Source: Pseudomonas putida
GTDB lineage: Bacteria; Pseudomonadota; Gammaproteobacteria; Pseudomonadales; Pseudomonadaceae
Assembly (NCBI RefSeq): GCF_009883635.2
Contig: NZ_CP026115.2
Location: forward strand, 1,116,001-1,180,000
DNA length: 64,000 bases
Direction: 5' to 3'
Of the stretch, positions 1 to 64,000 are shown one piece after another. The notes beneath the pieces were generated by a model. It had not been told where the DNA came from. It did no database searches and saw nothing but the letters and a program-made list of their open reading frames with translations. The stretch's first letter is position 1; each line of letters opens with the position of its first letter. The translations under genes and the position numbers were made by a program.

Positions 1-52
1 GGGGTGAGCGTGACCGGCAAGGATCCTTTGACTGGCCGTTGAATCTGCTTTG

Positions 53-176
53 CCTGTACCGGCCCTTTCGCGGGGCAAGTCGGATCGCCGCACCGCCGCT
101 CCTACAGGGTTACGCGATCCCCTGTAGGAGCGGCGGTGCGGCGATCCGACTTGCCCCGCGAAAGGGCCGGTACAGG
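53..176. repeat. REP-type element: perfect 57-bp inverted repeat
   Basis: Arms 53-109 and 120-176 are exact reverse complements around a 10-base loop. The outer part is the P. putida REP core (ggccctttcgcggggcaag and its complement). The usual gcccgctcctacagg tail is interrupted by about 18 extra bases (tcggatcgccgcaccgcc). It sits just after the stop of the gene ending at 177, so it could act as a strong mRNA 3' hairpin. REP elements are known as repeated intergenic palindromes; any role here is inferred. Confidence 0.9.
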
Positions 177-1385
177 CTAGCGCAAGGCTTTGCTTTGCAG
201 CACGTCGGACCGGCGCCCCAGCACGTTCTCGCTGATCTGCACGAACTCTTCGGTGCTCACGCTGGGCAGGCGCATCAGCGCCCGGGTCACATCATCCAGC
301 GAACGCTTGGCCTGGGTATGGATGCGGATTTCCTTGTCCAGCGCCTGCAACACCATCACCCCGCGGGCCACCTGCGCCGGGCTGGCATGCTCGGCACGCA
401 GCTGGGTGACCTTGCCACCCAGCTTCTGCAGGCGTGCCTGCCACACCTCGTAACGGTCGTCGCTGATACCGCCAGCACGGCGCAACAGTTCGGTGGCGTA
501 GTACTCGGTCAGGCCCTGGCCCAGCCAGTCGCTGTTGTCGCGCACACGAATCTGCGCAAATAGCTGCACCAGCTCGCGCAGCAGCGGGCTGCTGCCATTC
601 TCGCTGACCATCGGCCGGCTGCTGTGCAGGTAGATCGAACCGTCGGCAGCCATCGCCCCGCGCCACATGCCATCACGGGCCCCCACCAGCAGCAGCTTGG
701 CCGGGTTGCGCGGGAACACCGCCTGCAATTGCGGCCAGACGAAGGTCAGCAAGGTCAGGCTGTCCATCCGCCGCATGCCCTGCCCCACTGGCGCGGCCAC
801 GGTAACGTCGGTCTCACCAAGGCGGGCGCGGCGGCTGCCAAGGTCGCCCGCGAGCATCCAGCCAGTCGGGCGGTCGAACAGGCGGGACACGTTGTCGATG
901 CGGAACTTGTCTTTGCCGATGCGTGGCCAGGACGTTTCGATGCTCTTCCAGCCTTCAGGCAAATCGACCGTCAGGCGTGCCACCAGCTCGGTGCCGTCCT
1001 GCTGGTCGAGGCGCGCAGGCGGCACCAGCTGATCGCCCAGGAACAGCGCCCAATGCGGAGTAATGCGTGAGGAGTAGGCGCCGCTGCGCAGTTTCTGATC
1101 AAGCTTCACCCGGTAGCTGAGGCTGGTCTTGCCCGTCGCCGGGTGCCACACGCCGCGCTCGCCCTGTTGCTGCCACTGGCCATCGGCCTGGAAGCCACTA
1201 TAGGTGTCGGCCTTGCCCAGGTCGAAGTCCAGGCTGCGCACGGCACTGCCTTCGGCCAGGGTCAGGCGCACTTCGGCCTGGCCATTGGCAGGCAGCAGGC
1301 GCACTTGGTAATCGAGGTCGACTTTTTTCGCCCAGGCGGGCGAACAGGCCACAAGCCCGAGGAGCAACAACCACTGGCAACGCAT
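177..1385 (-). CDS. exported M61-like protein with degenerate zinc site
   Basis: A 402-aa protein with an ATG start and AAGGAG eight bases upstream. The N-terminus is an export signal: either a type I site after AWA (residue 19) or a lipobox LVAC with Cys14. The fold looks like the glycyl-aminopeptidase (M61/gluzincin) type: about residues 20-190 are beta-rich and 200-330 are helical. Where a gluzincin has HExxH-x18/19-E, this protein has R270-E-L-V-Q274 followed by a conserved GLTEYY with Glu294. Both zinc-binding histidines are therefore replaced. I infer a non-catalytic envelope protein of unknown function, perhaps one that binds peptide. The family assignment rests on this motif alone. 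Confidence 0.75.
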   Translation of the reverse strand: MRCQWLLLLGLVACSPAWAKKVDLDYQVRLLPANGQAEVRLTLAEGSAVRSLDFDLGKADTYSGFQADGQWQQQGERGVWHPATGKTSLSYRVKLDQKLRSGAYSSRITPHWALFLGDQLVPPARLDQQDGTELVARLTVDLPEGWKSIETSWPRIGKDKFRIDNVSRLFDRPTGWMLAGDLGSRRARLGETDVTVAAPVGQGMRRMDSLTLLTFVWPQLQAVFPRNPAKLLLVGARDGMWRGAMAADGSIYLHSSRPMVSENGSSPLLRELVQLFAQIRVRDNSDWLGQGLTEYYATELLRRAGGISDDRYEVWQARLQKLGGKVTQLRAEHASPAQVARGVMVLQALDKEIRIHTQAKRSLDDVTRALMRLPSVSTEEFVQISENVLGRRSDVLQSKALR

Positions 1386-1425
1386 ACCGAAACTCCTTGT
1401 TCCTCAGAGGCGACGGGTGCGCCGT

Positions 1426-1875
1426 TCAGCTGGCGCGGAAAATCAGGTGGTCTTCCCAGTCGTCTTCGTCCACATCATGCTCACTGAGCATACGCCCCGA
1501 TTGCGATATGCGCTGTTCATGCACCTGCTTGCGGTCACCGCACACCAGGTGATGCCACTCGGGCAGGTCCTTGCCCTCGCTGACCAGGCGGTAACCACAG
1601 GTGCTCGGCAGCCATTTGAACTGGTCGGCCTTGCCCGGGGTGAGCTGGATGCAATCCGGCACATGGGCGAAGCGGTTGGGGTAGTCGCTGCACTGGCAGG
1701 TATCGAGGTCGAGCAGCTTGCAGGCGATGCGCGTGTAATAGACGCTGTTGTCGTCTTCATCCTCGAGCTTTTGCAGGCAGCACAGGCCGCAGCCGTCGCA
1801 CAGCGACTCCCACTCTTGCGGGCTGAGTTGTTCGAGGGTCTTGCGCCGCCAGAACGGCGCGCTGTCAGCGATCAT
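1426..1875 (-). CDS. YcgN/UPF0260 cysteine-cluster protein
   Basis: A 149-aa protein matching the YcgN family. Near residue 27 it has CDGCGLCC, followed by further cysteines ([14 protein letters not shown] and PDC) that together form a CxxC-rich cluster, probably a metal or Fe-S site. The function is unknown. The ATG at 1875 aligns with the E. coli YcgN start (M-x-A-x-x-x-PFW-x-RKTLEQL); a GTG one codon upstream at 1878 sits better behind AGGAAA, so either is possible. It is monocistronic, 40 bases upstream of the M61-like gene on the same strand, so the two may be co-transcribed. Confidence 0.9.
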
Positions 1876-2021
1876 CACACGGGTTTCCTGCAGTCATCTT
1901 CCTGGCCGCGGTGCGCGGCGGCGCCAGTCTAGAGCCTGGCCTTCGGCAACGCCAGACCGCTTGTCAGTGCCAGGCGGACGCAGTAGCGTGCGTGCTTTGC
2001 CATCCACTTGCAGGAGCAGCC

Positions 2022-2615
2022 ATGAGCGCCACCCCCCGCATTGCCGATTACGCCATCAACGAGCAGTTCATCAACCGCTGGTCGCCACGCGCCTTCACCG
2101 CCGAACCGATCAGCGAAGAAACCCTGCTGAGCTTCCTCGAAGCAGCACGCTGGGCGCCATCGGCGTACAACTCACAGCCATGGCGCTTCCTGTATGCGCG
2201 CCGCGACACGCCGAGCTGGGAGCGTTACCTGAACCTGCTGGTGCCGTTCAACCGCAGCTGGGCGCAACAGGCCTCGGCGCTGGTACTGATCATTTCCAAG
2301 ACCACCTTCGCAGCCCCTGGCGCCAGCGAAGAAAAGCCGGCGCTGTGGCACACGTTCGACACCGGTTCCGCCTGGGGCCACCTGGCGCTGCAGGCCAGCA
2401 TCAGCGGCTGGCACACCCACGGCATGGCGGGATTCGACCAGGCACTGGCGCGCCAGGAGTTGAAGATTCCCGAAGGCTACGAGCTGCATGCCATGGTGGC
2501 GATCGGCAAGCTGGGCGACAAGGCCAGCCTGGACGAGGCGCTGCAGGCGCGTGAAGTGCCGAGCCCGCGTCGGCCACTGAGCGAGCTGGCGGCTGAGGGT
2601 GATTTCAGCCTGTAA
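2022..2615 (+). CDS. nitroreductase-family flavoprotein
   Basis: A 197-aa protein starting at an ATG behind caggagcagcc (AGGAG). The N-terminal RWSPRAF and the ARWAPSAYNSQPWRF segment are the FMN-contacting signatures of the nitroreductase fold. The family reduces nitro or quinone substrates with NAD(P)H through FMN; the physiological substrate here cannot be read from sequence. It is divergent from the ycgN-like gene with a 146-base intergenic region and is followed directly by a REP pair. Confidence 0.88.
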   Translation: MSATPRIADYAINEQFINRWSPRAFTAEPISEETLLSFLEAARWAPSAYNSQPWRFLYARRDTPSWERYLNLLVPFNRSWAQQASALVLIISKTTFAAPGASEEKPALWHTFDTGSAWGHLALQASISGWHTHGMAGFDQALARQELKIPEGYELHAMVAIGKLGDKASLDEALQAREVPSPRRPLSELAAEGDFSL

Positions 2616-2626
2616 ACCTTGTGTTG

Positions 2627-2735
2627 CCTGTACAGGCCTCTTCGCGGGGCAAGCCCGCTACAGGTACTGCGCTGCCCTCCGGCTGTGCGCTATCCCTGTA
2701 GGAGCGGGCTTGTCCCGCGAAGAGGCCGGCACAGG
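2627..2735. repeat. inverted pair of REP elements
   Basis: Two REP units face each other: cctgtacaggcctcttcgcg at 2627 onward, and its inverted partner ending ccggcacagg at 2735. The left copy lacks a few bases (gcccgctacagg rather than gcccgctcctacagg). The pair lies between two convergent genes, the usual REP position, and may serve as a bidirectional 3' hairpin. Confidence 0.88.
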
Positions 2736-2744
2736 TTAAAGAGA

Positions 2745-3677
2745 TCAGTAACCCCGGGCGAAATCGACTTCGCCGCGCAACCCCTGCCCCTCTGCATACG
2801 CCCGCACATTCTCGGCAAACAACCGCACCATCGCCGCCGGCGAGGTGGGCGCCGAGCTGTGCCCAGTCAGCAACAAGCCCCAGGCGGTCCAGAATGGATG
2901 CCGTTGCGGCAGCGGCTCCTGGCGGCACACGTCGATCACCGCCCCGGCCAGGTGCCCCTCCTTCAACGCTTCGACCAGGTCGGCATCGACCACCGCCGCG
3001 CCGCGCCCGGCGTTGATGAACAGCGCCGTGGGCTGGAAGCACTGGAACAACGCTGCGTCATACAGGTCGTGGGTGGCCGGCGTGTCCGGCAGCAGGTTGA
3101 GCACGTAATCCACCTGCCCGACCATGCGCGGCAAATCCGCCAGCCCCGCGACCTCGACGAACGGCGCCTGCTCGCGGGCGCTGCTGGCGATGCCATAAAG
3201 GCTCACGCCAAACGGCACGAGGAACTCCGCCACCCGCTGACCGATATCGCCAGTACCGACGATCAGCACCTTGCGCCCTTCCAGGGTGCGCCCCGGGCGG
3301 TCATCCCAGCGTCGCTCGACCTGGCTGACCAGGCGCGACAGCACTTCGCGCTCGTGGCCAAGCATGTAGGTCAGCATGTACTCGGCCATCACCTGGCCGA
3401 AGATACCCACGGCGCGAGTCAGGCGGTAATCACGTGGCAGCCCCTCGGCCAGCAACGGCGTGATGCCCGCCCAGGTCGATTGCATCCACTGCGGCTTGTG
3501 CCCTTGGCGCAGCAGGCTCGCCAGCAAATCCGGCTGGCCCAGCCAGACCGGGCACTGCGGTGCCTGGCGGGCCAGTTCGGCGGAGTCGCTGCTGGTCAGG
3601 ATTTCCAGCTGCGGCGCTGCCTCGCGCAATAGCTCGGCGTATCGAGCATGATCATGCTCAGCGATCAGTACACGCAT
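2745..3677 (-). CDS. GhrA-like D-2-hydroxyacid dehydrogenase
   Basis: About 310 aa. The NAD(P)-binding glycine motif is VGTGDIGQRV. The three catalytic positions of the family are present: Arg in NAGRGAAVVD, Glu in VCRQEPL and His in LTGHSS. These enzymes reduce glyoxylate or hydroxypyruvate with NAD(P)H. I chose the ATG at 3677 (MRVLIAEHDHARY) over a TTG at 3683, although no clear Shine-Dalgarno is visible. The start overlaps the stop region of the ycgL gene, so translation may be coupled. Exact substrate not determined. Confidence 0.88.
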   Translation of the reverse strand: MRVLIAEHDHARYAELLREAAPQLEILTSSDSAELARQAPQCPVWLGQPDLLASLLRQGHKPQWMQSTWAGITPLLAEGLPRDYRLTRAVGIFGQVMAEYMLTYMLGHEREVLSRLVSQVERRWDDRPGRTLEGRKVLIVGTGDIGQRVAEFLVPFGVSLYGIASSAREQAPFVEVAGLADLPRMVGQVDYVLNLLPDTPATHDLYDAALFQCFQPTALFINAGRGAAVVDADLVEALKEGHLAGAVIDVCRQEPLPQRHPFWTAWGLLLTGHSSAPTSPAAMVRLFAENVRAYAEGQGLRGEVDFARGY

Positions 3678-3679
3678 GA

Positions 3680-3973
3680 TCAAACCGGGTCGTTACGGCG
3701 CAGCAGCTCTTCGGGCAAGTGCTCGATGTACTCGTCCTCGGCCGGTGGCATCTGCAAGTGATAACCCTGGGTCTCGAGGTTTTCCAGCACCTTGGCGATG
3801 TCTTCGCGGGCCAGTTGGCGCTCCGGGGTCAACACCAGGTCGAAGGCATGCACCGGCTTGCCAAAGAAGGGCAGCAGCGCCTCTGGCACCCGCTCCAGGC
3901 CTTCGGCCTTGAGCACGTAGAGGTACATTTCGTTCTTGCGGGGGCTCTTGTAGATCGAGCAGATACGTTTCAT
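3680..3973 (-). CDS. YcgL-domain protein
   Basis: A 97-aa protein of the YcgL family: [19 protein letters not shown] start, then LPFFGKP and [16 protein letters not shown]. The family is small, conserved in gammaproteobacteria and of unknown biochemical role. It overlaps the rnd stop codon by 4 bases upstream and abuts the hydroxyacid dehydrogenase downstream, giving a tight rnd-ycgL-dehydrogenase operon. A ycgL partner to rnd is a common arrangement in Pseudomonas. Confidence 0.92.
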
Positions 3974-5103
3974 TGCTTGTCTCCGGCGCCTGCGAGGTCG
4001 TCGAGCAGGGCCTGGCCCATCCGCTCACGGCGCCAGCCGCGCAGCGAATCGGGCAGTTGGTAGGGGCCGTTGGGGTAGCCGCTCTTGAGCAGGGCTTCCA
4101 GGGCCTTCTTGCGCAGCATCAGCTCCGGCGCGATCCCAAGCCGCTCGCCTTCGGCCTGGCCGATGGCGCGCAGGCGCTTGAGGATACCGGCGGCTTCGAT
4201 CGGCAGCGGCTCAGGCAGCGGCTCAGGCCACTGTTCGGGCGGCAGGCTGGCGGCGCGCTTGATCAGCTGGAGCAGGAAGGCGCCGTCCTGACGGATGGTG
4301 CGCGGGTGCATTTCTTCGATCTTGGCCAAGGCCGACAGGTTGTCCGGTTGGCTCTTGGCCATGGGCCACAGCGAGTGTTCCTTGAGGATGCGGTTGCGTG
4401 GCACGTCGCGGCTGCGTGCTTCGCGCTCGCGCCAGGCACACAGCTCGCGCAGCACTGCCAGTTGCTGGCGGCCCAGCTTCCAGGCGAGCTTGACGTCGCG
4501 ATAGAGGATTTCGGGTTCGACCTCACGGCGCAGGGCGGCCACCAGCTCGGCGCCGTCGTCCAGCACCCAGGCGTACTTGTCGTCAGACAGGCGCGGCTGC
4601 AGAGCAGCGAACAGTTCGGCCAGGTGCACGGCATCTTCGGCGGCGTAGCTTACCTGGGTGTCCGACAGCGGGCGCTGCAGCCAGTCAGAGCGGGTTTCGC
4701 CCTTGGGCAGCTCGATGCCCAGCACTTCCTGCACCAGGCGCGAATAGCCCATGGAGAAGCCCAGGTTCAGGTAACCGGCCGCCAACTGGGTGTCGAACAA
4801 CGGTTGCGGCAGCTTGCCGGTCAGGCGCAGCAGCACTTCGAGGTCTTCGCTGCAGGCGTGCAGCACCTTGACCACGCTGCTGTCGTCGAGCAGTTCGCCC
4901 AGCGGCTGCCAGTCGCCGATCAGCAGCGGGTCGATGAGGAAAGCCCGTTGCCCGTCACCGACCTGTACCAGGCCGGCTTTCGGGTAGAAGGTGTCGACCC
5001 GCATGAATTCGGTGTCGAGCGCCACGAAGGGCAGTTCGCGCCACTTGCGGCAGTGTTCGGCCAGGGTCTGGTCGTCACGGATCCAGTGAATTTCGATGGC
5101 CAC
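3970..5103 (-). CDS. rnd: ribonuclease D
   Basis: A 377-aa DEDD-type 3'-5' exoribonuclease that trims tRNA and other stable-RNA 3' ends. The first exonuclease motif is [16 protein letters not shown], the later DEDD motifs include [13 protein letters not shown], and one or two HRDC-like helical domains follow (roughly residues 210-370). I chose the GTG at 5103 because GGGAG lies five bases upstream and the product then begins [11 protein letters not shown], as in other Pseudomonas RNase D; an in-frame TTG at 5118 has no such support. First gene of the rnd-ycgL-dehydrogenase operon. Confidence 0.95.
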
Positions 5104-5192
5104 AAGGCTCTCCCACAAACATTGGCGCGCAGTATATACGGCGCGGGCCCTGCTGGTGAAACCTGCGCCATCCCTGGATTAGATGAACGGCC

Positions 5193-6836
5193 TCAGCGCT
5201 GGGCGGCCAACCACGGCCGGCAGCTGGCAAACATGTCCAGCGACTGCTGGTAGACCTCGGTGTGCACCTGCAGCAGGCCCAGCATCGAGTGGAACAGGTT
5301 GTCCTGCGACAGCGGTGCATCGCTGAGCTTGGCCAGGCAGTCGGTGTCGATGCCGAAGTCTTCCTTGTAGCTGTCGGAGAACCAGGTCAGCAACGGCACA
5401 TGCTTCTGTTGTTCCGGGGCAATGGCATACGGGGTGCCGTGCAGGAACAAGTTGTACTCGCCCAGCGACTCGCCATGGTCGGACAGGTAGATCATCGCCG
5501 TGTCGACCTTGTCCTGCTTGCTGCGCAGAGTGTCGATCAACGACGACAGCACCTTGTCAGTGTAGGCCAGGGTATTGTCGTAGCCGTTGATGATTTCCTG
5601 CTCGCTGCACTGGTTCAGCGCGTTGCTCTGGCACACCGGGGTGAAGCGCTCGCCACCTTGGGGGTAGCGCTTGAAGTACTCGGGGCCGTGGCTGCCCATC
5701 TGGTGCAGCACCAGCACGGTGTCCTTGTCGAGGTTGTCGATCAGCTCGCCCAGGCCCTGCAACAGGATTGCGTCATGGCATTCGCCGCTTGCGCACAGCT
5801 GCGGGTCCTTGAGGTTGCTGACGTCGATGAACTGCACGCGGTCGCAGGTGCCTTTGCAGCCCGACTGGTTGTCGCGCCACTGCACGGCCAGGCCGGCACG
5901 CTGGAGGATGTCGAGCAGCCCTTCGCGGTTCTTCGCCACACGGGCGTCATATTCCTTGCGCTTCATGCCGGAGAACATGCAGGGCACCGAGACGGCGGTT
6001 TCAGTACCACAGGAATGCACATCGGAGAAACTGAGCAGGCCCTGTTCCTTGGCCAGGTTCGGGGTGGTATCGCGCTCATAGCCCAGCACGCCGAAGTGAT
6101 CGGCCCGCGCACTTTCACCGACCACCAGCACGGTCAGCGATTTGCGCTCGTGTTTCTGCCAGGCGGCATCGCGCTTGGCATCTTCGCCATAATGCTGGAA
6201 CGGACGCGCGGCGGTACCGACGCGCTCGTTGACATAGCCGATGGTCGCACCGACGACATTGCTCGGGGTGAGCATCAGGCGCAGTTCGTGGTGGTTGCGA
6301 AACAGCGACGACAGCCCCTGATAGTTGACCAGTGCCACCGAGCCCAGGGCCACGACGCAGGAACCGCCCACCACCAGTTTGCCCAGCAGTTCGCGGTGCC
6401 ACGGGCGGTAGGCGATCGGTGCCTTCCACAGCACTACCGACGGCAATACGCCGAGCAGCAGAATATAGGCGGCGAACTTGAACGACATCAGGTCGCGCAC
6501 TTCCGAAACATTGGTCTCGGCCATGTTTCGGAACATGCCGGCATCAATAAGCACGCCGTACTGGTTCATGAAGTAAGCGGCACTTGCACCGCTCACGAAC
6601 AGCACGATCAATAGCGGCTTCAACACATAACGGAAGGCGAACAGCGTCAATACCAGATTGAACGCGAACAACATCAGCACGGCGAACGCCAGGCTCAGCC
6701 AAAGCCCCGACAAACCGGCGGGCACCACCTCCTGCAGGTGCTCCCAGAGGAACATGTTGAGACCCACCAGCAGGTAAACGCTGGCCAACAGCGTGACCCA
6801 TTCAGTCCGCAGGGATTTGAAGTTGAGCATCGGCAT
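5193..6836 (-). CDS. EptA-type lipid A phosphoethanolamine transferase
   Basis: About 547 aa. Five hydrophobic segments fill roughly residues 13-175, followed by a periplasmic sulfatase-fold domain. Family catalytic features are visible: Glu241 in GESARADHFG, the nucleophile Thr280 in CGTETAVSVPC, SDHGESLGE and LHGTPY, and paired cysteines (CKGTC, SGEC). Such enzymes move phosphoethanolamine from phosphatidylethanolamine to lipid A, lowering negative charge. ATG codons at 6836 and 6830 are both plausible and neither has a strong ribosome-binding site. No two-component genes are adjacent, so local control is not evident. Single-gene unit. Confidence 0.9.
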   Translation of the reverse strand: MPMLNFKSLRTEWVTLLASVYLLVGLNMFLWEHLQEVVPAGLSGLWLSLAFAVLMLFAFNLVLTLFAFRYVLKPLLIVLFVSGASAAYFMNQYGVLIDAGMFRNMAETNVSEVRDLMSFKFAAYILLLGVLPSVVLWKAPIAYRPWHRELLGKLVVGGSCVVALGSVALVNYQGLSSLFRNHHELRLMLTPSNVVGATIGYVNERVGTAARPFQHYGEDAKRDAAWQKHERKSLTVLVVGESARADHFGVLGYERDTTPNLAKEQGLLSFSDVHSCGTETAVSVPCMFSGMKRKEYDARVAKNREGLLDILQRAGLAVQWRDNQSGCKGTCDRVQFIDVSNLKDPQLCASGECHDAILLQGLGELIDNLDKDTVLVLHQMGSHGPEYFKRYPQGGERFTPVCQSNALNQCSEQEIINGYDNTLAYTDKVLSSLIDTLRSKQDKVDTAMIYLSDHGESLGEYNLFLHGTPYAIAPEQQKHVPLLTWFSDSYKEDFGIDTDCLAKLSDAPLSQDNLFHSMLGLLQVHTEVYQQSLDMFASCRPWLAAQR

Positions 6837-6995
6837 TCGCAATCAAGAGTGGTTATCAACTCCCCGGTCAGATGGCACCGTGGGAAAGTTGGCGGAACTC
6901 TAGAAAGCGCACCATCAATTTTTTGTGAAAAAGACGGTAACAAATTCGTAAGCCGGGGCTTTTTTTACATTAAAACAACTTCATTCAGCATCCGT

Positions 6996-7361
6996 TCAGC
7001 CGGGCAGACGCAGCTTGGCATAGGGAACGCGGTCGATGTCGAGCACTTCGACGCACAGCTGGATGTCCAAGCCGGCCTGGGCCGGGATGGCTTCGCGCAA
7101 CACCTCGAGCAAGCCGTTCGACAACTGCTGCTTCACCTCGGGCGAACGCCCGCTGAGGATGGCCAGGCGCACATGGGCGAAGGCCCGCTTACCCGGCGCG
7201 GTACCCACCCGATACTGTTTGAAGGCCTCGGCCCGGCTCTTGATGTCCGCCTCGTCGGCAAACTGGCCGCTGCCGACCAGGGCGTGGTTAAGGCGCAGCA
7301 ACAGCACATCGACGTTGAGCTCGCGCAGGTTGTCGCTGTATTCCAGGTTCAGGTGAGGCAT
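6996..7361 (-). CDS. 5-carboxymethyl-2-hydroxymuconate isomerase-like tautomerase
   Basis: A 121-aa protein beginning MPHLNLEYSDNL. After Met removal the N-terminal proline is the catalytic base of this tautomerase superfamily. The start at 7361 is chosen for that reason over an ATG six codons upstream. In homoprotocatechuate degradation the family member isomerises 5-carboxymethyl-2-hydroxymuconate, but no other gene of that pathway lies nearby, so the substrate here is open. Divergent from ydcH. Confidence 0.85.
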   Translation of the reverse strand: MPHLNLEYSDNLRELNVDVLLLRLNHALVGSGQFADEADIKSRAEAFKQYRVGTAPGKRAFAHVRLAILSGRSPEVKQQLSNGLLEVLREAIPAQAGLDIQLCVEVLDIDRVPYAKLRLPG

Positions 7362-7478
7362 GGCGCAGGTTCCAGGCACGGGAAAGGATGCGACAGCCTA
7401 CCCCAGTCCCCCACCTGCGCAAAGGCGGCTATCCTCAAAGGTCAGGACCTTACCGACAACCCTGACAGAGGTGAAGAA

Positions 7479-7715
7479 ATGCCAGTTCCGCATGATCTGC
7501 TCGCTGACCTGCACGTTACCGCTGAAGCATTCCAGGCGCTCATAGACAAGGACCAGGACCTTCACAAGCTGCACAAGGAATACAACACCAAGGACAAGGA
7601 AGTGCTGGCCGCCGAGGCCAATGGCACCAACGACGAGGCGGTCAACCGCCTGCGCAAGGAAAGGCTGCTGCTCAAGGACAAGATCGAACGGATCATTCAT
7701 CCGCCGAAGTCCTGA
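7479..7715 (+). CDS. YdcH/DUF465 small coiled-coil protein
   Basis: A 78-aa protein behind a good GAGGTGAAG ribosome-binding site. The composition is highly charged and heptad-like (HKLHKEYNTKDKEVL, VNRLRKERLLLKDKIERII), which is the DUF465 signature. The function is unknown; family members are short helical cytosolic proteins. Followed by a REP pair. Confidence 0.9.
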   Translation: MPVPHDLLADLHVTAEAFQALIDKDQDLHKLHKEYNTKDKEVLAAEANGTNDEAVNRLRKERLLLKDKIERIIHPPKS

Positions 7716-7734
7716 CAACCCTTTTTTGAATTCA

Positions 7735-7807
7735 CCGGCCTCATCACGAGCTGCGCTCGCTCCTACAGGATTACCCCGTAGGAGCGAGCGCAGCTCGCGA
7801 TAGGGCC
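7735..7807. repeat. inverted REP-like pair, GAGCTGCGCTCGCTCC subtype
   Basis: The arms are cgagctgcgctcgctcctac and gtaggagcgagcgcagctcg around a short loop, bordered by ccggcctcatca and tagggcc. The inner sequence differs from the gcccgctcctac subtype seen elsewhere in the window, so at least two REP subfamilies are present. It lies between convergent genes and may be a shared 3' hairpin. Confidence 0.85.
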
Positions 7808-7815
7808 AGCAGCCC

Positions 7816-8988
7816 TTACACCGCAGCCGAAGCCTTCAACGCCCCATCCAGGTCGTCGATCAGGTCGCGGTAATCCTCGATCCCTACCGACAACCGCAGC
7901 AGGTTCTCGCTGATCCCCATCTCGCCCTTCTGCGCCGGGCTCAACGAGTTGTGCGACATGCTCCAGGAGTGGTTGATCATGCTCTCCACCCCGCCCAGCG
8001 AGTCGGCCAGCACGAAGATCTGCAGGGCCTCGACCAGCCGGTTGAGCGCCGCCCGGTCAGCGCCCTTGACCTTCATCGCCACCACCGCTCCGCCAGCGCG
8101 CATCTGACGCTTGCACAGCTCGTGCTGCGGGTGGCTTTCCAGCCCTGGGTAGAACACCTGCTCGACCTGCGGGTGGCCTTCGAGGAAGCGCGCTACCTGC
8201 AGCGCATTGGCGCACTGGCGCTCCATGCGCACATCCAGGGTCTTCAGCCCGCGCAGGGCCAGGTAACAGTCGAACGGCCCCTGGATCGCGCCTACCGCCA
8301 TGCTGATCTTGCGCAACCGCGCCAGCAGTTGGTCATTGGCAGCAACCACCACACCACCGGTGAGGTCGGAATGGCCGCCGATGTACTTGCTCGCCGAGTG
8401 CATCACCAGGTCCACGCCGAGGGTGATTGGGCGCTGGTTCCACGGCGAGCAGAAGGTGTTGTCGATGCAGGTGAGAATGCCGCGGGCACGGGCCAGGTCG
8501 CACACCGCCTTGATGTCCACCAGGTGCAGCAACGGGTTGGTCGGCGACTCGATCCAGATCAGCTGGGTCTCTGGCTTGATCGCTGCCGCCACCGCCTCGA
8601 CGTCATTGAGGTCGACATAGGTGGTGGTCAGGCCCGAAGTACGCCCGCGGTAGTCTTCGAGGATGCGGAAAGTGCCGCCGTAGACGCCGTTCATCACCAC
8701 CACGTGGGCGTCTTTGGGCAGCAGCTCCAGCACCGTGGCGGTAGCATTCACACCCGATGCACAGGCCACCGCACCCACGCCCTCCTCCAGCGCGGCAACG
8801 CAGCTTTCATAAGCATGCCGGGTCGGGTTGCCGACACGGCTGTAAGCGTATTCGGGGTTATCGTCGAGGCTGCGCTTGATGTAGGAACTGGCGGTATAGA
8901 TGGGCGGGAAGATGGCGTTGTCGGCAACGCTGGACTGCTCGCCGGCGTGAATGGTACGGGTGGCGAAATTACGCGGCTTGTCGGACAT
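7816..8988 (-). CDS. PLP-dependent trans-sulfuration enzyme (cystathionine gamma-synthase/lyase family)
   Basis: A 390-aa member of the Cys/Met-metabolism PLP family. The PLP lysine is Lys201 in SASKYIGGHSD, with the upstream family motifs YSRVGNPT and ACASGVNA and the C-terminal SLGGVESMINHS. The family covers cystathionine gamma-synthase, cystathionine lyase, methionine gamma-lyase and O-acylhomoserine sulfhydrylases, and sequence alone does not separate them. It is not a close match to the P. putida MdeA sequence I remember. A divergent Lrp-type regulator 136 bases away suggests amino-acid-responsive control. Confidence 0.88.
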   Translation of the reverse strand: MSDKPRNFATRTIHAGEQSSVADNAIFPPIYTASSYIKRSLDDNPEYAYSRVGNPTRHAYESCVAALEEGVGAVACASGVNATATVLELLPKDAHVVVMNGVYGGTFRILEDYRGRTSGLTTTYVDLNDVEAVAAAIKPETQLIWIESPTNPLLHLVDIKAVCDLARARGILTCIDNTFCSPWNQRPITLGVDLVMHSASKYIGGHSDLTGGVVVAANDQLLARLRKISMAVGAIQGPFDCYLALRGLKTLDVRMERQCANALQVARFLEGHPQVEQVFYPGLESHPQHELCKRQMRAGGAVVAMKVKGADRAALNRLVEALQIFVLADSLGGVESMINHSWSMSHNSLSPAQKGEMGISENLLRLSVGIEDYRDLIDDLDGALKASAAV

Positions 8989-9064
8989 GGTTCAGGCCCA
9001 TTGGCAGGATTCAAGCCTGCAACTATGGCAACAACCTGGCGCGGCGGCAAATCAGACTCGACGC

Positions 9065-9109
9065 GGGAAATTTTCCTAGGCCTGAGGTAATCTGGGGAAA
9101 ATTTTTCTC
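9065..9109. promoter_or_regulatory. paired A/T-core palindromes, candidate Lrp-type operators
   Basis: Two similar sites lie in the 136-base divergent region: gggaaattttcc (9065-9076) and ggggaaaatttttctc (9094-9109). Their centres are about 31 bases apart, close to three helical turns. Lrp-family proteins bind repeated A/T-rich palindromes on one face of DNA, so this fits autoregulation plus control of the PLP enzyme. No binding data; inferred from position and symmetry. Confidence 0.5.
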
Positions 9110-9124
9110 GTGGATCCCGGTGCC

Positions 9125-9583
9125 ATGGACAGTTTCGACCAACACATCCTCACCCTGTTGCAGCGCGACGCCTCGATCTCGCTCAAGGACCTGGCCGAAG
9201 CGGTCAACCTGTCGACCACGCCCTGCTGGAAGCGGGTCAAGCGCCTGGAGGAAGACGGATATATCCTCGGCCGTGTCGCCTTGCTCGACCCCGAGCGCCT
9301 GGGGCTGGGGCTGACCGTGTTCGTCCAGCTCAAGACCCAGCGCCACGACAGCGCCTGGCTGGAGCAGTTCGCGACGACGGTGAAGGGGTTCGAGGAGGTG
9401 ATGGAGTTCTACCGCATGTCCGGGGACTGGGACTACATGCTGCGAGTAGTGGTGGGCGACATCGCGGCGTATGACCGCTTCTACAAGAAGCTGATCACCA
9501 GCACCGACGGGCTGTCGAACATCACCTCCAGTTTTGCCATGGAGCAGATGAAATACACCACGGCCTTGCCGGTGCATCGATAG
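9125..9583 (+). CDS. Lrp/AsnC-family transcriptional regulator
   Basis: A 152-aa protein with an N-terminal winged helix-turn-helix (ISLKDLAEAVNLSTTPCWKRVKRLEE) and a C-terminal RAM/ligand-binding half (YRMSGDWDYMLRVV). The ATG at 9125 (MDSFDQHIL) is the family-typical start; the in-frame GTG at 9110 would overlap the second candidate operator. It most likely controls the divergent PLP enzyme in response to an amino acid. Confidence 0.92.
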   Translation: MDSFDQHILTLLQRDASISLKDLAEAVNLSTTPCWKRVKRLEEDGYILGRVALLDPERLGLGLTVFVQLKTQRHDSAWLEQFATTVKGFEEVMEFYRMSGDWDYMLRVVVGDIAAYDRFYKKLITSTDGLSNITSSFAMEQMKYTTALPVHR

Positions 9584-9616
9584 CAGGGGCCGCAAAGCAG
9601 CCCCTGCAGTCTCCAC

Positions 9617-11947
9617 TCAATCCAAAGCCAGCACCGCCTCGATCCGGTTCCCGGTTTTGGCCTTCTCCAGCTTGACCGCAATGAACTTGGACGTCGGCGT
9701 GTAGGTCCCCTCGCCATAACTCTCCAGCGGCACCAGCGGGTTGGTCTCGGGGTAATACGCCGCTGCCTGGCCATCCGGAATGTCATAGGGCACCAGGCGG
9801 AAACCCGACACCCGCCGCTCGACGCCATCCTCCCACAGTGACACCAGGTCCACCTGCTCGCCCGGCTCGAAGCCCAGGCGGCGGATGTCCGCTTCGCTGA
9901 CGAACACCACCTCGCGCAGGCCGAACACCCCGCGATAACGGTCATCGAGCCCGTACAGCGTGGTGTTGTACTGGTCGTGCGAACGCATGGTCTGCAGGAT
10001 CAGGTCCGGCTTGTCACCCCGCGCCAGCACCTTGGCATTGACCAGTTCCTCCGGCAGCGCATGGGGCATGAAGCGAGCCTTGCCGGTGGCCGTGCGGAAG
10101 TTTCGATCCGCCGCGTTATTACCCAGATGGAAACCACCCGGGTGCTGCAGGCGCTCGTTGAAGTTGGCGAAGCCCGGGATAACGTCGGCGATCATGCTGC
10201 GAATGCGGTTGTAGTCGGCGACCGCGTACTCCCAGTCGATCGGCTGGTTGCCCAAGGTGGCCTTGGCCATGCCGGCGATGATCCACGGCTCCGAACGCAT
10301 GTGCGGCGAACGCGGGCGCAGCTGGCCGTTGGAGATATGCACCATGCTGAAGGTGTCTTCCACCGTCACGCCTTGCGGCCCCTCGGCCTGCATGTCGATC
10401 TCGGTACGGCCCAGGCACGGCAGGATCAGGGCATCGCGCCCGGTGACCAGGTGCGAGCGGTTGAGCTTGGTGGAGATCTGCACCGTCAGCGCGCAGTTGC
10501 GCAGCGCTGCGTGGGTGCGCGGGGTATCCGGCGTGGCTTGGGCGAAGTTGCCGCCCAGGGCGACGAACACCTTGGCTTTCCCCTCTTCCATGGCCTTGAT
10601 CGCCAGCACCGCGTTGTGCCCGTGGGCACGCGGCACGCGGAACTTGAAGCGTTTTTCGATGGCATCAAGCAGGGCCGCCCTGGGCTTCTCGTCGATGCCC
10701 ATGGTGCGGTCGCCCTGCACGTTGCTGTGGCCGCGCACCGGCGACAGGCCAGCACCGGGTTTGCCGACGTTGCCGCGCAGCAGCTGCAGGTTGACGATTT
10801 CCTGCACGGTCGGCACCGAATGGCGATGCTGGGTAACGCCCATGGCCCAGCACATGATGACCCGCTCGGCCTTGCGGTACATACGCGCGGCCAGTTCGAT
10901 CTCGGCCAGGGTCAGGCCCGACTGCTTGACGATGTGCTCCCACGAGGTGGCATCAACCGCCGCCAGGTAGTCGTCGAGGCCGCTGGTGTGCTCGGCGATG
11001 AAGGCATGGTCGAACACCGCCGGCTCGCCCTTGGCCTGGGCTTCGCGTTCCCACTGCAAGAGGAACTTGGCGATACCGCGCATGGCTGCCATGTCGCCGC
11101 CCAGGGCCGGGCGGAAGTAGGCACTGGTGGTCGGCTCGGAGCCGTTGCTGAGCATTTCGAACGGGTGCTGCGGGTGCTGGAAGCGTTCCAGGCCACGCTC
11201 CTTGAGCGGGTTGAAGCACACCACCTGGGCACCGCGCTTGACCGCCTCGCGCAGCGGTTCGAGCATGCGCGGATGGTTGGTGCCGGGGTTCTGGCCGATG
11301 ACGAAGATCGCGTCGGCCAGTTCCAGGTCATGGAACACCACGGTGCCTTTGCCCACCCCGAGGGTTTCCGACATGCCGGCGCCGCTGGCCTCATGGCACA
11401 TGTTCGAGCAGTCGGGGAAGTTGTTGGTGCCGTAGGCGCGGACGAACAGCTGGTAAAGGAACGCCGCCTCGTTGCTGGCCCGGCCCGAGGTATAGAACTC
11501 GGCCTGGTCGGCCGAGTCGAGCGCGTGCAGGTGCTGGGCGATCAGCTCGAAGGCTTCTTGCCAGCTGGTTTCGACGTAGTGGTCGGTGGCCGCGTCGTAA
11601 CGCATCGGGTGGGTCAGGCGGCCTTGGTATTCGAGCCAGTAGTCGGTCTGGTCGAGCAACGTGCTGACGCTGTACTTGGCAAAGAATGCCGGGTCCACCG
11701 AGCGGCCGGTGGCTTCCCAGTTCACCGCCTTGGCACCGTTTTCGCAGAACTTGACCATATCGCCTTCCGGCGACTCGCCCCAGGCGCAGCCCGGGCAGTC
11801 GAAGCCACCGTTCTGGTTGGTCTTGAGCATGGCCCGCAGGTTCTTGAAGGCGTTGTCGCTGCCCAGCCAGCTTTTGGTCACGCTTTTCAGCGCACCCCAG
11901 CCGGCGGCGGGGCCCTTGTAGTCCCTGATGTGTTGGTCCTGGCTCAT
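9617..11947 (-). CDS. FdhF/YdeP-family molybdopterin oxidoreductase
   Basis: A 776-aa catalytic-subunit-type protein binding bis-MGD. Near the N-terminus, CPGCAWGE followed by a further Cys in KFCENG marks the Fe-S/N-terminal region of the YdeP subfamily. The body contains the molybdopterin-family segments SNMCHEASGAGMSETLG, GQNPGTNHPRM and RGHSNVQGDRTMG. The start at 11947 (MSQDQHIRDYKG) has GAGGA eight bases upstream. No partner electron-transfer subunit is next to it. E. coli YdeP is linked to acid resistance, but the substrate is unknown. The moaA and moaB genes close by would supply cofactor. Confidence 0.9.
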   Translation of the reverse strand: MSQDQHIRDYKGPAAGWGALKSVTKSWLGSDNAFKNLRAMLKTNQNGGFDCPGCAWGESPEGDMVKFCENGAKAVNWEATGRSVDPAFFAKYSVSTLLDQTDYWLEYQGRLTHPMRYDAATDHYVETSWQEAFELIAQHLHALDSADQAEFYTSGRASNEAAFLYQLFVRAYGTNNFPDCSNMCHEASGAGMSETLGVGKGTVVFHDLELADAIFVIGQNPGTNHPRMLEPLREAVKRGAQVVCFNPLKERGLERFQHPQHPFEMLSNGSEPTTSAYFRPALGGDMAAMRGIAKFLLQWEREAQAKGEPAVFDHAFIAEHTSGLDDYLAAVDATSWEHIVKQSGLTLAEIELAARMYRKAERVIMCWAMGVTQHRHSVPTVQEIVNLQLLRGNVGKPGAGLSPVRGHSNVQGDRTMGIDEKPRAALLDAIEKRFKFRVPRAHGHNAVLAIKAMEEGKAKVFVALGGNFAQATPDTPRTHAALRNCALTVQISTKLNRSHLVTGRDALILPCLGRTEIDMQAEGPQGVTVEDTFSMVHISNGQLRPRSPHMRSEPWIIAGMAKATLGNQPIDWEYAVADYNRIRSMIADVIPGFANFNERLQHPGGFHLGNNAADRNFRTATGKARFMPHALPEELVNAKVLARGDKPDLILQTMRSHDQYNTTLYGLDDRYRGVFGLREVVFVSEADIRRLGFEPGEQVDLVSLWEDGVERRVSGFRLVPYDIPDGQAAAYYPETNPLVPLESYGEGTYTPTSKFIAVKLEKAKTGNRIEAVLALD

Positions 11948-12215
11948 GCAGTCAATCCTCACGCGGCATGGAAATGTTCACCGGATCGATCTGCCCGGTG
12001 TTTTTTCCAGCCTATGGAGCCCGGCCCAGAGCCGTCCAATCGAAATACCTTACGGCACGATAAGCGCTTTCGATCATGCCCTGCAGCCCTTGCCACGCAT
12101 GGCCTGCAGCCGTGATAGAGGGCATTGATCAAGCAGTCAGGGAAAGCGATTTGACGCGACTGGCCACAGGCTATAGCTTGGATCCTGTAGCCCCCATTTC
12201 CTTTCGAGCGCCAAC

Positions 12216-13220
12216 GTGGAACAGAACAGCCGGGCCCTGATCGACGGCTTCAACCGGAAAATCGACTACCTGCGGATGTCGGTCACAGACCGCTGCGACT
12301 TCCGTTGCGTGTACTGCATGGCCGAAGACATGCAATTTCTGCCGCGCCAGCAGATCCTCAGCCTCGAAGAACTGTTCCAGGTGGCCGAGCGCTTCGTCGC
12401 CCTTGGCACCCGCAAAATCCGCCTGACCGGTGGCGAGCCGCTGGTGCGCCAGGGCATCGTCGACCTGTGCGGGCGCATTGCCGCCCTGCCCGGCCTGCGT
12501 GAACTGTGCATGACCAGCAATGGCTCGCAGCTCGGGCGCCTGGCCCGGCCGTTGTTCGACGCCGGCGTCACGCGCCTGAACATCAGCCTCGACAGCCTCG
12601 ACGCCGAGCGTTTCAAGCAACTCACCCGCACTGGCGACCTCAACCAGGTGATCGCCGGCATCGACGCCGCGCGCCAGGCCGGCTTCCAGCGCACCAAGCT
12701 CAACTGCGTGGTGCTCAAGGGCCGCAACGACCACGAGCTGGTCGACCTGGTGCGCTTCGCCATCGACCGCGAGCTGGACATCACCTTCATCGAAGAGATG
12801 CCACTGGGGGTGATCAACGAACATGAACGCGGCGAGTCGTTCTGCTCCAGCGATGAAGTGCGCGATCGCCTGGCCGAGCACTTCACCCTGATCGAATCCA
12901 CCGAATCGTCCCAGGGCCCGGCACGCTACTGGCGCCTGGCCGAAGCCGCCAACACCCGGGTCGGCTTCATCTCGCCGCACAGCCACAACTTCTGCGCCAC
13001 CTGCAACCGCGTGCGCCTGACGGTCGAAGGCCGCCTGCTGCTGTGCCTGGGCAACGAACACTCGATGGACCTCAAGCAGGTGCTGCGTGCCCACCCCGGC
13101 GATGCAGCACGGCTGGACAAGGCCATCCGCGACTCGCTGCACCTCAAGCCCTACCGCCATCACTTCGAGGTCGGTGGCGAGGTGCAGATCCTGCGTTTCA
13201 TGAACATGACCGGCGGCTGA
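12216..13220 (+). CDS. moaA: GTP 3',8-cyclase, molybdenum cofactor biosynthesis
   Basis: A 334-aa radical-SAM enzyme for the first step of molybdopterin synthesis. The SAM cluster is C27-x3-C31-x2-C34 (CDFRCVYC). The C-terminal cluster is [10 protein letters not shown] plus LLLCLG. The C-terminal Gly-Gly (NMTGG) needed for activity is intact. It starts with GTG. It sits head-to-head with the YdeP-like Mo enzyme 268 bases away, upstream of a bestrophin-like gene and near moaB. Confidence 0.96.
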
Positions 13221-13240
13221 TCGGCCGCCTCTGGATTTCC

Positions 13241-14140
13241 ATGATCGTCCACCCCCGCCCCGATGTACTGCGCGTGCTCTTCACCCTCAAGGGCTCGATC
13301 GTCAAGCGCATTGCCCTGCGCTGCCTGATGGTGACCTTGCTGGCCGCGCTGATCGTTCTGGTCGAGCGGCACTTCCCGGCTTTCTTCTACCCGGTCAGCG
13401 CTACGCCGTTCACCTTGCTTGGCCTGTCGCTGTCGATCTTCATGAGCTTTCGCAACACCGCCTGCTATGACCGTTGGTGGGAGGGGCGCAAGGCCTGGGG
13501 CAAGCTGATCATCGAAACCCGCTCGTTCATACGCGAGAGCGTGGTGATCGCCGACGAAAAACTGCGCGCCGAGCTGCTGCGCAGCCTGTGCGGGTTTGCC
13601 CATGGGCTTAATGCGCGGTTGCGCAACGAAAACGAAGTGAACGCCACGCGCCCGTGGCTGAACGCAGCGGCCCCGGTGGCTGAGTACAACGTGTGCGATG
13701 GCATCCTGCGCGACATTGGCAGCCACTGCTCGCGGCTGGCAGAGCAAGGGCAGATCAGCGAATGGCGCTATACCCTGCTGGAACAACGCCTGGCCGGGCT
13801 GACCGAGGTCCAGGCCACCTGCGAGCGGATCAAGGGTTCGCCGCTGCCGTTCCCCTATACCCTGCTGCTGCACCGCACCATCTACATCTTCTGCCTGCTG
13901 CTGCCGTTTGCCCTGGCCGAGCCGCTGGGCTGGCTGGCGCCGCTGTTCACCACCATTGTCGGCTACACCTTCTTCGGCCTGGACGCGATTGGCAACGAAC
14001 TGGAGGACCCGTTCGGGCGGGATGAGAACGACCTGCCGATGGATGCCATGGTGAGGACCGTGGAGCGGGATGTGCTGGGGGCTTTGGGCGTGGAACCGCT
14101 GCCACCGGTGTTGCTGCCGGTGGACTATGTGCTGAGCTGA
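13241..14140 (+). CDS. bestrophin-family anion channel-like membrane protein
   Basis: A 299-aa integral membrane protein of the bestrophin/YneE type. Hydrophobic segments lie near residues 30-45, 50-70, 210-230 and 235-250. Signature-like pieces are FRNTACYDRWWEGRKAWG and GYTFFGLDAIGNELEDPFG. Bacterial homologues form pentameric ion channels. It begins 20 bases after moaA and is probably co-transcribed; a functional link to molybdopterin is not evident. Confidence 0.88.
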   Translation: MIVHPRPDVLRVLFTLKGSIVKRIALRCLMVTLLAALIVLVERHFPAFFYPVSATPFTLLGLSLSIFMSFRNTACYDRWWEGRKAWGKLIIETRSFIRESVVIADEKLRAELLRSLCGFAHGLNARLRNENEVNATRPWLNAAAPVAEYNVCDGILRDIGSHCSRLAEQGQISEWRYTLLEQRLAGLTEVQATCERIKGSPLPFPYTLLLHRTIYIFCLLLPFALAEPLGWLAPLFTTIVGYTFFGLDAIGNELEDPFGRDENDLPMDAMVRTVERDVLGALGVEPLPPVLLPVDYVLS

Positions 14141-14156
14141 TTATTTGCGTCTTCTG

Positions 14157-14179
14157 TCACGCGAAGAGGCCGGTATGGG
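14157..14179. repeat. REP fragment
   Basis: The bases gtcacgcgaagaggccggta and those following match the end of a REP unit (cgcgaagaggccggcacagg type). It lies between the convergent bestrophin and moaB genes; the rest of the element is missing. Confidence 0.6.
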
Positions 14180-14719
14180 CTAACCGCGGCTTTCGCAGGC
14201 TTCGATAGGCTTCAGATGCTTCACAAAATTACAGGGCCGATGCCGCGCATCCAGCTGCTCCACCAATATGCCCTCCCAGGCCGTCCGGCAAGCACCGGTC
14301 GAACCGGGCAGGCAGCACACCAGGGTGCCATTGGAAATCCCTGCCAGCGCCCTGCTTTGCACCGTCGAGCTGCCGATATCGAGAATGGACAAGGCGCGGA
14401 ACAGTTCGCCAAAGCCATCGACGCTCCGATCCAACAGGCACTGCACCGCCTCCGGCGTGCTGTCACGCCCGGTGAAGCCGGTGCCGCCGGTGATCAGCAC
14501 CACCTGCACGTCGTCATCGGCGATCCAGGTCGCCACCTGGGCGCGGATCTTGTACAGGTCGTCCTTGAGCAGCGCCCGCGCCACCAGGCGATGGCCGACC
14601 TCTACCGAGCGGCTGGCCAGCAGCTCGCCTGAGGTGTCGTTGTCGTAGGAACGGGTGTCGCTGACGGTCAGCACGGCGATGTTCAGCGGTATGAAGACCG
14701 CATCGGGTTGGACGCGCAC
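14180..14719 (-). CDS. moaB: molybdenum cofactor biosynthesis protein B
   Basis: A 179-aa MoaB/MogA-fold protein. Signature pieces are AVLTVSDTRS, the substrate-loop motif LITGGTGFTGRDSTPEA and the later CCLPGSTGACRTAW. The family adenylates molybdopterin before metal insertion or assists it. The start is GTG at 14719 with AAGGAG seven bases upstream. It converges on the moaA-bestrophin unit, keeping Mo-cofactor genes grouped around the Mo enzyme. Confidence 0.93.
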   Translation of the reverse strand: MRVQPDAVFIPLNIAVLTVSDTRSYDNDTSGELLASRSVEVGHRLVARALLKDDLYKIRAQVATWIADDDVQVVLITGGTGFTGRDSTPEAVQCLLDRSVDGFGELFRALSILDIGSSTVQSRALAGISNGTLVCCLPGSTGACRTAWEGILVEQLDARHRPCNFVKHLKPIEACESRG

Positions 14720-14859
14720 GGTGAAGCTCCTTGAATGGCATTGTCGTCACGCTAGAGGCAAGCCTGACAAGCGTCCAATCGAAATGGCGAACCGGCCGAT
14801 CAATGACATCTATCGCAGACGTGGGTTAAGGTCTGCACAACCAGACGCCAGGCACTTCC

Positions 14860-15747
14860 ATGGACATCAAGCAGCTCAAGTTCCTCATCGCCCTCGACCA
14901 GACCCGCCACTTCGGCCAGGCTGCGGCGCTGTGCCATATCACCCAGCCGACCCTGTCCATGCGCCTGCGCAACCTGGAGGACGAACTGGACCTGGTGCTG
15001 GTCAAGCGCGGCCAGCGCTTCGAGGGCTTCACCGAGGCGGGCGAGCGCATCCTGGCCTGGGCCCGCACCCTGCTCGCCGCCCATGACGGCCTGCAGGCCG
15101 AGGCCGCCAGTTGCCGTGGCCAGGTGGTCGGCAGCCTGCGCCTGGGCACCGTGCCGCTGGCCAGCTTCAACCCCATGCACCTGCTGCTGCCGCTGCGCGA
15201 GAAGTACCCCGAACTGCAGTTCCAGCTCAGCTCGCACAGCACCGAGCAGATCATGGACGGCCTGAGCCGCAACCAGCTCGACCTGGGCATCTGCTACCTC
15301 GACCAGGTCAACGCCAACTTCTTCGAAGTAATCGAGCTAGGCACCACCACCATGGGCCTGCTATTCGACACCCAGCACTTCCAGTTCGACACCGACAGCC
15401 TGCGCTGGGACGAACTCGGCGACATTCCCCTGGGCCTGCTGAGCAAGGGCATGCACTACCGCCAGTCACTGGACCTGAGCTTCCGCAGCCGCGGCCTCGA
15501 GCCCAATGCCGTGTTGGAAAGCGACTCGACCTTCCAGCTGGTGCAGGCCATCAATACCGGCGTGTGCTGCGCGATCATGCCGCTGGGCTGCGGCCTGGAA
15601 GACCTCAGCGAACACATGCGCATCATCCCCATCGTCGAAGCCAGCATCCACAGCCCGATCGGCCTGCTGCTGCGCCGCAGCGAGCCGCGTTCGGCGATTG
15701 CCGAGCAATGTTTCGACGAGGCCAAGCGGCTGTTTCAACCGGCCTGA
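14860..15747 (+). CDS. LysR-family transcriptional regulator
   Basis: A 295-aa protein with an N-terminal winged HTH (FGQAAALCHITQPTLSMRLRNLEDEL) and a two-lobed periplasmic-binding-like effector domain. It is divergent from moaB (140-base gap) and convergent with the AraC gene, overlapping its 3' end by 13 bases. The target is not obvious; candidates are moaB or a distant gene. Confidence 0.9.
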   Translation: MDIKQLKFLIALDQTRHFGQAAALCHITQPTLSMRLRNLEDELDLVLVKRGQRFEGFTEAGERILAWARTLLAAHDGLQAEAASCRGQVVGSLRLGTVPLASFNPMHLLLPLREKYPELQFQLSSHSTEQIMDGLSRNQLDLGICYLDQVNANFFEVIELGTTTMGLLFDTQHFQFDTDSLRWDELGDIPLGLLSKGMHYRQSLDLSFRSRGLEPNAVLESDSTFQLVQAINTGVCCAIMPLGCGLEDLSEHMRIIPIVEASIHSPIGLLLRRSEPRSAIAEQCFDEAKRLFQPA

Positions 15748-16517
15748 TCCGCCGTTGCCTGGCGGTACTGGCGGGGAGTGAAACCGGTCAATTGCTTGAA
15801 CTGGCGGCTGAACGCGCTGTGGTCGGTGTAGCCGCAGCGCAGCGCCACTTCGGTGATCGGCAAATCAGAATGCAGCAGCCGGTGGGCGTGCTCCAGGCGC
15901 GCCTTGTGGATCATCTGCCGTGGGGTGAGGTGGAACACCCGCTTGCAGTAGCGCTCCAGTTGCGCCACGGAAATCCCGGCGATGCGGGTCAATTCATTCA
16001 TGCTGATCGGCTGGTGGAAATGGCGGCGGATGTGCTCATCCACGGCCGCCAGTCGCTGGTAGGCGGGGTGGGTGTCGGCGGCTGACTGCAGGTCGACGGA
16101 GATGCCCACCAGGCCGATGATCTCGCCCGCCGGGTTGCGCAGCGGGCGCTTGTGGGTCAGGCACCAGCCCGGTTCACGGCTGCCGTACAGGTGCAGTTCG
16201 AGCTGGTCTTCCAGCACCAGCCCATCCTTGAGCACGCGGCGGTCCTGCTCGGTGTAGCCGGGGCCCAGTTGCGCCGGGAACACCTCGGCGCTGGTCTTGC
16301 CCAGCAGCGGCTGCAGGCGCTTGAGGCCACAACGCTGGACCAGGGTGGTGTTGGCCAGCACATAACGGGCGGCAGGGTCCTTGATGAAGATCGCCGCGTT
16401 GGGGATGGCGTCGAGGATTGGCAGCAGCAGCGACACACCGGCCAGCAGGGCCTCGAGGGTGGCTGGCCGGTGCTGGTCGAGGGACTGGTACAGGGTTGCC
16501 AGGGAGTCTTGTGTCAT
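15735..16517 (-). CDS. AraC-family regulator with N-terminal PAS domain, probable hydroxyproline activator
   Basis: About 260 aa. Residues roughly 20-135 form a PAS-like sensor (ILDAIPNAAIFIKDPAARYVLANTTLV, GLVGISVDLQ). The last 100 or so are an AraC double HTH (MNELTRIAGISVAQLERYCKRVF, ITEVALRCGYTDHSAFSRQFKQLTG). I chose the ATG at 16517 (AAGAG seven bases upstream); longer versions run into the REP pair. It is divergent from the hydroxyproline permease operon. In P. aeruginosa an AraC-type protein (LhpR) activates hydroxyproline genes, so the same role is likely here. Confidence 0.88.
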   Translation of the reverse strand: MTQDSLATLYQSLDQHRPATLEALLAGVSLLLPILDAIPNAAIFIKDPAARYVLANTTLVQRCGLKRLQPLLGKTSAEVFPAQLGPGYTEQDRRVLKDGLVLEDQLELHLYGSREPGWCLTHKRPLRNPAGEIIGLVGISVDLQSAADTHPAYQRLAAVDEHIRRHFHQPISMNELTRIAGISVAQLERYCKRVFHLTPRQMIHKARLEHAHRLLHSDLPITEVALRCGYTDHSAFSRQFKQLTGFTPRQYRQATADQAG

Positions 16518-16541
16518 CTGCATGCTCTTGGTTGAAGTACT

Positions 16542-16618
16542 GGCCCTTTCGCGGGGCAAGCCCGCTCCTGCAGGACTGCGCAGTACCTGTAGGAGCGGGC
16601 TTGCCCCGCGAAAGGGCC
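16542..16618. repeat. inverted REP pair between araC-type gene and permease
   Basis: The arms ggccctttcgcggggcaagc and gcttgccccgcgaaagggcc, each followed by gcccgctcctgcagg or its complement, face each other around a short loop. Unusually, this pair lies between two divergent genes, inside the promoter region, rather than after stops. It is 25 bases upstream of the AraC start, so it would form a hairpin in any longer 5' leader. Confidence 0.88.
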
Positions 16619-16842
16619 ATCAATGCCCATGAACTGCTAAAGCCCTTGTGCGGCAGGCCCTGCAGCCTACCTACCCAGCCTTTAAGGCCGCCAGTATTTT
16701 TTGCAACTGTGCCGATTTCGTCATACCCCCTGCAGAAAACCATCAAGAACCCCCGCCCCGTTCGGGTCCACTCTATGCCCCACGCAAGCCGCAACACGTG
16801 ACATCAGACCTGCCTATCCAAAACCTACAAAAAGGCGCCCCC

Positions 16843-18453
16843 ATGTCAGGCAAATTCAAGAAACAGCTGTCATTGCTCGACCTCACCTTCATCGGCCTCG
16901 GCGCCATCTTCGGCTCCGGCTGGCTGTTCGCCGCCAGCCACGTCTCGGCCATCGCCGGCCCGGCCGGTATCCTCTCCTGGTTCCTCGGCGGGTTCGCCGT
17001 GTTGTTGCTGGGCATCGTCTACTGCGAACTCGGCGCCGCCCTGCCGCGTGCCGGTGGCGTGGTGCGCTACCCGGTGTACTCCCACGGCCCGCTGCTCGGC
17101 TACCTGATGGGTTTCATCACCCTTATCGCCTTCTCCAGCCTGATCGCCATCGAAGTGGTCGCCTCGCGCCAGTACGCCGCGGCCTGGTTCCCCGGGCTGA
17201 CCAAGGCCGGCTCCAGCGACCCGACGGTGCTCGGCTGGCTGGTGCAGTTCGCCTTGCTGGGGCTGTTCTTCTTCCTCAACTACCGCAGCGTGAAGACCTT
17301 CGCCAAGGCCAACAACCTGGTCAGCGTGTTCAAGTTCATCGTTCCGCTGCTGGTGATCGGCGTGCTGTTCACCTTCTTCAAGCCGGAGAACTTCGAGGTC
17401 CAGGGCTTCGCCCCGTTCGGCCTGTCTGGCGTGGAAATGGCGGTGTCGGCCGGTGGCATCATCTTCGCCTACCTGGGGCTGACGCCGATCATCTCGGTGG
17501 CCAGCGAAGTGAAGAACCCGCAGCGCACCATCCCGATCGCGCTGATCCTCTCGGTGCTGTTGTCCACTGCTATCTACGCCCTGCTGCAACTGGCCTTCCT
17601 CGGCAGCGTGCCAACCGAAATGCTCACCAACGGCTGGGCCGCGGTGACCAAGGAACTGGCCCTGCCCTACCGTGACATCGCCCTGGCCCTGGGTGTGGGC
17701 TGGCTGGCCTACCTGGTGGTGGCCGATGCGGTGATCTCGCCCAGCGGCTGCGGCAACATCTACATGAACGCCACCCCACGCGTGGTTTATGGTTGGGCGC
17801 AGACCGGCACCTTCTTCAAGTACTTCACCCGCATCGACGCCGAGTCCGGCATTCCGCGCCCGGCACTGTGGCTGACCTTCGGCCTGTCGGTGTTCTGGAC
17901 CCTGCCGTTCCCCTCCTGGGAAGCGCTGATCAACGTGGTGTCCGCCGCCCTGGTGCTGAGCTACGCGGTGGCCCCGGTTACCGTCGCCGCCCTGCGCCGC
18001 AATGCGCCAGACATGCCGCGCCCGTTCCGGGTCAAGGGCATGGGCGTGCTCGGCCCGCTGTCGTTCATCATCGCCGCGCTGATCGTCTACTGGTCCGGCT
18101 GGAGCACCGTGTCCTGGCTGCTGGCCCTGCAGATCGTGATGTTCGTGCTGTACCTGCTGTGCGGCCGCTTCGTCCCGACCCAGCACCTGTCGTTGGCCCA
18201 GCAAGTGCGTTCGTCGGCCTGGCTGATCGGCTTCTACGCCGTGACCATCCTGTTGTCCTGGCTGGGCAGCTTCGGCGGCCTGGGCGTGCTCGGCCACCCG
18301 CTCGACACCCTGGCCGTGGCTGCCTGCGCCCTGGGCATCTACTACTGGGGCGCCGCCACCGGGGTGCCGGCGCACCTGGTACGCCTGGAAGGTGAAGACG
18401 AAAGCGAAGCCTCGGCTGAAACCTACAGCGGCCGCCCCGCCGTCGCCTCCTGA
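16843..18453 (+). CDS. APC-family amino-acid permease, probable hydroxyproline transporter
   Basis: A 536-aa membrane protein with 12 or more hydrophobic segments. The APC N-terminal signature ([20 protein letters not shown]) is present. I chose the ATG at 16843 (MSGKFKKQ) at the start of homology; the longer open frame upstream is the intergenic region. It is the first gene of a five-gene operon whose enzymes degrade trans-4-hydroxy-L-proline, so uptake of that compound is the inferred role. The next gene starts 23 bases after its stop. Confidence 0.88.
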
Positions 18454-18476
18454 CCCTCTTAGCAATGGACAAGCCC

Positions 18477-19403
18477 ATGAAACAGATTCACGTCATCGAC
18501 TCGCATACCGGCGGCGAACCGACCCGCCTGGTGATGAAAGGCTTCCCGCCGCTGCAGGGGCGCAGCATGGCCGAGCAGCGCGACGAACTGCGCGAGCTGC
18601 ACGATCAATGGCGCCGTGCCTGCCTGCTGGAACCACGCGGCAACGATGTGCTGGTCGGCGCGCTGTATTGCCCACCGGTGTCGGCCGACGCCACCTGCGG
18701 GGTGATCTTCTTCAACAACGCCGGCTACCTGAACATGTGCGGCCACGGCACCATCGGCCTGATTGCCTCGCTGCAGCACCTGGGCCTGATCGAGCCCGGC
18801 GTGCACAAGATCGACACCCCGGTCGGCCCGGTCAGCGCCACCCTGCATGAAGACGGCGCCATCACCGTCGGCAACGTGCCGTCCTACCGCTACCGCCAGC
18901 AGGTGGCGGTGGAGGTGCCCGGCCATGGCGTGGTGCGTGGCGACATCGCCTGGGGCGGCAACTGGTTCTTCCTGGTCTCTGAACACGGCCAGCGCATCGA
19001 ACTGGACAACCGCGAAGCCCTCACCGAGTACACCTGGGCCATGCTCAAGGCCCTCGAAGCCCAGGGCATCACCGGCGAGCACGGTGCGCCAATCGACCAT
19101 GTCGAGTTGTTCGCCGACGACGCCCATGCCGACAGCCGCAACTTCGTCATGTGCCCGGGCAAGGCCTACGACCGCTCGCCCTGTGGCACCGGCACCAGCG
19201 CCAAGCTGGCGTGCCTGGCCGCCGACGGCAAGCTCGAAGAAGGCCAGACCTGGGTCCAGGCCAGCATCACCGGTAGCCAGTTCCACGGCCGCTACGAGCG
19301 CGACGGCGAGCGCATTCGCCCGTTCATCACCGGCCGCGCCTACATGACCGCCGACAGCACTCTGCTGATCGACGAACAGGATCCATTCGCCTGGGGCATC
19401 TGA
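18477..19403 (+). CDS. 4-hydroxyproline 2-epimerase
   Basis: A 308-aa proline-racemase-family enzyme almost identical to the P. putida 4-hydroxyproline epimerase I remember. It converts trans-4-hydroxy-L-proline to cis-4-hydroxy-D-proline using two cysteines: Cys88 in MCGHGT and Cys236 in [10 protein letters not shown]. The ATG at 18477 gives the family-typical [17 protein letters not shown]; an in-frame ATG four codons upstream is less likely. This is the first enzyme of the pathway (called lhpA in P. aeruginosa). Confidence 0.96.
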
Positions 19404-19446
19404 ACCCGGCTTCTTGAACCACTGAATATCGCCAGGAGTGACAACA

Positions 19447-20394
19447 ATGACTGACAACATCTTCACCGGCACCATGCCTGCCCTGATGACCCCGTGCACT
19501 GCCGCGCGCAAGCCTGATTTCGACGCACTGGTGCGCAAGGGCCTCGAGTTGATCGAAGCCGGCATGAGCGCCGTGGTCTACTGCGGTTCGATGGGCGACT
19601 GGCCGCTGCTGACCGAAGCCGAACGCCAGGAAGGCGTGGCCCGCCTGGTGGCCGCCGGCATCCCGACCATCGTCGGCACCGGTGCGGTGAACACCCGCGA
19701 AGCCGTCGCCCACGCGGCCCATGCTGCCAAGGTGGGTGCCGCTGGCTTGATGGTCATCCCCCGCGTGCTCAGCCGCGGTGCATCGCTGATCGCCCAGAAA
19801 CACCACTTCTCGGCCATTCTCGCCGCCGCGCCGAAGTTGCCGGCGGTGATCTACAACAGCCCCTACTACGGCTTCGCCACCCGCGCCGACCTGTTCTTCG
19901 AACTGCGTCGCGAATTCCCCAACCTGATCGGCTTCAAGGAGTTCGGCGGCGGCGCCGACCTGCGCTACGCCGCCGAGCACATCACCTCGAAGGATGACGA
20001 CGTGACCCTGATGGTCGGCGTCGACACCCAGGTGGTGCATGGCTTCGTCAACTGCGCCGCCACCGGTGCCATCACCGGTATCGGCAACGCCCTGCCGCGT
20101 GAAGTGCTGCAGCTGGTTAGCCTGAGCAAGCAGGCCGCCAAGGGCGACGCCAAGGCCCGCCGCCTGGCTCGCGAACTGGAAGCGGCGCTGGCGGTGCTGT
20201 CGTCGTTCGATGAAGGCTGCGACCTGGTGCTGTACTACAAGCACCTGATGGTGCTCAACGGCGACAGCGAGTACAGCCTGCACTTCAACGAAACCGACGT
20301 GCTCACCGATGCCCAGCGCAACTTTGCCGAGCAGCAGTACGGGTTGTTCCGCAAGTGGTACGCCAGCTGGTCGGCCGAGCAGAACCTGACCTGA
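19447..20394 (+). CDS. 1-pyrroline-4-hydroxy-2-carboxylate deaminase (DapA superfamily)
   Basis: A 315-aa DHDPS/NAL-superfamily barrel. The Schiff-base lysine is Lys164 in GFKEFGGG and the catalytic tyrosine is Tyr136 in IYNSPYYG. In hydroxyproline breakdown this enzyme deaminates 1-pyrroline-4-hydroxy-2-carboxylate to 2-oxoglutarate semialdehyde, which fits its neighbours. The ATG at 19447 follows AGGAG; a GTG at 19438 is also in frame. The sequence around the start is ACAAC-rich and close to, but not a full match of, the Hfq/Crc motif. Confidence 0.93.
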
Positions 20395-20416
20395 CCCCCG
20401 GGGCTGCGTCGCGAAA

Positions 20417-20433
20417 GGGGCGCAAAGCGCCCC
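20417..20433 (+). terminator. short intercistronic G+C hairpin
   Basis: ggggcgc-aaa-gcgcccc forms a 7-base-pair stem in the 71-base gap between the deaminase and dehydrogenase genes. No T-run follows, so it is more likely an attenuating or mRNA-protecting hairpin than a full terminator. Confidence 0.45.
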
Positions 20434-20465
20434 CCGATCCAGAAACTGATTACGAAGGAGGCTCC

Positions 20466-22043
20466 ATGACCCTGACAGGCAACCTGCTGATCGGCCAGCG
20501 CGCCGTACCCGGCAGCCGCGACGCGATCCGCGCCATCGACCCGGCCACCAACCAGGCCCTCGAACCCGCCTACGCCGGCGGCACAGGCGAACACGTGGCC
20601 CAGGCCTGCGCACTGGCCTGGGCGGCGTTCGATGCCTACCGCGAAACCTCGCTGGAGCAGCGCGCCCATTTCCTCGAAACCATCGCCAGCGAAATCGAAG
20701 CGCTGGGCGATGCACTGATCGACCGCGCCGTGGCCGAAAGCGGCCTGCCCAAGGCGCGCATCCAGGGCGAGCGTGGCCGCACCTGCACGCAACTGCGCAC
20801 CTTTGCCCGGGTGGTCCGCAGCGGCGAATGGCTCGATGTGCGGGTCAACAATGCCCTGGCCGAACGCCAGCCGCTGCCGCGCGCTGACCTGCGCCAGCGC
20901 CAGGTGGCCCTCGGCCCGGTGGCGGTGTTCGGCGCCAGCAACTTCCCCCTGGCCTTTTCGGTAGCCGGCGGCGACACCGCCTCGGCACTGGCTGCCGGAT
21001 GCCCGGTGGTGGTCAAGGCCCACGCCGCGCACCCCGGCACCAGTGAACTGGTCGGCCAGGCCGTGGCCCGCGCGGTCAAACCCTGCGGCCTGCCTGAGGG
21101 CGTGTTCTCGTTGCTGTATGGTGCCGGCCGTGAAGTCGGCATTGCTCTGGTCAGCGACCCACGCATCAAGGCGGTAGGCTTCACCGGCTCGCGCAGCGGT
21201 GGAATCGCCCTGTGCCAGGCGGCCCAGGCCCGCCCGGAGCCAATTCCGGTGTACGCCGAAATGAGCTCGATCAACCCGGTGTTCCTTTTCGACGCCGCGC
21301 TGCAGGCCCGTGGCGCAGCCCTGGCGCAAGGCTTCGTCGCCTCGCTGACCCAGGGCGCCGGGCAGTTCTGCACCAACCCAGGCCTGGTGATCGCCCGCCA
21401 GGGGCCAGCGCTGCAGCGCTTCATCGAGGCTGCCAGCGAACATGTACGCCAGGCCGCCGCGCAGACCATGCTCACCCCGGGCATTGCCAGCGCCTATGCC
21501 ACTGGCGTCGGCGCCTTGGCCAACAACGCCAACGCTACGATTGCCGCCAGCGGCCAGACGCAGCAAGGGCCGAACCAATGCCAGGCACAGCTGTTCGTGA
21601 CTCAGGCCGAAGCGTTTCTCAGCGACCCGGCGTTGCAGGCCGAAGTGTTCGGCGCCGCTTCGCTGGTGGTGGCCTGCGCCAGCGACGAGCAGGTCCGCCA
21701 GGTGGCCGAGCACCTTGAAGGCCAACTGACCGCCACGCTGCAACTGGACGATGCCGACATCGACAGCGCCCGCGCCCTGCTGCCAACCTTGGAACGCAAG
21801 GCCGGGCGCATCCTGGTCAACGGCTGGCCGACCGGTGTCGAAGTATGTGATGCGATGGTCCACGGCGGGCCGTTCCCGGCCACTTCCGATGCCCGCACCA
21901 CCTCGGTCGGCACGGCGGCGATCCTGCGCTTCCTGCGCCCGGTGTGCTACCAGGACTTCCCCGATGCCCTGCTGCCCCAGGCGCTCCAGCACGGCAACCC
22001 GCTGCAGCTGCGGCGCTTGCTCGACGGTAAACGGGAAGCCTGA
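20466..22043 (+). CDS. 2-oxoglutarate semialdehyde dehydrogenase (NADP-type ALDH)
   Basis: A 525-aa aldehyde dehydrogenase. The catalytic residues are Glu265 in [10 protein letters not shown] and Cys302 in AGQFCTNPG. The cofactor region is [19 protein letters not shown] and GFTGSRSGG. The length and the NFPLAFS motif fit the type III ketoglutarate-semialdehyde dehydrogenases that finish hydroxyproline, glucarate or arabinose breakdown, giving 2-oxoglutarate for the TCA cycle. The start has a strong GGAGG five bases upstream. The last gene of the operon starts two bases after its stop. Confidence 0.94.
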
Positions 22044-22045
22044 GC

Positions 22046-23293
22046 ATGGTCGACACCCCTGAAACCGATATCGCCGTGGTCGGCGCCGGCATCGTCGGCG
22101 TGGCCTGCGCCCTGCAACTGGCCCGCCAGGGCCGTCGGGTGCTGCTGCTCGATCACCAGGCGCCCGGCCAGGGCGCCTCCTACGGCAACGCCGGGCACCT
22201 GGCCACCGAGCAGGTCTTCCCGATCGCTGACCTGTCGATCCTCAAGCGCCTGCCGCGCATGCTGCTCGACCCGATGGGCCCGCTGCGCCTGGACTGGAAG
22301 TACCTGCCCAAGGCCATGCCATGGTTCATCCACCTGCTGCTCAACCTGCGCCCGGCGCCGTTCCAGCGCAGCGTGGCCGGTATCCGGGCGCTGAACGAAG
22401 GCAGCCTGGAGGCCTGGCAGCGCCTGCTGGGCTCGATCGGGCGCAGCGAGCTGTTCAAGGAAGATGGCTCGTTGCTGGTGTTTGAACGACCCGAGTCACG
22501 CCAGGCGCTGCAAGCCTTGCAGGCGCGCATGCAGCAACAGAACGTGGCGGTCGATTTCTGGCCGGCCGAGCACGTGCGCGAGGCCGCACCGCAACTGAAC
22601 CCTGCGCTGTTGGGCGGTTTGTTCTTCCCGCGTACCGGGCACTTCATCGACCCGTACCAGGTGGTCTGCGCGCTGTTCGAGGCAGCCAAGTCCAGCGGTG
22701 TGCGTTTCGTCCAGGCGCGGGTTTCGGGTGGGCAACTGCAGGGCGACGGAGTCCGCCTGGCCAGTGACCAGGGGACGTTCAAAGCGCGCCAGGTGCTGCT
22801 CAGTTGCGGCGCACATTCTGCGCAGCTGACCGCAGCACTGACCGGCAAGCGCGTACCGCTGGACACCGAGCGCGGCTATCACCTGATGCTGCCGCAGGAA
22901 CGTCAGCGCCTGCCGTTCGCGGTCACCTCACTGGAGCGCAAGTTCATCATGACGCCCATGGCTGATGGGCTGCGCCTGGCCGGCACGGTGGAGTTCGCCG
23001 GCCTCGATGCGCCGCCCAGCATGCAGCGGGCGTGGCAGTTGCACCGGTTGAGCAAAGGCTTGTTCCGCCAGGACCTGAGCGTAGAAGGCGCAACGCCATG
23101 GATGGGTTTCAGGCCATCGTTGCCGGACTCGTTGCCGGTGATCGACCAGGTGTGTGATGGGCGGGTACTGCTGGCGTTCGGGCATCAGCATCTGGGCTTG
23201 ACCCAGGCAGCGGTGACGGCGGAATGGGTGGGGCGTCTGGCTGGGCTGGCCGGTGCCCCCGACCTGGGGGCCTACCGGCTGGATCGCTTCTGA
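22046..23293 (+). CDS. FAD-dependent cis-4-hydroxy-D-proline dehydrogenase (DadA-like)
   Basis: A 415-aa DAO-family flavoprotein. The dinucleotide motif is IAVVGAGIVGVACALQL at about residues 9-25, followed by LLDHQAPGQGASYGNAGHLA and the C-terminal PDSLPVIDQ and GHQHLGLTQA. It oxidises cis-4-hydroxy-D-proline to 1-pyrroline-4-hydroxy-2-carboxylate, passing electrons to the respiratory chain. The ATG lies two bases past the dehydrogenase stop, so translation is probably coupled. Unlike the multi-subunit P. aeruginosa enzyme, this is a single-gene version. Confidence 0.92.
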   Translation: MVDTPETDIAVVGAGIVGVACALQLARQGRRVLLLDHQAPGQGASYGNAGHLATEQVFPIADLSILKRLPRMLLDPMGPLRLDWKYLPKAMPWFIHLLLNLRPAPFQRSVAGIRALNEGSLEAWQRLLGSIGRSELFKEDGSLLVFERPESRQALQALQARMQQQNVAVDFWPAEHVREAAPQLNPALLGGLFFPRTGHFIDPYQVVCALFEAAKSSGVRFVQARVSGGQLQGDGVRLASDQGTFKARQVLLSCGAHSAQLTAALTGKRVPLDTERGYHLMLPQERQRLPFAVTSLERKFIMTPMADGLRLAGTVEFAGLDAPPSMQRAWQLHRLSKGLFRQDLSVEGATPWMGFRPSLPDSLPVIDQVCDGRVLLAFGHQHLGLTQAAVTAEWVGRLAGLAGAPDLGAYRLDRF

Positions 23294-23315
23294 TGCTCAG
23301 GGGCACGCCCGGCAT

Positions 23316-24116
23316 TCAAGGGTGCTGCGGGTCGTGCCCCAATGACTGCAGGAACAATGAAAACAGCTCTGGCTGCGACGAGATATCCAGCTTGGCATAC
23401 AGGTGGCGACGATGAACCTTGATCGTCTCGGGTGAAATCGCCAGGCGCTCGGCCATGGCCTTCGAGGAAAACCCGCGCAAGATCAGCCGGGCAATCTCCA
23501 GCTCGCGCTCGGACAACACCCCAGCGCCGAACTGGCTGAGGGCGTCACGCACCTGCACCGCCACCGGCTCATCCTGCGCCAGCACGTGCTTGCTACCGGC
23601 CTGCCAATGCTGCTGCATCAGCGCCAGCACCCACGGGCAGAGCATCGCCAGCAAGCCGCACTGCTCGGCATCGAAGGCGACCCCCCGCCCCAGCGACAAG
23701 CTCAGCGCGCCCTGGCCTGGGAGCTGCAGGATGAACTGCACCTCATCCGCCAGCACATGGGCCTGGAACCAGCTGATGTAGTACTCGCTCTCGTGGAACT
23801 GGTCCGGCGCCACTTCGTCAAGCCGATACAAGCCACTGCCCACACCGTCCTGGCACGCCAGGTAGAACGGGTCGAGCTGATACAGCCCGCTCAGGTACAT
23901 GGACATCGCCACAGGCCCCGCCTGCGGCGTCGCATCGTGCTCTTCCAGCACCACCGGGGTACCGCTGCCGGGGTAGTACGCCGCCAGGGCGTTATCGAAC
24001 GGCAACCAGCGATGCAGCAACAGGATCAGTTGCTTCCAGAAGCGTGGCTGACCGATCTGTTCGATGGTGCGGCCAAGATTGGCATGCATGCCGACTTCAT
24101 GAAAAACGTTGTGCAC
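23316..24116 (-). CDS. LuxR-family transcriptional regulator
   Basis: A 266-aa protein with a C-terminal LuxR HTH (LSERELEIARLILRGFSSKAMAERL, ISPETIKVHRRHLYAKL). The roughly 190-residue N-terminal part is not an obvious acyl-homoserine-lactone domain and has no receiver aspartate context. A GTG start at 24116 is preferred because GGGGAG lies eight bases upstream; an ATG at 24089 is the alternative. It converges on the hydroxyproline operon and diverges from the permease/P1-peptidase pair, which it probably controls. Confidence 0.88.
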   Translation of the reverse strand: MHNVFHEVGMHANLGRTIEQIGQPRFWKQLILLLHRWLPFDNALAAYYPGSGTPVVLEEHDATPQAGPVAMSMYLSGLYQLDPFYLACQDGVGSGLYRLDEVAPDQFHESEYYISWFQAHVLADEVQFILQLPGQGALSLSLGRGVAFDAEQCGLLAMLCPWVLALMQQHWQAGSKHVLAQDEPVAVQVRDALSQFGAGVLSERELEIARLILRGFSSKAMAERLAISPETIKVHRRHLYAKLDISSQPELFSLFLQSLGHDPQHP

Positions 24117-24236
24117 CGTGCCGGCTCCCCTGAAAAGGTGATGCGATTTCCCTCCTTTGCAGCGCCCACGTCAAGGGGCGTAACCCCAAATGGTAATTGG
24201 CCGGCCACTGCGCCAGGCCTAGATTGCAGCCCATGC

Positions 24237-24258
24237 AACACCCCATCCGCAGGGTGTT
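24237..24258. promoter_or_regulatory. inverted repeat, candidate LuxR-type operator
   Basis: AACACCC-N8-GGGTGTT is a perfect 7+7 inverted repeat about 50 bases upstream of the permease start and about 120 bases upstream of the luxR-type start, in the only shared control region. A second smaller one, GGGG-CGTAA-CCCC, lies at 24175-24187. Assigned by symmetry and position only. Confidence 0.45.
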
Positions 24259-24285
24259 CGCGCCTTTCGTCACTGCCTCAACCCC

Positions 24286-24293
24286 AATAACAA
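24286..24293 (+). promoter_or_regulatory. candidate Hfq/Crc catabolite-activity motif
   Basis: AATAACAA matches the AANAANAA Hfq/Crc recognition sequence and lies directly upstream of the GAGGA ribosome-binding site of the permease at 24309. In P. putida such sites give catabolite repression of secondary carbon and nitrogen sources. Direct match to the motif; function inferred. Confidence 0.5.
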
Positions 24294-24308
24294 TTCGAGG
24301 AAAACGAC

Positions 24309-25658
24309 ATGCACGACAGTGCGCTAAAGCCCAGCCTGGGCATGCTCGATGTGGTTGCGATCACCGTTTCGGCGGTGACTCCGGCCAGTTCCGTATTTGT
24401 GATTGCACCCTTCGCCATTGCCCAGGCTGGCAGCGGCGCGGTGCTGGCCTTCGTGCTGGCGGCAGTGCTGGCGCTGATGTTCGCCTGGTGCTATGCCGAA
24501 CTGGGCCGCGCCCATAGTTCGGCCGGTGGCGAATATGTGTATGCCAAGCGCGTGTTCGGCGGCCTGGCCGGCTACGCCACCTTTGTCACGGTGCTGGTCT
24601 CGCTGCTGTTCATTCCACCGGTGCTGGCCACCGGGGCTGCTACCTACCTGAACAGCGCCCTGGGCACGGCCTTCGATACCCAGGCCGTGGCCCTGGCGAT
24701 CGTCGCCGGCAGCTATGCCCTCGGCATCCTCAACATCCGCCTCAACGCCTGGGTCACGGGCGTGTTCCTGTTGTGCGAAATGGCGGCGGTGCTGGTCATC
24801 GTGGCGCTGGGCCTGGGTAACGTGAGCCAGCCGCTGAGCGTGTTGATCACGCCCCAGCACATGGACCACGGCCTGCTCAGCGCCGCCCCCTGGGCGCTGG
24901 TGTTCGCCTCGATCGGCACGGCCCTGTTCGCCTACAACGGCTTCGGCGCCGCCGTGGTGCTGGCCGAAGACATGAAGGACGGTGGCCGCAGCACCCATCG
25001 GGCAGTGCTCTGGTCCCTGGCGCTGGTGGTGGCCATCGAGCTGGTGCCCATCTGCGCACTGTTGCTGGGCGCGCCATCGCTGGAGGCGATGCTGGCCAGC
25101 AGCGACCCCATCGGCTACCTGCTCAACGCCCACGGCAACCCGATGCTGTCACGGCTGGTGAGCGCGGGCATTTTCCTTTCGGTGTTCAATGCCATCATCG
25201 CCATTGTCATCCAGTCCGGCCGGGTGATCTTCAGCAGTGGCCGCGATCAACTGTGGACGCCAACCCTGAACCGCCTGTTCACCCGCATCCACCCACGCTG
25301 GGATTCGCCCTGGCTGGCCACCCTGCTGCTGGCCATACCGTCCGCTGCCCTGAGCTTCAGCTCCAATCTGGAAGAGATGACCTCGTTCACCGTGCTGCTG
25401 CTCCTGATGGTGTACCTGGCGGTCGCGCTGTGCGCTCTGTTCAGCCGTGTGCTGCGCAGCGACCGCGAACACCCCTATCGCATGCCCCTGTGGCCGTTGC
25501 CAGCGCTGCTGGCGGTGGTCGGCGCGGGTTACCTGCTGCTCAGCGGCCTGCTGGCCGCGCCCCTTCGCGACATCCTCATCATTCTCGTGCTGCTGGCCGT
25601 CTCGGTGATGCTCTACAGCACCTACGGCAAGTTCAGCCCAGCCTTCCAGAAACTCTGA
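24309..25658 (+). CDS. APC-family amino-acid/amine permease
   Basis: A 449-aa transporter with 12 hydrophobic segments. The N-terminus SLGMLDVVAITVSAVTPASSVFVIAPFAIAQAGSG-type region and AWCYAELGR are APC features. The start has GAGGA seven bases upstream. The next gene, a P1 peptidase, begins 30 bases after its stop, so the two are likely one operon importing and then hydrolysing an amide or small peptide. The substrate is unknown. Confidence 0.88.
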   Translation: MHDSALKPSLGMLDVVAITVSAVTPASSVFVIAPFAIAQAGSGAVLAFVLAAVLALMFAWCYAELGRAHSSAGGEYVYAKRVFGGLAGYATFVTVLVSLLFIPPVLATGAATYLNSALGTAFDTQAVALAIVAGSYALGILNIRLNAWVTGVFLLCEMAAVLVIVALGLGNVSQPLSVLITPQHMDHGLLSAAPWALVFASIGTALFAYNGFGAAVVLAEDMKDGGRSTHRAVLWSLALVVAIELVPICALLLGAPSLEAMLASSDPIGYLLNAHGNPMLSRLVSAGIFLSVFNAIIAIVIQSGRVIFSSGRDQLWTPTLNRLFTRIHPRWDSPWLATLLLAIPSAALSFSSNLEEMTSFTVLLLLMVYLAVALCALFSRVLRSDREHPYRMPLWPLPALLAVVGAGYLLLSGLLAAPLRDILIILVLLAVSVMLYSTYGKFSPAFQKL

Positions 25659-25688
25659 CCCACAACGCTCTGACCCACAGGAGTCCCT

Positions 25689-26792
25689 ATGCGCGCTCGT
25701 CAACTTGGTATCAGCCTGGGCCATGGCCTGCCCGGTGAATTCAACGCCATCACTGATGTACCCGGCATCCGTGTCGGCCACAGCACCTTGATGGCCGACG
25801 GTGCCGGCCAGCAGGTACGCACCGGCGTGACGGTGATCCAGCCACGCCCGGCTGCGGCCCGCCTGGCGCCTTGCTTTGCCGGGGTCCACGTACTCAACGG
25901 CAACGGCGACGCCACCGGCCTTGAGTGGATCCGCGAAGCCGGCCTGCTGACCACGCCGATTGCCATCACCAACACCCACAGTGTCGGGGTGGTGCGCGAC
26001 GCATTGATCGCCGCAGAACGCGACACCCTGGCCGACCCGTCGGTGTACTGGTGCATGCCCGTGGTGCTGGAAACCTACGATGGCCTGCTCAACGATATCT
26101 GGGGCCAGCACGTAGGGCCCGATCAGGTGAACGAAGCGCTGGCCCGCGCCGAATCCGGGCCGGTTGCCGAAGGTGCGGTGGGCGGTGGCACCGGCATGAT
26201 CTGCCATGAGTTCAAGGGCGGTATCGGCACGGCTTCACGGCGCCTGCCACCTGACCAGGGGGGCTGGACGGTGGGCGTGCTGCTGCAGGCCAACCACGGC
26301 CAGCGGCGGGAGCTGCGGGTCGATGGCTACCCTGTCGGCCGGGTGCTCGACGAGATCCCCTCGCCTTTCGCCGAACGGGGCGAGCCGGGCATGGGTTCGA
26401 TCGTGGTGATCATCGCCACCGATGCCCCGTTGCTGCCCCACCAGTGCCAGCGTCTGGCGCAGCGGGCCTCGATCGGCATCGCCCGGACCGGGGGCGGTAC
26501 CGAAGATGCCAGCGGCGATCTGTTCGTGGCGTTTTCCACTGCCGACCAGCAACTGCCGCCTGCGGCCTATGGGCGCAAGGGGGTGCCATTCAGTCAGCCG
26601 GTACAGATGCTCGCCAATGACCATATCACGCCGCTTTTCATGGCGGCGGCAGAGGCGGTGGAGGAAGCGATCGTCAACGCACTGGTTGCAGGCCAAGACA
26701 TGCTTACAGCGGATGGGGTTCTGGTGCCGGGGTTGGGTGGGCAACGCTTGCTGAGCGCGATGCGCCAGGTTGGCTGGCGCATCGGCGAGTAG
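25689..26792 (+). CDS. P1-family (DmpA-like) self-cleaving aminopeptidase
   Basis: A 367-aa N-terminal-nucleophile hydrolase of the DmpA/BapA type. Family motifs are ITDVPGIRVGH near residue 21, GAVGGGTGMICHEFKGGIGT near 163 and TEDASGDLFVAFST. Ser275 in ASGD should be the nucleophile freed by autocleavage between Ala274 and Ser275; DmpA itself cleaves Gly-Ser. The family removes D- or beta-amino-acid residues from amides and short peptides. No signal peptide is visible, so it is probably cytoplasmic and works on what the upstream permease imports. Confidence 0.9.
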   Translation: MRARQLGISLGHGLPGEFNAITDVPGIRVGHSTLMADGAGQQVRTGVTVIQPRPAAARLAPCFAGVHVLNGNGDATGLEWIREAGLLTTPIAITNTHSVGVVRDALIAAERDTLADPSVYWCMPVVLETYDGLLNDIWGQHVGPDQVNEALARAESGPVAEGAVGGGTGMICHEFKGGIGTASRRLPPDQGGWTVGVLLQANHGQRRELRVDGYPVGRVLDEIPSPFAERGEPGMGSIVVIIATDAPLLPHQCQRLAQRASIGIARTGGGTEDASGDLFVAFSTADQQLPPAAYGRKGVPFSQPVQMLANDHITPLFMAAAEAVEEAIVNALVAGQDMLTADGVLVPGLGGQRLLSAMRQVGWRIGE

Positions 26793-26835
26793 TCGGCGCC
26801 CCCGGGCACTGCAGTGCCTGGGGGTTGCTCAAGGC

Positions 26836-27927
26836 TCAGCGATAACGCTCGAGCCAGTGCGCATACGGTGCCGGCAAGGTCCAGGAGGCCTTGTCCACGC
26901 CCAGCTCCTTGGCTGCGAAGTACGCCCAGTGCGGGTCGGCCAGGTGCGCACGGCCAACCGAAACCAGGTCCAGCTGACGTGACTGCAGCGCTTCCTCGGC
27001 GAGTTGCGGCGTACCAAAGCCCCACGCCGAAGTCACCGGCAGCCCTGCCTCACGACGTACGCGCTCGGCAATCGGGCCCATGAATGCAGGGCCCCATGGA
27101 ATGTTGGTTTCAGGAATGGTGAAGCCGACACTGACGCTCAGCAGGTCCAACCCGCCCGCCTTGAAGCGGCGCGCCAGTTCGATCGATTCTTCCAGGGTCT
27201 GCTCATCGCGACCGTCATATTCCAGCACACCAAAGCGCGCGGTCAGCGGCAGGTTCTCCGGCCAGACCTCACGCACGGCGGCCAGGGTTTCCAGCAGGAA
27301 GCGGCTACGGTTGTCGAAGCTGCCACCGTAGGCATCGGTGCGCTGGTTGGAGTGCTCGGAGAAGAAGCTCTGCCCCAGGTAGCCATGGGCGAAGTGCAGC
27401 TCGATCCACTCGAAACCGGCATCACGCGCACGGCGCGCGGCGTCGACGAAATCCTGTTTGACCCGGGCGATGTCGTCCAGGGTCATCGCGCGCGGTACTT
27501 TCGGCAGGTGCGCGCCAAAAGCGATTGCCGACGGCGCGATAGTGTCCCAACCACGGGCATCGTCGCCGGTGATGTGGTCATCCCCTTCCCACGGGCGGTT
27601 GGCGCTGGCCTTGCGCCCGGCATGGGCAATCTGGATGCCCGGCACGGATCCTGCGGCCTTGATCGCCTGCACCACCGGCACGAAGGCCTGGGCATGGGCG
27701 TCGCTCCAGATCCCGGCGCAACCGGGGGTAATGCGCCCTTCCGGCGCCACCGCGGTGGCCTCGACTACCAGCAGGCCGGCACCGCCCCGGGCCAGGCCGG
27801 CCAGGTGCACATGGTGCCAGTCGTTGATCATGCCGTCCTCGGCCATGTACTGGCACATCGGCGGGATAGCGATGCGGTTACGCAAAGTGACATCTTTGAG
27901 AGTGTAAGGTTGGAACAGGGCAGACAT
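26836..27927 (-). CDS. xenA: xenobiotic reductase A (old yellow enzyme)
   Basis: A 363-aa FMN enzyme nearly identical to P. putida XenA as I remember it. Cys25 in IPPMCQYM tunes FMN and the substrate. The conserved pair ELHFAHGYLGQSFFS and VSVGRAHLADP is present. It reduces activated alkenes and nitrate esters with NADPH. The ATG at 27927 (MSALFQPYTLKDV) is the known start; the longer frame runs into the divergent regulator. Control is probably by the ArsR-type repressor next door through the palindrome at 27957-27974. Confidence 0.96.
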   Translation of the reverse strand: MSALFQPYTLKDVTLRNRIAIPPMCQYMAEDGMINDWHHVHLAGLARGGAGLLVVEATAVAPEGRITPGCAGIWSDAHAQAFVPVVQAIKAAGSVPGIQIAHAGRKASANRPWEGDDHITGDDARGWDTIAPSAIAFGAHLPKVPRAMTLDDIARVKQDFVDAARRARDAGFEWIELHFAHGYLGQSFFSEHSNQRTDAYGGSFDNRSRFLLETLAAVREVWPENLPLTARFGVLEYDGRDEQTLEESIELARRFKAGGLDLLSVSVGFTIPETNIPWGPAFMGPIAERVRREAGLPVTSAWGFGTPQLAEEALQSRQLDLVSVGRAHLADPHWAYFAAKELGVDKASWTLPAPYAHWLERYR

Positions 27928-27956
27928 GGGCAGCTCCGGATCATTTGCATACGATT

Positions 27957-27974
27957 GTTCGATCATAATCGAAC
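27957..27974. promoter_or_regulatory. palindromic operator between xenA and arsR-type gene
   Basis: GTTCGAT-CATA-ATCGAAC is a perfect 7+7 inverted repeat ending one base before the regulator's ATG and 30 bases upstream of the xenA start. Placement over both promoters fits an autoregulatory ArsR repressor that also silences xenA. Seen directly; function inferred. Confidence 0.65.
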
Positions 27975-27975
27975 T

Positions 27976-28311
27976 ATGGCAATTGATGAAACCCCCGTTA
28001 TCATGTCGGCCATGCGAGCCTACCAACATCCCAACCCTGAAGACCTGATTCTCGAGCGCGTGCTCTACGCACTGAGCGACCCGGTGCGCCTGGGCATCGT
28101 CCGCCACCTGGCCGGCGTGGCCGAGGCCAGCTGTGGCGAGCTCGATGGCGGGCGACCGAAGTCGAGCATGTCGCACCATTTCCGCGTGTTGCGTGATGCG
28201 GGGTTGGTGCATACCCGCAATGTCGGCACCACCCACATGAATTCGCTGCGCAGCGAAATGCTGGGCGAGCGGTTTCCCGGGTTGCTGGACTGCATTTTGA
28301 AGCAGAACTGA
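27976..28311 (+). CDS. ArsR-family HTH regulator of xenA
   Basis: A 111-aa winged-helix protein: ALSDPVRLGIVRHLAG, then SMSHHFRVLRDAGLVHTR as the recognition helix. It has the single Cys in ASCGEL plus one near the C-terminus (DCILKQN) and no CxC metal site, so it may sense an organic electrophile rather than a metal. The ATG at 27976 directly follows the palindrome; ATGs at 28003 and 28012 are alternatives and would leave room for an own ribosome-binding site. A REP unit follows. Confidence 0.87.
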   Translation: MAIDETPVIMSAMRAYQHPNPEDLILERVLYALSDPVRLGIVRHLAGVAEASCGELDGGRPKSSMSHHFRVLRDAGLVHTRNVGTTHMNSLRSEMLGERFPGLLDCILKQN

Positions 28312-28316
28312 TTATT

Positions 28317-28357
28317 CCTGTGCCGGCCTCTTCGCGGGGCAAGCCCGCTCCTACAGG
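28317..28357. repeat. single REP element
   Basis: One full REP unit, cctgtgccggcctcttcgcg, continuing gggcaagcccgctcctacagg. It stands alone between the convergent arsR-type gene and the cysteine-cluster regulator; no inverted partner is within reach. Confidence 0.85.
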
Positions 28358-28380
28358 TAGTGCATGGCGCTAGGTGAAGA

Positions 28381-28998
28381 TCAATGCTGGTCCTTGCGCA
28401 GGGCAAAGCGGCACACCTGCCCTCCCCTGAGCATGCATTCCTCATGGCTGACTTCAGCGCCGCCAAGCGTGCCAATCAAGGCCAGGTCCAGCTCACACAC
28501 CACCGGATGCGCCTTGGCCAGATGATGGAACACACAGTTGTGCGCCACGATCTGTGGTTCGCCTGAAGAACGGAAGAACACTTCGGCCTCATACCCCGCC
28601 GCATTCATGTGTTCGACGATCCGCCCTTCATCCACCACTTCGGCCTCCAGGCCCGTCGCCAGCTTGCGCCCAAGCTGCCGCATCAGCGCCAGCAACGCCT
28701 CCTGCCCCATCAAGCCTGCCACTTCACCAATCAGCAGGTTGGCCAGCAGCGGATACTGCCGAGGGAACAGTTCGCGGCCATGCTCGGTCAGCTGATGCAG
28801 TTGCTCCGGCCGACGCCCGGTGGGCCGGGTAGCACCGCGCTTGACCAGGCCGTCACGCTCCAGGGCGGCCAGGTGCTGGCGCACCGCCGTGCGGGTGATG
28901 GCCAGGGCCTGCGCCAGTTCGTCGATGCTCATGCCGGCCGGCTGATGCAGCAACGCATGGAGCAGGTCCTGTTGGGTACGGCCAAGGCCTTCGAGCAT
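28381..28998 (-). CDS. HTH regulator with C-terminal four-cysteine (possible Fe-S) cluster
   Basis: A 205-aa protein. Residues 1-75 form a winged helix (SIDELAQALAITRTAVRQHLAALERDGL, then a basic wing TRPTGRRPEQ). The C-terminal third has Cys155, Cys168, Cys188 and Cys196, spaced C-x12-C-x19-C-x7-C, with a histidine right after the first. This resembles the SufR-type layout, where four cysteines hold a 4Fe-4S cluster and control Fe-S assembly genes; here there is no suf operon. Its ATG overlaps the stop of the preceding secreted-protein gene (TGATG), so the two are translationally coupled. Confidence 0.85.
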   Translation of the reverse strand: MLEGLGRTQQDLLHALLHQPAGMSIDELAQALAITRTAVRQHLAALERDGLVKRGATRPTGRRPEQLHQLTEHGRELFPRQYPLLANLLIGEVAGLMGQEALLALMRQLGRKLATGLEAEVVDEGRIVEHMNAAGYEAEVFFRSSGEPQIVAHNCVFHHLAKAHPVVCELDLALIGTLGGAEVSHEECMLRGGQVCRFALRKDQH

Positions 28999-29636
28999 CA
29001 GAACTTGTCCGGAAACTGCTTGACCAGCGCCGCAGTGAGGGCGTCGGACAAGGTCAGGATATGCTCGCGCATCATCGCCCAGGTACGTGCCTCGCCGGCG
29101 TAGTCACCGGCGGCCAGCTGGTCGATCTGCGCCACGTGATGGCCACCGTGGGCGCTGAGCAAGGTCAGCAAGGTCTGCTCCGGCAGGTTCGGGTTGGCCT
29201 TGGCCAGGAAGGCGGCGATGGCCTTGGCATTGCTGCCCAGGTCGTTGACGGCAGCTTGCTGCCCTTTCTTGTCCTTGGCCACGGTGGCATCGCTGTAGTG
29301 CTTGATCGCGCCCCAGTGGCTGGCGAGCAGCTTGAACAATTGGTCGGCGGCGGGTTGGCCGTACAGCGGGGCGATGCTGTTGGCGATTCTGGTGGCATCA
29401 CTGACAACTTCATTGGCCGCGACTGCGGCCTGTTTGGCGTTGCCCGCCTGGTTGGCGACGGCATAGTTGCGAACCCAGAAAATGTGCTCGACCCACAGGT
29501 CGCGCAAGGCCATGCGCGTGGTCATCGCTGCAGATTCGGCGGGTTTGGCGGCGGGGGTTGCGGAGGAGTAGCTTTGGCTCCATGCCGGCTGGGCACACAG
29601 GGCGAGCAGCAACAAGGCGGCAATCTTGATGTTCAT
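28998..29636 (-). CDS. secreted helical protein of unknown function
   Basis: A 212-aa protein starting at ATG 29636 with AGGAGG eight bases upstream. A clear Sec signal (MNIKIAALLLLALCAQPAWSQ) is followed by a mostly helical, Ala-rich domain of about 190 residues. The pattern LRDLWVEHIFWVRNYAV ... LASHWGAIKHYSDA ... LLSAHGGHHVAQIDQL has regularly spaced histidines, which suggests a periplasmic four-helix protein that may bind metal or haem. I do not recognise a named family. It is the first gene of a two-gene operon with the four-cysteine regulator. Confidence 0.8.
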   Translation of the reverse strand: MNIKIAALLLLALCAQPAWSQSYSSATPAAKPAESAAMTTRMALRDLWVEHIFWVRNYAVANQAGNAKQAAVAANEVVSDATRIANSIAPLYGQPAADQLFKLLASHWGAIKHYSDATVAKDKKGQQAAVNDLGSNAKAIAAFLAKANPNLPEQTLLTLLSAHGGHHVAQIDQLAAGDYAGEARTWAMMREHILTLSDALTAALVKQFPDKF

Positions 29637-29748
29637 GACGGCACCCTCCTGGAGGGGATCGACTGACAAGATTAATTTAAGCATCAAAATATGTTTTTAT
29701 TCGGCCGTCGGCGGAATTCCGATCAATGGTTTGCCTATTGAAAACAAC

Positions 29749-29772
29749 AGCCACGGGATGCTTCCCGTGGCT
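29749..29772 (-). terminator. hairpin after the LysR gene
   Basis: agccacggga-tgct-tcccgtggct makes a 10-base-pair stem with a 4-base loop, 22 bases past the stop of the LysR gene. On the minus strand it is followed by gttttc, a weak U-tract. The same stem sequence recurs at the far end of the dioxygenase operon (33552-33574). Confidence 0.75.
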
Positions 29773-29793
29773 TATGCGCCCGGCGCTGCCAGG

Positions 29794-30663
29794 TCAGGCG
29801 CTGATGGCGTCCAGGCTGCGGATGGGTGTGGGAACCGCACAGAACAGCGGGAACTCCTCTTCGATGATCCACGGTTCTTTCATGACCAGGTAAACATCGA
29901 GAAAGTCGGAGAAACCCGGCCAGATGAACAGGTCATTGGCCTCGGCAACCGCCCGCGACAGCACGCCCACGCCGCCAAAACTCTTGATCATCGAGACGCT
30001 GACGATCTCGCTGCCGGAATGGAACACGGTTGCCCCGTCCAGCATGCCTGGCCGGCGCTCGGCGAAGCGGGTGAAGATCGAATGATACGGGCACTCCGGC
30101 AAAGGCTTGATCACCGCGCAGGGCGCCGAGCGGTCATTGCTGGTTGACGAGGCAACGACCTCGATGCGCAAGCCCTTCAGCGGTACCGAATGGTAGTTCT
30201 CGCCCATGCTGTCGCCCAGCACCACCACCATGTCCGCCTCATCCTTGGCCAGCTTGACCAGGTTGTCGGGCGACTCCGAGCAACTGAAGATCGGATTGTA
30301 GCCGGACAACTTGCTGACCACGGCGCCCATGATCTGCTGGTTGATTTCCATCGACAGTGTGCTGTTCAAGGCAACCCGCAACGGCAGGCGCTGGTTGCGG
30401 CTCTGGCGCAACTGGTTGATCTTCAGCTGCATGCGCTCGGACGAACGCACGATTTCCAGGACATGCGGCAGGATGCCCATGCCCTCCTGGGTCAGCGATA
30501 CCCCTTTGTTGGTCCGGTCGAACAATTTGAAGCCGCAATGATCTTCGAGCTTTTTCAACTGAGCAGCCAAGGCCTGGACCGTGACGTGTACCTGTTCGGC
30601 CGCATCGGTGATCGAGCCCGTGCGGGCTACGGTCACGATGTTTTTAAGCACCTTGATGTCCAT
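29794..30663 (-). CDS. LysR-family regulator of the dioxygenase operon
   Basis: A 289-aa LysR protein. The HTH is GSITDAAEQVHVTVQALAAQLKKLEDHCG, in which VQAL replaces the usual QPAVS/QSALS wording. An effector-binding domain follows. It is divergent from the dioxygenase gene with a 204-base control region that carries two similar inverted repeats. The closest logic is an activator responding to the amino acid handled by the operon. Confidence 0.9.
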   Translation of the reverse strand: MDIKVLKNIVTVARTGSITDAAEQVHVTVQALAAQLKKLEDHCGFKLFDRTNKGVSLTQEGMGILPHVLEIVRSSERMQLKINQLRQSRNQRLPLRVALNSTLSMEINQQIMGAVVSKLSGYNPIFSCSESPDNLVKLAKDEADMVVVLGDSMGENYHSVPLKGLRIEVVASSTSNDRSAPCAVIKPLPECPYHSIFTRFAERRPGMLDGATVFHSGSEIVSVSMIKSFGGVGVLSRAVAEANDLFIWPGFSDFLDVYLVMKEPWIIEEEFPLFCAVPTPIRSLDAISA

Positions 30664-30683
30664 TCACTCTCCCTCCCCGTTCC

Positions 30684-30795
30684 GTTGACGCAGGCCGTCA
30701 ACGAAAGGCATGAGGATATCGCACAACCGCCGGCACTGTCTGCCCGATAACGGTGCACGCCGCCTGGGTAGCAAGCAACGGTTGAGGCACGTCAA
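30684..30795. promoter_or_regulatory. pair of GTTGA/TCAA inverted repeats, candidate LysR operators
   Basis: GTTGACG-CAGGC-CGTCAAC (30684-30702) is a perfect 7+7 inverted repeat just upstream of the lysR start. GTTGAGGCACGTCAA (30781-30795) repeats the half-sites nearer the dioxygenase promoter. Two related sites about 97 bases apart fit the recognition-plus-activation arrangement of LysR proteins. An A/T-rich promoter stretch follows at 30796-30866. Confidence 0.55.
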
Positions 30796-30867
30796 AAAAA
30801 AGTGAAGTTTCGGCGGGCGATTCAACTGTTAGATTTTTGTCAGCTTTTACATAAAAAGAGATTTACC

Positions 30868-31614
30868 ATGCTGACACTGAATAGAAACATCGATACTGCC
30901 CTGCGACAAAACAAGACCGTTAACGTCCTGGGTAGCGATTATGCGTTGAACGGGGGGTTCAACGAGTTTGTCGAGTTTTCCAAAAGTTGGGAAACTATGG
31001 GCGTCGACCGTTATTACGGCCAGGCCGAAAAAGGCACCCGCTATCGCCGTTACAGCGACTTCGACTTCAACCCGGTCACCGGCGAACTGTGCCAACTCAA
31101 TCACCGCGCCTATGAACAATCCGAAGCGCACAACAACTATGTCGGTGGCATGGCACGTCATTTCGATGACATCAGTGCCGATGTGTTCAACTCACCGATT
31201 CTGCGCGCGTTGATTCGCCTGGATTTCGACGTGTACAAGGCGGTATTGCCTGAAGAACTGCATACAGTCACCTGGCAGTGCCAAGTGCACCAGATCCGTA
31301 TCGAAATCAAACCGGGGGCGCAGATCGAAATTACCCCTGAAGGTATTCACTGCGACGGTTACCCGTTCAGCGGCGTGCACTTCTGGGGCCGTCACAACGT
31401 CGAGGGTGCTACCAGCAACATCTACGACAAACAGTCGAATGTAATCGACTCCGGTACCTACCTGAACATTCTCGACACCACTTACTTCCTCGACCGCGAA
31501 CTGCAACACTATGTCACTCCGGCGATCAACCCGAGCCCTTCGGAAATGGGCTATCGGCAGATCATTGCAATTTCCTTCTCTCGACCGGGCAGCGAGCATG
31601 ACATTATCGACTAG
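30868..31614 (+). CDS. 2-oxoglutarate/Fe(II)-dependent amino-acid dioxygenase (IDO-like, PF10014 type)
   Basis: A 248-aa protein of the size and layout of the free-amino-acid hydroxylases such as L-isoleucine 4-hydroxylase. The likely Fe ligands are His161 and Asp163 in GIHCDGYPF and His214 in LQHYVTPA; Arg230 in GYRQIIAISF would bind 2-oxoglutarate. The usual HFWGRHN segment is also present. It should hydroxylate a free aliphatic amino acid with O2, releasing succinate and CO2; the substrate is not readable. The ribosome-binding site is weak (AAGAG). G+C is about 52-53% in two lines counted by hand, against about 65-70% nearby. It overlaps the next gene by 17 bases. Confidence 0.85.
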   Translation: MLTLNRNIDTALRQNKTVNVLGSDYALNGGFNEFVEFSKSWETMGVDRYYGQAEKGTRYRRYSDFDFNPVTGELCQLNHRAYEQSEAHNNYVGGMARHFDDISADVFNSPILRALIRLDFDVYKAVLPEELHTVTWQCQVHQIRIEIKPGAQIEITPEGIHCDGYPFSGVHFWGRHNVEGATSNIYDKQSNVIDSGTYLNILDTTYFLDRELQHYVTPAINPSPSEMGYRQIIAISFSRPGSEHDIID

Positions 31615-32080
31615 TTACATCGGCCCGGTGCCGAAGTTGTTTCCGAGTGAACATATCAATGGCCTGAGCATCAAGAAAGCCACGCCCTTCCATGCCCGCA
31701 AGATCGTCGACTTCTTCCGTCGCTTCGAGGAGACCTCGTTCTGCGACTGGCAGGATGAGGGGCTGCTCAAAGGCTTGCTCGGCTCGGAGCATACCTACTG
31801 CTACATGGCCGAAAACCATACCGGCACCATCGTCGGCGCGGTCGCAGGGGGCTTGATGGGCACACGGGGCACCATCAATCACATGGCAGTGGCGCCGGAC
31901 TATCGGCAGAGCCGGATTGGCACTTCACTGGCCAATTCGATTCTCAGCGATTTCCGCCAGCACGGTATTCGCCGGGTGTTCCTGTTCGTAGAAGATGACA
32001 ACCCCAACGCACTGAGCTTCTGGCAGAAACAAGGCTTCCTGCAAACCCGTGGTGAAATCACCTGCGAGGTCGACCTGTGA
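31598..32080 (+). CDS. GNAT-family N-acetyltransferase
   Basis: A 160-aa GNAT protein. The acetyl-CoA loop is APDYRQSRIGTSLANSIL, followed by the beta-4/alpha-4 end VFLFVEDDNPNALSFWQKQGF. The ATG at 31598 lies inside the end of the dioxygenase gene and its stop overlaps the GTG of azlC, so translation is coupled at both ends. Given the neighbours, a small amino-acid substrate, perhaps the hydroxylated product, is likely; this is inference. Confidence 0.88.
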   Translation: MTLSTSYIGPVPKLFPSEHINGLSIKKATPFHARKIVDFFRRFEETSFCDWQDEGLLKGLLGSEHTYCYMAENHTGTIVGAVAGGLMGTRGTINHMAVAPDYRQSRIGTSLANSILSDFRQHGIRRVFLFVEDDNPNALSFWQKQGFLQTRGEITCEVDL

Positions 32081-32778
32081 CCTCGTCGGTGCTGCTAACC
32101 ACCTCGCGCAAGGAAAGCCTGGTCGATGCCCTGCCGATCGTCACCGGCTACTTCGTGGTCAGCTTCGTGTTCGGTGTCATGTGCATCAATGCCGGCCTGC
32201 CTTTGTGGCTGCCGGCCGCCATGTGCCTGTTCGTCTATGCCGGGGCGGCGCAGTTCGCCGCACTGGCACTGATGACCACCAGCGCGCCGCTGATCACCAT
32301 TGCGTTGTCGACCTTGCTGATCAATTCGCGGCACATGCTGATGGCGATGTACATGTCCAAACGCAGCGCGCAACTGCCGATCAGCAAGCCGCAGAAGTTG
32401 CTGTACGCATTCGGCCTGACCGATGAGTCCTTTGCCTTTCACAGCCAACGCCTGGAGAACGGCAGGCCGACCTCGCCTGGCTATCTGCTGCAGTTCAATA
32501 CCTATTGCCATGCCAGCTGGATCGCCGGCGCGGTGTTTGGCGCGGTGGCATCGGATGCCTTGAACCGGTTTTCCCAGTTCAAGCTGGATTATGCCCTGAC
32601 GGCCATGATGATCTTCGTGCTGATATCGCTGTGCAGCACCTTCACCAAAGCCGTCATCGCCCTGGTAGTGATCGTGACCACCTGCCTGTTGAACATGTTT
32701 GCGCCCTCGCCCTTGAACGTATTCATCGCAACTGCCGTTGGCTGTGGAGCAGGGTTATGCCTGAAAAGAACTACCTGA
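32077..32778 (+). CDS. azlC: AzlC-family branched-chain amino-acid exporter, large subunit
   Basis: A 233-aa membrane protein of the AzlC family: LVDALPIVTGYFVVSFVFGV, GAAQFAALALM, INSRHMLMAMYM and GLTDESFAF are family wording. It has about seven hydrophobic segments. AzlCD pairs export branched-chain or related amino acids and analogues such as azaleucine. The start is GTG within the GNAT stop (GTGA), and its 3' end overlaps azlD by 22 bases. Confidence 0.93.
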   Translation: MTSSVLLTTSRKESLVDALPIVTGYFVVSFVFGVMCINAGLPLWLPAAMCLFVYAGAAQFAALALMTTSAPLITIALSTLLINSRHMLMAMYMSKRSAQLPISKPQKLLYAFGLTDESFAFHSQRLENGRPTSPGYLLQFNTYCHASWIAGAVFGAVASDALNRFSQFKLDYALTAMMIFVLISLCSTFTKAVIALVVIVTTCLLNMFAPSPLNVFIATAVGCGAGLCLKRTT

Positions 32779-33077
32779 TCGCAGCGGTGATGCTGATGGC
32801 CGCCATCACCTACCTGACCCGCGCGACGCCGTTTCTGCTGAAGATGGAGAAGTCCCCCAAGTGGTTCAATGACGTCATTGAATACCTGCCGGTGGCAATC
32901 ATCGCCAGCATCACCGTACCCGCCCTGCTGGTGGCCAAGGACGGCTCGCTGCTGGGCCTGAATGCCGACCTGCTGGCAGCGATTCCGGTGGTCATTGTCG
33001 CGTACTGGTCGCGCAGCCTGATCTACAGCGTGTGCGCCGGTGTCGCCGGGCACGTGGCGATCACGCTGCTGGCTTGA
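32757..33077 (+). CDS. azlD: AzlD-family exporter small subunit
   Basis: A 106-aa protein with three or four hydrophobic segments and the AzlD pattern ITYLTRATPFLL, YLPVAIIASITVPALL. It partners AzlC in the inner membrane. The ATG lies 22 bases inside azlC, the common azlC-azlD arrangement. Confidence 0.93.
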   Translation: MPEKNYLIAAVMLMAAITYLTRATPFLLKMEKSPKWFNDVIEYLPVAIIASITVPALLVAKDGSLLGLNADLLAAIPVVIVAYWSRSLIYSVCAGVAGHVAITLLA

Positions 33078-33103
33078 GGCCCGGATCTGAAAAGGAAACC
33101 GCT

Positions 33104-33547
33104 ATGAGCCTTGCCCGCCGGAAAGTCACCCTGACCAACCTGAGTGAGTTTTCCCGCCTGATGCCCCAGGTTCCACGTGACCGGGTGATCGAAGAAATGG
33201 CTGACCTGTCACTGGAATGCTCGCTGGCCTATGCCTTGAGCAAGACGTTTCTGCGCGATGGCTGGATTGCCGAGTATCGCCATCTGCATGCGGCTGCACA
33301 CTTGAGCCCGGGCAACGACCTGCTGCTCTTCGCCACCTCGGGAAGCTTGAAGCTGGAAATGCCCGATGGCTCGGAACTGCACATCATGCACGGCGATCAG
33401 GTGGTGCTCAGGGCTGCCACCGAAGCGAAAGTGTTCCCCGTCAGTGACGCAGGTGACGTGAGTTTCCTGGCGCTGGCCGTGGACCTCGACCTGACCGAGG
33501 TGCTGCAGGAGCTTGCCATCGACAGCCCCTTGCCGAAACCGCAATAA
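33104..33547 (+). CDS. small cupin-like protein
   Basis: A 147-aa protein behind AAAGGA. The middle (HLSPGNDLLLFATSGSLKLEMPDGSELHIMHGDQVVLRA) has the double-stranded beta-helix rhythm of cupins, but the canonical metal histidines of motif 1 are not clear. Last gene of the dioxygenase operon, 26 bases after azlD. It may be a binding or sensory accessory; no specific family recognised. Confidence 0.75.
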   Translation: MSLARRKVTLTNLSEFSRLMPQVPRDRVIEEMADLSLECSLAYALSKTFLRDGWIAEYRHLHAAAHLSPGNDLLLFATSGSLKLEMPDGSELHIMHGDQVVLRAATEAKVFPVSDAGDVSFLALAVDLDLTEVLQELAIDSPLPKPQ

Positions 33548-33551
33548 AAAA

Positions 33552-33574
33552 AGCCACGGGGATCACCCGTGGCT
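33552..33574. terminator. bidirectional terminator between cupin and mqo genes
   Basis: agccacggg-gatca-cccgtggct forms a 9-base-pair stem. On the plus strand tctttct follows; on the minus strand a run of seven T (complement of aaaaaaa at 33545-33551) follows. It serves both the dioxygenase operon and the convergent mqo gene. Confidence 0.88.
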
Positions 33575-33596
33575 CTTTCTGACCCACATCGCCTGA

Positions 33597-35234
33597 TTAC
33601 AGCGCCATGTCGTTCTCTGGCTTGCTTTCAACCGGCTTGCTCGGCGCCACAGTGGTGCCGACGCTGTCGTCGATCACCGGTGGCTTCTCCAGCTGCAGCA
33701 CTTCAGCGGTGTAGTTCCACTCTTTCTGGGTGGCCGCCGCCGAGTCGTTCAGCTTGGTACCGTAGCTCGGTACGATTTCCTTGATCTTGGCCTGCCACTC
33801 AGGGGTAGCGACCTTTTCCTTGAACACGGTTTCCAGCACGTTCAGCATGATCGGCGCGGCGGTCGAAGCACCTGGCGAGGCGCCCAGCAGGCCGGCGATG
33901 GTGCGGTCCTGGGAAGCCACCACTTCGGTGCCCAGTTTCAGCACGCCGCCCTTCTCTTCGTCACGCTTGATGATCTGCACGCGCTGACCAGCCTGCCACA
34001 GTTTCCAGTCTTCCTTCTTGGCGTTCGGGAAGTAGGTGCGCAGGGCTTCGAAGCGATCGTCATCCGACAGCATCAGCTGGCCGGCGAGGTACTCGACCAG
34101 CGGGTACTGGTCGATACCGACCTTGGTCATCGGCCACACGTTGTGGGTGGTGGTGCTGCTCAGCAGGTCCAGGTACGAACCGTTCTTCAGGAACTTGGTC
34201 GAGAAGGTGGCGAATGGGCCGAACAGGATCACGCGCTTGCCGTCCAGCACGCGGGTGTCCAGGTGCGGTACCGACATGGGTGGCGCGCCGGTCGAGGCGA
34301 TGCCGTAGGCCTTGGCCATGTGCTGCATGGCAATGGTCGGGTTTTCGGTTACCAGGAACGAACCGCCCACCGGGAAGCCTGCATATTCCTTGGCTTCAGG
34401 AATGCCCGACTTCTGCAGCAGCTTCAGCGCGCCGCCGCCGGCACCGATGAACAGGAACTTGGCGTCGGTGGCCGATTCGGTACCGTCCTTGAGGTTCTTG
34501 TACTCGACGTGCCAGGAGCCGTCTTTGTTGCGGGTGATGTCCTGCACTTCGCTGGACAGCTTCAGGTCGAAGCCTTTCTGGGTCTGCAGGTGGCCAACGA
34601 ACTGGCGGGTGATTTCGCCGAAGTTGACGTCGGTGCCGATGGGCGTCCAGGTGACCGCCAGCTTCTGGTTCGGGTCACGGCCTTCCATCATCAGCGGGAC
34701 CCACTTGGCGATCTGCGCGTGGTCCTCGGAGTACTGCATCGGGCGGAACAGCGGGCTGGCCTGCAGCGCGTCGTAACGCTTCTTGAGGAACTTGATGTTG
34801 TCATCGCCCCACACGAAGCTCATGTGCGGGGTGGTGTTGATGAACGAGTGCGGGTTCTTCAGCACGCCCTGGCGAACCTGCCACGACCAGAACTGGCGGG
34901 AGATCTGGAAGGCTTCGTTGATTTCGATGGCCTTGGAGATGTTGACCTTGCCGTCTTTGTCTTCCGGGGTGTAGTTCAGCTCGGCCAGCGCGGAGTGGCC
35001 GGTACCGGCGTTGTTCCAGCCGTTGGAGCTTTCTTCGGCGACGCCGTCCAGGCGCTCGACCATTTCCATCGACCAGCTTGGCTCCAGCTCGTGCAACCAC
35101 ACGGCCAGGGTGGAGCTCATGATGCCGCCGCCGACCAGCAGCACATCGACTTTCTTGGTTTCTGCGGCGTGCGCTTGCATGAAGCTCGCAGCGACAGCCA
35201 GACCCAGCAAGGTCTTGCCAGCTTTCTTGAACAT
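33597..35234 (-). CDS. mqo: malate:quinone oxidoreductase
   Basis: A 545-aa FAD enzyme that oxidises malate to oxaloacetate and reduces quinone. The dinucleotide motif [19 protein letters not shown] begins near residue 29. Other family segments are [34 protein letters not shown] and [16 protein letters not shown]. Ahead of the flavin domain is a signal-like N-terminus ([17 protein letters not shown]), making it longer than the usual 490-500-residue cytoplasmic forms, with a C-terminal Pro-rich tail. P. putida carries several mqo paralogues; this is one of the signal-bearing type. Its role is the TCA-cycle link to respiration. Confidence 0.95.
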
Positions 35235-35639
35235 TGATCAATTCCAGTCAGTAGAACGGAGGGTGGGCCTGTGGCTGACCCAAAATATTCCTTGTTCTTC
35301 AGCGCAGGCTTGTTGTTGATAATTGTTCAGCAGCCAGAGAACCAGATAACGCCCCAGGCTTTTGTCGAATTGACCGACAAGGCTGAATCGTTTCGCTGAT
35401 TGTAACCGAAATGCCAGCACATACAAATTGCACAGCAATAGGCAAGACGACAGGTTGTCTCATGCTGGCCAAACGCTGATGGAAGCCATAGCAGCGCGAA
35501 GAGGCCCGTGCAGGCAAACACCAATGCCCATTCAAAAAAGCGATCACCCGATCGGAATTATTCGCCTTACAGCCCCACCCCGCCCCTTTATCCTGCGGCC
35601 AAGACCCCGCTCAAACACCACAATAAAGGGCCGCCCCGC
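35235..35639. other. intergenic control region between mqo and the racemase-family gene
   Basis: These 405 bases separate two divergent genes. I see an inverted repeat TTGTCG-N7-CGACAA (35362-35380) and a truncated REP piece (cgcgaagaggcccgtgcagg, about 35492-35512). The stretch is more A/T-rich than the flanking genes, so promoters for both genes are expected. No convincing small ORF. Confidence 0.6.
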
Positions 35640-36692
35640 ATGTCATTCAAACGTACCATCCACGCCGTAGACACCCACGCCGGCACGCCCATGCGCGTGA
35701 TCACCGGTGGCATCCCGCATATCCCCGGCGACAGCGTGCACGCCAGGATGAAATGGCTGGAAGCCAACGACGATCAGCTGCGCAAGCTGATGCTGCGCGA
35801 ACCGCGCGGCTACCCGGCCCACTGCTGCAATATCATCGTCCCGCCCAGCCACCCCGAAGCCGACGCCGGCTACATCATCATGGAGCAGATCGAGTACCCG
35901 GTGATGTCCGGCGGCAATACCATCTCGGTAGTCACCGTGCTGCTGGAAATGGGTATGTTGCCGATGCGCGAGCCGCTCACCGAGCTGGTACTGGAAGCGC
36001 CGGCCGGGCTGATCCGCATCCAGGCGCAATGCCAAGGTGGCAAGGTCAAGGCGGTCACCTTCCAGAACGTGCCGGCGTTCGCTGCGCATATCGACGCCGA
36101 AATCGACGTGCCGCACCTGGGCAAGGTACGCGTGGACGTGGGCTGGGGCGGCATGTTCTACGTAATTGCCGACGTGCGCCAGTTCAAGGGCTTGCAACTG
36201 ATCCCCGAGCACGGCGGCGAGATCGCCCGGGTATCGTCGATGATCCGCCAGGCCGCCATCGAGCAGTTGCCGGTTGTCCACCCTGACTACCCCGGCATTG
36301 GCATCACCATTTCCCAGCTGTCCGGCCCCAGCGAAGACCCCAACGCCGACTGGAAGAATGCCGTTACCATGGCCAGCGGCGCGTTTTCCTGGGACGACCC
36401 GAGCACCTGGACGGGGGCCCTGGACCGCTGCCCCTGCGGCACCGGCACCTCGGCGAAAATGGCCACGCTGCACGCCAAGAGCGAGCTGCCGCTGCACCGC
36501 GACTTCCGCCACCAGGGGCTACTGGGCAATGTCTACACCGGCCGCCTGATCGATGAAACCACCATTGGCGGCAAACCGGCCGTGGTCCCGACCATCACCG
36601 GCAAGAGCTGGATCTACGGCCTGAACACCTTCGTCCTCGACCACGACGACCCGTTCCCGGAAGGCTTCACCATCGGCGACATCTGGGCCTGA
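35640..36692 (+). CDS. proline racemase-family hydroxyproline epimerase-like enzyme (Ser/Cys type)
   Basis: A 350-aa PF05544 protein. The first catalytic position, Cys in racemases, is Ser90 here (VMSGGNT instead of MCGHGT). The second is kept as Cys266 in [12 protein letters not shown]. In this superfamily Cys/Cys pairs epimerise or racemise, Cys/Thr pairs dehydrate trans-3-hydroxyproline, and Ser/Cys pairs have been linked to hydroxyproline epimerases of mixed specificity. It is therefore a hydroxyproline-type enzyme rather than a proline racemase, but the reaction is uncertain. I chose the ATG at 35640. A LysR gene follows 58 bases later. Confidence 0.85.
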   Translation: MSFKRTIHAVDTHAGTPMRVITGGIPHIPGDSVHARMKWLEANDDQLRKLMLREPRGYPAHCCNIIVPPSHPEADAGYIIMEQIEYPVMSGGNTISVVTVLLEMGMLPMREPLTELVLEAPAGLIRIQAQCQGGKVKAVTFQNVPAFAAHIDAEIDVPHLGKVRVDVGWGGMFYVIADVRQFKGLQLIPEHGGEIARVSSMIRQAAIEQLPVVHPDYPGIGITISQLSGPSEDPNADWKNAVTMASGAFSWDDPSTWTGALDRCPCGTGTSAKMATLHAKSELPLHRDFRHQGLLGNVYTGRLIDETTIGGKPAVVPTITGKSWIYGLNTFVLDHDDPFPEGFTIGDIWA

Positions 36693-36750
36693 GTGCAGAT
36701 AGTATCGGCGAGTCGGGCCAGCCGGCTCGCCCTCTGACGACGGTCACATC

Positions 36751-37620
36751 ATGAACATCGAGCACCTGCGGGCCTTCATCGAAGTGGCCGCCAGCGGCAG
36801 CTTCCACAAGGCTGCCGAGCGCCTGCACATCACCCAGTCTTCGGTCAGCGCACGGATCAAGGCCCTCGAAGAGCGCCTCAACCGCCCGCTGTTCAGCCGC
36901 AGTCGCCACGGCGTCACCCTGACCTCCGGCGGCAACCTGTTCTACCGCCATGCGGTGTCGGTGATCAGTGCCTGGGAGCGTGCCCAGCAGGACGTGGCAT
37001 TGCCCACCGACATGCGCAGCACGGTCAGCCTGGGCCTGCCAATGAACCACTGGGGCAGTATCACTGCCGACTGGGTAGAGTGGATGGAGCAGCACCAGCC
37101 GCGAGTCGCCACCCAGGTGCAATCGGACTATTCGATCCTGCTGATGAACGAACTGCGCGAAGGGTTGCTGGACCTGGCGATCCTCTATGAGCCGCACCAC
37201 TGGCCCGACGTGATCCTCGAACCGTTTCTCGAAGAACCGCTGCAACTGGTATCGACCCAGGCCGATACCGTGTTCGCAGGGCACGGCGAAGGTTACGTAT
37301 ACATCAGCTGGGGCCGCTCGTTCAGCGAGCAGCACAACGACGCCTTCCCCGGCACCCGGCGCCATCGGCTTTCGATTACCCAGGAAACCATCGCCCTGGA
37401 GTACATCCTCAAGCACGGCGGTTCGGCGTATTTCTCGCAGTTCATGGTCAAAGAGCATTTGGCCGACGGGCGCCTGCACACCGTGGCCGGTGCGCCGGAG
37501 CTGAGCGTGCGCACCTACCTTGCGTTTTCCACCTTGCGCGAGCGCTCGCCAGAAACGTTGAAGGCTGTCGAGGGGTTGCAATCGATCCCCTTCTACACCC
37601 AGGGCAAAAGCTTCAGCTAA
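36751..37620 (+). CDS. LysR-family transcriptional regulator
   Basis: A 289-aa LysR protein: HTH GSFHKAAERLHITQSSVSARIKALEERLN, then a substrate-binding-like domain. It follows the Ser/Cys epimerase-like gene on the same strand and probably regulates it. A strong terminator follows. Confidence 0.92.
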   Translation: MNIEHLRAFIEVAASGSFHKAAERLHITQSSVSARIKALEERLNRPLFSRSRHGVTLTSGGNLFYRHAVSVISAWERAQQDVALPTDMRSTVSLGLPMNHWGSITADWVEWMEQHQPRVATQVQSDYSILLMNELREGLLDLAILYEPHHWPDVILEPFLEEPLQLVSTQADTVFAGHGEGYVYISWGRSFSEQHNDAFPGTRRHRLSITQETIALEYILKHGGSAYFSQFMVKEHLADGRLHTVAGAPELSVRTYLAFSTLRERSPETLKAVEGLQSIPFYTQGKSFS

Positions 37621-37623
37621 CAA

Positions 37624-37655
37624 AAACCCCCGGCCATTTGCATGACCGGGGGTTT
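37624..37655 (+). terminator. rho-independent-type terminator after LysR gene
   Basis: aaacccccgg and ccgggggttt pair perfectly (10 base pairs) around a 12-base loop, three bases past the stop. A-rich on one side and T-rich on the other, so it can act in both directions. Confidence 0.85.
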
Positions 37656-37697
37656 CGGATCAGGCCGCTAGCGGCGAGATCTGGGGATCACCAGGCT

Positions 37698-37889
37698 TTA
37701 CTGCGGCTGAGGCAGCTTATCGATCGGGCCGCAGCCGCCGATGACCTTGGAGATGGAAACCGAAGGGTGGAACAGGTAGTCGTACGAGCAGTTTTTCTGC
37801 TGGTTGTAGACTTGGCCAGTGCAGCCCGACAGCAGGGCAACGCCGGAAACTACAGCAACGGCGACAGTGGCCTTGAACAGCTTTTTCAT
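37698..37889 (-). CDS. small lipoprotein
   Basis: A 63-aa protein with AAAGGA ahead of the ATG. The signal peptide ends in the lipobox LLSGC (Cys23), and the short mature part has three more residues of interest: Cys34, Cys53 and YDYLFHP. It is an outer- or inner-membrane lipoprotein of unknown function. Residue after the lipid-modified Cys is Thr, which favours outer-membrane sorting. Confidence 0.85.
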   Translation of the reverse strand: MKKLFKATVAVAVVSGVALLSGCTGQVYNQQKNCSYDYLFHPSVSISKVIGGCGPIDKLPQPQ

Positions 37890-38292
37890 ACTAAGTCCTT
37901 TAAATGCTTCATCTTCGGCCATCTTTCTGATGGCGGCGGGATGATACAGAACCCAAGCATTGGATCCAAGCTGCAATAAGCCTGATCCTCGGTGACCAGG
38001 TGCTGTTGTGGCTGGCCGTGGCCGGCGTCGCCACCCTGCTGGCCGCCTACCCGCCGCCTTCCATGTGGTGAAGTGGCTTGGCGCTCCCTTGGGGATTTTC
38101 GCGCTTACGCCTTGGCGCATGACTCGATATTCTGTCGTACTAACCAGGCGGTCGCGCGCGTCTGTCACAGGCGTTACTGGCCGGAAACAAACGTAGGAGC
38201 GAGCGCAGCTCGCGATGCGCCGCGCGGGCGGCGCTCGATGTCCGCCTCCACACGAATGCCAAGACGGGCAGTCCACTCAGAGCAGCAGCAAA
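37890..38292. other. intergenic region with REP fragment and a possible gene remnant
   Basis: About 400 bases upstream of the small lipoprotein gene. It holds a REP fragment of the gtaggagcgagcgcagctcg subtype (38193-38215). It also holds a short plus-strand reading frame (37979-38071) that encodes a hydrophobic stretch ending AAYPPPSMW and lacks a start; it reads like the 3' end of a lost membrane-protein gene. Low confidence on the remnant. Confidence 0.45.
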
Positions 38293-38327
38293 AAAGCCCC
38301 TGGAAACAGATCATTTCCAGGGGCTTT
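38293..38327 (-). terminator. terminator of the envelope operon
   Basis: aaagcccctggaaa and tttccaggggcttt make a perfect 14-base-pair stem with a 7-base loop. On the minus strand a TTTTT run follows, and the stop of the 404-aa gene lies 19 bases upstream. Confidence 0.9.
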
Positions 38328-38345
38328 GTCATTACGCAGTAAAAG

Positions 38346-39560
38346 TCAGTCGGTTTCCAGCTCGTACGCCTTGCTCACGAACAACGCCGCGAACAGGCTC
38401 TTGCCTTCCTTGAATTTGTAAGCCTCCTCGAACGTGCCATCCTCGACCAGCTTCTGCCCGATGGCACATTCCGAATCGCTGTGGTTCTTGCCCTTGGCCC
38501 CGAAGTCACTGCTCCAGGTGGAAAGCCCGACCTCGTCACAGAACGCCGCGAACTTGGCCTTCGGCGCGCCTTCCTGGAAGGCGCTGTAGGCTTCCTTGAG
38601 TGGTTTGAAGCCGCTGTAGCTGACACTGTAGTGCTCGACCTTGGCCTTGCGCGCAAAGCCACTCACCGCTTCGGCCAGCACCGCCTGACCCGTGAACGAG
38701 CTGTAGGCGCCGACGATCAGGCCGCTCAGGGCATTCTTGAGCTGAAGCTCCACATCATCTAGCTCCGGCAGCGACTGGAAGTCAGTCTTGCGCACGATTT
38801 CGCCGACTTTCGAGCCATCATTGCGGTGGGTCACCACGAACTCCATCGACCCCTCGCCATCGCTGGACCGCTGCAGGGTGAAGTCGAGATCGACCGTGGT
38901 GCCATAAGCACCGGTGCTGCTGACCAGAAACGCCCCGGTCACCGGCTGGCGTACCGCCAGGTTGGCGCCCCAGGCGAAGTCCGACTGGGTGGCACGGCCG
39001 TTTGCGGTCAGCTCGGCACGTGGCTGGATCTCGTCGTTGACATCCGACACCAGCACCAGCTCGGCACCTTTGCGCGACAGGTAGGGGTTGCCCATCTGCA
39101 TGCCGATCAGCTGGATGTGGATCTTGCCGTCCTTGCTGTCGCCCTCGTGGGCCAGCTTCAGCGCATCGGCCTTCAGGTACACGCCTGCGGTGTAGCGGCT
39201 GGCCGTGGCATCGAGCTGGTACTTGGCCCAGCCGGCCAGGCCCTCTTCCGGTGAACCGCCACGGGCCGACTCCAACATCCCCGACAGGCTGCGCATGAAC
39301 TGCTCGGCGCCATTGGTCTGCGCTGCGGCCATGCGGATCTCCGGGTCGGCCACGGTCAGGTTGCCGGAAAACGCCGAATAGGAGATGTCGCCCTCCGACA
39401 GCACATCCTCAAGGAAATAGCGCTCCTTGAAGTCCTCGTAATAGGCCATCGCGGCCTTTTTGCCGGAGCTGGACAGCATCGCGTAGCCACCGCCAAGTAC
39501 CAGCACCGCTGCCGCAACACCGCCGATCAGCAGCTGCTTCTTGTTCATCTGAATTGTCAT
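38346..39560 (-). CDS. membrane-anchored YdgA/DUF945-like envelope protein
   Basis: A 404-aa protein with one N-terminal transmembrane segment (QLLIGGVAAAVLVLGGGYAML) and a long periplasmic beta-rich domain (YSAFSGNLTVADPEIRM, TTVDLDFTLQRS). The layout resembles DUF945/YdgA proteins, including the one at 52162, but similarity is weak. A C-terminal pair of cysteines (AAFCDEVG, SECAIG) could form a disulfide. ATG 39560 has GAGG eight bases upstream. Third gene of a minus-strand operon, 10 bases after the Ala/Pro-rich gene. Confidence 0.75.
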   Translation of the reverse strand: MTIQMNKKQLLIGGVAAAVLVLGGGYAMLSSSGKKAAMAYYEDFKERYFLEDVLSEGDISYSAFSGNLTVADPEIRMAAAQTNGAEQFMRSLSGMLESARGGSPEEGLAGWAKYQLDATASRYTAGVYLKADALKLAHEGDSKDGKIHIQLIGMQMGNPYLSRKGAELVLVSDVNDEIQPRAELTANGRATQSDFAWGANLAVRQPVTGAFLVSSTGAYGTTVDLDFTLQRSSDGEGSMEFVVTHRNDGSKVGEIVRKTDFQSLPELDDVELQLKNALSGLIVGAYSSFTGQAVLAEAVSGFARKAKVEHYSVSYSGFKPLKEAYSAFQEGAPKAKFAAFCDEVGLSTWSSDFGAKGKNHSDSECAIGQKLVEDGTFEEAYKFKEGKSLFAALFVSKAYELETD

Positions 39561-39570
39561 GGTGTTTGCC

Positions 39571-41457
39571 TCACTGGACCTGGGCGGAAGCGTTCTTCCA
39601 GTCGTTCACGAACCGTTGGGAGACCTCTGGGGTCCAGCTGAAGTCGATGCCTGCACCCGGAAATTCCTTGGCCAGCACTGCACCGAAGGAGACCTGATCG
39701 GCACACTTGTCCTGCTTGCAGGCCTGTGGCACGCCGATGCCGTAGGCACGGTAGGTCGGAATGGCCCGGCCATCTTCCAGCGGATAGTACGGCGTGGCGT
39801 TGGCCACCCGGGCGACGTACCAGCCCTCGGCGTATTCTTCATCTGAGACGAGGCGGCCCTTGCTCGGGAAGTCGATGGTGTAGAAGTCGCCCTTGTTGCC
39901 GGTGACGTGCACCATCATCGGCACTACGGTGGCCAACGAACCTGGGTTCTGCAGGGCCAGCGGCGAGTCGATGCGCACCTTGATACCAGCCATCTGCGCC
40001 AGGGCTTCGGTTTCACGCCCCTTGTATTCGTTCATGCCGGCCTGCAACTGCTCGTAGCGCGCCAGCACACGGGTGTGCACGCGGGCGAGTTCGGCCTGGC
40101 GCTCACGCTCTTCGCGCAGCCTCTGCCGTTCACGCTCGACCGTCCAGTTAGTGCCTTCGCGCACATCGAAGAACAAGCCATTGCGGTTGAGGCCGATGCG
40201 GTTGCGGACGATCTTCTGCTGGTTGTCGTTCCAGCCATTAGCCGCGATCGCCGACAGGCTCTTCGCGATGAGCAAGGTGGCCACGTCGGTGGTGCTCGGC
40301 GAAGTGGCCTTGATCAGCTCGAACACTTCGACCGCCGCCTCGCGGTACTTGGCAGCATCCAGGGCAAACGACTCGTCGGGGGTTACCGCAACGTAGTAAG
40401 GGTCGCTGCTGAACGGCCGCAGCGCGCCCCAGTTCGAACGCTGGAAGGTCAGATACACCTTCATCTGCCGGCCGGGGATCTCACCCACCAGGAAGGCTGC
40501 CTGGTCCGCTTCCGGCGACACGTAGGCCACCGCCTTGTTCTTTACCGCAGCTTCGAAGTTCTTGTTGAAGACCAGGGTGCTCGGGTGAACGTAGACACGG
40601 CTCCAGTTATCGCCACGGTAGGTGCCGGGCACTTTCCACGACAGTTTCTCGAAGCTGCCCTCGGCAAAGCCGGACGCCGGACACGGCATGGCCGGGGTGG
40701 CGCCGAATGCCAGGTTGTCACCATCGCTGATGGTCGAAGTGCTGAGCACCCATTTACAGCCGGCGGCGTCGGTGATTTGCATCAGCTTCGGGTTCTGCAG
40801 GACCAGTGAACGGCCGAAATCTGCGGTGGGGGCAGCGGCTACGGCCGAAGCCGGTGCCGGATCTGGTGCAGGTGCTGACGCTTCGGCTACCGGAGCTGGA
40901 GCCGCCGGTGCTTCTGCCTTGGCTGGCTCAGCAGCAGGGGCTGGGACCGGCGCTGGCGCTGTGGCTACGGATGCAGGCGCAGCCGGTGCTTCTACCTTGG
41001 CCGGCTCGGCAGCAGGGGCTGGGGCTGGAACCGGAGCGGGCTCCGGCGCCGGAGCTGGCGCGGATGCTGCCGGGGCCGGGGCTGGCGCTTCGGCCGCGGC
41101 AGGCGCTGCGGCAGGCGCCGCCGCGAGTGTCACCAGGCCCAGGTTGGACGCGTTGCCCGAGCCGCTGGCGAACAGCTTGCCGGTGCCGTCAACCGCCTTC
41201 CACGAGACCTTGGCCGTCGCGCAGTCCTTGGCGAACACGAACGGCAGCTTGGTCAGCAGGCCCGAGAGCAGCGCCTGATCGTCCCAGGCTGGGCGGGTGA
41301 TGGTCATTTCGACGTCAGGTTTGCACCAGTTGCTGGCGTCCCCTGGTACTTCGACCTTGATGTTGTCTTTCTTCGAGAAGGCCAGCTCGTGGGCGAACGC
41401 CTGCGGTACCAGACCACAAGCGCCGATCACAGCCAGCGTGAGCGCGTGCTTTTTCAT
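39571..41457 (-). CDS. secreted protein with long Ala/Pro-rich linker, unknown function
   Basis: A 628-aa protein with a Sec signal ending QAFAHE, behind GAGGA. Residues about 25-110 form a first domain with two cysteines (NWCKPD, DCATAK). Residues about 112-215 are an Ala/Pro/Glu linker built from two near-identical 25-residue units (EPAK-EAPAAPA wording). Then comes a globular C-terminal domain with a charged coiled coil near residue 450 (WTVERERQRLREERERQ). Periplasmic or surface-spanning. No family recognised. Confidence 0.78.
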   Translation of the reverse strand: MKKHALTLAVIGACGLVPQAFAHELAFSKKDNIKVEVPGDASNWCKPDVEMTITRPAWDDQALLSGLLTKLPFVFAKDCATAKVSWKAVDGTGKLFASGSGNASNLGLVTLAAAPAAAPAAAEAPAPAPAASAPAPAPEPAPVPAPAPAAEPAKVEAPAAPASVATAPAPVPAPAAEPAKAEAPAAPAPVAEASAPAPDPAPASAVAAAPTADFGRSLVLQNPKLMQITDAAGCKWVLSTSTISDGDNLAFGATPAMPCPASGFAEGSFEKLSWKVPGTYRGDNWSRVYVHPSTLVFNKNFEAAVKNKAVAYVSPEADQAAFLVGEIPGRQMKVYLTFQRSNWGALRPFSSDPYYVAVTPDESFALDAAKYREAAVEVFELIKATSPSTTDVATLLIAKSLSAIAANGWNDNQQKIVRNRIGLNRNGLFFDVREGTNWTVERERQRLREERERQAELARVHTRVLARYEQLQAGMNEYKGRETEALAQMAGIKVRIDSPLALQNPGSLATVVPMMVHVTGNKGDFYTIDFPSKGRLVSDEEYAEGWYVARVANATPYYPLEDGRAIPTYRAYGIGVPQACKQDKCADQVSFGAVLAKEFPGAGIDFSWTPEVSQRFVNDWKNASAQVQ

Positions 41458-41465
41458 GGAGTTCC

Positions 41466-42320
41466 TCAGATCAGTTCCCAGGTGCCGTTGGCTTGTTTGC
41501 AGAACGTGTTCTGCTCCTGCTCGGTTTGCCCGCCTTGCGACTGCAGGCTGACGGTGACCGGACGGCAAGCGGCCTCGGCGGCCACGGTCTGGGTCGGCAG
41601 CGACTGGATGGAGTCGAGGTCGAAGCCCTGGGTTTCCTTGCTGGCGGCAACGTCCAGCTCGTCCAGGTTGACGGCTGGGGTCACGCGCTTGGCAACGGCC
41701 TGGGCCTTGGGCTCGACGAAGTTCTTGTGCACGTAGCCGACGGTCACGCCCTTGCGACCGACCAGCACCCAATCACCGGTAGAGCCCACAGCGGTGAACT
41801 CGGTGTGGTTCTTCAGGCTACCCACCTTCTCGCCATTGGCGTTGGGCGCAGCACGCACGTTGAGGTTGTCGCTGATGGTGACGTAAGGCTCGTTGATCAG
41901 CTTCATCGACGGCACCGCCTGGATCTTCGGCGCGCGCTTGACCTCGACCTGTTTGGTCTTGGTGAATTCCTTGCCGGGGGTGATCTGCGCGGTGGCACCG
42001 GAGTGGTCGGACTTCCAGGTCACCGGCTGGGCGCTGGCAGTCGGCTGGCTCAGCACTTCCTGAGTGCGCAGCGCCAGCGCCTGCTGGTCCTTCTCGTCGA
42101 GGTGATGGCCGATGCGGTTGCCGACGTAGGCGCCGATACCGCCAGCGATCAGGGCGGCGGCGATCTTGCCGTTGCCACTGCCCAGGGTTGAGCCGATGGC
42201 CACACCGGCCAGGCCACCGATCACGGTGCCCGCTTGCTCTTTGCTGATCCCGAGCGGTGCACAGGCCGTGGTAGAGGCGATGGCGACCGCCAAGAGGGAA
42301 GCGACGAATTTCTTACGCAA
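41466..42320 (-). CDS. glycine-zipper plus SH3-domain envelope protein
   Basis: About 284 aa, starting at TTG 42320 (GGAG eight bases upstream); no in-frame ATG exists before the domain. The signal region ends STTACAP and may be a weak lipobox. Residues about 30-75 are a glycine-zipper 2TM segment (AGTVIGGLAGVAIGSTLG, ALIAGGIGAYVGNRIGH). A bacterial SH3 domain follows (ISDNLNVRAAPNANGEKVGSLKNHTEF ... WVLVGRKGVTVGYVHKNFV, in pieces). SH3b domains bind peptidoglycan or proteins. First main gene of the three-gene envelope operon; eight bases separate it from the next. Confidence 0.82.
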   Translation of the reverse strand: MRKKFVASLLAVAIASTTACAPLGISKEQAGTVIGGLAGVAIGSTLGSGNGKIAAALIAGGIGAYVGNRIGHHLDEKDQQALALRTQEVLSQPTASAQPVTWKSDHSGATAQITPGKEFTKTKQVEVKRAPKIQAVPSMKLINEPYVTISDNLNVRAAPNANGEKVGSLKNHTEFTAVGSTGDWVLVGRKGVTVGYVHKNFVEPKAQAVAKRVTPAVNLDELDVAASKETQGFDLDSIQSLPTQTVAAEAACRPVTVSLQSQGGQTEQEQNTFCKQANGTWELI

Positions 42321-42510
42321 GTGGAGCACTCCATTTCCATTGGGTGAACAGGCGCACGCGCGCGACGGCCAACGACAGGCCGGGCGTGGTGATGTTGTGA
42401 GGAATCTGCAAGGGGATGGCGGCACTGGTGCGCGGCAACGGCTGGGCGTTGAGCGACAATCTGCCCGGCAAGCAGCGGGCATTGATGAGAACCAGTACGG
42501 CGAGAAGCAT
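42313..42510 (-). CDS. possible small membrane protein overlapping the SH3 gene
   Basis: A 65-codon frame beginning MLLAVLVLINARC, with one short hydrophobic stretch, then a basic tail. Its stop falls eight bases inside the SH3 gene, which would couple translation to the unusual TTG start. No clear ribosome-binding site, and another frame on the same strand is also open, so this may be chance. Confidence 0.3.
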   Translation of the reverse strand: MLLAVLVLINARCLPGRLSLNAQPLPRTSAAIPLQIPHNITTPGLSLAVARVRLFTQWKWSAPLA

Positions 42511-42673
42511 CCAACCAATCCATGTCAGAACAAGGTGATCGACCAGGACGCGTAGTCATTACACGTGGGGAGCCTGGGCGCTAGTAGCGTTTTGCCGGCG
42601 CATTCTAGCGCAATACAACTTCGCTTACAGTTTTACTTCAGACCAAGCTGCCCGCGAGCAAGCGTCAGAACTC

Positions 42674-42808
42674 ATGAGCTACGCCCACGACCTGACCCTG
42701 ACCGGTTTGCTGGAAGACAACCAGAAGCTTATCTGGGCCTCGCATTACCTGAATGCACTGTCCAAGACACTGCTGGACGATGCTGAGCTAGGGATGATGA
42801 AATACTAA
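42674..42808 (+). pseudogene. possible gene remnant beside tRNA-Ser
   Basis: An in-frame ATG gives a 44-aa protein-like stretch (MSYAHDLTLTGLLEDNQKL ... LDDAELGMMKY). The same frame stays open back to 42539 with plausible protein sequence (SDQAAREQASEL) but without any start codon. It reads like the 3' end of a lost gene next to a tRNA, a common integration site. The rest of 42511-42892 shows nothing else I can support. Confidence 0.35.
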
Positions 42809-42892
42809 CACCAGATGTTGAAAATCCCTGGAGCCGCGCTACATTCAGCCCCCCGTATCGGACAAGCGGGTTATAGAAAGCCAGAAACGAAA

Positions 42893-42922
42893 AAGCCCCG
42901 CAGACGTTAATCTGCGGGGCTT
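42893..42922 (-). terminator. terminator after tRNA-Ser
   Basis: aagccccgcaga-cgttaa-tctgcggggctt makes a perfect 12-base-pair stem; minus-strand transcription then meets TTTTCG. It ends the purC-tRNA-Ser transcription unit. Confidence 0.9.
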
Positions 42923-42931
42923 CATCTTGTA

Positions 42932-43021
42932 TGGCGGAGAGATAGGGATTTGAACCCTAGGTACTGTTGCCAGTACAACGGATTTCGAATCCGTCCCGTT
43001 CGACCACTCCGGCATCTCTCC
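42932..43021 (-). tRNA. tRNA-Ser (CGA anticodon)
   Basis: A 90-base class II tRNA on the minus strand: it begins GGAGAGATGCCGGAGTGG and ends with an encoded CCA. The anticodon stem-loop GGATTCGAAATCC places CGA at 34-36. A long variable arm (TGTACTGGCAACAGTACC) is typical of serine tRNAs, and the T-loop GGTTCAAATCC is normal. Confidence 0.95.
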
Positions 43022-43112
43022 AATGCCGCGCATCATACCAGCGTTTTCTTGAAAGGCAAATCTTTTTTCAAAAAAAATCGCGTGGTATCAGACGCTTGCG
43101 TGAACGCGCGCC

Positions 43113-43823
43113 TTACAGCGGCACGCCCAGGCGCTTGGCAACTTCTTCGTAGGCTTCGATCACGTCGCCCAGACCCTGGCGGAAGCGGTCCTTGTCCATC
43201 TTCTTGCGGGTTTCTTTGTCCCACAGGCGGCAGCCGTCCGGGCTGAACTCGTCACCCAGGACGATCTGGCCGTGGAACACGCCGAACTCCAGCTTGAAGT
43301 CGACCAGCAGCAGGCCGGCGTCATCGAACAGCTTGCTCAGCACTTCGTTGACCTTCAGCGACAGCTTTTTCATCTCGACCAGCTGCTCGGCGGTGCCCCA
43401 GCCGAAGGCGACAACGTGGGATTCGTTGATGAACGGGTCGCCCTTCTCGTCGTTCTTCAGGAACAGTTCGAAGGTGGACGGCTCCAGCTTGATGCCCTCC
43501 TCCACGCCCAGGCGCTTGACCAGGCTGCCGGCGGCGTAGTTGCGCACCACGCACTCGACCGGGATCATGTCCAGCTTCTTCACCAGGCACTCGTTGTCGC
43601 CCAGCAGCTTGTCGAACTGGGTCGGCACGCCGGCTTCTTCGAGCTTCTGCATGATGAAGGCGTTGAACTTGTTGTTCACCATGCCTTTGCGGTCGAGCTG
43701 TTCGATGCGCTTGCCGTCGAACGCCGAAGTGTCGTTACGGAACAGCAGGATCAAGCGGTCGGCGTCGTCGGTCTTGTAAACCGATTTGGCCTTGCCGCGG
43801 TAGAGTTCGTCGCGTTTTTCCAT
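43113..43823 (-). CDS. purC: SAICAR synthetase
   Basis: A 236-aa phosphoribosylaminoimidazole-succinocarboxamide synthase that joins CAIR and aspartate with ATP in purine synthesis. Signature pieces: YRGKAKSVY (ATP loop), [30 protein letters not shown] and LVDFKLEFG plus [14 protein letters not shown]. The ATG at 43823 follows GGAGCCC. It is the last protein gene of the dapA-bamC-MBL-purC run; the tRNA-Ser lies 91 bases beyond. Confidence 0.97.
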
Positions 43824-43852
43824 GATTGGGCTCCGCTTGCTGAGGTGTTGGG

Positions 43853-44611
43853 CTAGGCGATTTCGCGCCAGTCGAGCCCGTGTTCCTGATTCGCCACCTG
43901 GAGCCAGTCCGGGTCGCACCCGAGGGTGTCGACGAAGCACTGGCGGGCCAAGTGTGGCAGGTTGTTCTTGCTACTGAGGTGGGCCAGCACCAGGTGCTGC
44001 AGGTTGTTCCAGCCCAACTCTTGCACCAGGCGCGCGGCCTGGTGGTTGTTCAAATGTCCTTGCATGCCACCCACCCGCTGCTTGAGGAAAGCCGGGTAGT
44101 GGCCGCGTGCGAGCAGGTCGCGGCAGTGGTTGGCTTCGATCAGCAGTGCGTCCAGGCCCTGGTAGCGCTCGAGCAGCAGCGCATCGTACGAACCCAGGTC
44201 GGTGAGCATGCCGAAACGCCGCTTGCCGTCGCTGAACACGTACTGCAGCGGCTCGTAGGCGTCGTGTTCGACCCGCGCCGCGCTCACTTCCAGGCCACCG
44301 ATCTGCAGCCGCTCGCCACAAGCGAGAAAACCGGCCACCTCCACCGGCTTGCGCATGCCGCGCAATGTGCCTTGGCTGAGGTAGACCGGTACATTGTAGC
44401 GCCGTGACAGCAACCCCACCCCATGCACGTGGTCGGCATGTTCGTGGGTGACCAGCACGGCGCTCAGTTGTGCCGCCGACACCCCGAGCAGCGCCAGGCG
44501 CCGCTCGGTTTCACGCAGGGAAAAGCCGCAATCGACCAGGATGAACGTGTCACCACTGGCGATCAGCGTGCCATTTCCCTGGCTGCCGCTTCCGAGTACC
44601 GCGAAGCGCAC
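43853..44611 (-). CDS. MBL-fold metallo-hydrolase (YycJ-like)
   Basis: A 252-aa metallo-beta-lactamase-fold protein. The metal motif [10 protein letters not shown] (HxHxDH) is near residue 55, with [18 protein letters not shown] and the later [10 protein letters not shown]. The layout is that of YycJ/WalJ-like hydrolases; the substrate is unknown, perhaps nucleic acid. It starts with GTG one base before the bamC stop, so it is in the same operon. Confidence 0.9.
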
Positions 44612-45730
44612 TTAGCCCAGATGGTCCTGAATGGCGCTCAGCACGCGGCGGGCGACATCGGCCGGGGCCACGGTGTTGATGTTCTTCTCGACGGTAACCT
44701 GCACGCTTTCGCCGACCTTGCTCAGGCGCACCTGATAACGCTCGGCACGGGCTTCACGCTCTTCCTTGGTCGGTGCGCTGCCGAACATGCGGCTGAAGAA
44801 GCCAGGCTCGTTCTGCTTGTCGTCAGGCTTTTCCGACAGGTTGATGTAGTACAGGCCCAGGCTGCGGTTGATGTCCTCGACGCGCCACTGGCCGCCCTGC
44901 TCAAGCGCACGGCCCACGCCGGACCAGGCGCGGTCCAGGTCCGAGCCGAGGAACAGCACCGGGTTGCCGCTGCCGTCTTCGCTCAGGCTGACACGGCTAG
45001 GGGCGTCGAAGTCACGCGCAGCCAACAGGGAGACCGAACCGCCCTTCTCGGCGCTGCGGCTCATGCTGGCAAGCATTTCGTCGACCAGCAGCGCGTCGGC
45101 ACCGGTGTTGGCCGACGTGGACGGGAATGCGGTGTCGGCGGTGCTGCCGGCCGGGCGTTCGACGCTGACGATGTATACCTCGGAGGTGTTGCGCTGCACG
45201 CCAGGCTCGATGCGCACACGGACGCGCACTTCGCTGTCGCCACTGCTGGCCGTGCTCGACAGACGCTGGCCGAGCGATGCCGACAGTTCGTCGAAACGCT
45301 GCCAGGTGGTGTTGAATTCACCAGTCTGCGGGCGTTCTTCAGCGATGCGGAAGCCATTGTCCTCGAAGAACTGGTGCGCCACCGGCCACACTTCGGCCGG
45401 CGAGTGCTGGGCCAGAACCCAGCGGCTGCTGCCGCTGCGCTGCAGGGTGTAGTCGCTGGCTTCGGCGCCAGCGGTCAGCGGTTGCGGACGCGGCACTTCG
45501 AACTCGCCAGTGGCACGATCGTCGGCAACGTTGCGCGGGATCGGCAGCAACGGGTCAAGACGCTTGACGTTGCCTGCGTCCGGCGGCAGTTGCATCGGCG
45601 CAGTCGGGTGCGCCTGCAGGTAATCGCTGCCGCGGTCGCGGAAATAGCCATCCTCGCCCCACAGCCAGCCACACCCACTGGTGCTGGAAATGATCAGGGC
45701 GAGCGCGGAAAGACCAGCCAGTCGCTTCAT
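44612..45730 (-). CDS. bamC: outer-membrane assembly lipoprotein BamC
   Basis: A 372-aa lipoprotein (NlpB). The signal peptide ends STSGC with Cys20 lipidated, followed by the long extended segment that wraps BamD (GYFRDRGSDYLQAHPTAPMQ). Two helix-grip domains follow. The DapA-BamC gene order is conserved from E. coli onward. It starts 15 bases after the dapA stop. It works in the BAM complex that inserts beta-barrel proteins. Confidence 0.95.
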   Translation of the reverse strand: MKRLAGLSALALIISSTSGCGWLWGEDGYFRDRGSDYLQAHPTAPMQLPPDAGNVKRLDPLLPIPRNVADDRATGEFEVPRPQPLTAGAEASDYTLQRSGSSRWVLAQHSPAEVWPVAHQFFEDNGFRIAEERPQTGEFNTTWQRFDELSASLGQRLSSTASSGDSEVRVRVRIEPGVQRNTSEVYIVSVERPAGSTADTAFPSTSANTGADALLVDEMLASMSRSAEKGGSVSLLAARDFDAPSRVSLSEDGSGNPVLFLGSDLDRAWSGVGRALEQGGQWRVEDINRSLGLYYINLSEKPDDKQNEPGFFSRMFGSAPTKEEREARAERYQVRLSKVGESVQVTVEKNINTVAPADVARRVLSAIQDHLG

Positions 45731-45745
45731 GCGGTGTACTTCCTC

Positions 45746-46633
45746 TTAAACCAGTACGCCGGACTGGCGCAAGGCAGTACGGACTTTTTCGTGGCAACCT
45801 TCGCTCAGCCAGGTCAGTGGCAGGCGAATGCCTTTGTGCATCAGGCCCATTTCCACCAGCGCCCACTTCACAGGGATCGGGTTGGCTTCGCAGAACAGGT
45901 CTTTGTGCAGCGGCATCAGTTTTTCGTTGATTGCGCGGGCCTTCTCGGCATTGCCCTCAAGGGCGGCCTCGCACAGGTCGGCCATTTCGCGCGGGGCGAC
46001 GTTGGCGGTGACGGAGATGTTGCCCTTGCCGCCCATCAGGATCAGCTCGACGGCAGTCGGGTCGTCGCCGGACATGACGATGAAGTCCTTGCTGACGCCA
46101 TCGAGAATCGCCTTGGCACGGACCAGGTCGCCAGTGGCTTCCTTGATGCCGATGATGTTCGGCACGGTCGACAGGCGGATCACGGTCTCGGCCTGCATGT
46201 CACAGGAAGTGCGGCCCGGCACGTTGTAGAGGATCTGCGGAATGTCGACGGCTTCGGCGATGTGCTTGAAGTGCTGGTACAGGCCTTCCTGGGTCGGCTT
46301 GTTGTAGTACGGCACCACCAGCAGGCAGGCGTCGGCACCGGCATTCTTGGCGTTCTGGGTCAGGTGCACGGCTTCGGCAGTGGAGTTCGCACCGGTGCCG
46401 GCGATGACCGGAATACGCTTGTTGCTGTGCTTGACGCGTTCGACTACATGCTTGATGACCAGGATGTGTTCTTCGACATCCAGCGTGGCCGACTCACCGG
46501 TGGTGCCGACAGCGACGATCGCGTGGGTGCCGTTTTCCAGGTGGAAGTCTACAAGTTTGTCGAGGCTGTCCCAGTCCAGACGCCCTTGTGCATCCATGGG
46601 TGTGACCAACGCCACCATACTGCCCGCAATCAT
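45746..46633 (-). CDS. dapA: 4-hydroxy-tetrahydrodipicolinate synthase
   Basis: A 295-aa lysine/diaminopimelate pathway enzyme condensing pyruvate with aspartate semialdehyde. The Schiff-base lysine is Lys164 in GIKEATGD, the catalytic tyrosine is Tyr136 in ILYNVPGR, and the family motif [10 protein letters not shown] is present. The ATG at 46633 has AGGAG eight bases upstream and starts the family-typical [12 protein letters not shown]. First gene of the operon; divergent from gcvR. Confidence 0.97.
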
Positions 46634-46893
46634 GTAACTGCTCCTGCCGGAAAAAGAGAGCGGTAATGGTACTGGGGGCATCGGCCTTGCACAAGCGAAG
46701 CAGGCAGGCGGAGCATTCCCCTCGGCGCCTTATTTCGCTACCCTTGATCCTTTGATCGGTGCAGCGCGGCCCGCCGGGCCGTCGACCCTGCTCCCCGGCC
46801 AGCGTCCACGTCCTCGCATGCGAGCCCCGGGCCCTGCCGACAGGAGGCTTTCGCCCGTCCTGCACCGACCGCTCATCGCTTTAGGAATGCTGC

Positions 46894-47454
46894 ATGTCCA
46901 CCCCCACCGTCCGCGAACAATTCCTTGTCATCAGCGCCCTGGGCCCCAACCCCATGGAGCTGGCCAACGTCCTCAGCCGCGCCGCCTTCGAAAACCGCTG
47001 CGCGGTGGTCACCTCGCGCCTGAGCCGCCACGGCGAGACCAGCGCCCTGGTGCTGCAGGTAGGCGGCAGCTGGGATGCCCTGGCGCGCCTCGAAGCCATG
47101 CTGCCGGGCCTGGGCAAGAAACACGGCCTGACCCTCGACGTGGTGCGCAGCGCCGACCAGGAAGTGCGCCCGCAGGCCCTGCCCTACGTGGCGTACGTCA
47201 GCGCCGCCTATCGCCCGGACATCATCAACGAACTGTGCCAGTTCTTCCTCGACCACCGCGTCGAGCTCGAAGCCATGACCTGCGACACCTACCTCGCGCC
47301 GCAGACCGGCAGCAGCATGCTCAACGCCCAGTTCACCGTGATCCTGCCGGCCGGCACCCAGATCAGCTGGCTGCGCGACCAGTTCCTGGACTTCGCCGAT
47401 GCCCTGAACCTCGATGCCCTGATCGAGCCGTGGCGTCCACAGAACCCCATGTAA
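46894..47454 (+). CDS. gcvR: glycine cleavage system regulatory protein GcvR
   Basis: A 186-aa protein made of two tandem ACT-like domains (EQFLVISALGPNPMELANVL near residue 8, ALPYVAYVSAAYRPDIINELC near 93). GcvR binds GcvA and controls the glycine-cleavage operon in response to glycine. The 260-base divergent region with dapA holds both promoters. The bcp gene begins 11 bases after its stop. Confidence 0.92.
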   Translation: MSTPTVREQFLVISALGPNPMELANVLSRAAFENRCAVVTSRLSRHGETSALVLQVGGSWDALARLEAMLPGLGKKHGLTLDVVRSADQEVRPQALPYVAYVSAAYRPDIINELCQFFLDHRVELEAMTCDTYLAPQTGSSMLNAQFTVILPAGTQISWLRDQFLDFADALNLDALIEPWRPQNPM

Positions 47455-47465
47455 GGAAACCGACC

Positions 47466-47939
47466 ATGGCAGTAGCACTCGACCAACCCGTCGCCGATTT
47501 CCAGGCCCAGGCCACCAGCGGCCAGACCGTCAGCCTGGCCGAGCTCAAGGGCCAGCAGGTGGTGGTGTACTTCTACCCGAAGGACAGCACCCCGGGCTGC
47601 ACCACCGAAGGCCAGGGCTTCCGCGACCAGCATGACGCCTTTGCCGCCGCCAACACCGTGGTGTTCGGCGTGTCGCGCGACGGCATCAAATCGCACGAGA
47701 ACTTCAAGGCCAAGCAAGGTTTCCCGTTCGAGCTGATCAGCGACAAGGACGAGGCCCTGTGCCAGCTGTTCGACGTGATCAAGCTGAAGAAGCTGTATGG
47801 CAAGGAATACATGGGCGTCGACCGCAGCACCTTCCTGATCGACAAAGGCGGTGTGCTGCGCCAGGAATGGCGTGGGGTGAAGGTGCCTGGGCATGTGGAT
47901 GCCGTGTTGGCTGCGGCCCAGGCGCTGAACAAGGCCTGA
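47466..47939 (+). CDS. bcp: thioredoxin-dependent peroxiredoxin Bcp
   Basis: A 157-aa PrxQ/Bcp peroxiredoxin that reduces H2O2 and organic hydroperoxides. The peroxidatic cysteine is Cys45 in STPGCTTEG. The resolving Cys50 of E. coli Bcp is missing (Gln50), while Cys99 is kept. It may therefore work as a one-cysteine enzyme or resolve differently. gcvR-bcp pairing is usual. Confidence 0.95.
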   Translation: MAVALDQPVADFQAQATSGQTVSLAELKGQQVVVYFYPKDSTPGCTTEGQGFRDQHDAFAAANTVVFGVSRDGIKSHENFKAKQGFPFELISDKDEALCQLFDVIKLKKLYGKEYMGVDRSTFLIDKGGVLRQEWRGVKVPGHVDAVLAAAQALNKA

Positions 47940-47943
47940 GATT

Positions 47944-47966
47944 TTGGGGCCGCTTTGCGGCCCCAA
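47944..47966. terminator. terminator between bcp and perM
   Basis: ttggggccgc-ttt-gcggccccaa is a perfect 10-base-pair hairpin starting five bases after the bcp stop and ending six bases before the convergent perM stop. It serves both genes. Confidence 0.88.
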
Positions 47967-47971
47967 TTGCA

Positions 47972-49042
47972 TCAAAGCATCGGTGAGACGCTGGCTTCCT
48001 GCCTGGGCCAGGCATCCAGCACGGCCTTGATCAAGGTCGCCAGCGGGATCGCAAAGAAGATCCCCCAGAACCCCCAAAGCCCGCCAAACAGCAGCACCGC
48101 ACAGATGATCGCCACCGGGTGCAGGCTCACCGCCTCGGAGAACAGCAACGGCACCAGCACGTTGCCATCCAGCCCCTGGATGATCGCGTACACCGTCATC
48201 AGGTAGATGAACTGGTCACCCCAGCCCCACTGGAACAGCGCGATCAGCGTTACCGGCACGGTCACCACCACCGCGCCCACATAGGGCACCACCACCGACA
48301 GCCCCACCAGCAGCGCCAGCAACGCGGCGTAATTGAGCCCCAGGCTGATGAAGGCGATGTAGGTGGCAATCCCGCAGATCAGGATTTCGATACCCTTGCC
48401 GCGGATGTAGTTGGCGATCTGCCGGTTCATCTCGCTACCCACCCGGTTCAGCAAGGTGCGCTGACGCGGCAGGTAACTGCTAACCCAGCGTCCGATCAGC
48501 ACCCGGTCCTTGAGGAAGAAGAACACCAGGATCGGCACCAACACCAGATAGATCATCGCATTGACCAACAGCGGCAGGCTCGACAGCGAGAAAGTCAGCG
48601 CCCATTGGCCGAACTTGCCGATTTCGCCACGTACCGATTCGATCGCATGCAACACCTGTTCATCCGAGACCAGATGCGGATATCGTTCAGGCAGCAGCAA
48701 GAGCAGCGACTGCCACTTGCCGAGCATCCCCGGCAGCTCGTTGAACAGGGTAATCAGCTGGTGCCAGAGCAGCGGCACCAGCACCAGCAGGAACACCGCC
48801 AGCGCCCCCATGAACAGGGCGAACACCAGCGTCACCGCCAGCCGGGTCGGCACGCGCAAGCGCTCCAGGGCATTGACCAGGCCCTGCATCAGGAACGCCA
48901 GGACCATGCCCGCCAGCACCGGCGCGAGCATGCCTCCGAGGGTGAGCACCGCAGTAAAGGCGAGGAACAGCAGGACCGCCAGCACCACTGCTTCCTCATC
49001 GGAGAAGTAGCGCTCTATCCAGTCGCGAAGCACTTTGAACAT
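47972..49042 (-). CDS. AI-2E/PerM-family inner-membrane transporter
   Basis: A 356-aa membrane protein with about seven hydrophobic segments and the family pieces ILVFFFLKDR, NYIRGKGIEILICG and GLDGNVLVPLLFSEAVSLHPVAII. PerM/YdgG-family transporters move small molecules; the substrate here is unknown. The ATG at 49042 begins MFKVLRDWIERYF; the open frame extends upstream into the tusA gene and is not used. Confidence 0.9.
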   Translation of the reverse strand: MFKVLRDWIERYFSDEEAVVLAVLLFLAFTAVLTLGGMLAPVLAGMVLAFLMQGLVNALERLRVPTRLAVTLVFALFMGALAVFLLVLVPLLWHQLITLFNELPGMLGKWQSLLLLLPERYPHLVSDEQVLHAIESVRGEIGKFGQWALTFSLSSLPLLVNAMIYLVLVPILVFFFLKDRVLIGRWVSSYLPRQRTLLNRVGSEMNRQIANYIRGKGIEILICGIATYIAFISLGLNYAALLALLVGLSVVVPYVGAVVVTVPVTLIALFQWGWGDQFIYLMTVYAIIQGLDGNVLVPLLFSEAVSLHPVAIICAVLLFGGLWGFWGIFFAIPLATLIKAVLDAWPRQEASVSPML

Positions 49043-49061
49043 TGACGATCCTTGGGTTGGC

Positions 49062-49301
49062 TCAGGCCTTGCGGAGCCAGTAGGTGTAGGTACCGGCCTC
49101 GGCCGTTTCTTGCAGCAGGGTATGACCGGCAAGCTGGGCGAAAGTGCGGAAGTCGCGCTGCGAACCGGCATCGGTGGCGATGACTTTCAGGATCGCGCCG
49201 CTGGCCAGGCGGTTGAGTTCCATCTTCGCCTTGAGCAGCGGCAGCGGGCAGTTCAGCCCGCTGGCGTCGAGTTCGGCGTCGCAGGTCAGGGTGTCACTCA
49301 T
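49062..49301 (-). CDS. tusA: sulfur carrier protein TusA
   Basis: A 79-aa SirA/TusA protein. The sulfur-carrying residue is Cys18 in the CPLPLLKAK motif (CPxP). TusA hands persulfide sulfur on for tRNA thiolation and other uses. The ATG at 49301 gives the typical short N-terminus. It lies 19 bases ahead of the perM-like gene and is divergent from bepA. Confidence 0.94.
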   Translation of the reverse strand: MSDTLTCDAELDASGLNCPLPLLKAKMELNRLASGAILKVIATDAGSQRDFRTFAQLAGHTLLQETAEAGTYTYWLRKA

Positions 49302-49418
49302 CGGGCGCGTCTCCGGGGCGGGGCGTAAGTCTTGGGAAAAGCTCGGTAGCATACCGCCACTGGTCTGCTCCGCGCGACCCGGCTACAGTAAGGCTTTTTC
49401 ATCGACGCGAGCTTCTGC

Positions 49419-50855
49419 ATGAATCTACTGCGCCCCACCCTGCTGGCGCTGGCCTGCCTGATGGCCCTTCCTGGCCACGCCGACGACCTGCCGTCACTGG
49501 GCGACGCCAGTTCCGCGATCGTTTCACCCAAGCAGGAGCACGACCTCGGCCGAGCCTGGCTGAGCTTGCTGCGTGGCCAGGTCAACCAGCTCAATGACCC
49601 ACAGCTCAAGGATTACGTCGAGACCACCGTCTACCGCCTGGCCGAAACCAGCCAGCTGCAGGACCGTCGCCTGGAGTTCATCCTCATCGACAGCCGCGAG
49701 CTCAACGCCTTTGCTGCGCCTGGCGGCATCGTCGGCGTCAACGGCGGCCTGTTCCTCAATGCCCAGACCGAAGGCGAGTACGCCTCGGTACTGGCGCACG
49801 AACTCGCGCACTTGTCGCAACGCCACTTCGCCCGCGGCGTCGAGGCCCAGCAGCGTATGCAGCTGCCGATGATGGCGGCGCTGCTGGCCGGCATTGTGCT
49901 GGCGGCAGGCGGCGCAGGCGATGCCGGCATCGGCATGATCGCCGGCACGCAGGCGGCGGCAATCCAGGAACAACGGCGCTTCTCGCGGCAGAACGAACAG
50001 GAAGCCGACCGCGTCGGCATCCAGAACCTGGAAAGGGCCGGTTACGATCCGCGTAATATGCCGACCATGTTCGAACGCCTGGCTCGCCAGTACCGCTTCG
50101 ACGCCAAGCCGCCAGAATTCCTGTTGACTCACCCAGTAACCGAATCGCGTATTGCCGACACCCGCAACCGCGCCGAACAGGCGCCCAAGGGTGGCGTCGA
50201 GGATAGCCAGCGCTACCAACTGATCCGCGCCCGCGTGGCACTCACCTACGAGGGCACCCCGGGCCTGGCAGCCAAGCGCTTCCGCGCCCAGCTCGACGAA
50301 GACCCGAAACTGGACGCTGCGCGCTACGGCCTGGCCCTGGCGCAGATCAAGGGTGGGCAGCTCAACGAAGCGCGGGAAAACCTCAAGCCGCTGCTGGCCA
50401 AGGCCCCCAACGACATCACCTACAACCTGGCGCAGATCGACCTGGACATCACCAACAACCGCCTGGCCGACGCGCAGCAACGCGCGGAGCGCATGCAGGG
50501 GTTGTACCCGGGCAACTACCCGCTGAAACAGGTGCGCGCCGACCTGCTGGTCAAACAGAACAAGCCGGCCGAAGCGGAGAAGGTGCTGGACGACCTGCTC
50601 AAGAGCCGGCCGGATGACCCGGACGTCTGGTACGACATGGCTGAAGTGCGCGGGTTGTCGGGCAACACCATCGGTCTGCACCGCGCGCGTGCCGAATACT
50701 TCACGTTAGTAGGGGATTTCGACCAGGCGGTACAGCAGCTGGATTACGCCAAGCGTCGGGCAGGCAGCAACTTCCCGCTGGCCTCGCAGATCGACCAGCG
50801 CCAGCGCGAGGTCATGGAACAGAAGCGCATGGTTCAGGAAATGATGGGGCGCTGA
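49419..50855 (+). CDS. bepA: periplasmic M48 metalloprotease/chaperone BepA
   Basis: A 478-aa exported protein: signal peptide cut near GHA-DD (residue 21), M48 zinc protease domain with His127-Glu-Leu-Ala-His131 (HELAHLSQRH) and EADRVG, then TPR repeats to the C-terminus. BepA degrades misassembled outer-membrane proteins such as LptD near the BAM complex. Single-gene unit ended by a strong hairpin. Confidence 0.94.
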   Translation: MNLLRPTLLALACLMALPGHADDLPSLGDASSAIVSPKQEHDLGRAWLSLLRGQVNQLNDPQLKDYVETTVYRLAETSQLQDRRLEFILIDSRELNAFAAPGGIVGVNGGLFLNAQTEGEYASVLAHELAHLSQRHFARGVEAQQRMQLPMMAALLAGIVLAAGGAGDAGIGMIAGTQAAAIQEQRRFSRQNEQEADRVGIQNLERAGYDPRNMPTMFERLARQYRFDAKPPEFLLTHPVTESRIADTRNRAEQAPKGGVEDSQRYQLIRARVALTYEGTPGLAAKRFRAQLDEDPKLDAARYGLALAQIKGGQLNEARENLKPLLAKAPNDITYNLAQIDLDITNNRLADAQQRAERMQGLYPGNYPLKQVRADLLVKQNKPAEAEKVLDDLLKSRPDDPDVWYDMAEVRGLSGNTIGLHRARAEYFTLVGDFDQAVQQLDYAKRRAGSNFPLASQIDQRQREVMEQKRMVQEMMGR

Positions 50856-50860
50856 TAATT

Positions 50861-50880
50861 TGGGGGCGCTTGCGCCCCCA
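50861..50880. terminator. terminator between bepA and nadA
   Basis: tgggggcgc-tt-gcgccccca is a perfect 9-base-pair hairpin five bases past the bepA stop and six bases before the convergent nadA stop. Confidence 0.85.
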
Positions 50881-50886
50881 GCAATT

Positions 50887-51945
50887 TCAGGCGTTACCGG
50901 AGAGTTTCAGGCGAGCCGCCTGGGTAAAGTCCAGCATGCGGTTCAGTGGCTTGATTGCCTTCGGTACCAACGCTGGGTCAACGAAAATCTCGTCCCCCCC
51001 ATTGCGCAGGCAATGCAACACCCGCTCCAGGGTATTCATCGCCATCCACGGGCAGTGCGCACAGCTGCGGCACGCCGCGCCGTTACCGGCTGTCGGCGCT
51101 TCGACGAATTCCTTGTCCGGGCACAGCTGCTGCATCTTGTAGAAGATGCCGCGGTCGGTGGCGACGATGAAGGTCTTGTTCGGCAGGGTCTGCGCCGCCT
51201 TGATCAGCTGGCTGGTGGAGCCCACCGCGTCGGCCAGCTCGATTACCGCTTCCGGCGACTCCGGGTGTACCAGGATGGCAGCATCCGGATACAGCGCCTT
51301 CATATCGGCCAGCTGGCGCGACTTGAACTCTTCGTGAACGATGCAGGCACCGTCCCACAACAGCATGTCGGCACCGGTCTGCTTCTGGATGTAGCGGCCC
51401 AGGTGCTGGTCCGGGCCCCAGATGATGGTCTCACCGTTGTCCATCAGGCTTTCGACGATTTCCAGCGCGCAGCTCGACGTCACCACCCAGTCCGCCCGCG
51501 CCTTCACCGCAGCGGAGGTGTTGGCATAAACCACCACGGTACGCTCAGGGTGCTGGTCGCAGAAGGCCGAGAATTCCTCGACCGGGCAGCCCAGGTCGAG
51601 CGAACAGGTGGCCTCCAGGGTCGGCATCAGCACGCGCTTTTCCGGGGTAAGGATCTTGGCGGTTTCGCCCATGAAGCGCACACCGGCGACGATCACCGTC
51701 TCGGCCGGGTGGTTCTTGCCGAAGCGGGCCATTTCCAGCGAGTCGGACACGCAGCCGCCGGTTTCTTCGGCCAGCGCCTGGATGACCGGGTCGCAGTAAT
51801 AATGGGCTACCAGCACGGCATTCTGCGCTTTCAGCTCGGCAGCAATGGCCGCACGGTATTCGGCCTCCTGCTCGGCGGTCAGCGGGTTGGGCTGCTTGGC
51901 GTCAAGGTGGGCCTGAACCAACAGGCGTTCGGAAATCTGGGTCAT
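50887..51945 (-). CDS. nadA: quinolinate synthase
   Basis: A 352-aa 4Fe-4S enzyme making quinolinate from iminoaspartate and dihydroxyacetone phosphate for NAD synthesis. Family pieces: [17 protein letters not shown] near residue 45, [22 protein letters not shown] and the C-terminal [12 protein letters not shown] with a cluster cysteine. The ATG at 51945 is followed by MTQISERLL. The 216 bases upstream hold its promoter and a REP-like hairpin. Confidence 0.96.
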
Positions 51946-52121
51946 GATCGCTGGACCTGCAGGCGCGCGTGCGCGTCAAATCGAGTGTATCACCCGGCCC
52001 TGGCAGATCGGCTAGGGGTGCCGGACGGCAGGCGTGCCGCCACGGCCCTCTGCGGGCGCGGATTATTATCGGACGCCGAAGGCTACAGACAATCAGGAGA
52101 ATTCAAAAGCGGTTTTTGTGA

Positions 52122-52156
52122 TGCCTGTGCTGGCCGCGAAGAAGCCAGCACAGGCA
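52122..52156. repeat. REP-like hairpin after the YdgA-like gene
   Basis: tgcctgtgctggc and gccagcacaggca pair perfectly (13 base pairs) around cgcgaagaa, so only the outer cctgtgc/ggcc and the ttcgcgg core of a REP remain. It starts six bases past the stop of the gene ending at 52162. No T-run. Confidence 0.7.
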
Positions 52157-52161
52157 GAACA

Positions 52162-53670
52162 TCAGCCCTGCGGCTGCATGGCGGCAAAATGTGCGGCCAG
52201 CAGCATGGCGAACTCTTCGACGGTCATCTTCTTGCCGTTGAAGTCGACCATGCCATCGGCATAGTGCAGGCTCGACACCACATCGTTGCCCTGCACGGTG
52301 GCCATGCCGCTCTGCACCGCCATCATGCCGACCATCTCCCCAGCCTGGCTCGATTGCGAAGCAATCGCCTGGGCATCGGTCTGCCCTTCCAGCAGCGCCT
52401 GCAAGGTCGCCAGGTCACCGATCATCGGCTTGGACAACGACAGCTTGCTCTTCACCTCGGTGATCAGCTGCTTGCTCAACTGGTCAGGCGGCAGGTCGAA
52501 CGAGGCCGGGCTGGCGAAATCCATCGACAGGTCGAAACGGCTCTCGCCATTGGCAGTGCGGAACGCCAGGTTTTCAATGGCCAGCTTGGGCTTGGAGGCC
52601 AGCAATTGTTGCAGGTCGCCGTGGAACCTGGCTTTTTCCGCCTCATCCATCTGGATTTCCGGCACCGGCTGCCCGGCCGCCTGAGCCGCTTCGAACTCCG
52701 GCAGGTGGGCCTGGTACCACTTCGACAGCGACTGCAAGGCTGGGGCATTGAGCGACTTGATGCTCACACCCATCTGCGCATTACCCACTGCGCGGCCATC
52801 CCAGGTGATGTCCGCGACCCGGTAGTCCACGCGGCCACCCACGGTGTCCGGGCCATCCAAGGTTTGCAGAAGGTTCTGCTCCAGGCCCTTGAGCACCAGC
52901 ACCTGCTGCTTGTCACCCAAGGTCGCCTTGGCCTCGGCCAGCAGCAGGTCGACATTGCCGACGTACACGGCGTCATGCTTGCTGGCCGCCAGGTTGCCAC
53001 CCACCTTCAACCCCGAGAGCTCGAGGGTGGCCGGCGGATGGTCCTCGCCAACCAGCTTCATCACGAAGCGATCCGCGCTGCCATGGAACTTCGACGCCTT
53101 GCCTTCCTGATCGCCGCTGACCTCCAGCGACATCCCCGAGAAATCCAGGCTGCTGCCGTCGGCATCGGTACGCTTGAGCGGTGCCACGGTAATGTTGCTG
53201 TCGACGTTGCCCGAGAAGCCCAGGCTGGTATGCGCACTGATCGGCGACTGCTCGCCTGCGGCAGCGAACCACGGCGCAGTGAGGTCATCCTTCTGCAGGC
53301 TACTGCTGCTCGCGGCCAGCACCGGCACCAGTTTCAGCGCCTTGACCCGCGACCACGGGAACGGGCCATGCTCGATCTGGTCGGTCATGCCGAGGTCAAA
53401 ACTGACCACTTCGCCGTGGCCAAGGTTGATGTCCTTGGCCTTGAGCCGATACTGCGCAGTACTGCTGAAGAAATGCTGATCGAGCGAGACCAGCTCGACG
53501 GTCATGCTGCCGCCATAGTTGGTCAGCGCCTTCTTGAGCTGTTCGTTGCTGCGGCTAACGGCGTTGTCCAGCTCGCCAGGCAGCTGTTTGCCGGTGTACC
53601 AGGCGCCAGCGGTGGTCACGACGGCGATGGCGATGGCCAGGCCGGAAAGGATGCCTACTGATTTCTTCAT
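52162..53670 (-). CDS. YdgA/DUF945-family membrane-anchored protein
   Basis: A 502-aa protein with an N-terminal transmembrane segment (GILSGLAIAIAVVTTAGAWYTG) and a long periplasmic domain of repeated beta-strands; LVSLDQHFFSSTAQYRLKAKDINLGHGE (in pieces) and FDLPPDQLSKQ are typical of DUF945. E. coli YdgA has no firm function. The ATG at 53670 begins MKKSVG. Single-gene unit with a large A/T-rich upstream region. Confidence 0.88.
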   Translation of the reverse strand: MKKSVGILSGLAIAIAVVTTAGAWYTGKQLPGELDNAVSRSNEQLKKALTNYGGSMTVELVSLDQHFFSSTAQYRLKAKDINLGHGEVVSFDLGMTDQIEHGPFPWSRVKALKLVPVLAASSSSLQKDDLTAPWFAAAGEQSPISAHTSLGFSGNVDSNITVAPLKRTDADGSSLDFSGMSLEVSGDQEGKASKFHGSADRFVMKLVGEDHPPATLELSGLKVGGNLAASKHDAVYVGNVDLLLAEAKATLGDKQQVLVLKGLEQNLLQTLDGPDTVGGRVDYRVADITWDGRAVGNAQMGVSIKSLNAPALQSLSKWYQAHLPEFEAAQAAGQPVPEIQMDEAEKARFHGDLQQLLASKPKLAIENLAFRTANGESRFDLSMDFASPASFDLPPDQLSKQLITEVKSKLSLSKPMIGDLATLQALLEGQTDAQAIASQSSQAGEMVGMMAVQSGMATVQGNDVVSSLHYADGMVDFNGKKMTVEEFAMLLAAHFAAMQPQG

Positions 53671-54119
53671 GAATAGAACCGATCGATGTCCATATGGGCG
53701 GGTGCAAAAGGATATCACTGCGGTGACAGGCGGGTGACGACGCCTGGGCAGAAATGGCGATTTGGGAAATGTCCGACAATCCAGCAGATCGTTAATTTTT
53801 ACGAACATTCAAGTCGATCGAAACCGCAAAAAAACGCGCAAAAACCGAACATTCAAGCCGTTTAACCGATAAATATTTCAATTTAGCAACATCTTGTCAT
53901 GTTTAACTTGACGCCTACCTATCAATCGTTTTTTATTTTCACCACCTCGCCCAGCGCCCGATCCACGAAGAAGAAAAAGTCGCGCCGTCATGATGCTCGG
54001 ATGCCCCTGCCCGCACACTTCAACCTCCTCGCCAAGGCACTGCCAGCCTGACGCCGGCGCCTAGCACGCGCCTATCTCTGCTCCAAACAAAAAGGTGAAC
54101 AACATGGAGCCACACCAGC
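53671..54119. other. divergent A/T-rich control region with leader ORF and CA motif
   Basis: This 449-base region is visibly more A/T-rich at 53780-53940. It contains the promoters of the YdgA-like gene and of the permease. Near the permease start it has AACAAAAA (54086-54093), an exact AANAANAA Hfq/Crc motif overlapping AAAGG. An eight-codon frame with that ribosome-binding site (54104-54130) overlaps the permease start at 54120. Nothing else supported. Confidence 0.55.
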
Positions 54120-55472
54120 ATGCAGCATGACCACAACGCCACCGGCAACGGCCAATTCCGTAAATCCCTGCGCCTCTGGCACGTGGTCATCATCGGTCTG
54201 GCGTACCTTACGCCCATGACCGTGTTCGACACTTTCGGCATCGTGTCCGGCGTTACCAACGGCCACGTCCCCAGCGCCTACCTGCTGGCCCTGGCCGGCG
54301 TTCTGTTCACCGCAGTGAGCTACGGCACACTGGTCCGCCGCTTCCCGCAGTCCGGCTCCGCCTACACCTACACCCAACGCGCCATCAACCCGCACGTGGG
54401 CTTTCTGGTCGGCTGGTCTTCGCTGCTGGATTACCTCTTGCTGCCCATGGTCAACGCGCTGCTGGCCAAACTCTACCTTTCGGCCATGTTCCCTGAAGTG
54501 CCGGCATGGATGTGGGTGGCCGGCTTCGTCACCCTGATCAGCCTGATCAACATGCGCAGTATCAACCTGGTCGCGCATTTCAACCTGCTGTTCGTGGTCG
54601 TGCAGCTGATGATCATGTCGGTGTTCATCTACCTCTGCGTTCGTGGCCTGGACCAGGGCGAAGGGCTGGGAACCACCTGGAGCCTGCTGCCATTCGCCGA
54701 CTCGCAGACGCACCTCAGCGCCCTGGCTGCCGGCGCAACCATCCTGTGCTTCTCGTTCCTGGGCTTCGACGCTGTCACCTGCCTGTCCGAAGAAACCAAG
54801 GACCCGGGCAAGATCATCCCACGGGCAATCTTCCTCACTGCCCTGATCGGCGGCGTGGTGTTCATCGCTGTGTCGTATTTCATGCAGGCGTACTTCCCGA
54901 CCAACGCACGCTTCCAGGACCCGGAAGCAGCATTGCCTGAAATCGCCTTGTATGTCGGTGGCAAGCTGTTCCAGTCGATCTTCATCGCCTGCACGGTGAT
55001 CAATACCATCGCCTCGGGCCTGGCTTCGCAAACCAGCGTGTCGCGCCTGCTGTACGTCATGGGCCGCGACAACGTGATCCCGAGCAGCGTGTTCGCCCGC
55101 CTGCACCCGCGCTACAAGACCCCGATCGTGAACATTGCCGTGGTCGGCGTTATCGCCCTTTCGGCAATCTTCTTCGACCTGGTCACCGCCACCTCGATCA
55201 TCAACTTCGGCGCTCTGGTCGCGTTCAGCTTCGTCAACTTGTCGGTGATCAACCACTGCTATCTGCGCGAGGGTAAACGCCAGGGGCTGGCCAACAAGAT
55301 GAAGTACCTGGTGCTGCCGACCATCGGCTTCTGCATCATCGCCAAGCTCTGGCTCGACCTCAACGAGAACTCGTTGATCTTCGGCGGCCTCTGGGCACTG
55401 GCGGGGCTGCTGCACCTGGCCTGGCTGACCAAGGCCTTCCGGGTCTCGCCACCGAACTACGTCGCTGATTGA
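54120..55472 (+). CDS. APC-family amino-acid/polyamine permease
   Basis: A 450-aa transporter with 12 hydrophobic segments. The N-terminus [27 protein letters not shown] and the [14 protein letters not shown] segment are APC features of the YjeM/PuuP-like branch. The annotated ATG (MQHDHNATG) lies inside a short leader frame, so start use may depend on reinitiation. By my memory of P. putida gene order this permease sits next to the polyamine chemoreceptor gene, which would suggest polyamine uptake; not checked. Confidence 0.88.
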
Positions 55473-55485
55473 CACCAGCCACCGA

Positions 55486-55513
55486 CAACGCCCGCGCCTG
55501 AACGCGGGCGTTG
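55486..55513 (+). terminator. terminator after the permease
   Basis: caacgcccgcg-cctgaa-cgcgggcgttg is a perfect 11-base-pair hairpin followed by ttgttg, 14 bases past the permease stop and 25 bases before the chemoreceptor start. Confidence 0.85.
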
Positions 55514-55538
55514 TTGTTGAACGATAAGGAAAGTCCTC

Positions 55539-57605
55539 ATGCTGCTGCGTCGCCTGTCCATCCAGTGGAAGATCACCCTGCTCACCGGCCTCTGCCTGCT
55601 GGTCATCGTCGCCTTGCTGGTCGCCAGCTCACTGACTCAGTCGCGGCGTAGCGCGGCGCTGGTCAACCAGGCCAGTACCGAAATGCTCGAACACAGCGCA
55701 CGCCTGCGCCTGCAGGCCCACGCCGAGACCCAGGCGTTGCGCATCCAGCGCTACTTCATGGACGCCTACCAGTACGGCAACGGCTTCGCCCGCCTGGTAC
55801 AGGTGCTCAAGGCCAAGGGCGGCACCGACCTGCGTGCCGAATTGACCCGTCAGGCCCACGCCAGCCTGGCCGGCAACCCGGACGTGATCGGCCTGTACCT
55901 GGTGTTCCAGCCCAATGCGCTCGACCACCTGGATAACCAGTTCATCGGCCAGGAGACCAGCGGCAGCAACGAAAGCGGGCGCTTCTCACTGTATTGGTCG
56001 CAACCTCGCCCAGGCACCCTGGACCTTGAGGCGATGCCCGAATCGATGCTGAACGACAGCAGCCCTGGCACCAATGGCCTGGCCAAGAACCGCTGGCTGA
56101 CCTGCCCGCAGGAAACCGCCAGGGCCTGTGTACTCGAGCCTTACCTCGACGACGTCAATGGTCACCAGGTACTGATGACCAGCATCGCCCTGCCCCTGCT
56201 GGAAAACGGCAAGGTGGTCGGTGTGGTCGGCCTGGACATCGGCCTGGACAACCTCCAGCAACTGAGCCTGGATGGCCGCCAGGAACTGTTCGACGGCCAA
56301 GGCCAGGTCAGCATCGTCAGCGCTGCCGGCCTGCTCGCCGGGCACAGCCGTGACGCCAGCAAGCTGGGCCAGCCACTTGACAAGGAGGTGGATCAGGGCC
56401 TGCTGCGCGTGGCACGGCCGTTCGCGCCGATTCCTGACGCCACCCCCTGGCAGGTGCAACTGGAACTGCCAGAAGCAGTGCTGCAAGCGCCGGCCCTGGC
56501 CCTCAACCAGCGCCTGGACAGCCATAATCGGAGCGCCAACCTGACCAGCCTGCTGATCGGCCTGGGCGCCGCCATCATCGGCCTGCTGCTGGTCTGGCTG
56601 ACTGCGCGTGGCGTTACCCGGCCGATCCTCGCCGTGGCCGCCCGCCTGGAGGACATCGCCAGCGGCGAAGGCGACCTGACCCGCCGCCTGGACTACGCCC
56701 GCCAGGACGAACTGGGCCAGCTGACGGGCTGGTTCAACCGCTTCCTCGACAAGCTGCAACCGGTGATCGCCCAGGTCAAAGGTTCGCTGCTCGAAGCCCG
56801 CGGCACCGCCGACCAGTCCGCCGCAATCGCCAGCCAGACCAGCAATGGCATGCAGCAACAGCAACGGGAAATCGAACAGGTCGCCACCGCCGCCAACGAA
56901 ATGAGCGCTACCGCCCAGGATGTCGCCCACAACGCAGCCCAGGCAGCACAGGCAGCACGCGGTGCCGATCAGGCCAGCCGCGAAGGCTTGCAGCTGATTG
57001 CCAGCACCCGCCAGACCATCGACCAGCTGGCAACCGGCATGGACACCGCCATGGACGAGGCCCGTGCGCTGGAGCAGCGCAGCGAACAGATCGGCTCGGT
57101 GCTCGAGGTGATCCGCGCGATTGCCGAGCAGACCAACCTGCTGGCCCTCAACGCCGCCATCGAAGCCGCACGCGCAGGCGAGGCCGGGCGTGGTTTTGCC
57201 GTGGTCGCCGACGAAGTGCGCAGCCTGGCCCAGCGCACCCAGGTGTCGGTGGAAGAGATTCGCCAAGTGATCGAAGGGCTGCAGCAAGGCACCCAGGACG
57301 TGGTCGGTGCCATGCATGAAGGCCAGCGCCAGGCCCAGGCCAGCGCCACGCGCATGGAACAGGCGCTGCCCGCACTGGAGCGCATCGGCGAGGCCGTGGC
57401 GGTGATCAGCGACATGAACCTGCAGATTGCCTCGGCGGCCGAGGAACAGAGTGCGGTGGCCGAGGAAGTGAACCGCAATGTGGCCGGGATTCGCGACGTG
57501 ACCGAGTCACTGTCGGGCCAGGCCGATGAATCGGCACGCATCAGCCAGGCGCTGAATCGACTGGCCAACCAACAACAGGCGCTGATGGAGCAGTTTCGCG
57601 TCTAG
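55539..57605 (+). CDS. methyl-accepting chemotaxis protein with dCache-type sensor
   Basis: A 688-aa chemoreceptor. TM1 is about residues 13-33, then a periplasmic sensor of about 300 residues (double-Cache size, with [14 protein letters not shown]), TM2 near 343-365, a HAMP domain ([24 protein letters not shown]), and the signalling tip [19 protein letters not shown] plus [16 protein letters not shown]. It is the last gene before a REP pair. By gene order it looks like the P. putida polyamine receptor McpU, but I have not verified ligand residues. Confidence 0.92.
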
Positions 57606-57724
57606 CCTGTAAGGGCCTCTTCGCGGGCAAGCCCGCTCCCACAGGAATAACGCAAGCCTTGAGTGTTGCGCTGTCCCTGTGGGGTTTATCGGAGCGCCGA
57701 ACCGCCGCGAAGAGGCCGGCACAG
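57606..57724. repeat. REP pair with one interrupted copy
   Basis: A left REP (cctgtaagggcctcttcgcg, ending gctcccacagg at 57645) faces a right copy (ccctgtgg ... cgcgaagaggccggcacag, 57675-57724). In the right copy the middle gcgggctt is replaced by about 20 unrelated bases (ggtttatcggagcgccgaac). It follows the chemoreceptor stop. Confidence 0.8.
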
Positions 57725-57761
57725 CCAACACAGCAACATCGTTATTGACCGAGCAAAACAC

Positions 57762-58721
57762 ATGCAAACCGCAACCCGATCTTCTTTCTTCGACATCACC
57801 AGCGAACAGGGCCTGTTACGCACCTCGATCGCCGTCACCCTGTTCATCGCCACTATCGGCATCGGCTTCGGCCTGGCCTCCGGCTCGTTCTCGATCGTCT
57901 TCGACGGCGTCTACTCGCTGGTCGATGCCAGCATGAGTGGCCTGTCACTGGTGGTGGTCAAACTGATCACTTCCCACGCCACCAGCCTGCAACTCTCGCG
58001 CAAGCTGCGCGAGCGCTTCACCATGGGCTTCTGGCACCTGGAACCGATGGTTCTGGCACTCAATGGCATCCTGCTCAGCGGCGTCGCCATCTACGCGCTG
58101 ATCAACGCGGTCAGCAGCCTGCTGCAAGGTGGTCGCCACCTGGAGTTCGGCATCGCGATGGTCTATGCGCTGCTGACCGTGGTCGCCTGCGCGACCATCG
58201 CCGTGGTCGAGAACCGCGCCAACCGCAAACTGAAGTCGGACTTCGTGCGCATGGACGTCAAAGGCTGGGTGATGTCGGCCAGCATCACCGCCGCGCTGTT
58301 GATTGCCTTCTGCTTCGGCTACGCAGTGCAAGGTACGCAGTGGGAGTGGGTGTCGCCGTACATCGACCCGGCGGTACTGGCATTGGTGTGCCTGGTGATC
58401 ATTCCGCTGCCGCTGTCGGTCGTGCGCCAGGCACTGTCGGAGATCTTCCTGGTGACGCCGGGGGACCTGAAGCTGCACGTGGACGAGGTGGCACGCGAGT
58501 TCGTGGCGCGGCACGGCCTGCAGTCATACAGGGCCTATGTGGCCAAGGTCGGGCGCTCGCGGGAGATCGAGCTTTACTTCATCGTGCCGAAGACCATGGC
58601 GGCGAAGACCATCGATGAATGGGATGCGTGGCGCAATGAGATCGGCGATGCGGTAGGCGGCGAAGGGCCGGACCGCTGGATTACCGTGGTGTTTACCGGG
58701 GACCCAGAGTGGGCTGAGTAA
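57762..58721 (+). CDS. cation-diffusion-facilitator-like membrane protein
   Basis: A 319-aa protein with five or six hydrophobic segments and a soluble C-terminus, the CDF layout. At the transport site of CDF proteins (DxxxD in TM2, HxxxD in TM5) it has Tyr51-x3-Asp55 (YSLVD) and Phe161-x3-Asp165 (FVRMD). Two of four metal ligands are therefore missing. It may move something other than zinc, or be a regulator. The ATG at 57762 is just past the REP pair; no strong ribosome-binding site. Confidence 0.82.
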   Translation: MQTATRSSFFDITSEQGLLRTSIAVTLFIATIGIGFGLASGSFSIVFDGVYSLVDASMSGLSLVVVKLITSHATSLQLSRKLRERFTMGFWHLEPMVLALNGILLSGVAIYALINAVSSLLQGGRHLEFGIAMVYALLTVVACATIAVVENRANRKLKSDFVRMDVKGWVMSASITAALLIAFCFGYAVQGTQWEWVSPYIDPAVLALVCLVIIPLPLSVVRQALSEIFLVTPGDLKLHVDEVAREFVARHGLQSYRAYVAKVGRSREIELYFIVPKTMAAKTIDEWDAWRNEIGDAVGGEGPDRWITVVFTGDPEWAE

Positions 58722-58767
58722 TCAGGAGGGGCGCCCTGCGCCCCGGCACCAGCCAGCCATGAACGAC

Positions 58768-58799
58768 AAAGCCCGCGACCATGACTGGTTGCGGGCTTT
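58768..58799. terminator. terminator between the CDF-like gene and tRNA-Lys
   Basis: aaagcccgcgacc and ggttgcgggcttt form a 13-position stem (one G-T pair) with a short loop, followed by gtctt. It can end both the plus-strand gene and the minus-strand tRNA. Confidence 0.85.
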
Positions 58800-58812
58800 G
58801 TCTTACTGCATA

Positions 58813-58888
58813 TGGTGGGTCGTGTAGGATTCGAACCTACGACCAATTGGTTAAAAGCCAACTGCTCTACCAACTGAGCTAACGACCC
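58813..58888 (-). tRNA. tRNA-Lys (TTT anticodon)
   Basis: A 76-base minus-strand tRNA with encoded CCA: acceptor GGGTCGT/ACGACCC, D-arm GCTCAGTTGGTAGAGC, anticodon loop CTTTTAA with TTT at 34-36, T-loop GGTTCGAATCC. All arms pair normally. Confidence 0.97.
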
Positions 58889-58949
58889 GTTGGATGGCGC
58901 GTATAATACTGATTTCTAACGGGAAATCAATACCTGAGCAAACCTTTTG

Positions 58950-59624
58950 TCAGAAGTAGCGAGTCGGGTCTTCTACACCCGCCGCCTTGAAACCGTCAGC
59001 ACGCAGGCGGCAACTGTCGCACTTGCCACACGCCTGGCCTTCATCATTGGCCTGATAGCAGGAGACCGTCAGGCTGTAGTCCACGCCACGGGCAATACCC
59101 GCCTGCACGATCTGCGCCTTGCTCATGTTCTGCAGCGGCGCCTGGATGCGGAAACCCTGCCCTTCGACGCCCGCCTTGGTAGCCAGGTTGGCCATGCGCT
59201 CGAACGCCTCGACGAATTCCGGGCGGCAATCCGGGTAACCGGAATAATCCACGGCGTTGACGCCAATGAAGATGTCGCGCGCCTCCAGCACTTCCGCCCA
59301 GCCCAGCGCCAGCGACAGGAACACGGTGTTGCGGGCCGGCACGTAGGTCACCGGAATGCCCTCGCCCGGGGTCTCCGGCACATCGATGCTGCTGTCGGTC
59401 AGGGCCGAGCCGCCGATACCATCGAGGTTGAGGCCAATGACCTTGTGCTCGACCACGCCCAGGTCACGGGCGACGCGGGCGGCGGCATTCAGCTCGGCGC
59501 GATGGCGCTGGCCATAGTCGAAACTCATGGTGTAGCAGCTATAACCTTCGGCCTTGGCCATGGCCACGACCGTGGCCGAATCGAGGCCGCCAGACAGCAG
59601 GATTACCGCGCGTTTCTCAGTCAT
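58950..59624 (-). CDS. queC: 7-cyano-7-deazaguanine synthase
   Basis: A 224-aa enzyme of queuosine synthesis that turns 7-carboxy-7-deazaguanine into preQ0 with ATP and ammonia. The PP-loop is [17 protein letters not shown], and the C-terminal zinc site is [10 protein letters not shown]. It starts 16 bases after queE and ends just before tRNA-Lys. Confidence 0.97.
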
Positions 59625-59640
59625 CTCTTTTACTCCTCAA

Positions 59641-60288
59641 TCAACGTCCGGGTTCGTCGTTCCACAGCAGTTTGTGCAACTGCATCTGGAAGCGTACGGG
59701 CAGGTTGTCGGCGACGATCCAGTCGGCCAGGTCAGTAGCACTCACCTGGTGGTGGCTGGGCGAGAACAGCACTTCGCCCGCACGTTCGGCCAGGTTGTAC
59801 TGGATCAGCTTGGACACCGCCCAGTCGTAGTCCTCGCGGGAACAGATGACGAACTTGACCTGGTCGTTGCGAGTCAGCTGCTCGATGTTCTCGTAGCGGT
59901 TGCGGTGCGACTCTTCCGACCCCGGGGTCTTGAGGTCGACCACCCGGCTGACGCGCACATCGGTGCCCGAGATATCGAGGGCGCCGCTGGTCTCCAGCGA
60001 GACCTCGTAACCGGCATCGCACAGGCGCTGCAACAGCGGCAAGGCGTTCGGCTGGGCCAACGGCTCGCCTCCGGTGACGCAGACATAACGCGGCTTGAAG
60101 CCGGCCACCTGCTCAAGGATCGAATCGAGAGTGCGAATGGTGCCTCCGGTGAAGGCGTAGGCACTGTCGCAGTACTGACAGCGCAGGGGGCAACCGGTCA
60201 GGCGCACGAATACCGTGGGCAGCCCAGCCGTTCGTGTTTCACCCTGCAAAGAGTAAAAGACTTCGGTGATGCGTAATGTGTCTTGCAT
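59641..60288 (-). CDS. queE: 7-carboxy-7-deazaguanine synthase
   Basis: A 215-aa radical-SAM enzyme that contracts 6-carboxytetrahydropterin to 7-carboxy-7-deazaguanine. The cluster is GCPLRCQYCDSAYAF (C-x3-C-x2-C), preceded by EVFYSLQGE. The ATG at 60288 (MQDTLRITEVF) is chosen over a GTG three codons upstream. It is 159 bases downstream of cpoB, beyond a terminator-like hairpin, and pairs with queC. Confidence 0.95.
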   Translation of the reverse strand: MQDTLRITEVFYSLQGETRTAGLPTVFVRLTGCPLRCQYCDSAYAFTGGTIRTLDSILEQVAGFKPRYVCVTGGEPLAQPNALPLLQRLCDAGYEVSLETSGALDISGTDVRVSRVVDLKTPGSEESHRNRYENIEQLTRNDQVKFVICSREDYDWAVSKLIQYNLAERAGEVLFSPSHHQVSATDLADWIVADNLPVRFQMQLHKLLWNDEPGR

Positions 60289-60408
60289 GCTCGCCACGGG
60301 CGTGACAGCTAAACAGGCTGTCCGCCTCCGTCAGGCACTGTCGCGGACTCGACATGGCGTTATCCGCTACAGCGTGTTTATAAAAAAAGGGCAGTGATTC
60401 TAACGAAA

Positions 60409-60431
60409 AAACCCGCGACAGGCGCGGGTTT
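60409..60431 (-). terminator. hairpin after cpoB
   Basis: aaacccgcg-acagg-cgcgggttt is a 9-base-pair stem 17 bases past the cpoB stop; the minus strand then reads TTTTTCG, so it looks like a rho-independent end of the tol operon. Confidence 0.85.
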
Positions 60432-60447
60432 CTTGCAAAGGTGCAAC

Positions 60448-61263
60448 TTAGAGCTTCTGCAGGTCGCGTTGCGCCAGTTGCGCGGCGGAGGTGCCGGGGT
60501 ACTGGGTGATGACCTGCTGCAGGATGCCCTTGACCTTGTCGGTGTGGCCCATGCGGCGCTCGACGTCAGCCAGTTTGTACAGCGAATCTGGCACCTTGCT
60601 GTGCTTGGGGTACTTCTGACTGACCTGGGCGAAGGCCTGGCTGGCCGCTGGCAGGTCGCCCTTGGCCAGGTTCACCTCACCCAACCAGTACTGGGCGTTG
60701 CCAGCGTACTGGCTGTTCGGGTACTTGCGCAGGAAGGCGTTGAACGCCTGGCTGGCCTTGTCGAAGTCCTTTTGCTTGATCTGGTCGAAAGCCGCGTCGT
60801 AGTAGAGCTTTTCTTTCGCCGGATCACCGGGCTCGCTGCTGGCGGCCGGTTGTTGTGCAGCGGCACCAGCGGCGCCTGCTGCTGCACCGGCGGCGGCATT
60901 GGATGCACCACCGGTGGAAGAATTGTCGGGGGTCGCGGCAGGCGCGCCACCACTATTGATGCGACGATCAAGATCCTGGTAACGCTCCAGGTTTTCCTGC
61001 TTCATGCGCGACACATCGTTCTGCAGCTCTTCGATGATGCCTTGCTGACGGGAAAGTTGATCCTGCATCTGTTGCAGCTGCATGAACAGCTGGCCCTGTG
61101 CCGAGGCAGGGGTCGAAGCCCCTGCGCCGGCATAGGCGCCGCTCGTGCCATAACCGGAAGGTGGGTAAGCACCCCCGTTGTCATCAACTACAGGAACCGC
61201 AGCCCACGCCGAAAGCGGCAGGCTGAGTGCGAGGACGGTTACAGCACGACGGCACATACGCAT
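60448..61263 (-). CDS. cpoB: cell-division coordinator CpoB (YbgF)
   Basis: A 271-aa periplasmic protein: signal peptide ending SAWAA, a trimerising coiled coil (LFMQLQQMQDQLSRQQGIIEELQNDV), a Gly/Ala linker, then TPR repeats (KLYYDAAFDQIKQKDFDKASQAFNAF). CpoB links outer-membrane constriction (Tol-Pal) with peptidoglycan synthesis (PBP1B). It starts six bases after pal. Confidence 0.95.
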   Translation of the reverse strand: MRMCRRAVTVLALSLPLSAWAAVPVVDDNGGAYPPSGYGTSGAYAGAGASTPASAQGQLFMQLQQMQDQLSRQQGIIEELQNDVSRMKQENLERYQDLDRRINSGGAPAATPDNSSTGGASNAAAGAAAGAAGAAAQQPAASSEPGDPAKEKLYYDAAFDQIKQKDFDKASQAFNAFLRKYPNSQYAGNAQYWLGEVNLAKGDLPAASQAFAQVSQKYPKHSKVPDSLYKLADVERRMGHTDKVKGILQQVITQYPGTSAAQLAQRDLQKL

Positions 61264-61269
61264 AAGAAC

Positions 61270-61767
61270 TTACTTACGCAGTTCTACGCGACGGTTCTGA
61301 GCCCAGGACTGCTCGTCGTTGCCGGTGGCAACTGGACGCTCTTCGCCGTAGGAGACCAGTTCCAGCTGAGCAGGGGAAACGCCCTGCAGAACCAGGTAGC
61401 GCTGAACGGCTTTCGCACGACGCTCACCCAGAGCCATGTTGTACTCGCGGGTGCCACGCTCGTCGGTGTTGCCTTCCAGGACAACGCGGTTGCCGTTGGC
61501 TTTCAGGTCCTTGGCGTGAACGTCCAGAGCGCGCATGGCTTCTGGCTTCAGGTCCGAGCTGTCGTATTCGAAGTAGAAGGTGGTGATTGCGCGCAGGGCG
61601 GCTTCTTCGCTCAGGGAACCGTCAACAGCGCCAGTGTTGGCACCGTAGCCAGCGTTCGGGTCAACAGCGCCTTCACCAGCGTTGTCACCGCCTTTCGAGG
61701 AGCAACCTACAGCTACGGCCATGGCCAGAGCCAGCGCAGCAAATTTACCAAACTTCAGCATTTCCAT
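61270..61767 (-). CDS. pal: peptidoglycan-associated lipoprotein Pal (OprL)
   Basis: A 165-aa lipoprotein; the signal peptide ends AVAVGC (Cys22 lipidated). The OmpA-like domain carries the peptidoglycan-binding wording [28 protein letters not shown] and [18 protein letters not shown] lies eight bases ahead of ATG 61767. It anchors the outer membrane to peptidoglycan and is partner to TolB. Confidence 0.97.
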
Positions 61768-61822
61768 CGTGAAACTCCTAATGAAACCCCAGTGTGTTAA
61801 GCAAAAACGTATTACGCCGCAA

Positions 61823-63124
61823 TCAGTTCAGGTAAGGGGACCAGGACGGTTCTCTGACTTCGCCTTGAGCGGTAGGAAGTGGGAGCCTCACACGGCCGTT
61901 AAGCGACACGAGCATCAAGACTCCCCGGCCCTGCTGGCGGGTGGCGTAGATTAGCATGGTGCCGTTAGGCGCGACAGTGGGCGACTCATCAAGACTCGTT
62001 TCCGAGAGAATCTTTACACTTCCGCGCTGCAAGTCCTGTGCCGCCACCTTGAAGTTGGTGAAACCCTGCTGGCGATGGATCATCACCAGGGTCTTTTCGT
62101 CCGCCGACAGTTTCGGGTTGGCGTTGTAGTTACCCACGAATGTCACACGCTCGGCACCACCACCACTGACCGACTGCTTGTAGATCTGCGGCTTGCCGCC
62201 ACGGTCAGAGGTGAAGTACAGGGTGTTGCCATCCTTGCCCCAGAACGGTTCGGTGTTGATGCCCGGGCCTGCAGTAACGCGGCTGATCTGGCGCGAAGCC
62301 ACGTTCATCACGTAGATGTCCGGGTTGCCGTCCTTGGACAGCACGAACGCCAGGCGCGAACCATCAGGCGACCAGGCTGGCGCGCCGTTCAGGCCTTCGA
62401 AGTTGGTCACCTGCTCGCGGCGACCGGTATCGATGTTCTGGACGAAGATACGCGGGCGCTTCTGCTCGAACGAAACATAGGCGATACGCTTGCCATCCGG
62501 CGCGAAGCGTGGCGACAGGATCGGCTCACGCGACTGCAACAGGGTCACCGCACGGGCACCGTCGTAGTCCGAGCGCTGCAGGGTGTAGCGAGTGTTGTTG
62601 GTGGAGAAGCGCTCGGCCGTCACGTACAGCATGCGGGTAGAGAACGCACCCTTGATGCCGGTGAGCTTCTCGAACGACTGGTCGGCAATGTAGTGCGCCA
62701 TGTCGCGCAGCTGATCGGTGCTGCCCGCTACGCTACCGGTCAGCACTTGCTGCTCGGTGGCGACGTTGAACAGCGCGTACTGCACCTGCAGGCGACCGCC
62801 TGAAGGCACGATGCTGCCAACCATCACGTACTGGGCACCCAGCGCTTTCCAGTCACGGAAGATGACTTCGCTGGCCTGGGTAGGCTGGCTGATCATGTTC
62901 TGACGCGGAATCGGCGAGTAGTAGCCCGAATTGCGCAGGTCGTTGCCGATGATATCGGCCATGTCTTCTGGCAGCACACTGCCACCCTGCAGACCGAACG
63001 GCACTACCGCGATGGGCGTGGCCCGATCGCTGCCGCTGGTGACCAGGATGTTCTTTTCCTCTGCCATGGCCATGCCGGCCACGCAGCAGAGCATGACCAG
63101 CATTCCTCGAAGGAGTTTAATCAC
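61823..63124 (-). CDS. tolB: Tol-Pal system protein TolB
   Basis: A 433-aa periplasmic protein: signal peptide ending GMAMAEE, an N-terminal domain, then a C-terminal beta-propeller of repeated motifs such as [23 protein letters not shown]. It binds Pal and shuttles between Pal and TolA. GTG start at 63124 overlaps the tolA stop (GTGA) and has GAGGA nine bases upstream. Confidence 0.96.
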
Positions 63125-64000
63125 AACGCTAGATCCTCAGGAGTAAATGTCATCTTGAACGAACGATAACGATTGAAATCGCTCGGCTTCATACCCTGCA
63201 TCTCGGTCAAACGACCGATATTCTTCACTGCCGCCACCGCCGAACTGTCGAACGGACCATCGCCACTGGACTTGATCACGCTGACACCGGTGACGGTGCC
63301 GTCCGGCAACATGTTGACCTGCAGGGTCACCGTCATGCCCTTACGCGCGGAAGGCGGACGTGCCCAGCCCTCGGCCGCGCGCATGCGGATCAGGTCGTCG
63401 AAGTCGCCGGCCACCTGGTCACCTTGCTCGTCAGCCAGGGCCTGCTGCCGCTCGGTGGTGTCGGACAACAGCTCGGCCAAGGCCTGGGCTTTCTTGTCTT
63501 CCGCCGACTTGCGGGCCGCTTCCTGTGCCTTCTTCTTCTGAGCATCTGCAGCGGCCTTTTTCTTGGCCTCTTCAGCTGCCTTCTTCTTCGCATCCTCAGC
63601 CGCCGCTTTCTTCTTGGCGTCCTCGGCTGCTTTCTTCTTCGCGTCCTCGGCGGCCTGCTTCTTGGCCTCCTCGGCTGCTTTTTTCTTGGCTTCTTCCTCG
63701 GCCTGCTTCTTCGCCTCTTCCTCGGCCTTCTTCTTGGCGATGTCGGCCTGTTGCTTCTCGGCGGCCTTCTTCGCCTCTTCGGCCTTCTTGGACTCGGCGG
63801 CTTTCTTCGCTTCGGCAGCTTTCGCAGCTTCCTCGGCCTTCTTGGCTTCGGCGGCTTCGCGTGCTTCTTCAGCCTTTTGAGCGGCGTCGGCTTTCTTTTG
63901 TTCCGCGGCCTTGATGGCCTCCTGCTCGACCTTCTTCTGCTCCAGCTGCTCGACTTCGGTCTGGCGCGAGGCGGTTTTCTTCGCTTCCCCGGCAATCTTC
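63121..64000 (-). CDS. tolA: Tol-Pal system protein TolA, C-terminal part (5' end outside window)
   Basis: The gene runs off the window end; 292 codons are visible. They encode the long Ala/Lys/Glu coiled-coil domain II (repeated [19 protein letters not shown] units, about 63480-63960) and the globular C-terminal domain III that contacts TolB and Pal ([35 protein letters not shown]). The N-terminal membrane anchor is missing from the window. Its stop overlaps the tolB start. Confidence 0.96.

Follow-up and report, generated by a model that had tools for sequence, protein, structure and literature searches.

What might a bacterium do with an amino-acid oxygenase, an acyltransferase and an amino-acid exporter encoded in one block, and do these genes belong together at all? 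The question is raised by a 64,000-nucleotide stretch of Pseudomonas putida DNA (the window). Here, on a P. putida-type chromosome, a divergent LysR-type regulator gene (29794..30663, minus strand; Pfam HTH_1) faces four overlapping plus-strand genes, followed by a cupin-like gene. The first gene (30868..31614, ATG start) encodes a 248 amino acid long Fe(II)/2-oxoglutarate dioxygenase of Pfam family PF10014 (E-value 6e-46), and the second (31598..32080, ATG) a 160 amino acid long GNAT-family N-acyltransferase (Acetyltransf_1, PF00583). The third (32077..32778, GTG) encodes AzlC, the large subunit of a bipartite amino-acid exporter (Pfam AzlC, E-value 1e-37), and the fourth (32757..33077, ATG) AzlD, the small subunit (Pfam AzlD, E-value 1e-20). 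An accessory cupin-like protein, found in the P. putida type only, is encoded at 33104..33547 (ATG, plus strand). With starts and stops checked, the first four genes overlap by 17, 4 and 22 bases. The first-pass annotation had placed all five plus-strand genes and the divergent LysR at these positions, and its family assignments (Fe/2-oxoglutarate dioxygenase, GNAT, AzlC, AzlD and LysR) are borne out by Pfam scores above the curated cut-offs. Two hairpins are likely terminators. One, at 33552..33574 in the gap between the operon and the convergent mqo gene, has a folding energy of -19.1 kcal/mol on the plus strand (z -4.3) and -24.3 on the minus strand (z -3.8), and is absent from the list of our consensus terminator scan. 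The other, at 29749..29772 on the minus strand after the LysR gene (-27.8 kcal/mol, z -4.0), is on that list, which holds 5 sites against 3.8 expected in shuffled sequences.

The dioxygenase-GNAT-AzlC-AzlD set is no chance grouping. Dioxygenase orthologs (E-value 1e-40 or better) occur in 85 of 398 Pseudomonas genomes, and in all 85 the four genes are contiguous, in this order and on one strand. All of the AzlC orthologs (E-value 1e-50 or better; 45 of 199 genomes) lie in dioxygenase-positive genomes, and the GNAT (E-value 2e-69 or better) is found in 22 of 79 genomes, exactly the 22 that have the dioxygenase; eight more of these 79 have weak GNAT matches (7e-20 to 1e-18), none of them dioxygenase-positive. 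Two Streptomyces dioxygenases, at 42% identity, carry GNAT-AzlC-AzlD in the same order, and among 197 Streptomyces genomes the GNAT subfamily is present in precisely these two. A further 10 GNAT clusters named Streptomyces were seen as proteins alone, and some of them may lack the dioxygenase. The genome-neighborhood check suggested by the first-pass annotation is therefore strongly positive (85 of 85 Pseudomonas modules and two in Streptomyces), and because of this the idea that the genes are together only by chance in one strain fails. The joint operon that had been proposed holds for these four genes and not for the cupin-like gene. All 10 named P. putida-type loci have the latter, with no match in the 76 loci of the second Pseudomonas type (23 of them truncated) or in the Streptomyces loci; in the 85-module survey it appears in three of nine P. 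putida-type loci because the other six end before it. Its product reaches no Pfam family at cut-off (best Cupin_3, E-value 0.33).

More distant relatives of the dioxygenase lack these partners. At 28 distant PF10014 loci, searching to a distance of about 1.5 kb (less in one shorter locus) gave no match to GNAT, AzlC or AzlD, and three of them viewed over 9-15 kb gave no partner match either. A PF10014 gene was found in three of 398 genomes of a phylum sample, including the window's own and another Pseudomonas module carrier, and in four of 369 genomes of a class sample, which again include the window's own; at the four distant loci that these samples yielded, none of the partners is matched. 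Among the matches listed from the open literature, with subscription papers mostly outside it, we found no description of the four-gene set.

The module sits at different sites in two Pseudomonas lineages. A LysR gene stands beside all 85 modules, divergent and upstream in all nine P. putida-type genomes, and convergent and downstream in all 76 of the second type, 23 of which show just its tail where a short locus ends. Because both the site and the LysR layout differ, the set has been kept through rearrangement. The regulators of the two types are 32-39% identical where compared. In the divergent intergenic control region (30664..30867), aligned across 11 P. putida-type loci, a TTGAGG-N2-CCTCAA-like palindrome at 30782-30795, 72 bases 5' of the dioxygenase start, is a candidate LysR box. 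It is perfect in three of 10 named loci (L006, L011 and L012); the window copy carries a single mismatch. The perfect form was found upstream in none of the 76 second-type genomes, and we rejected a box common to both types. The module adjoins mqo in all 10 named P. putida-type loci; in L011 and L012 it lies on the other side of mqo, and we do not accept a functional link between the two.

Has the module moved between genomes? In a phylogenetic tree the window dioxygenase groups with those of Pantoea multigeneris, Entomobacter and P0012 (support 100/100), apart from the other Pseudomonas sequences, whose clade is weak (83/45); the outermost rows of the tree carry a long-branch warning. This grouping appears to support transfer between genera better than base composition does. 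The first-pass annotation had counted a low G+C content in the dioxygenase gene, and the count was right (53.0%, at the 2.4th percentile among 248 sampled genes). Third-position G+C is ordinary (67.1%, 26th percentile), so the low value is not a third-position effect, and the block as a whole, at 57.9%, ranks at the 10th percentile among 340 windows. In eight of 10 named P. putida-type loci, the stretch from dioxygenase to AzlD has a G+C content 3-8 points below that of the rest of the locus (L013 being read with common coordinates, its module starting 348 bases earlier); in L011 and L012 the two are about equal, and in three second-type loci and a Streptomyces locus the module matches its surroundings. 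The argument for horizontal transfer from G+C is thus equivocal, the percentile of the dioxygenase gene and the contrasts within loci speaking for it, third positions, the percentile of the block and the other loci against. In G015, G021 and G025, which carry the neighbor gene of 28998-29639 and no dioxygenase, there is no clean junction to mqo, and for that reason no insertion boundary is defined.

The dioxygenase has the features of PF10014: a score above the Pfam cut-off, the HxD...H iron triad, the arginine for 2-oxoglutarate and a double-stranded beta-helix fold. The residues named by the first-pass annotation, His161-x-Asp163, His214 and Arg230, are confirmed and invariant in 43 aligned homologs, leaving the iron and 2-oxoglutarate sites intact. 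An AlphaFold2 model (mean pLDDT 95), used solely for fold comparison, has its best Foldseek match in HrmJ (9dqp; E-value 6e-21), the hormaomycin enzyme, which is also the nearest solved relative by sequence. HrmJ and BelL (belactosin) share the fold of the window protein at 22-28% identity (HrmJ chains 22-27%). These two enzymes belong to peptide clusters and build a cyclopropane on a nitro amino acid, and some PF10014 relatives close rings instead of hydroxylating; no peptide cluster was noticed in passing at the window locus. The label "IDO-like" given earlier, after the L-isoleucine 4-dioxygenase of Bacillus, is not supported in the narrow sense, since the HrmJ proteins are nearer by both measures. 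In sequence comparison IDO is the weakest of six solved relatives (E-value 9e-6 vs 3e-28 for HrmJ). We mapped the IDO pocket by hand from an aligned IDO row, guided by how the iron ligands are spaced, and using as a bridge one of 43 plasmid-borne PF10014 records, all below 60% identity. Of the pocket residues reported in PMC10180240 (Tyr143, Ser153, Pro155, Asn182 and Arg227), the proline and the arginine alone are kept; Tyr143 corresponds to Ile145, Ser153 to Ile155 and Asn182 to Ser183, and Phe206 of IDO corresponds to Leu208. Members of PF10014 hydroxylate free Ile, Leu, Met, Thr and Lys, according to PMC3684760, PMC9951290 and PMC13336071. One of them is GlbB, a lysine 4-hydroxylase that acts on free Lys and less on Leu and Met (PMC9951290), and that differs from the window enzyme in belonging to a peptide-synthetase cluster.

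The acyltransferase scores 62.4 bits against a Pfam cut-off of 20.7, scanned on the longer frame from 31511, and an alignment of eight sequences from two phyla has 25 invariant columns. The usual CoA motif of GNATs is R/Q-x-x-G-x-G/A. The region reads R-R-S-G-L-A in L014 and R-S-Q-G-V-G in L083, both canonical, and R-Q-S-R-I-G in the window protein, with arginine at the first glycine. GNATs are known to inactivate toxic amino acids, and the profile matches include 2bl1 (E-value 5e-6), which carries the annotation of a putative phosphinothricin acetyltransferase. The place of this GNAT in a pathway is a guess, because an exporter of free amino acids would not obviously carry an N-acetylated product.

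The AzlC and AzlD domains score 129.7 bits (cut-off 32.1) and 73.7 bits (cut-off 23.7). AzlCD, BrnFE and YgaZH are grouped as two-subunit amino-acid exporters, BrnFE being of the AzlCD kind, and they have the same two domains in adjacent overlapping genes; the window pair differs in its linkage to a dioxygenase and a GNAT, and AzlC stays below the TIGR00346 (azaleucine resistance) equivalog cut-off (82.8 of 332.35 bits). The AzlCD of B. subtilis removes toxic amino acids: it exports 4-azaleucine, histidine and asparagine and contributes for 2,3-diaminopropionate (PMC11005379), and BrnFE-like exporters carry branched-chain amino acids and Met (PMC8709942). The earlier suggestion of a "probably branched-chain" substrate is weak, because the B. 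subtilis AzlCD is promiscuous, the reported pocket residues of IDO are not conserved and HrmJ proteins are the nearest solved relatives.

Two described operons resemble the module. In Bacillus thuringiensis the IDO operon comprises L-isoleucine 4-dioxygenase, AMKP reductase and the exporter RhtA. It likewise pairs a PF10014 enzyme for a free amino acid with an amino-acid exporter, but its dioxygenase is distantly related, with different reported pocket residues, and it has a reductase and RhtA, both absent among the window genes at 29794-33547, where the module has a GNAT and AzlCD. The Hil operon (Pantoea, Rahnella, the P. syringae group and Xenorhabdus) encodes HilR, HilP, HilA, HilB and HilC, sometimes with a ligase, HilD, and an MFS exporter, HilE. 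It shares with the window a LysR and a PF10014 dioxygenase, but the window block is without HilA (PF13640), HilP and HilC, and hence without the five-gene core; the HilB equivalog model NF042428 gives the window dioxygenase 22 bits against a cut-off of 350. Beside the Streptomyces module in G950 lie genes for an L-amino-acid ligase and an MFS exporter as well, recalling, by analogy, antimetabolite dipeptide loci; there is no such ligase among the eight genes scanned at the second Streptomyces module. The IDO and Hil operons both pair PF10014 enzymes with exporters, and the Hil authors read them as antimicrobial (PMC3684760).

We tentatively propose, as quite possibly right, that the block is self-contained and transferable and serves to make and secrete an oxidized free amino acid, with the GNAT as self-protection. 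We infer its substrate, reaction, acetylation target, regulation and ecological role as follows. With Fe(II), O2 and 2-oxoglutarate, the dioxygenase would oxidize the side chain of a free amino acid, most likely by hydroxylation and possibly by ring closure, and AzlCD would export the product. The GNAT would N-acetylate what stays inside, keeping tRNA charging and amino-acid enzymes clear of it, and the LysR would control the unit. The product would most likely act against neighbors, as an antimetabolite or as a bioactive amino acid of another kind. Defense against an amino acid from outside would need much the same genes as production. It is conceivable, if rather unlikely, that the LysR senses a toxic amino acid of plant, insect or microbial origin, which the dioxygenase and GNAT inactivate and AzlCD expels. 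AzlCD exporters do clear the cell of harmful amino acids, 4-azaleucine among them (PMC11005379), the 2bl1 match of the GNAT fits with the inactivation of toxic amino acids by such enzymes, and dedicated biosynthetic precursor genes were not noticed in a casual view of the locus rather than a systematic search. Yet three separate defenses against one compound, strictly linked across phyla, exceed what export or acetylation alone would need; the dioxygenase comes first in the operon and in the sampled Pseudomonas was present wherever the close AzlC or GNAT ortholog was; and the operons known for PF10014 amino-acid hydroxylases have been interpreted as biosynthetic (PMC3684760).

The GNAT might instead be biosynthetic, the end product being an N-acylated oxidized amino acid that is stored as a solute or exported by another route. 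The GNAT is kept as strictly as the dioxygenase, and its invariant columns across two phyla are as expected of a dedicated small-molecule enzyme, but AzlCD is known for free amino acids (PMC11005379) and the module shows no evident means of exporting N-acyl amino acids; we consider this reading improbable. We give the same low weight to branched-chain hydroxylation as in Bacillus, yielding 4-hydroxyisoleucine or 4-hydroxyleucine, with AzlCD replacing RhtA: a Pfam family in common with IDO and the substrates of BrnFE-like exporters agree with it, and the distance from IDO and the altered pocket speak against it. More speculative, and in our view a long shot, is a compact route to a new class of N-acylated oxidized amino acids that cyclize to alpha-amino-gamma-lactones. 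Once the dioxygenase had hydroxylated C4, the hydroxy acid would lactonize and the GNAT would acylate the amine; the products would be short signals or inhibitors that resemble N-acyl homoserine lactones but need no LuxI. In the literature, C4-hydroxy amino acids have been proposed as precursors of homoserine-lactone analogs, with a ligase and not a GNAT as the joining enzyme (PMC3684760). A ring-forming pathway, to a cyclopropane or aziridine amino acid, is a variant on a par with the lactone route.

The strict linkage of the genes across two phyla makes the module a good candidate for activity screening. If our preferred reading of production, self-protection and secretion is true, a small, complete and widely carried pathway to a modified free amino acid would so far have escaped description in well-studied bacteria of soil and plants. 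It would offer a new amino-acid oxygenase for biocatalysis, an acetyltransferase for self-protection and an exporter to match it, and a compound that can be tested directly.

The dioxygenase, GNAT, AzlC and AzlD genes form a genuine unit in Pseudomonas. Among 398 genomes sampled, 85 have the dioxygenase (match at E 1e-40 or better); identity is 86-100% in nine of them and 62-65% in the other 76. In the genome-neighbourhood search proposed by the first-pass annotation, one locus was fetched per positive genome (n = 85), and all 85 carry the four genes together in the order dioxygenase-GNAT-AzlC-AzlD, on a single strand and within a span of at most 2.6 kb. Of 199 Pseudomonas genomes, 45 have an orthologous AzlC, and every one of these is dioxygenase-positive. 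The GNAT profile matches 30 of 79 genomes: the 22 strong ones (E 2e-69 or better) are, compared by handle, exactly the dioxygenase-positive set, and none of the eight weak ones (from 7e-20 upward) belongs to it.

The window comes from a 6.19 Mb, single-contig genome. Its closest named relatives, among them P. putida KH-21-134, P. vlassakiae, P. parafulva and P. fulva, are Pseudomonas strains of the P. putida group. The six-gene layout claimed for 29794-33547 is borne out by gene positions, Pfam domains and checked starts and stops. Consecutive dioxygenase, GNAT, AzlC and AzlD genes overlap by 17, 4 and 22 bases, the cupin-like gene starts 26 bases downstream of AzlD, and the LysR gene is divergent from the dioxygenase across a gap of 204 bases. 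An alignment of loci with this arrangement (the P. putida type) shows a conserved near-palindrome in the gap, TTGAGGCACGTCAA (30782-30795), a candidate LysR site judged by its shape alone. Folding places stable hairpins at the LysR end (29749-29772) and the operon end (33552-33574) of the block. These bounding hairpins have a common stem, GCCACGGG/CCCGTGGC, whose exact pattern was not found in 400 kb sampled from this genome; loci L004 and L013 also have both copies, and L012 has one, beside mqo.

The mqo gene (33597-35234) adjoins the module in all 10 named P. putida-type loci. L011 and L012 have the module on the opposite side of mqo, which suggests a rearrangement or an insertion-prone spot. 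Beyond mqo in the window are a proline racemase/hydroxyproline epimerase/trans-3-hydroxyproline dehydratase-family gene (35637-36692) and a LysR gene (36751-37620); L013 alone among the ten named loci has a close copy (97%).

The second Pseudomonas type (the 76 genomes at 62-65% dioxygenase identity) has the module at a different site. Its LysR is convergent downstream, not divergent upstream (complete in 53 loci, and in 23 present as a tail where the locus stops); between the two types the LysR protein shares 32-39% identity across some 270-290 residues. By gene-picker comparison, 10 of 17 long second-type loci have a common upstream neighbour, an OprD porin in the single locus scanned; L073 and L081 have different flanks. 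A gene pair adjoining the second-type LysR (L072 10357-11477, with equivalents in other loci) presumably resembles an Xre/RES-type toxin-antitoxin system. One module-bearing Pseudomonas has a second, distant PF10014 gene with one in-frame TGA (L037, G036:C1:9779-10420).

Low G+C had been read as a hint of transfer. Overall G+C is indeed low, but third-position G+C is ordinary, leaving composition equivocal. In a maximum-likelihood tree of 43 proteins, the window dioxygenase groups at 100/100 with those of Pantoea multigeneris and Entomobacter blattae and with protein P0012, while the second Pseudomonas type falls elsewhere. This branching supports transfer between genera, and at least two entries into Pseudomonas would be the simplest reading.

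Outside Pseudomonas, we find a PF10014 match at E 1e-10 or better in 57 of 199 Streptomyces genomes, and, among the loci fetched, GNAT, AzlC and AzlD behind the dioxygenase in only two, S. actinomycinicus (L014) and G950, both at 42% identity. The GNAT subfamily occurs in 2 of 197 Streptomyces genomes, these same two; the protein database contains 10 further GNAT clusters named Streptomyces, some of which may stand apart from any dioxygenase. No GNAT, AzlC or AzlD match is present in any of the 28 distant PF10014 loci that were fetched and examined (19 of the Streptomyces ones, 9 from elsewhere). L014 has a convergent LysR-family gene downstream of the module, 27% alike to the window LysR over 79 residues; a similar gene was not detected in the G950 stretch. 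Directly beside the G950 module (L166 369-4711), MFS exporter and DinB_2 genes lie upstream of the dioxygenase on the same strand, with an L-amino-acid ligase (LAL_C2 and ATP-grasp) divergent from both. The PDB relatives of this ligase include BacD, and its position with the MFS gene beside the module recalls bacilysin-type dipeptide loci; no ligase is found among the eight genes scanned in L014. Each Streptomyces module has a SpoIIE-type phosphatase gene next to it (L014 6396-7598; L166 6719-7936), on the upstream side in one case and the downstream side in the other.

In the published cases considered here (PMC3684760, PMC13336071 and PMC9951290), the substrates of PF10014 enzymes are free amino acids, and PMC11005379 describes B. 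subtilis AzlCD as a promiscuous exporter removing free, often toxic, amino acids. The dioxygenase would make an odd amino acid, AzlCD would export it and the acetyltransferase could blunt it inside the cell, together probably a complete production and self-protection set. In the IDO, Hil and Bac operons the Hil authors distinguish two gene groups (PMC3684760), to which such a set can be likened. The main rival, detoxification of a compound from outside, calls for the same parts as production; we consider it less likely. The component families are already known. For the combination of dioxygenase, GNAT and AzlCD, full-text searches of open papers, a coverage outside which most subscription journals fall, gave no account. 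We rate the module as a variant within the known theme of dioxygenase-plus-exporter amino-acid operons.
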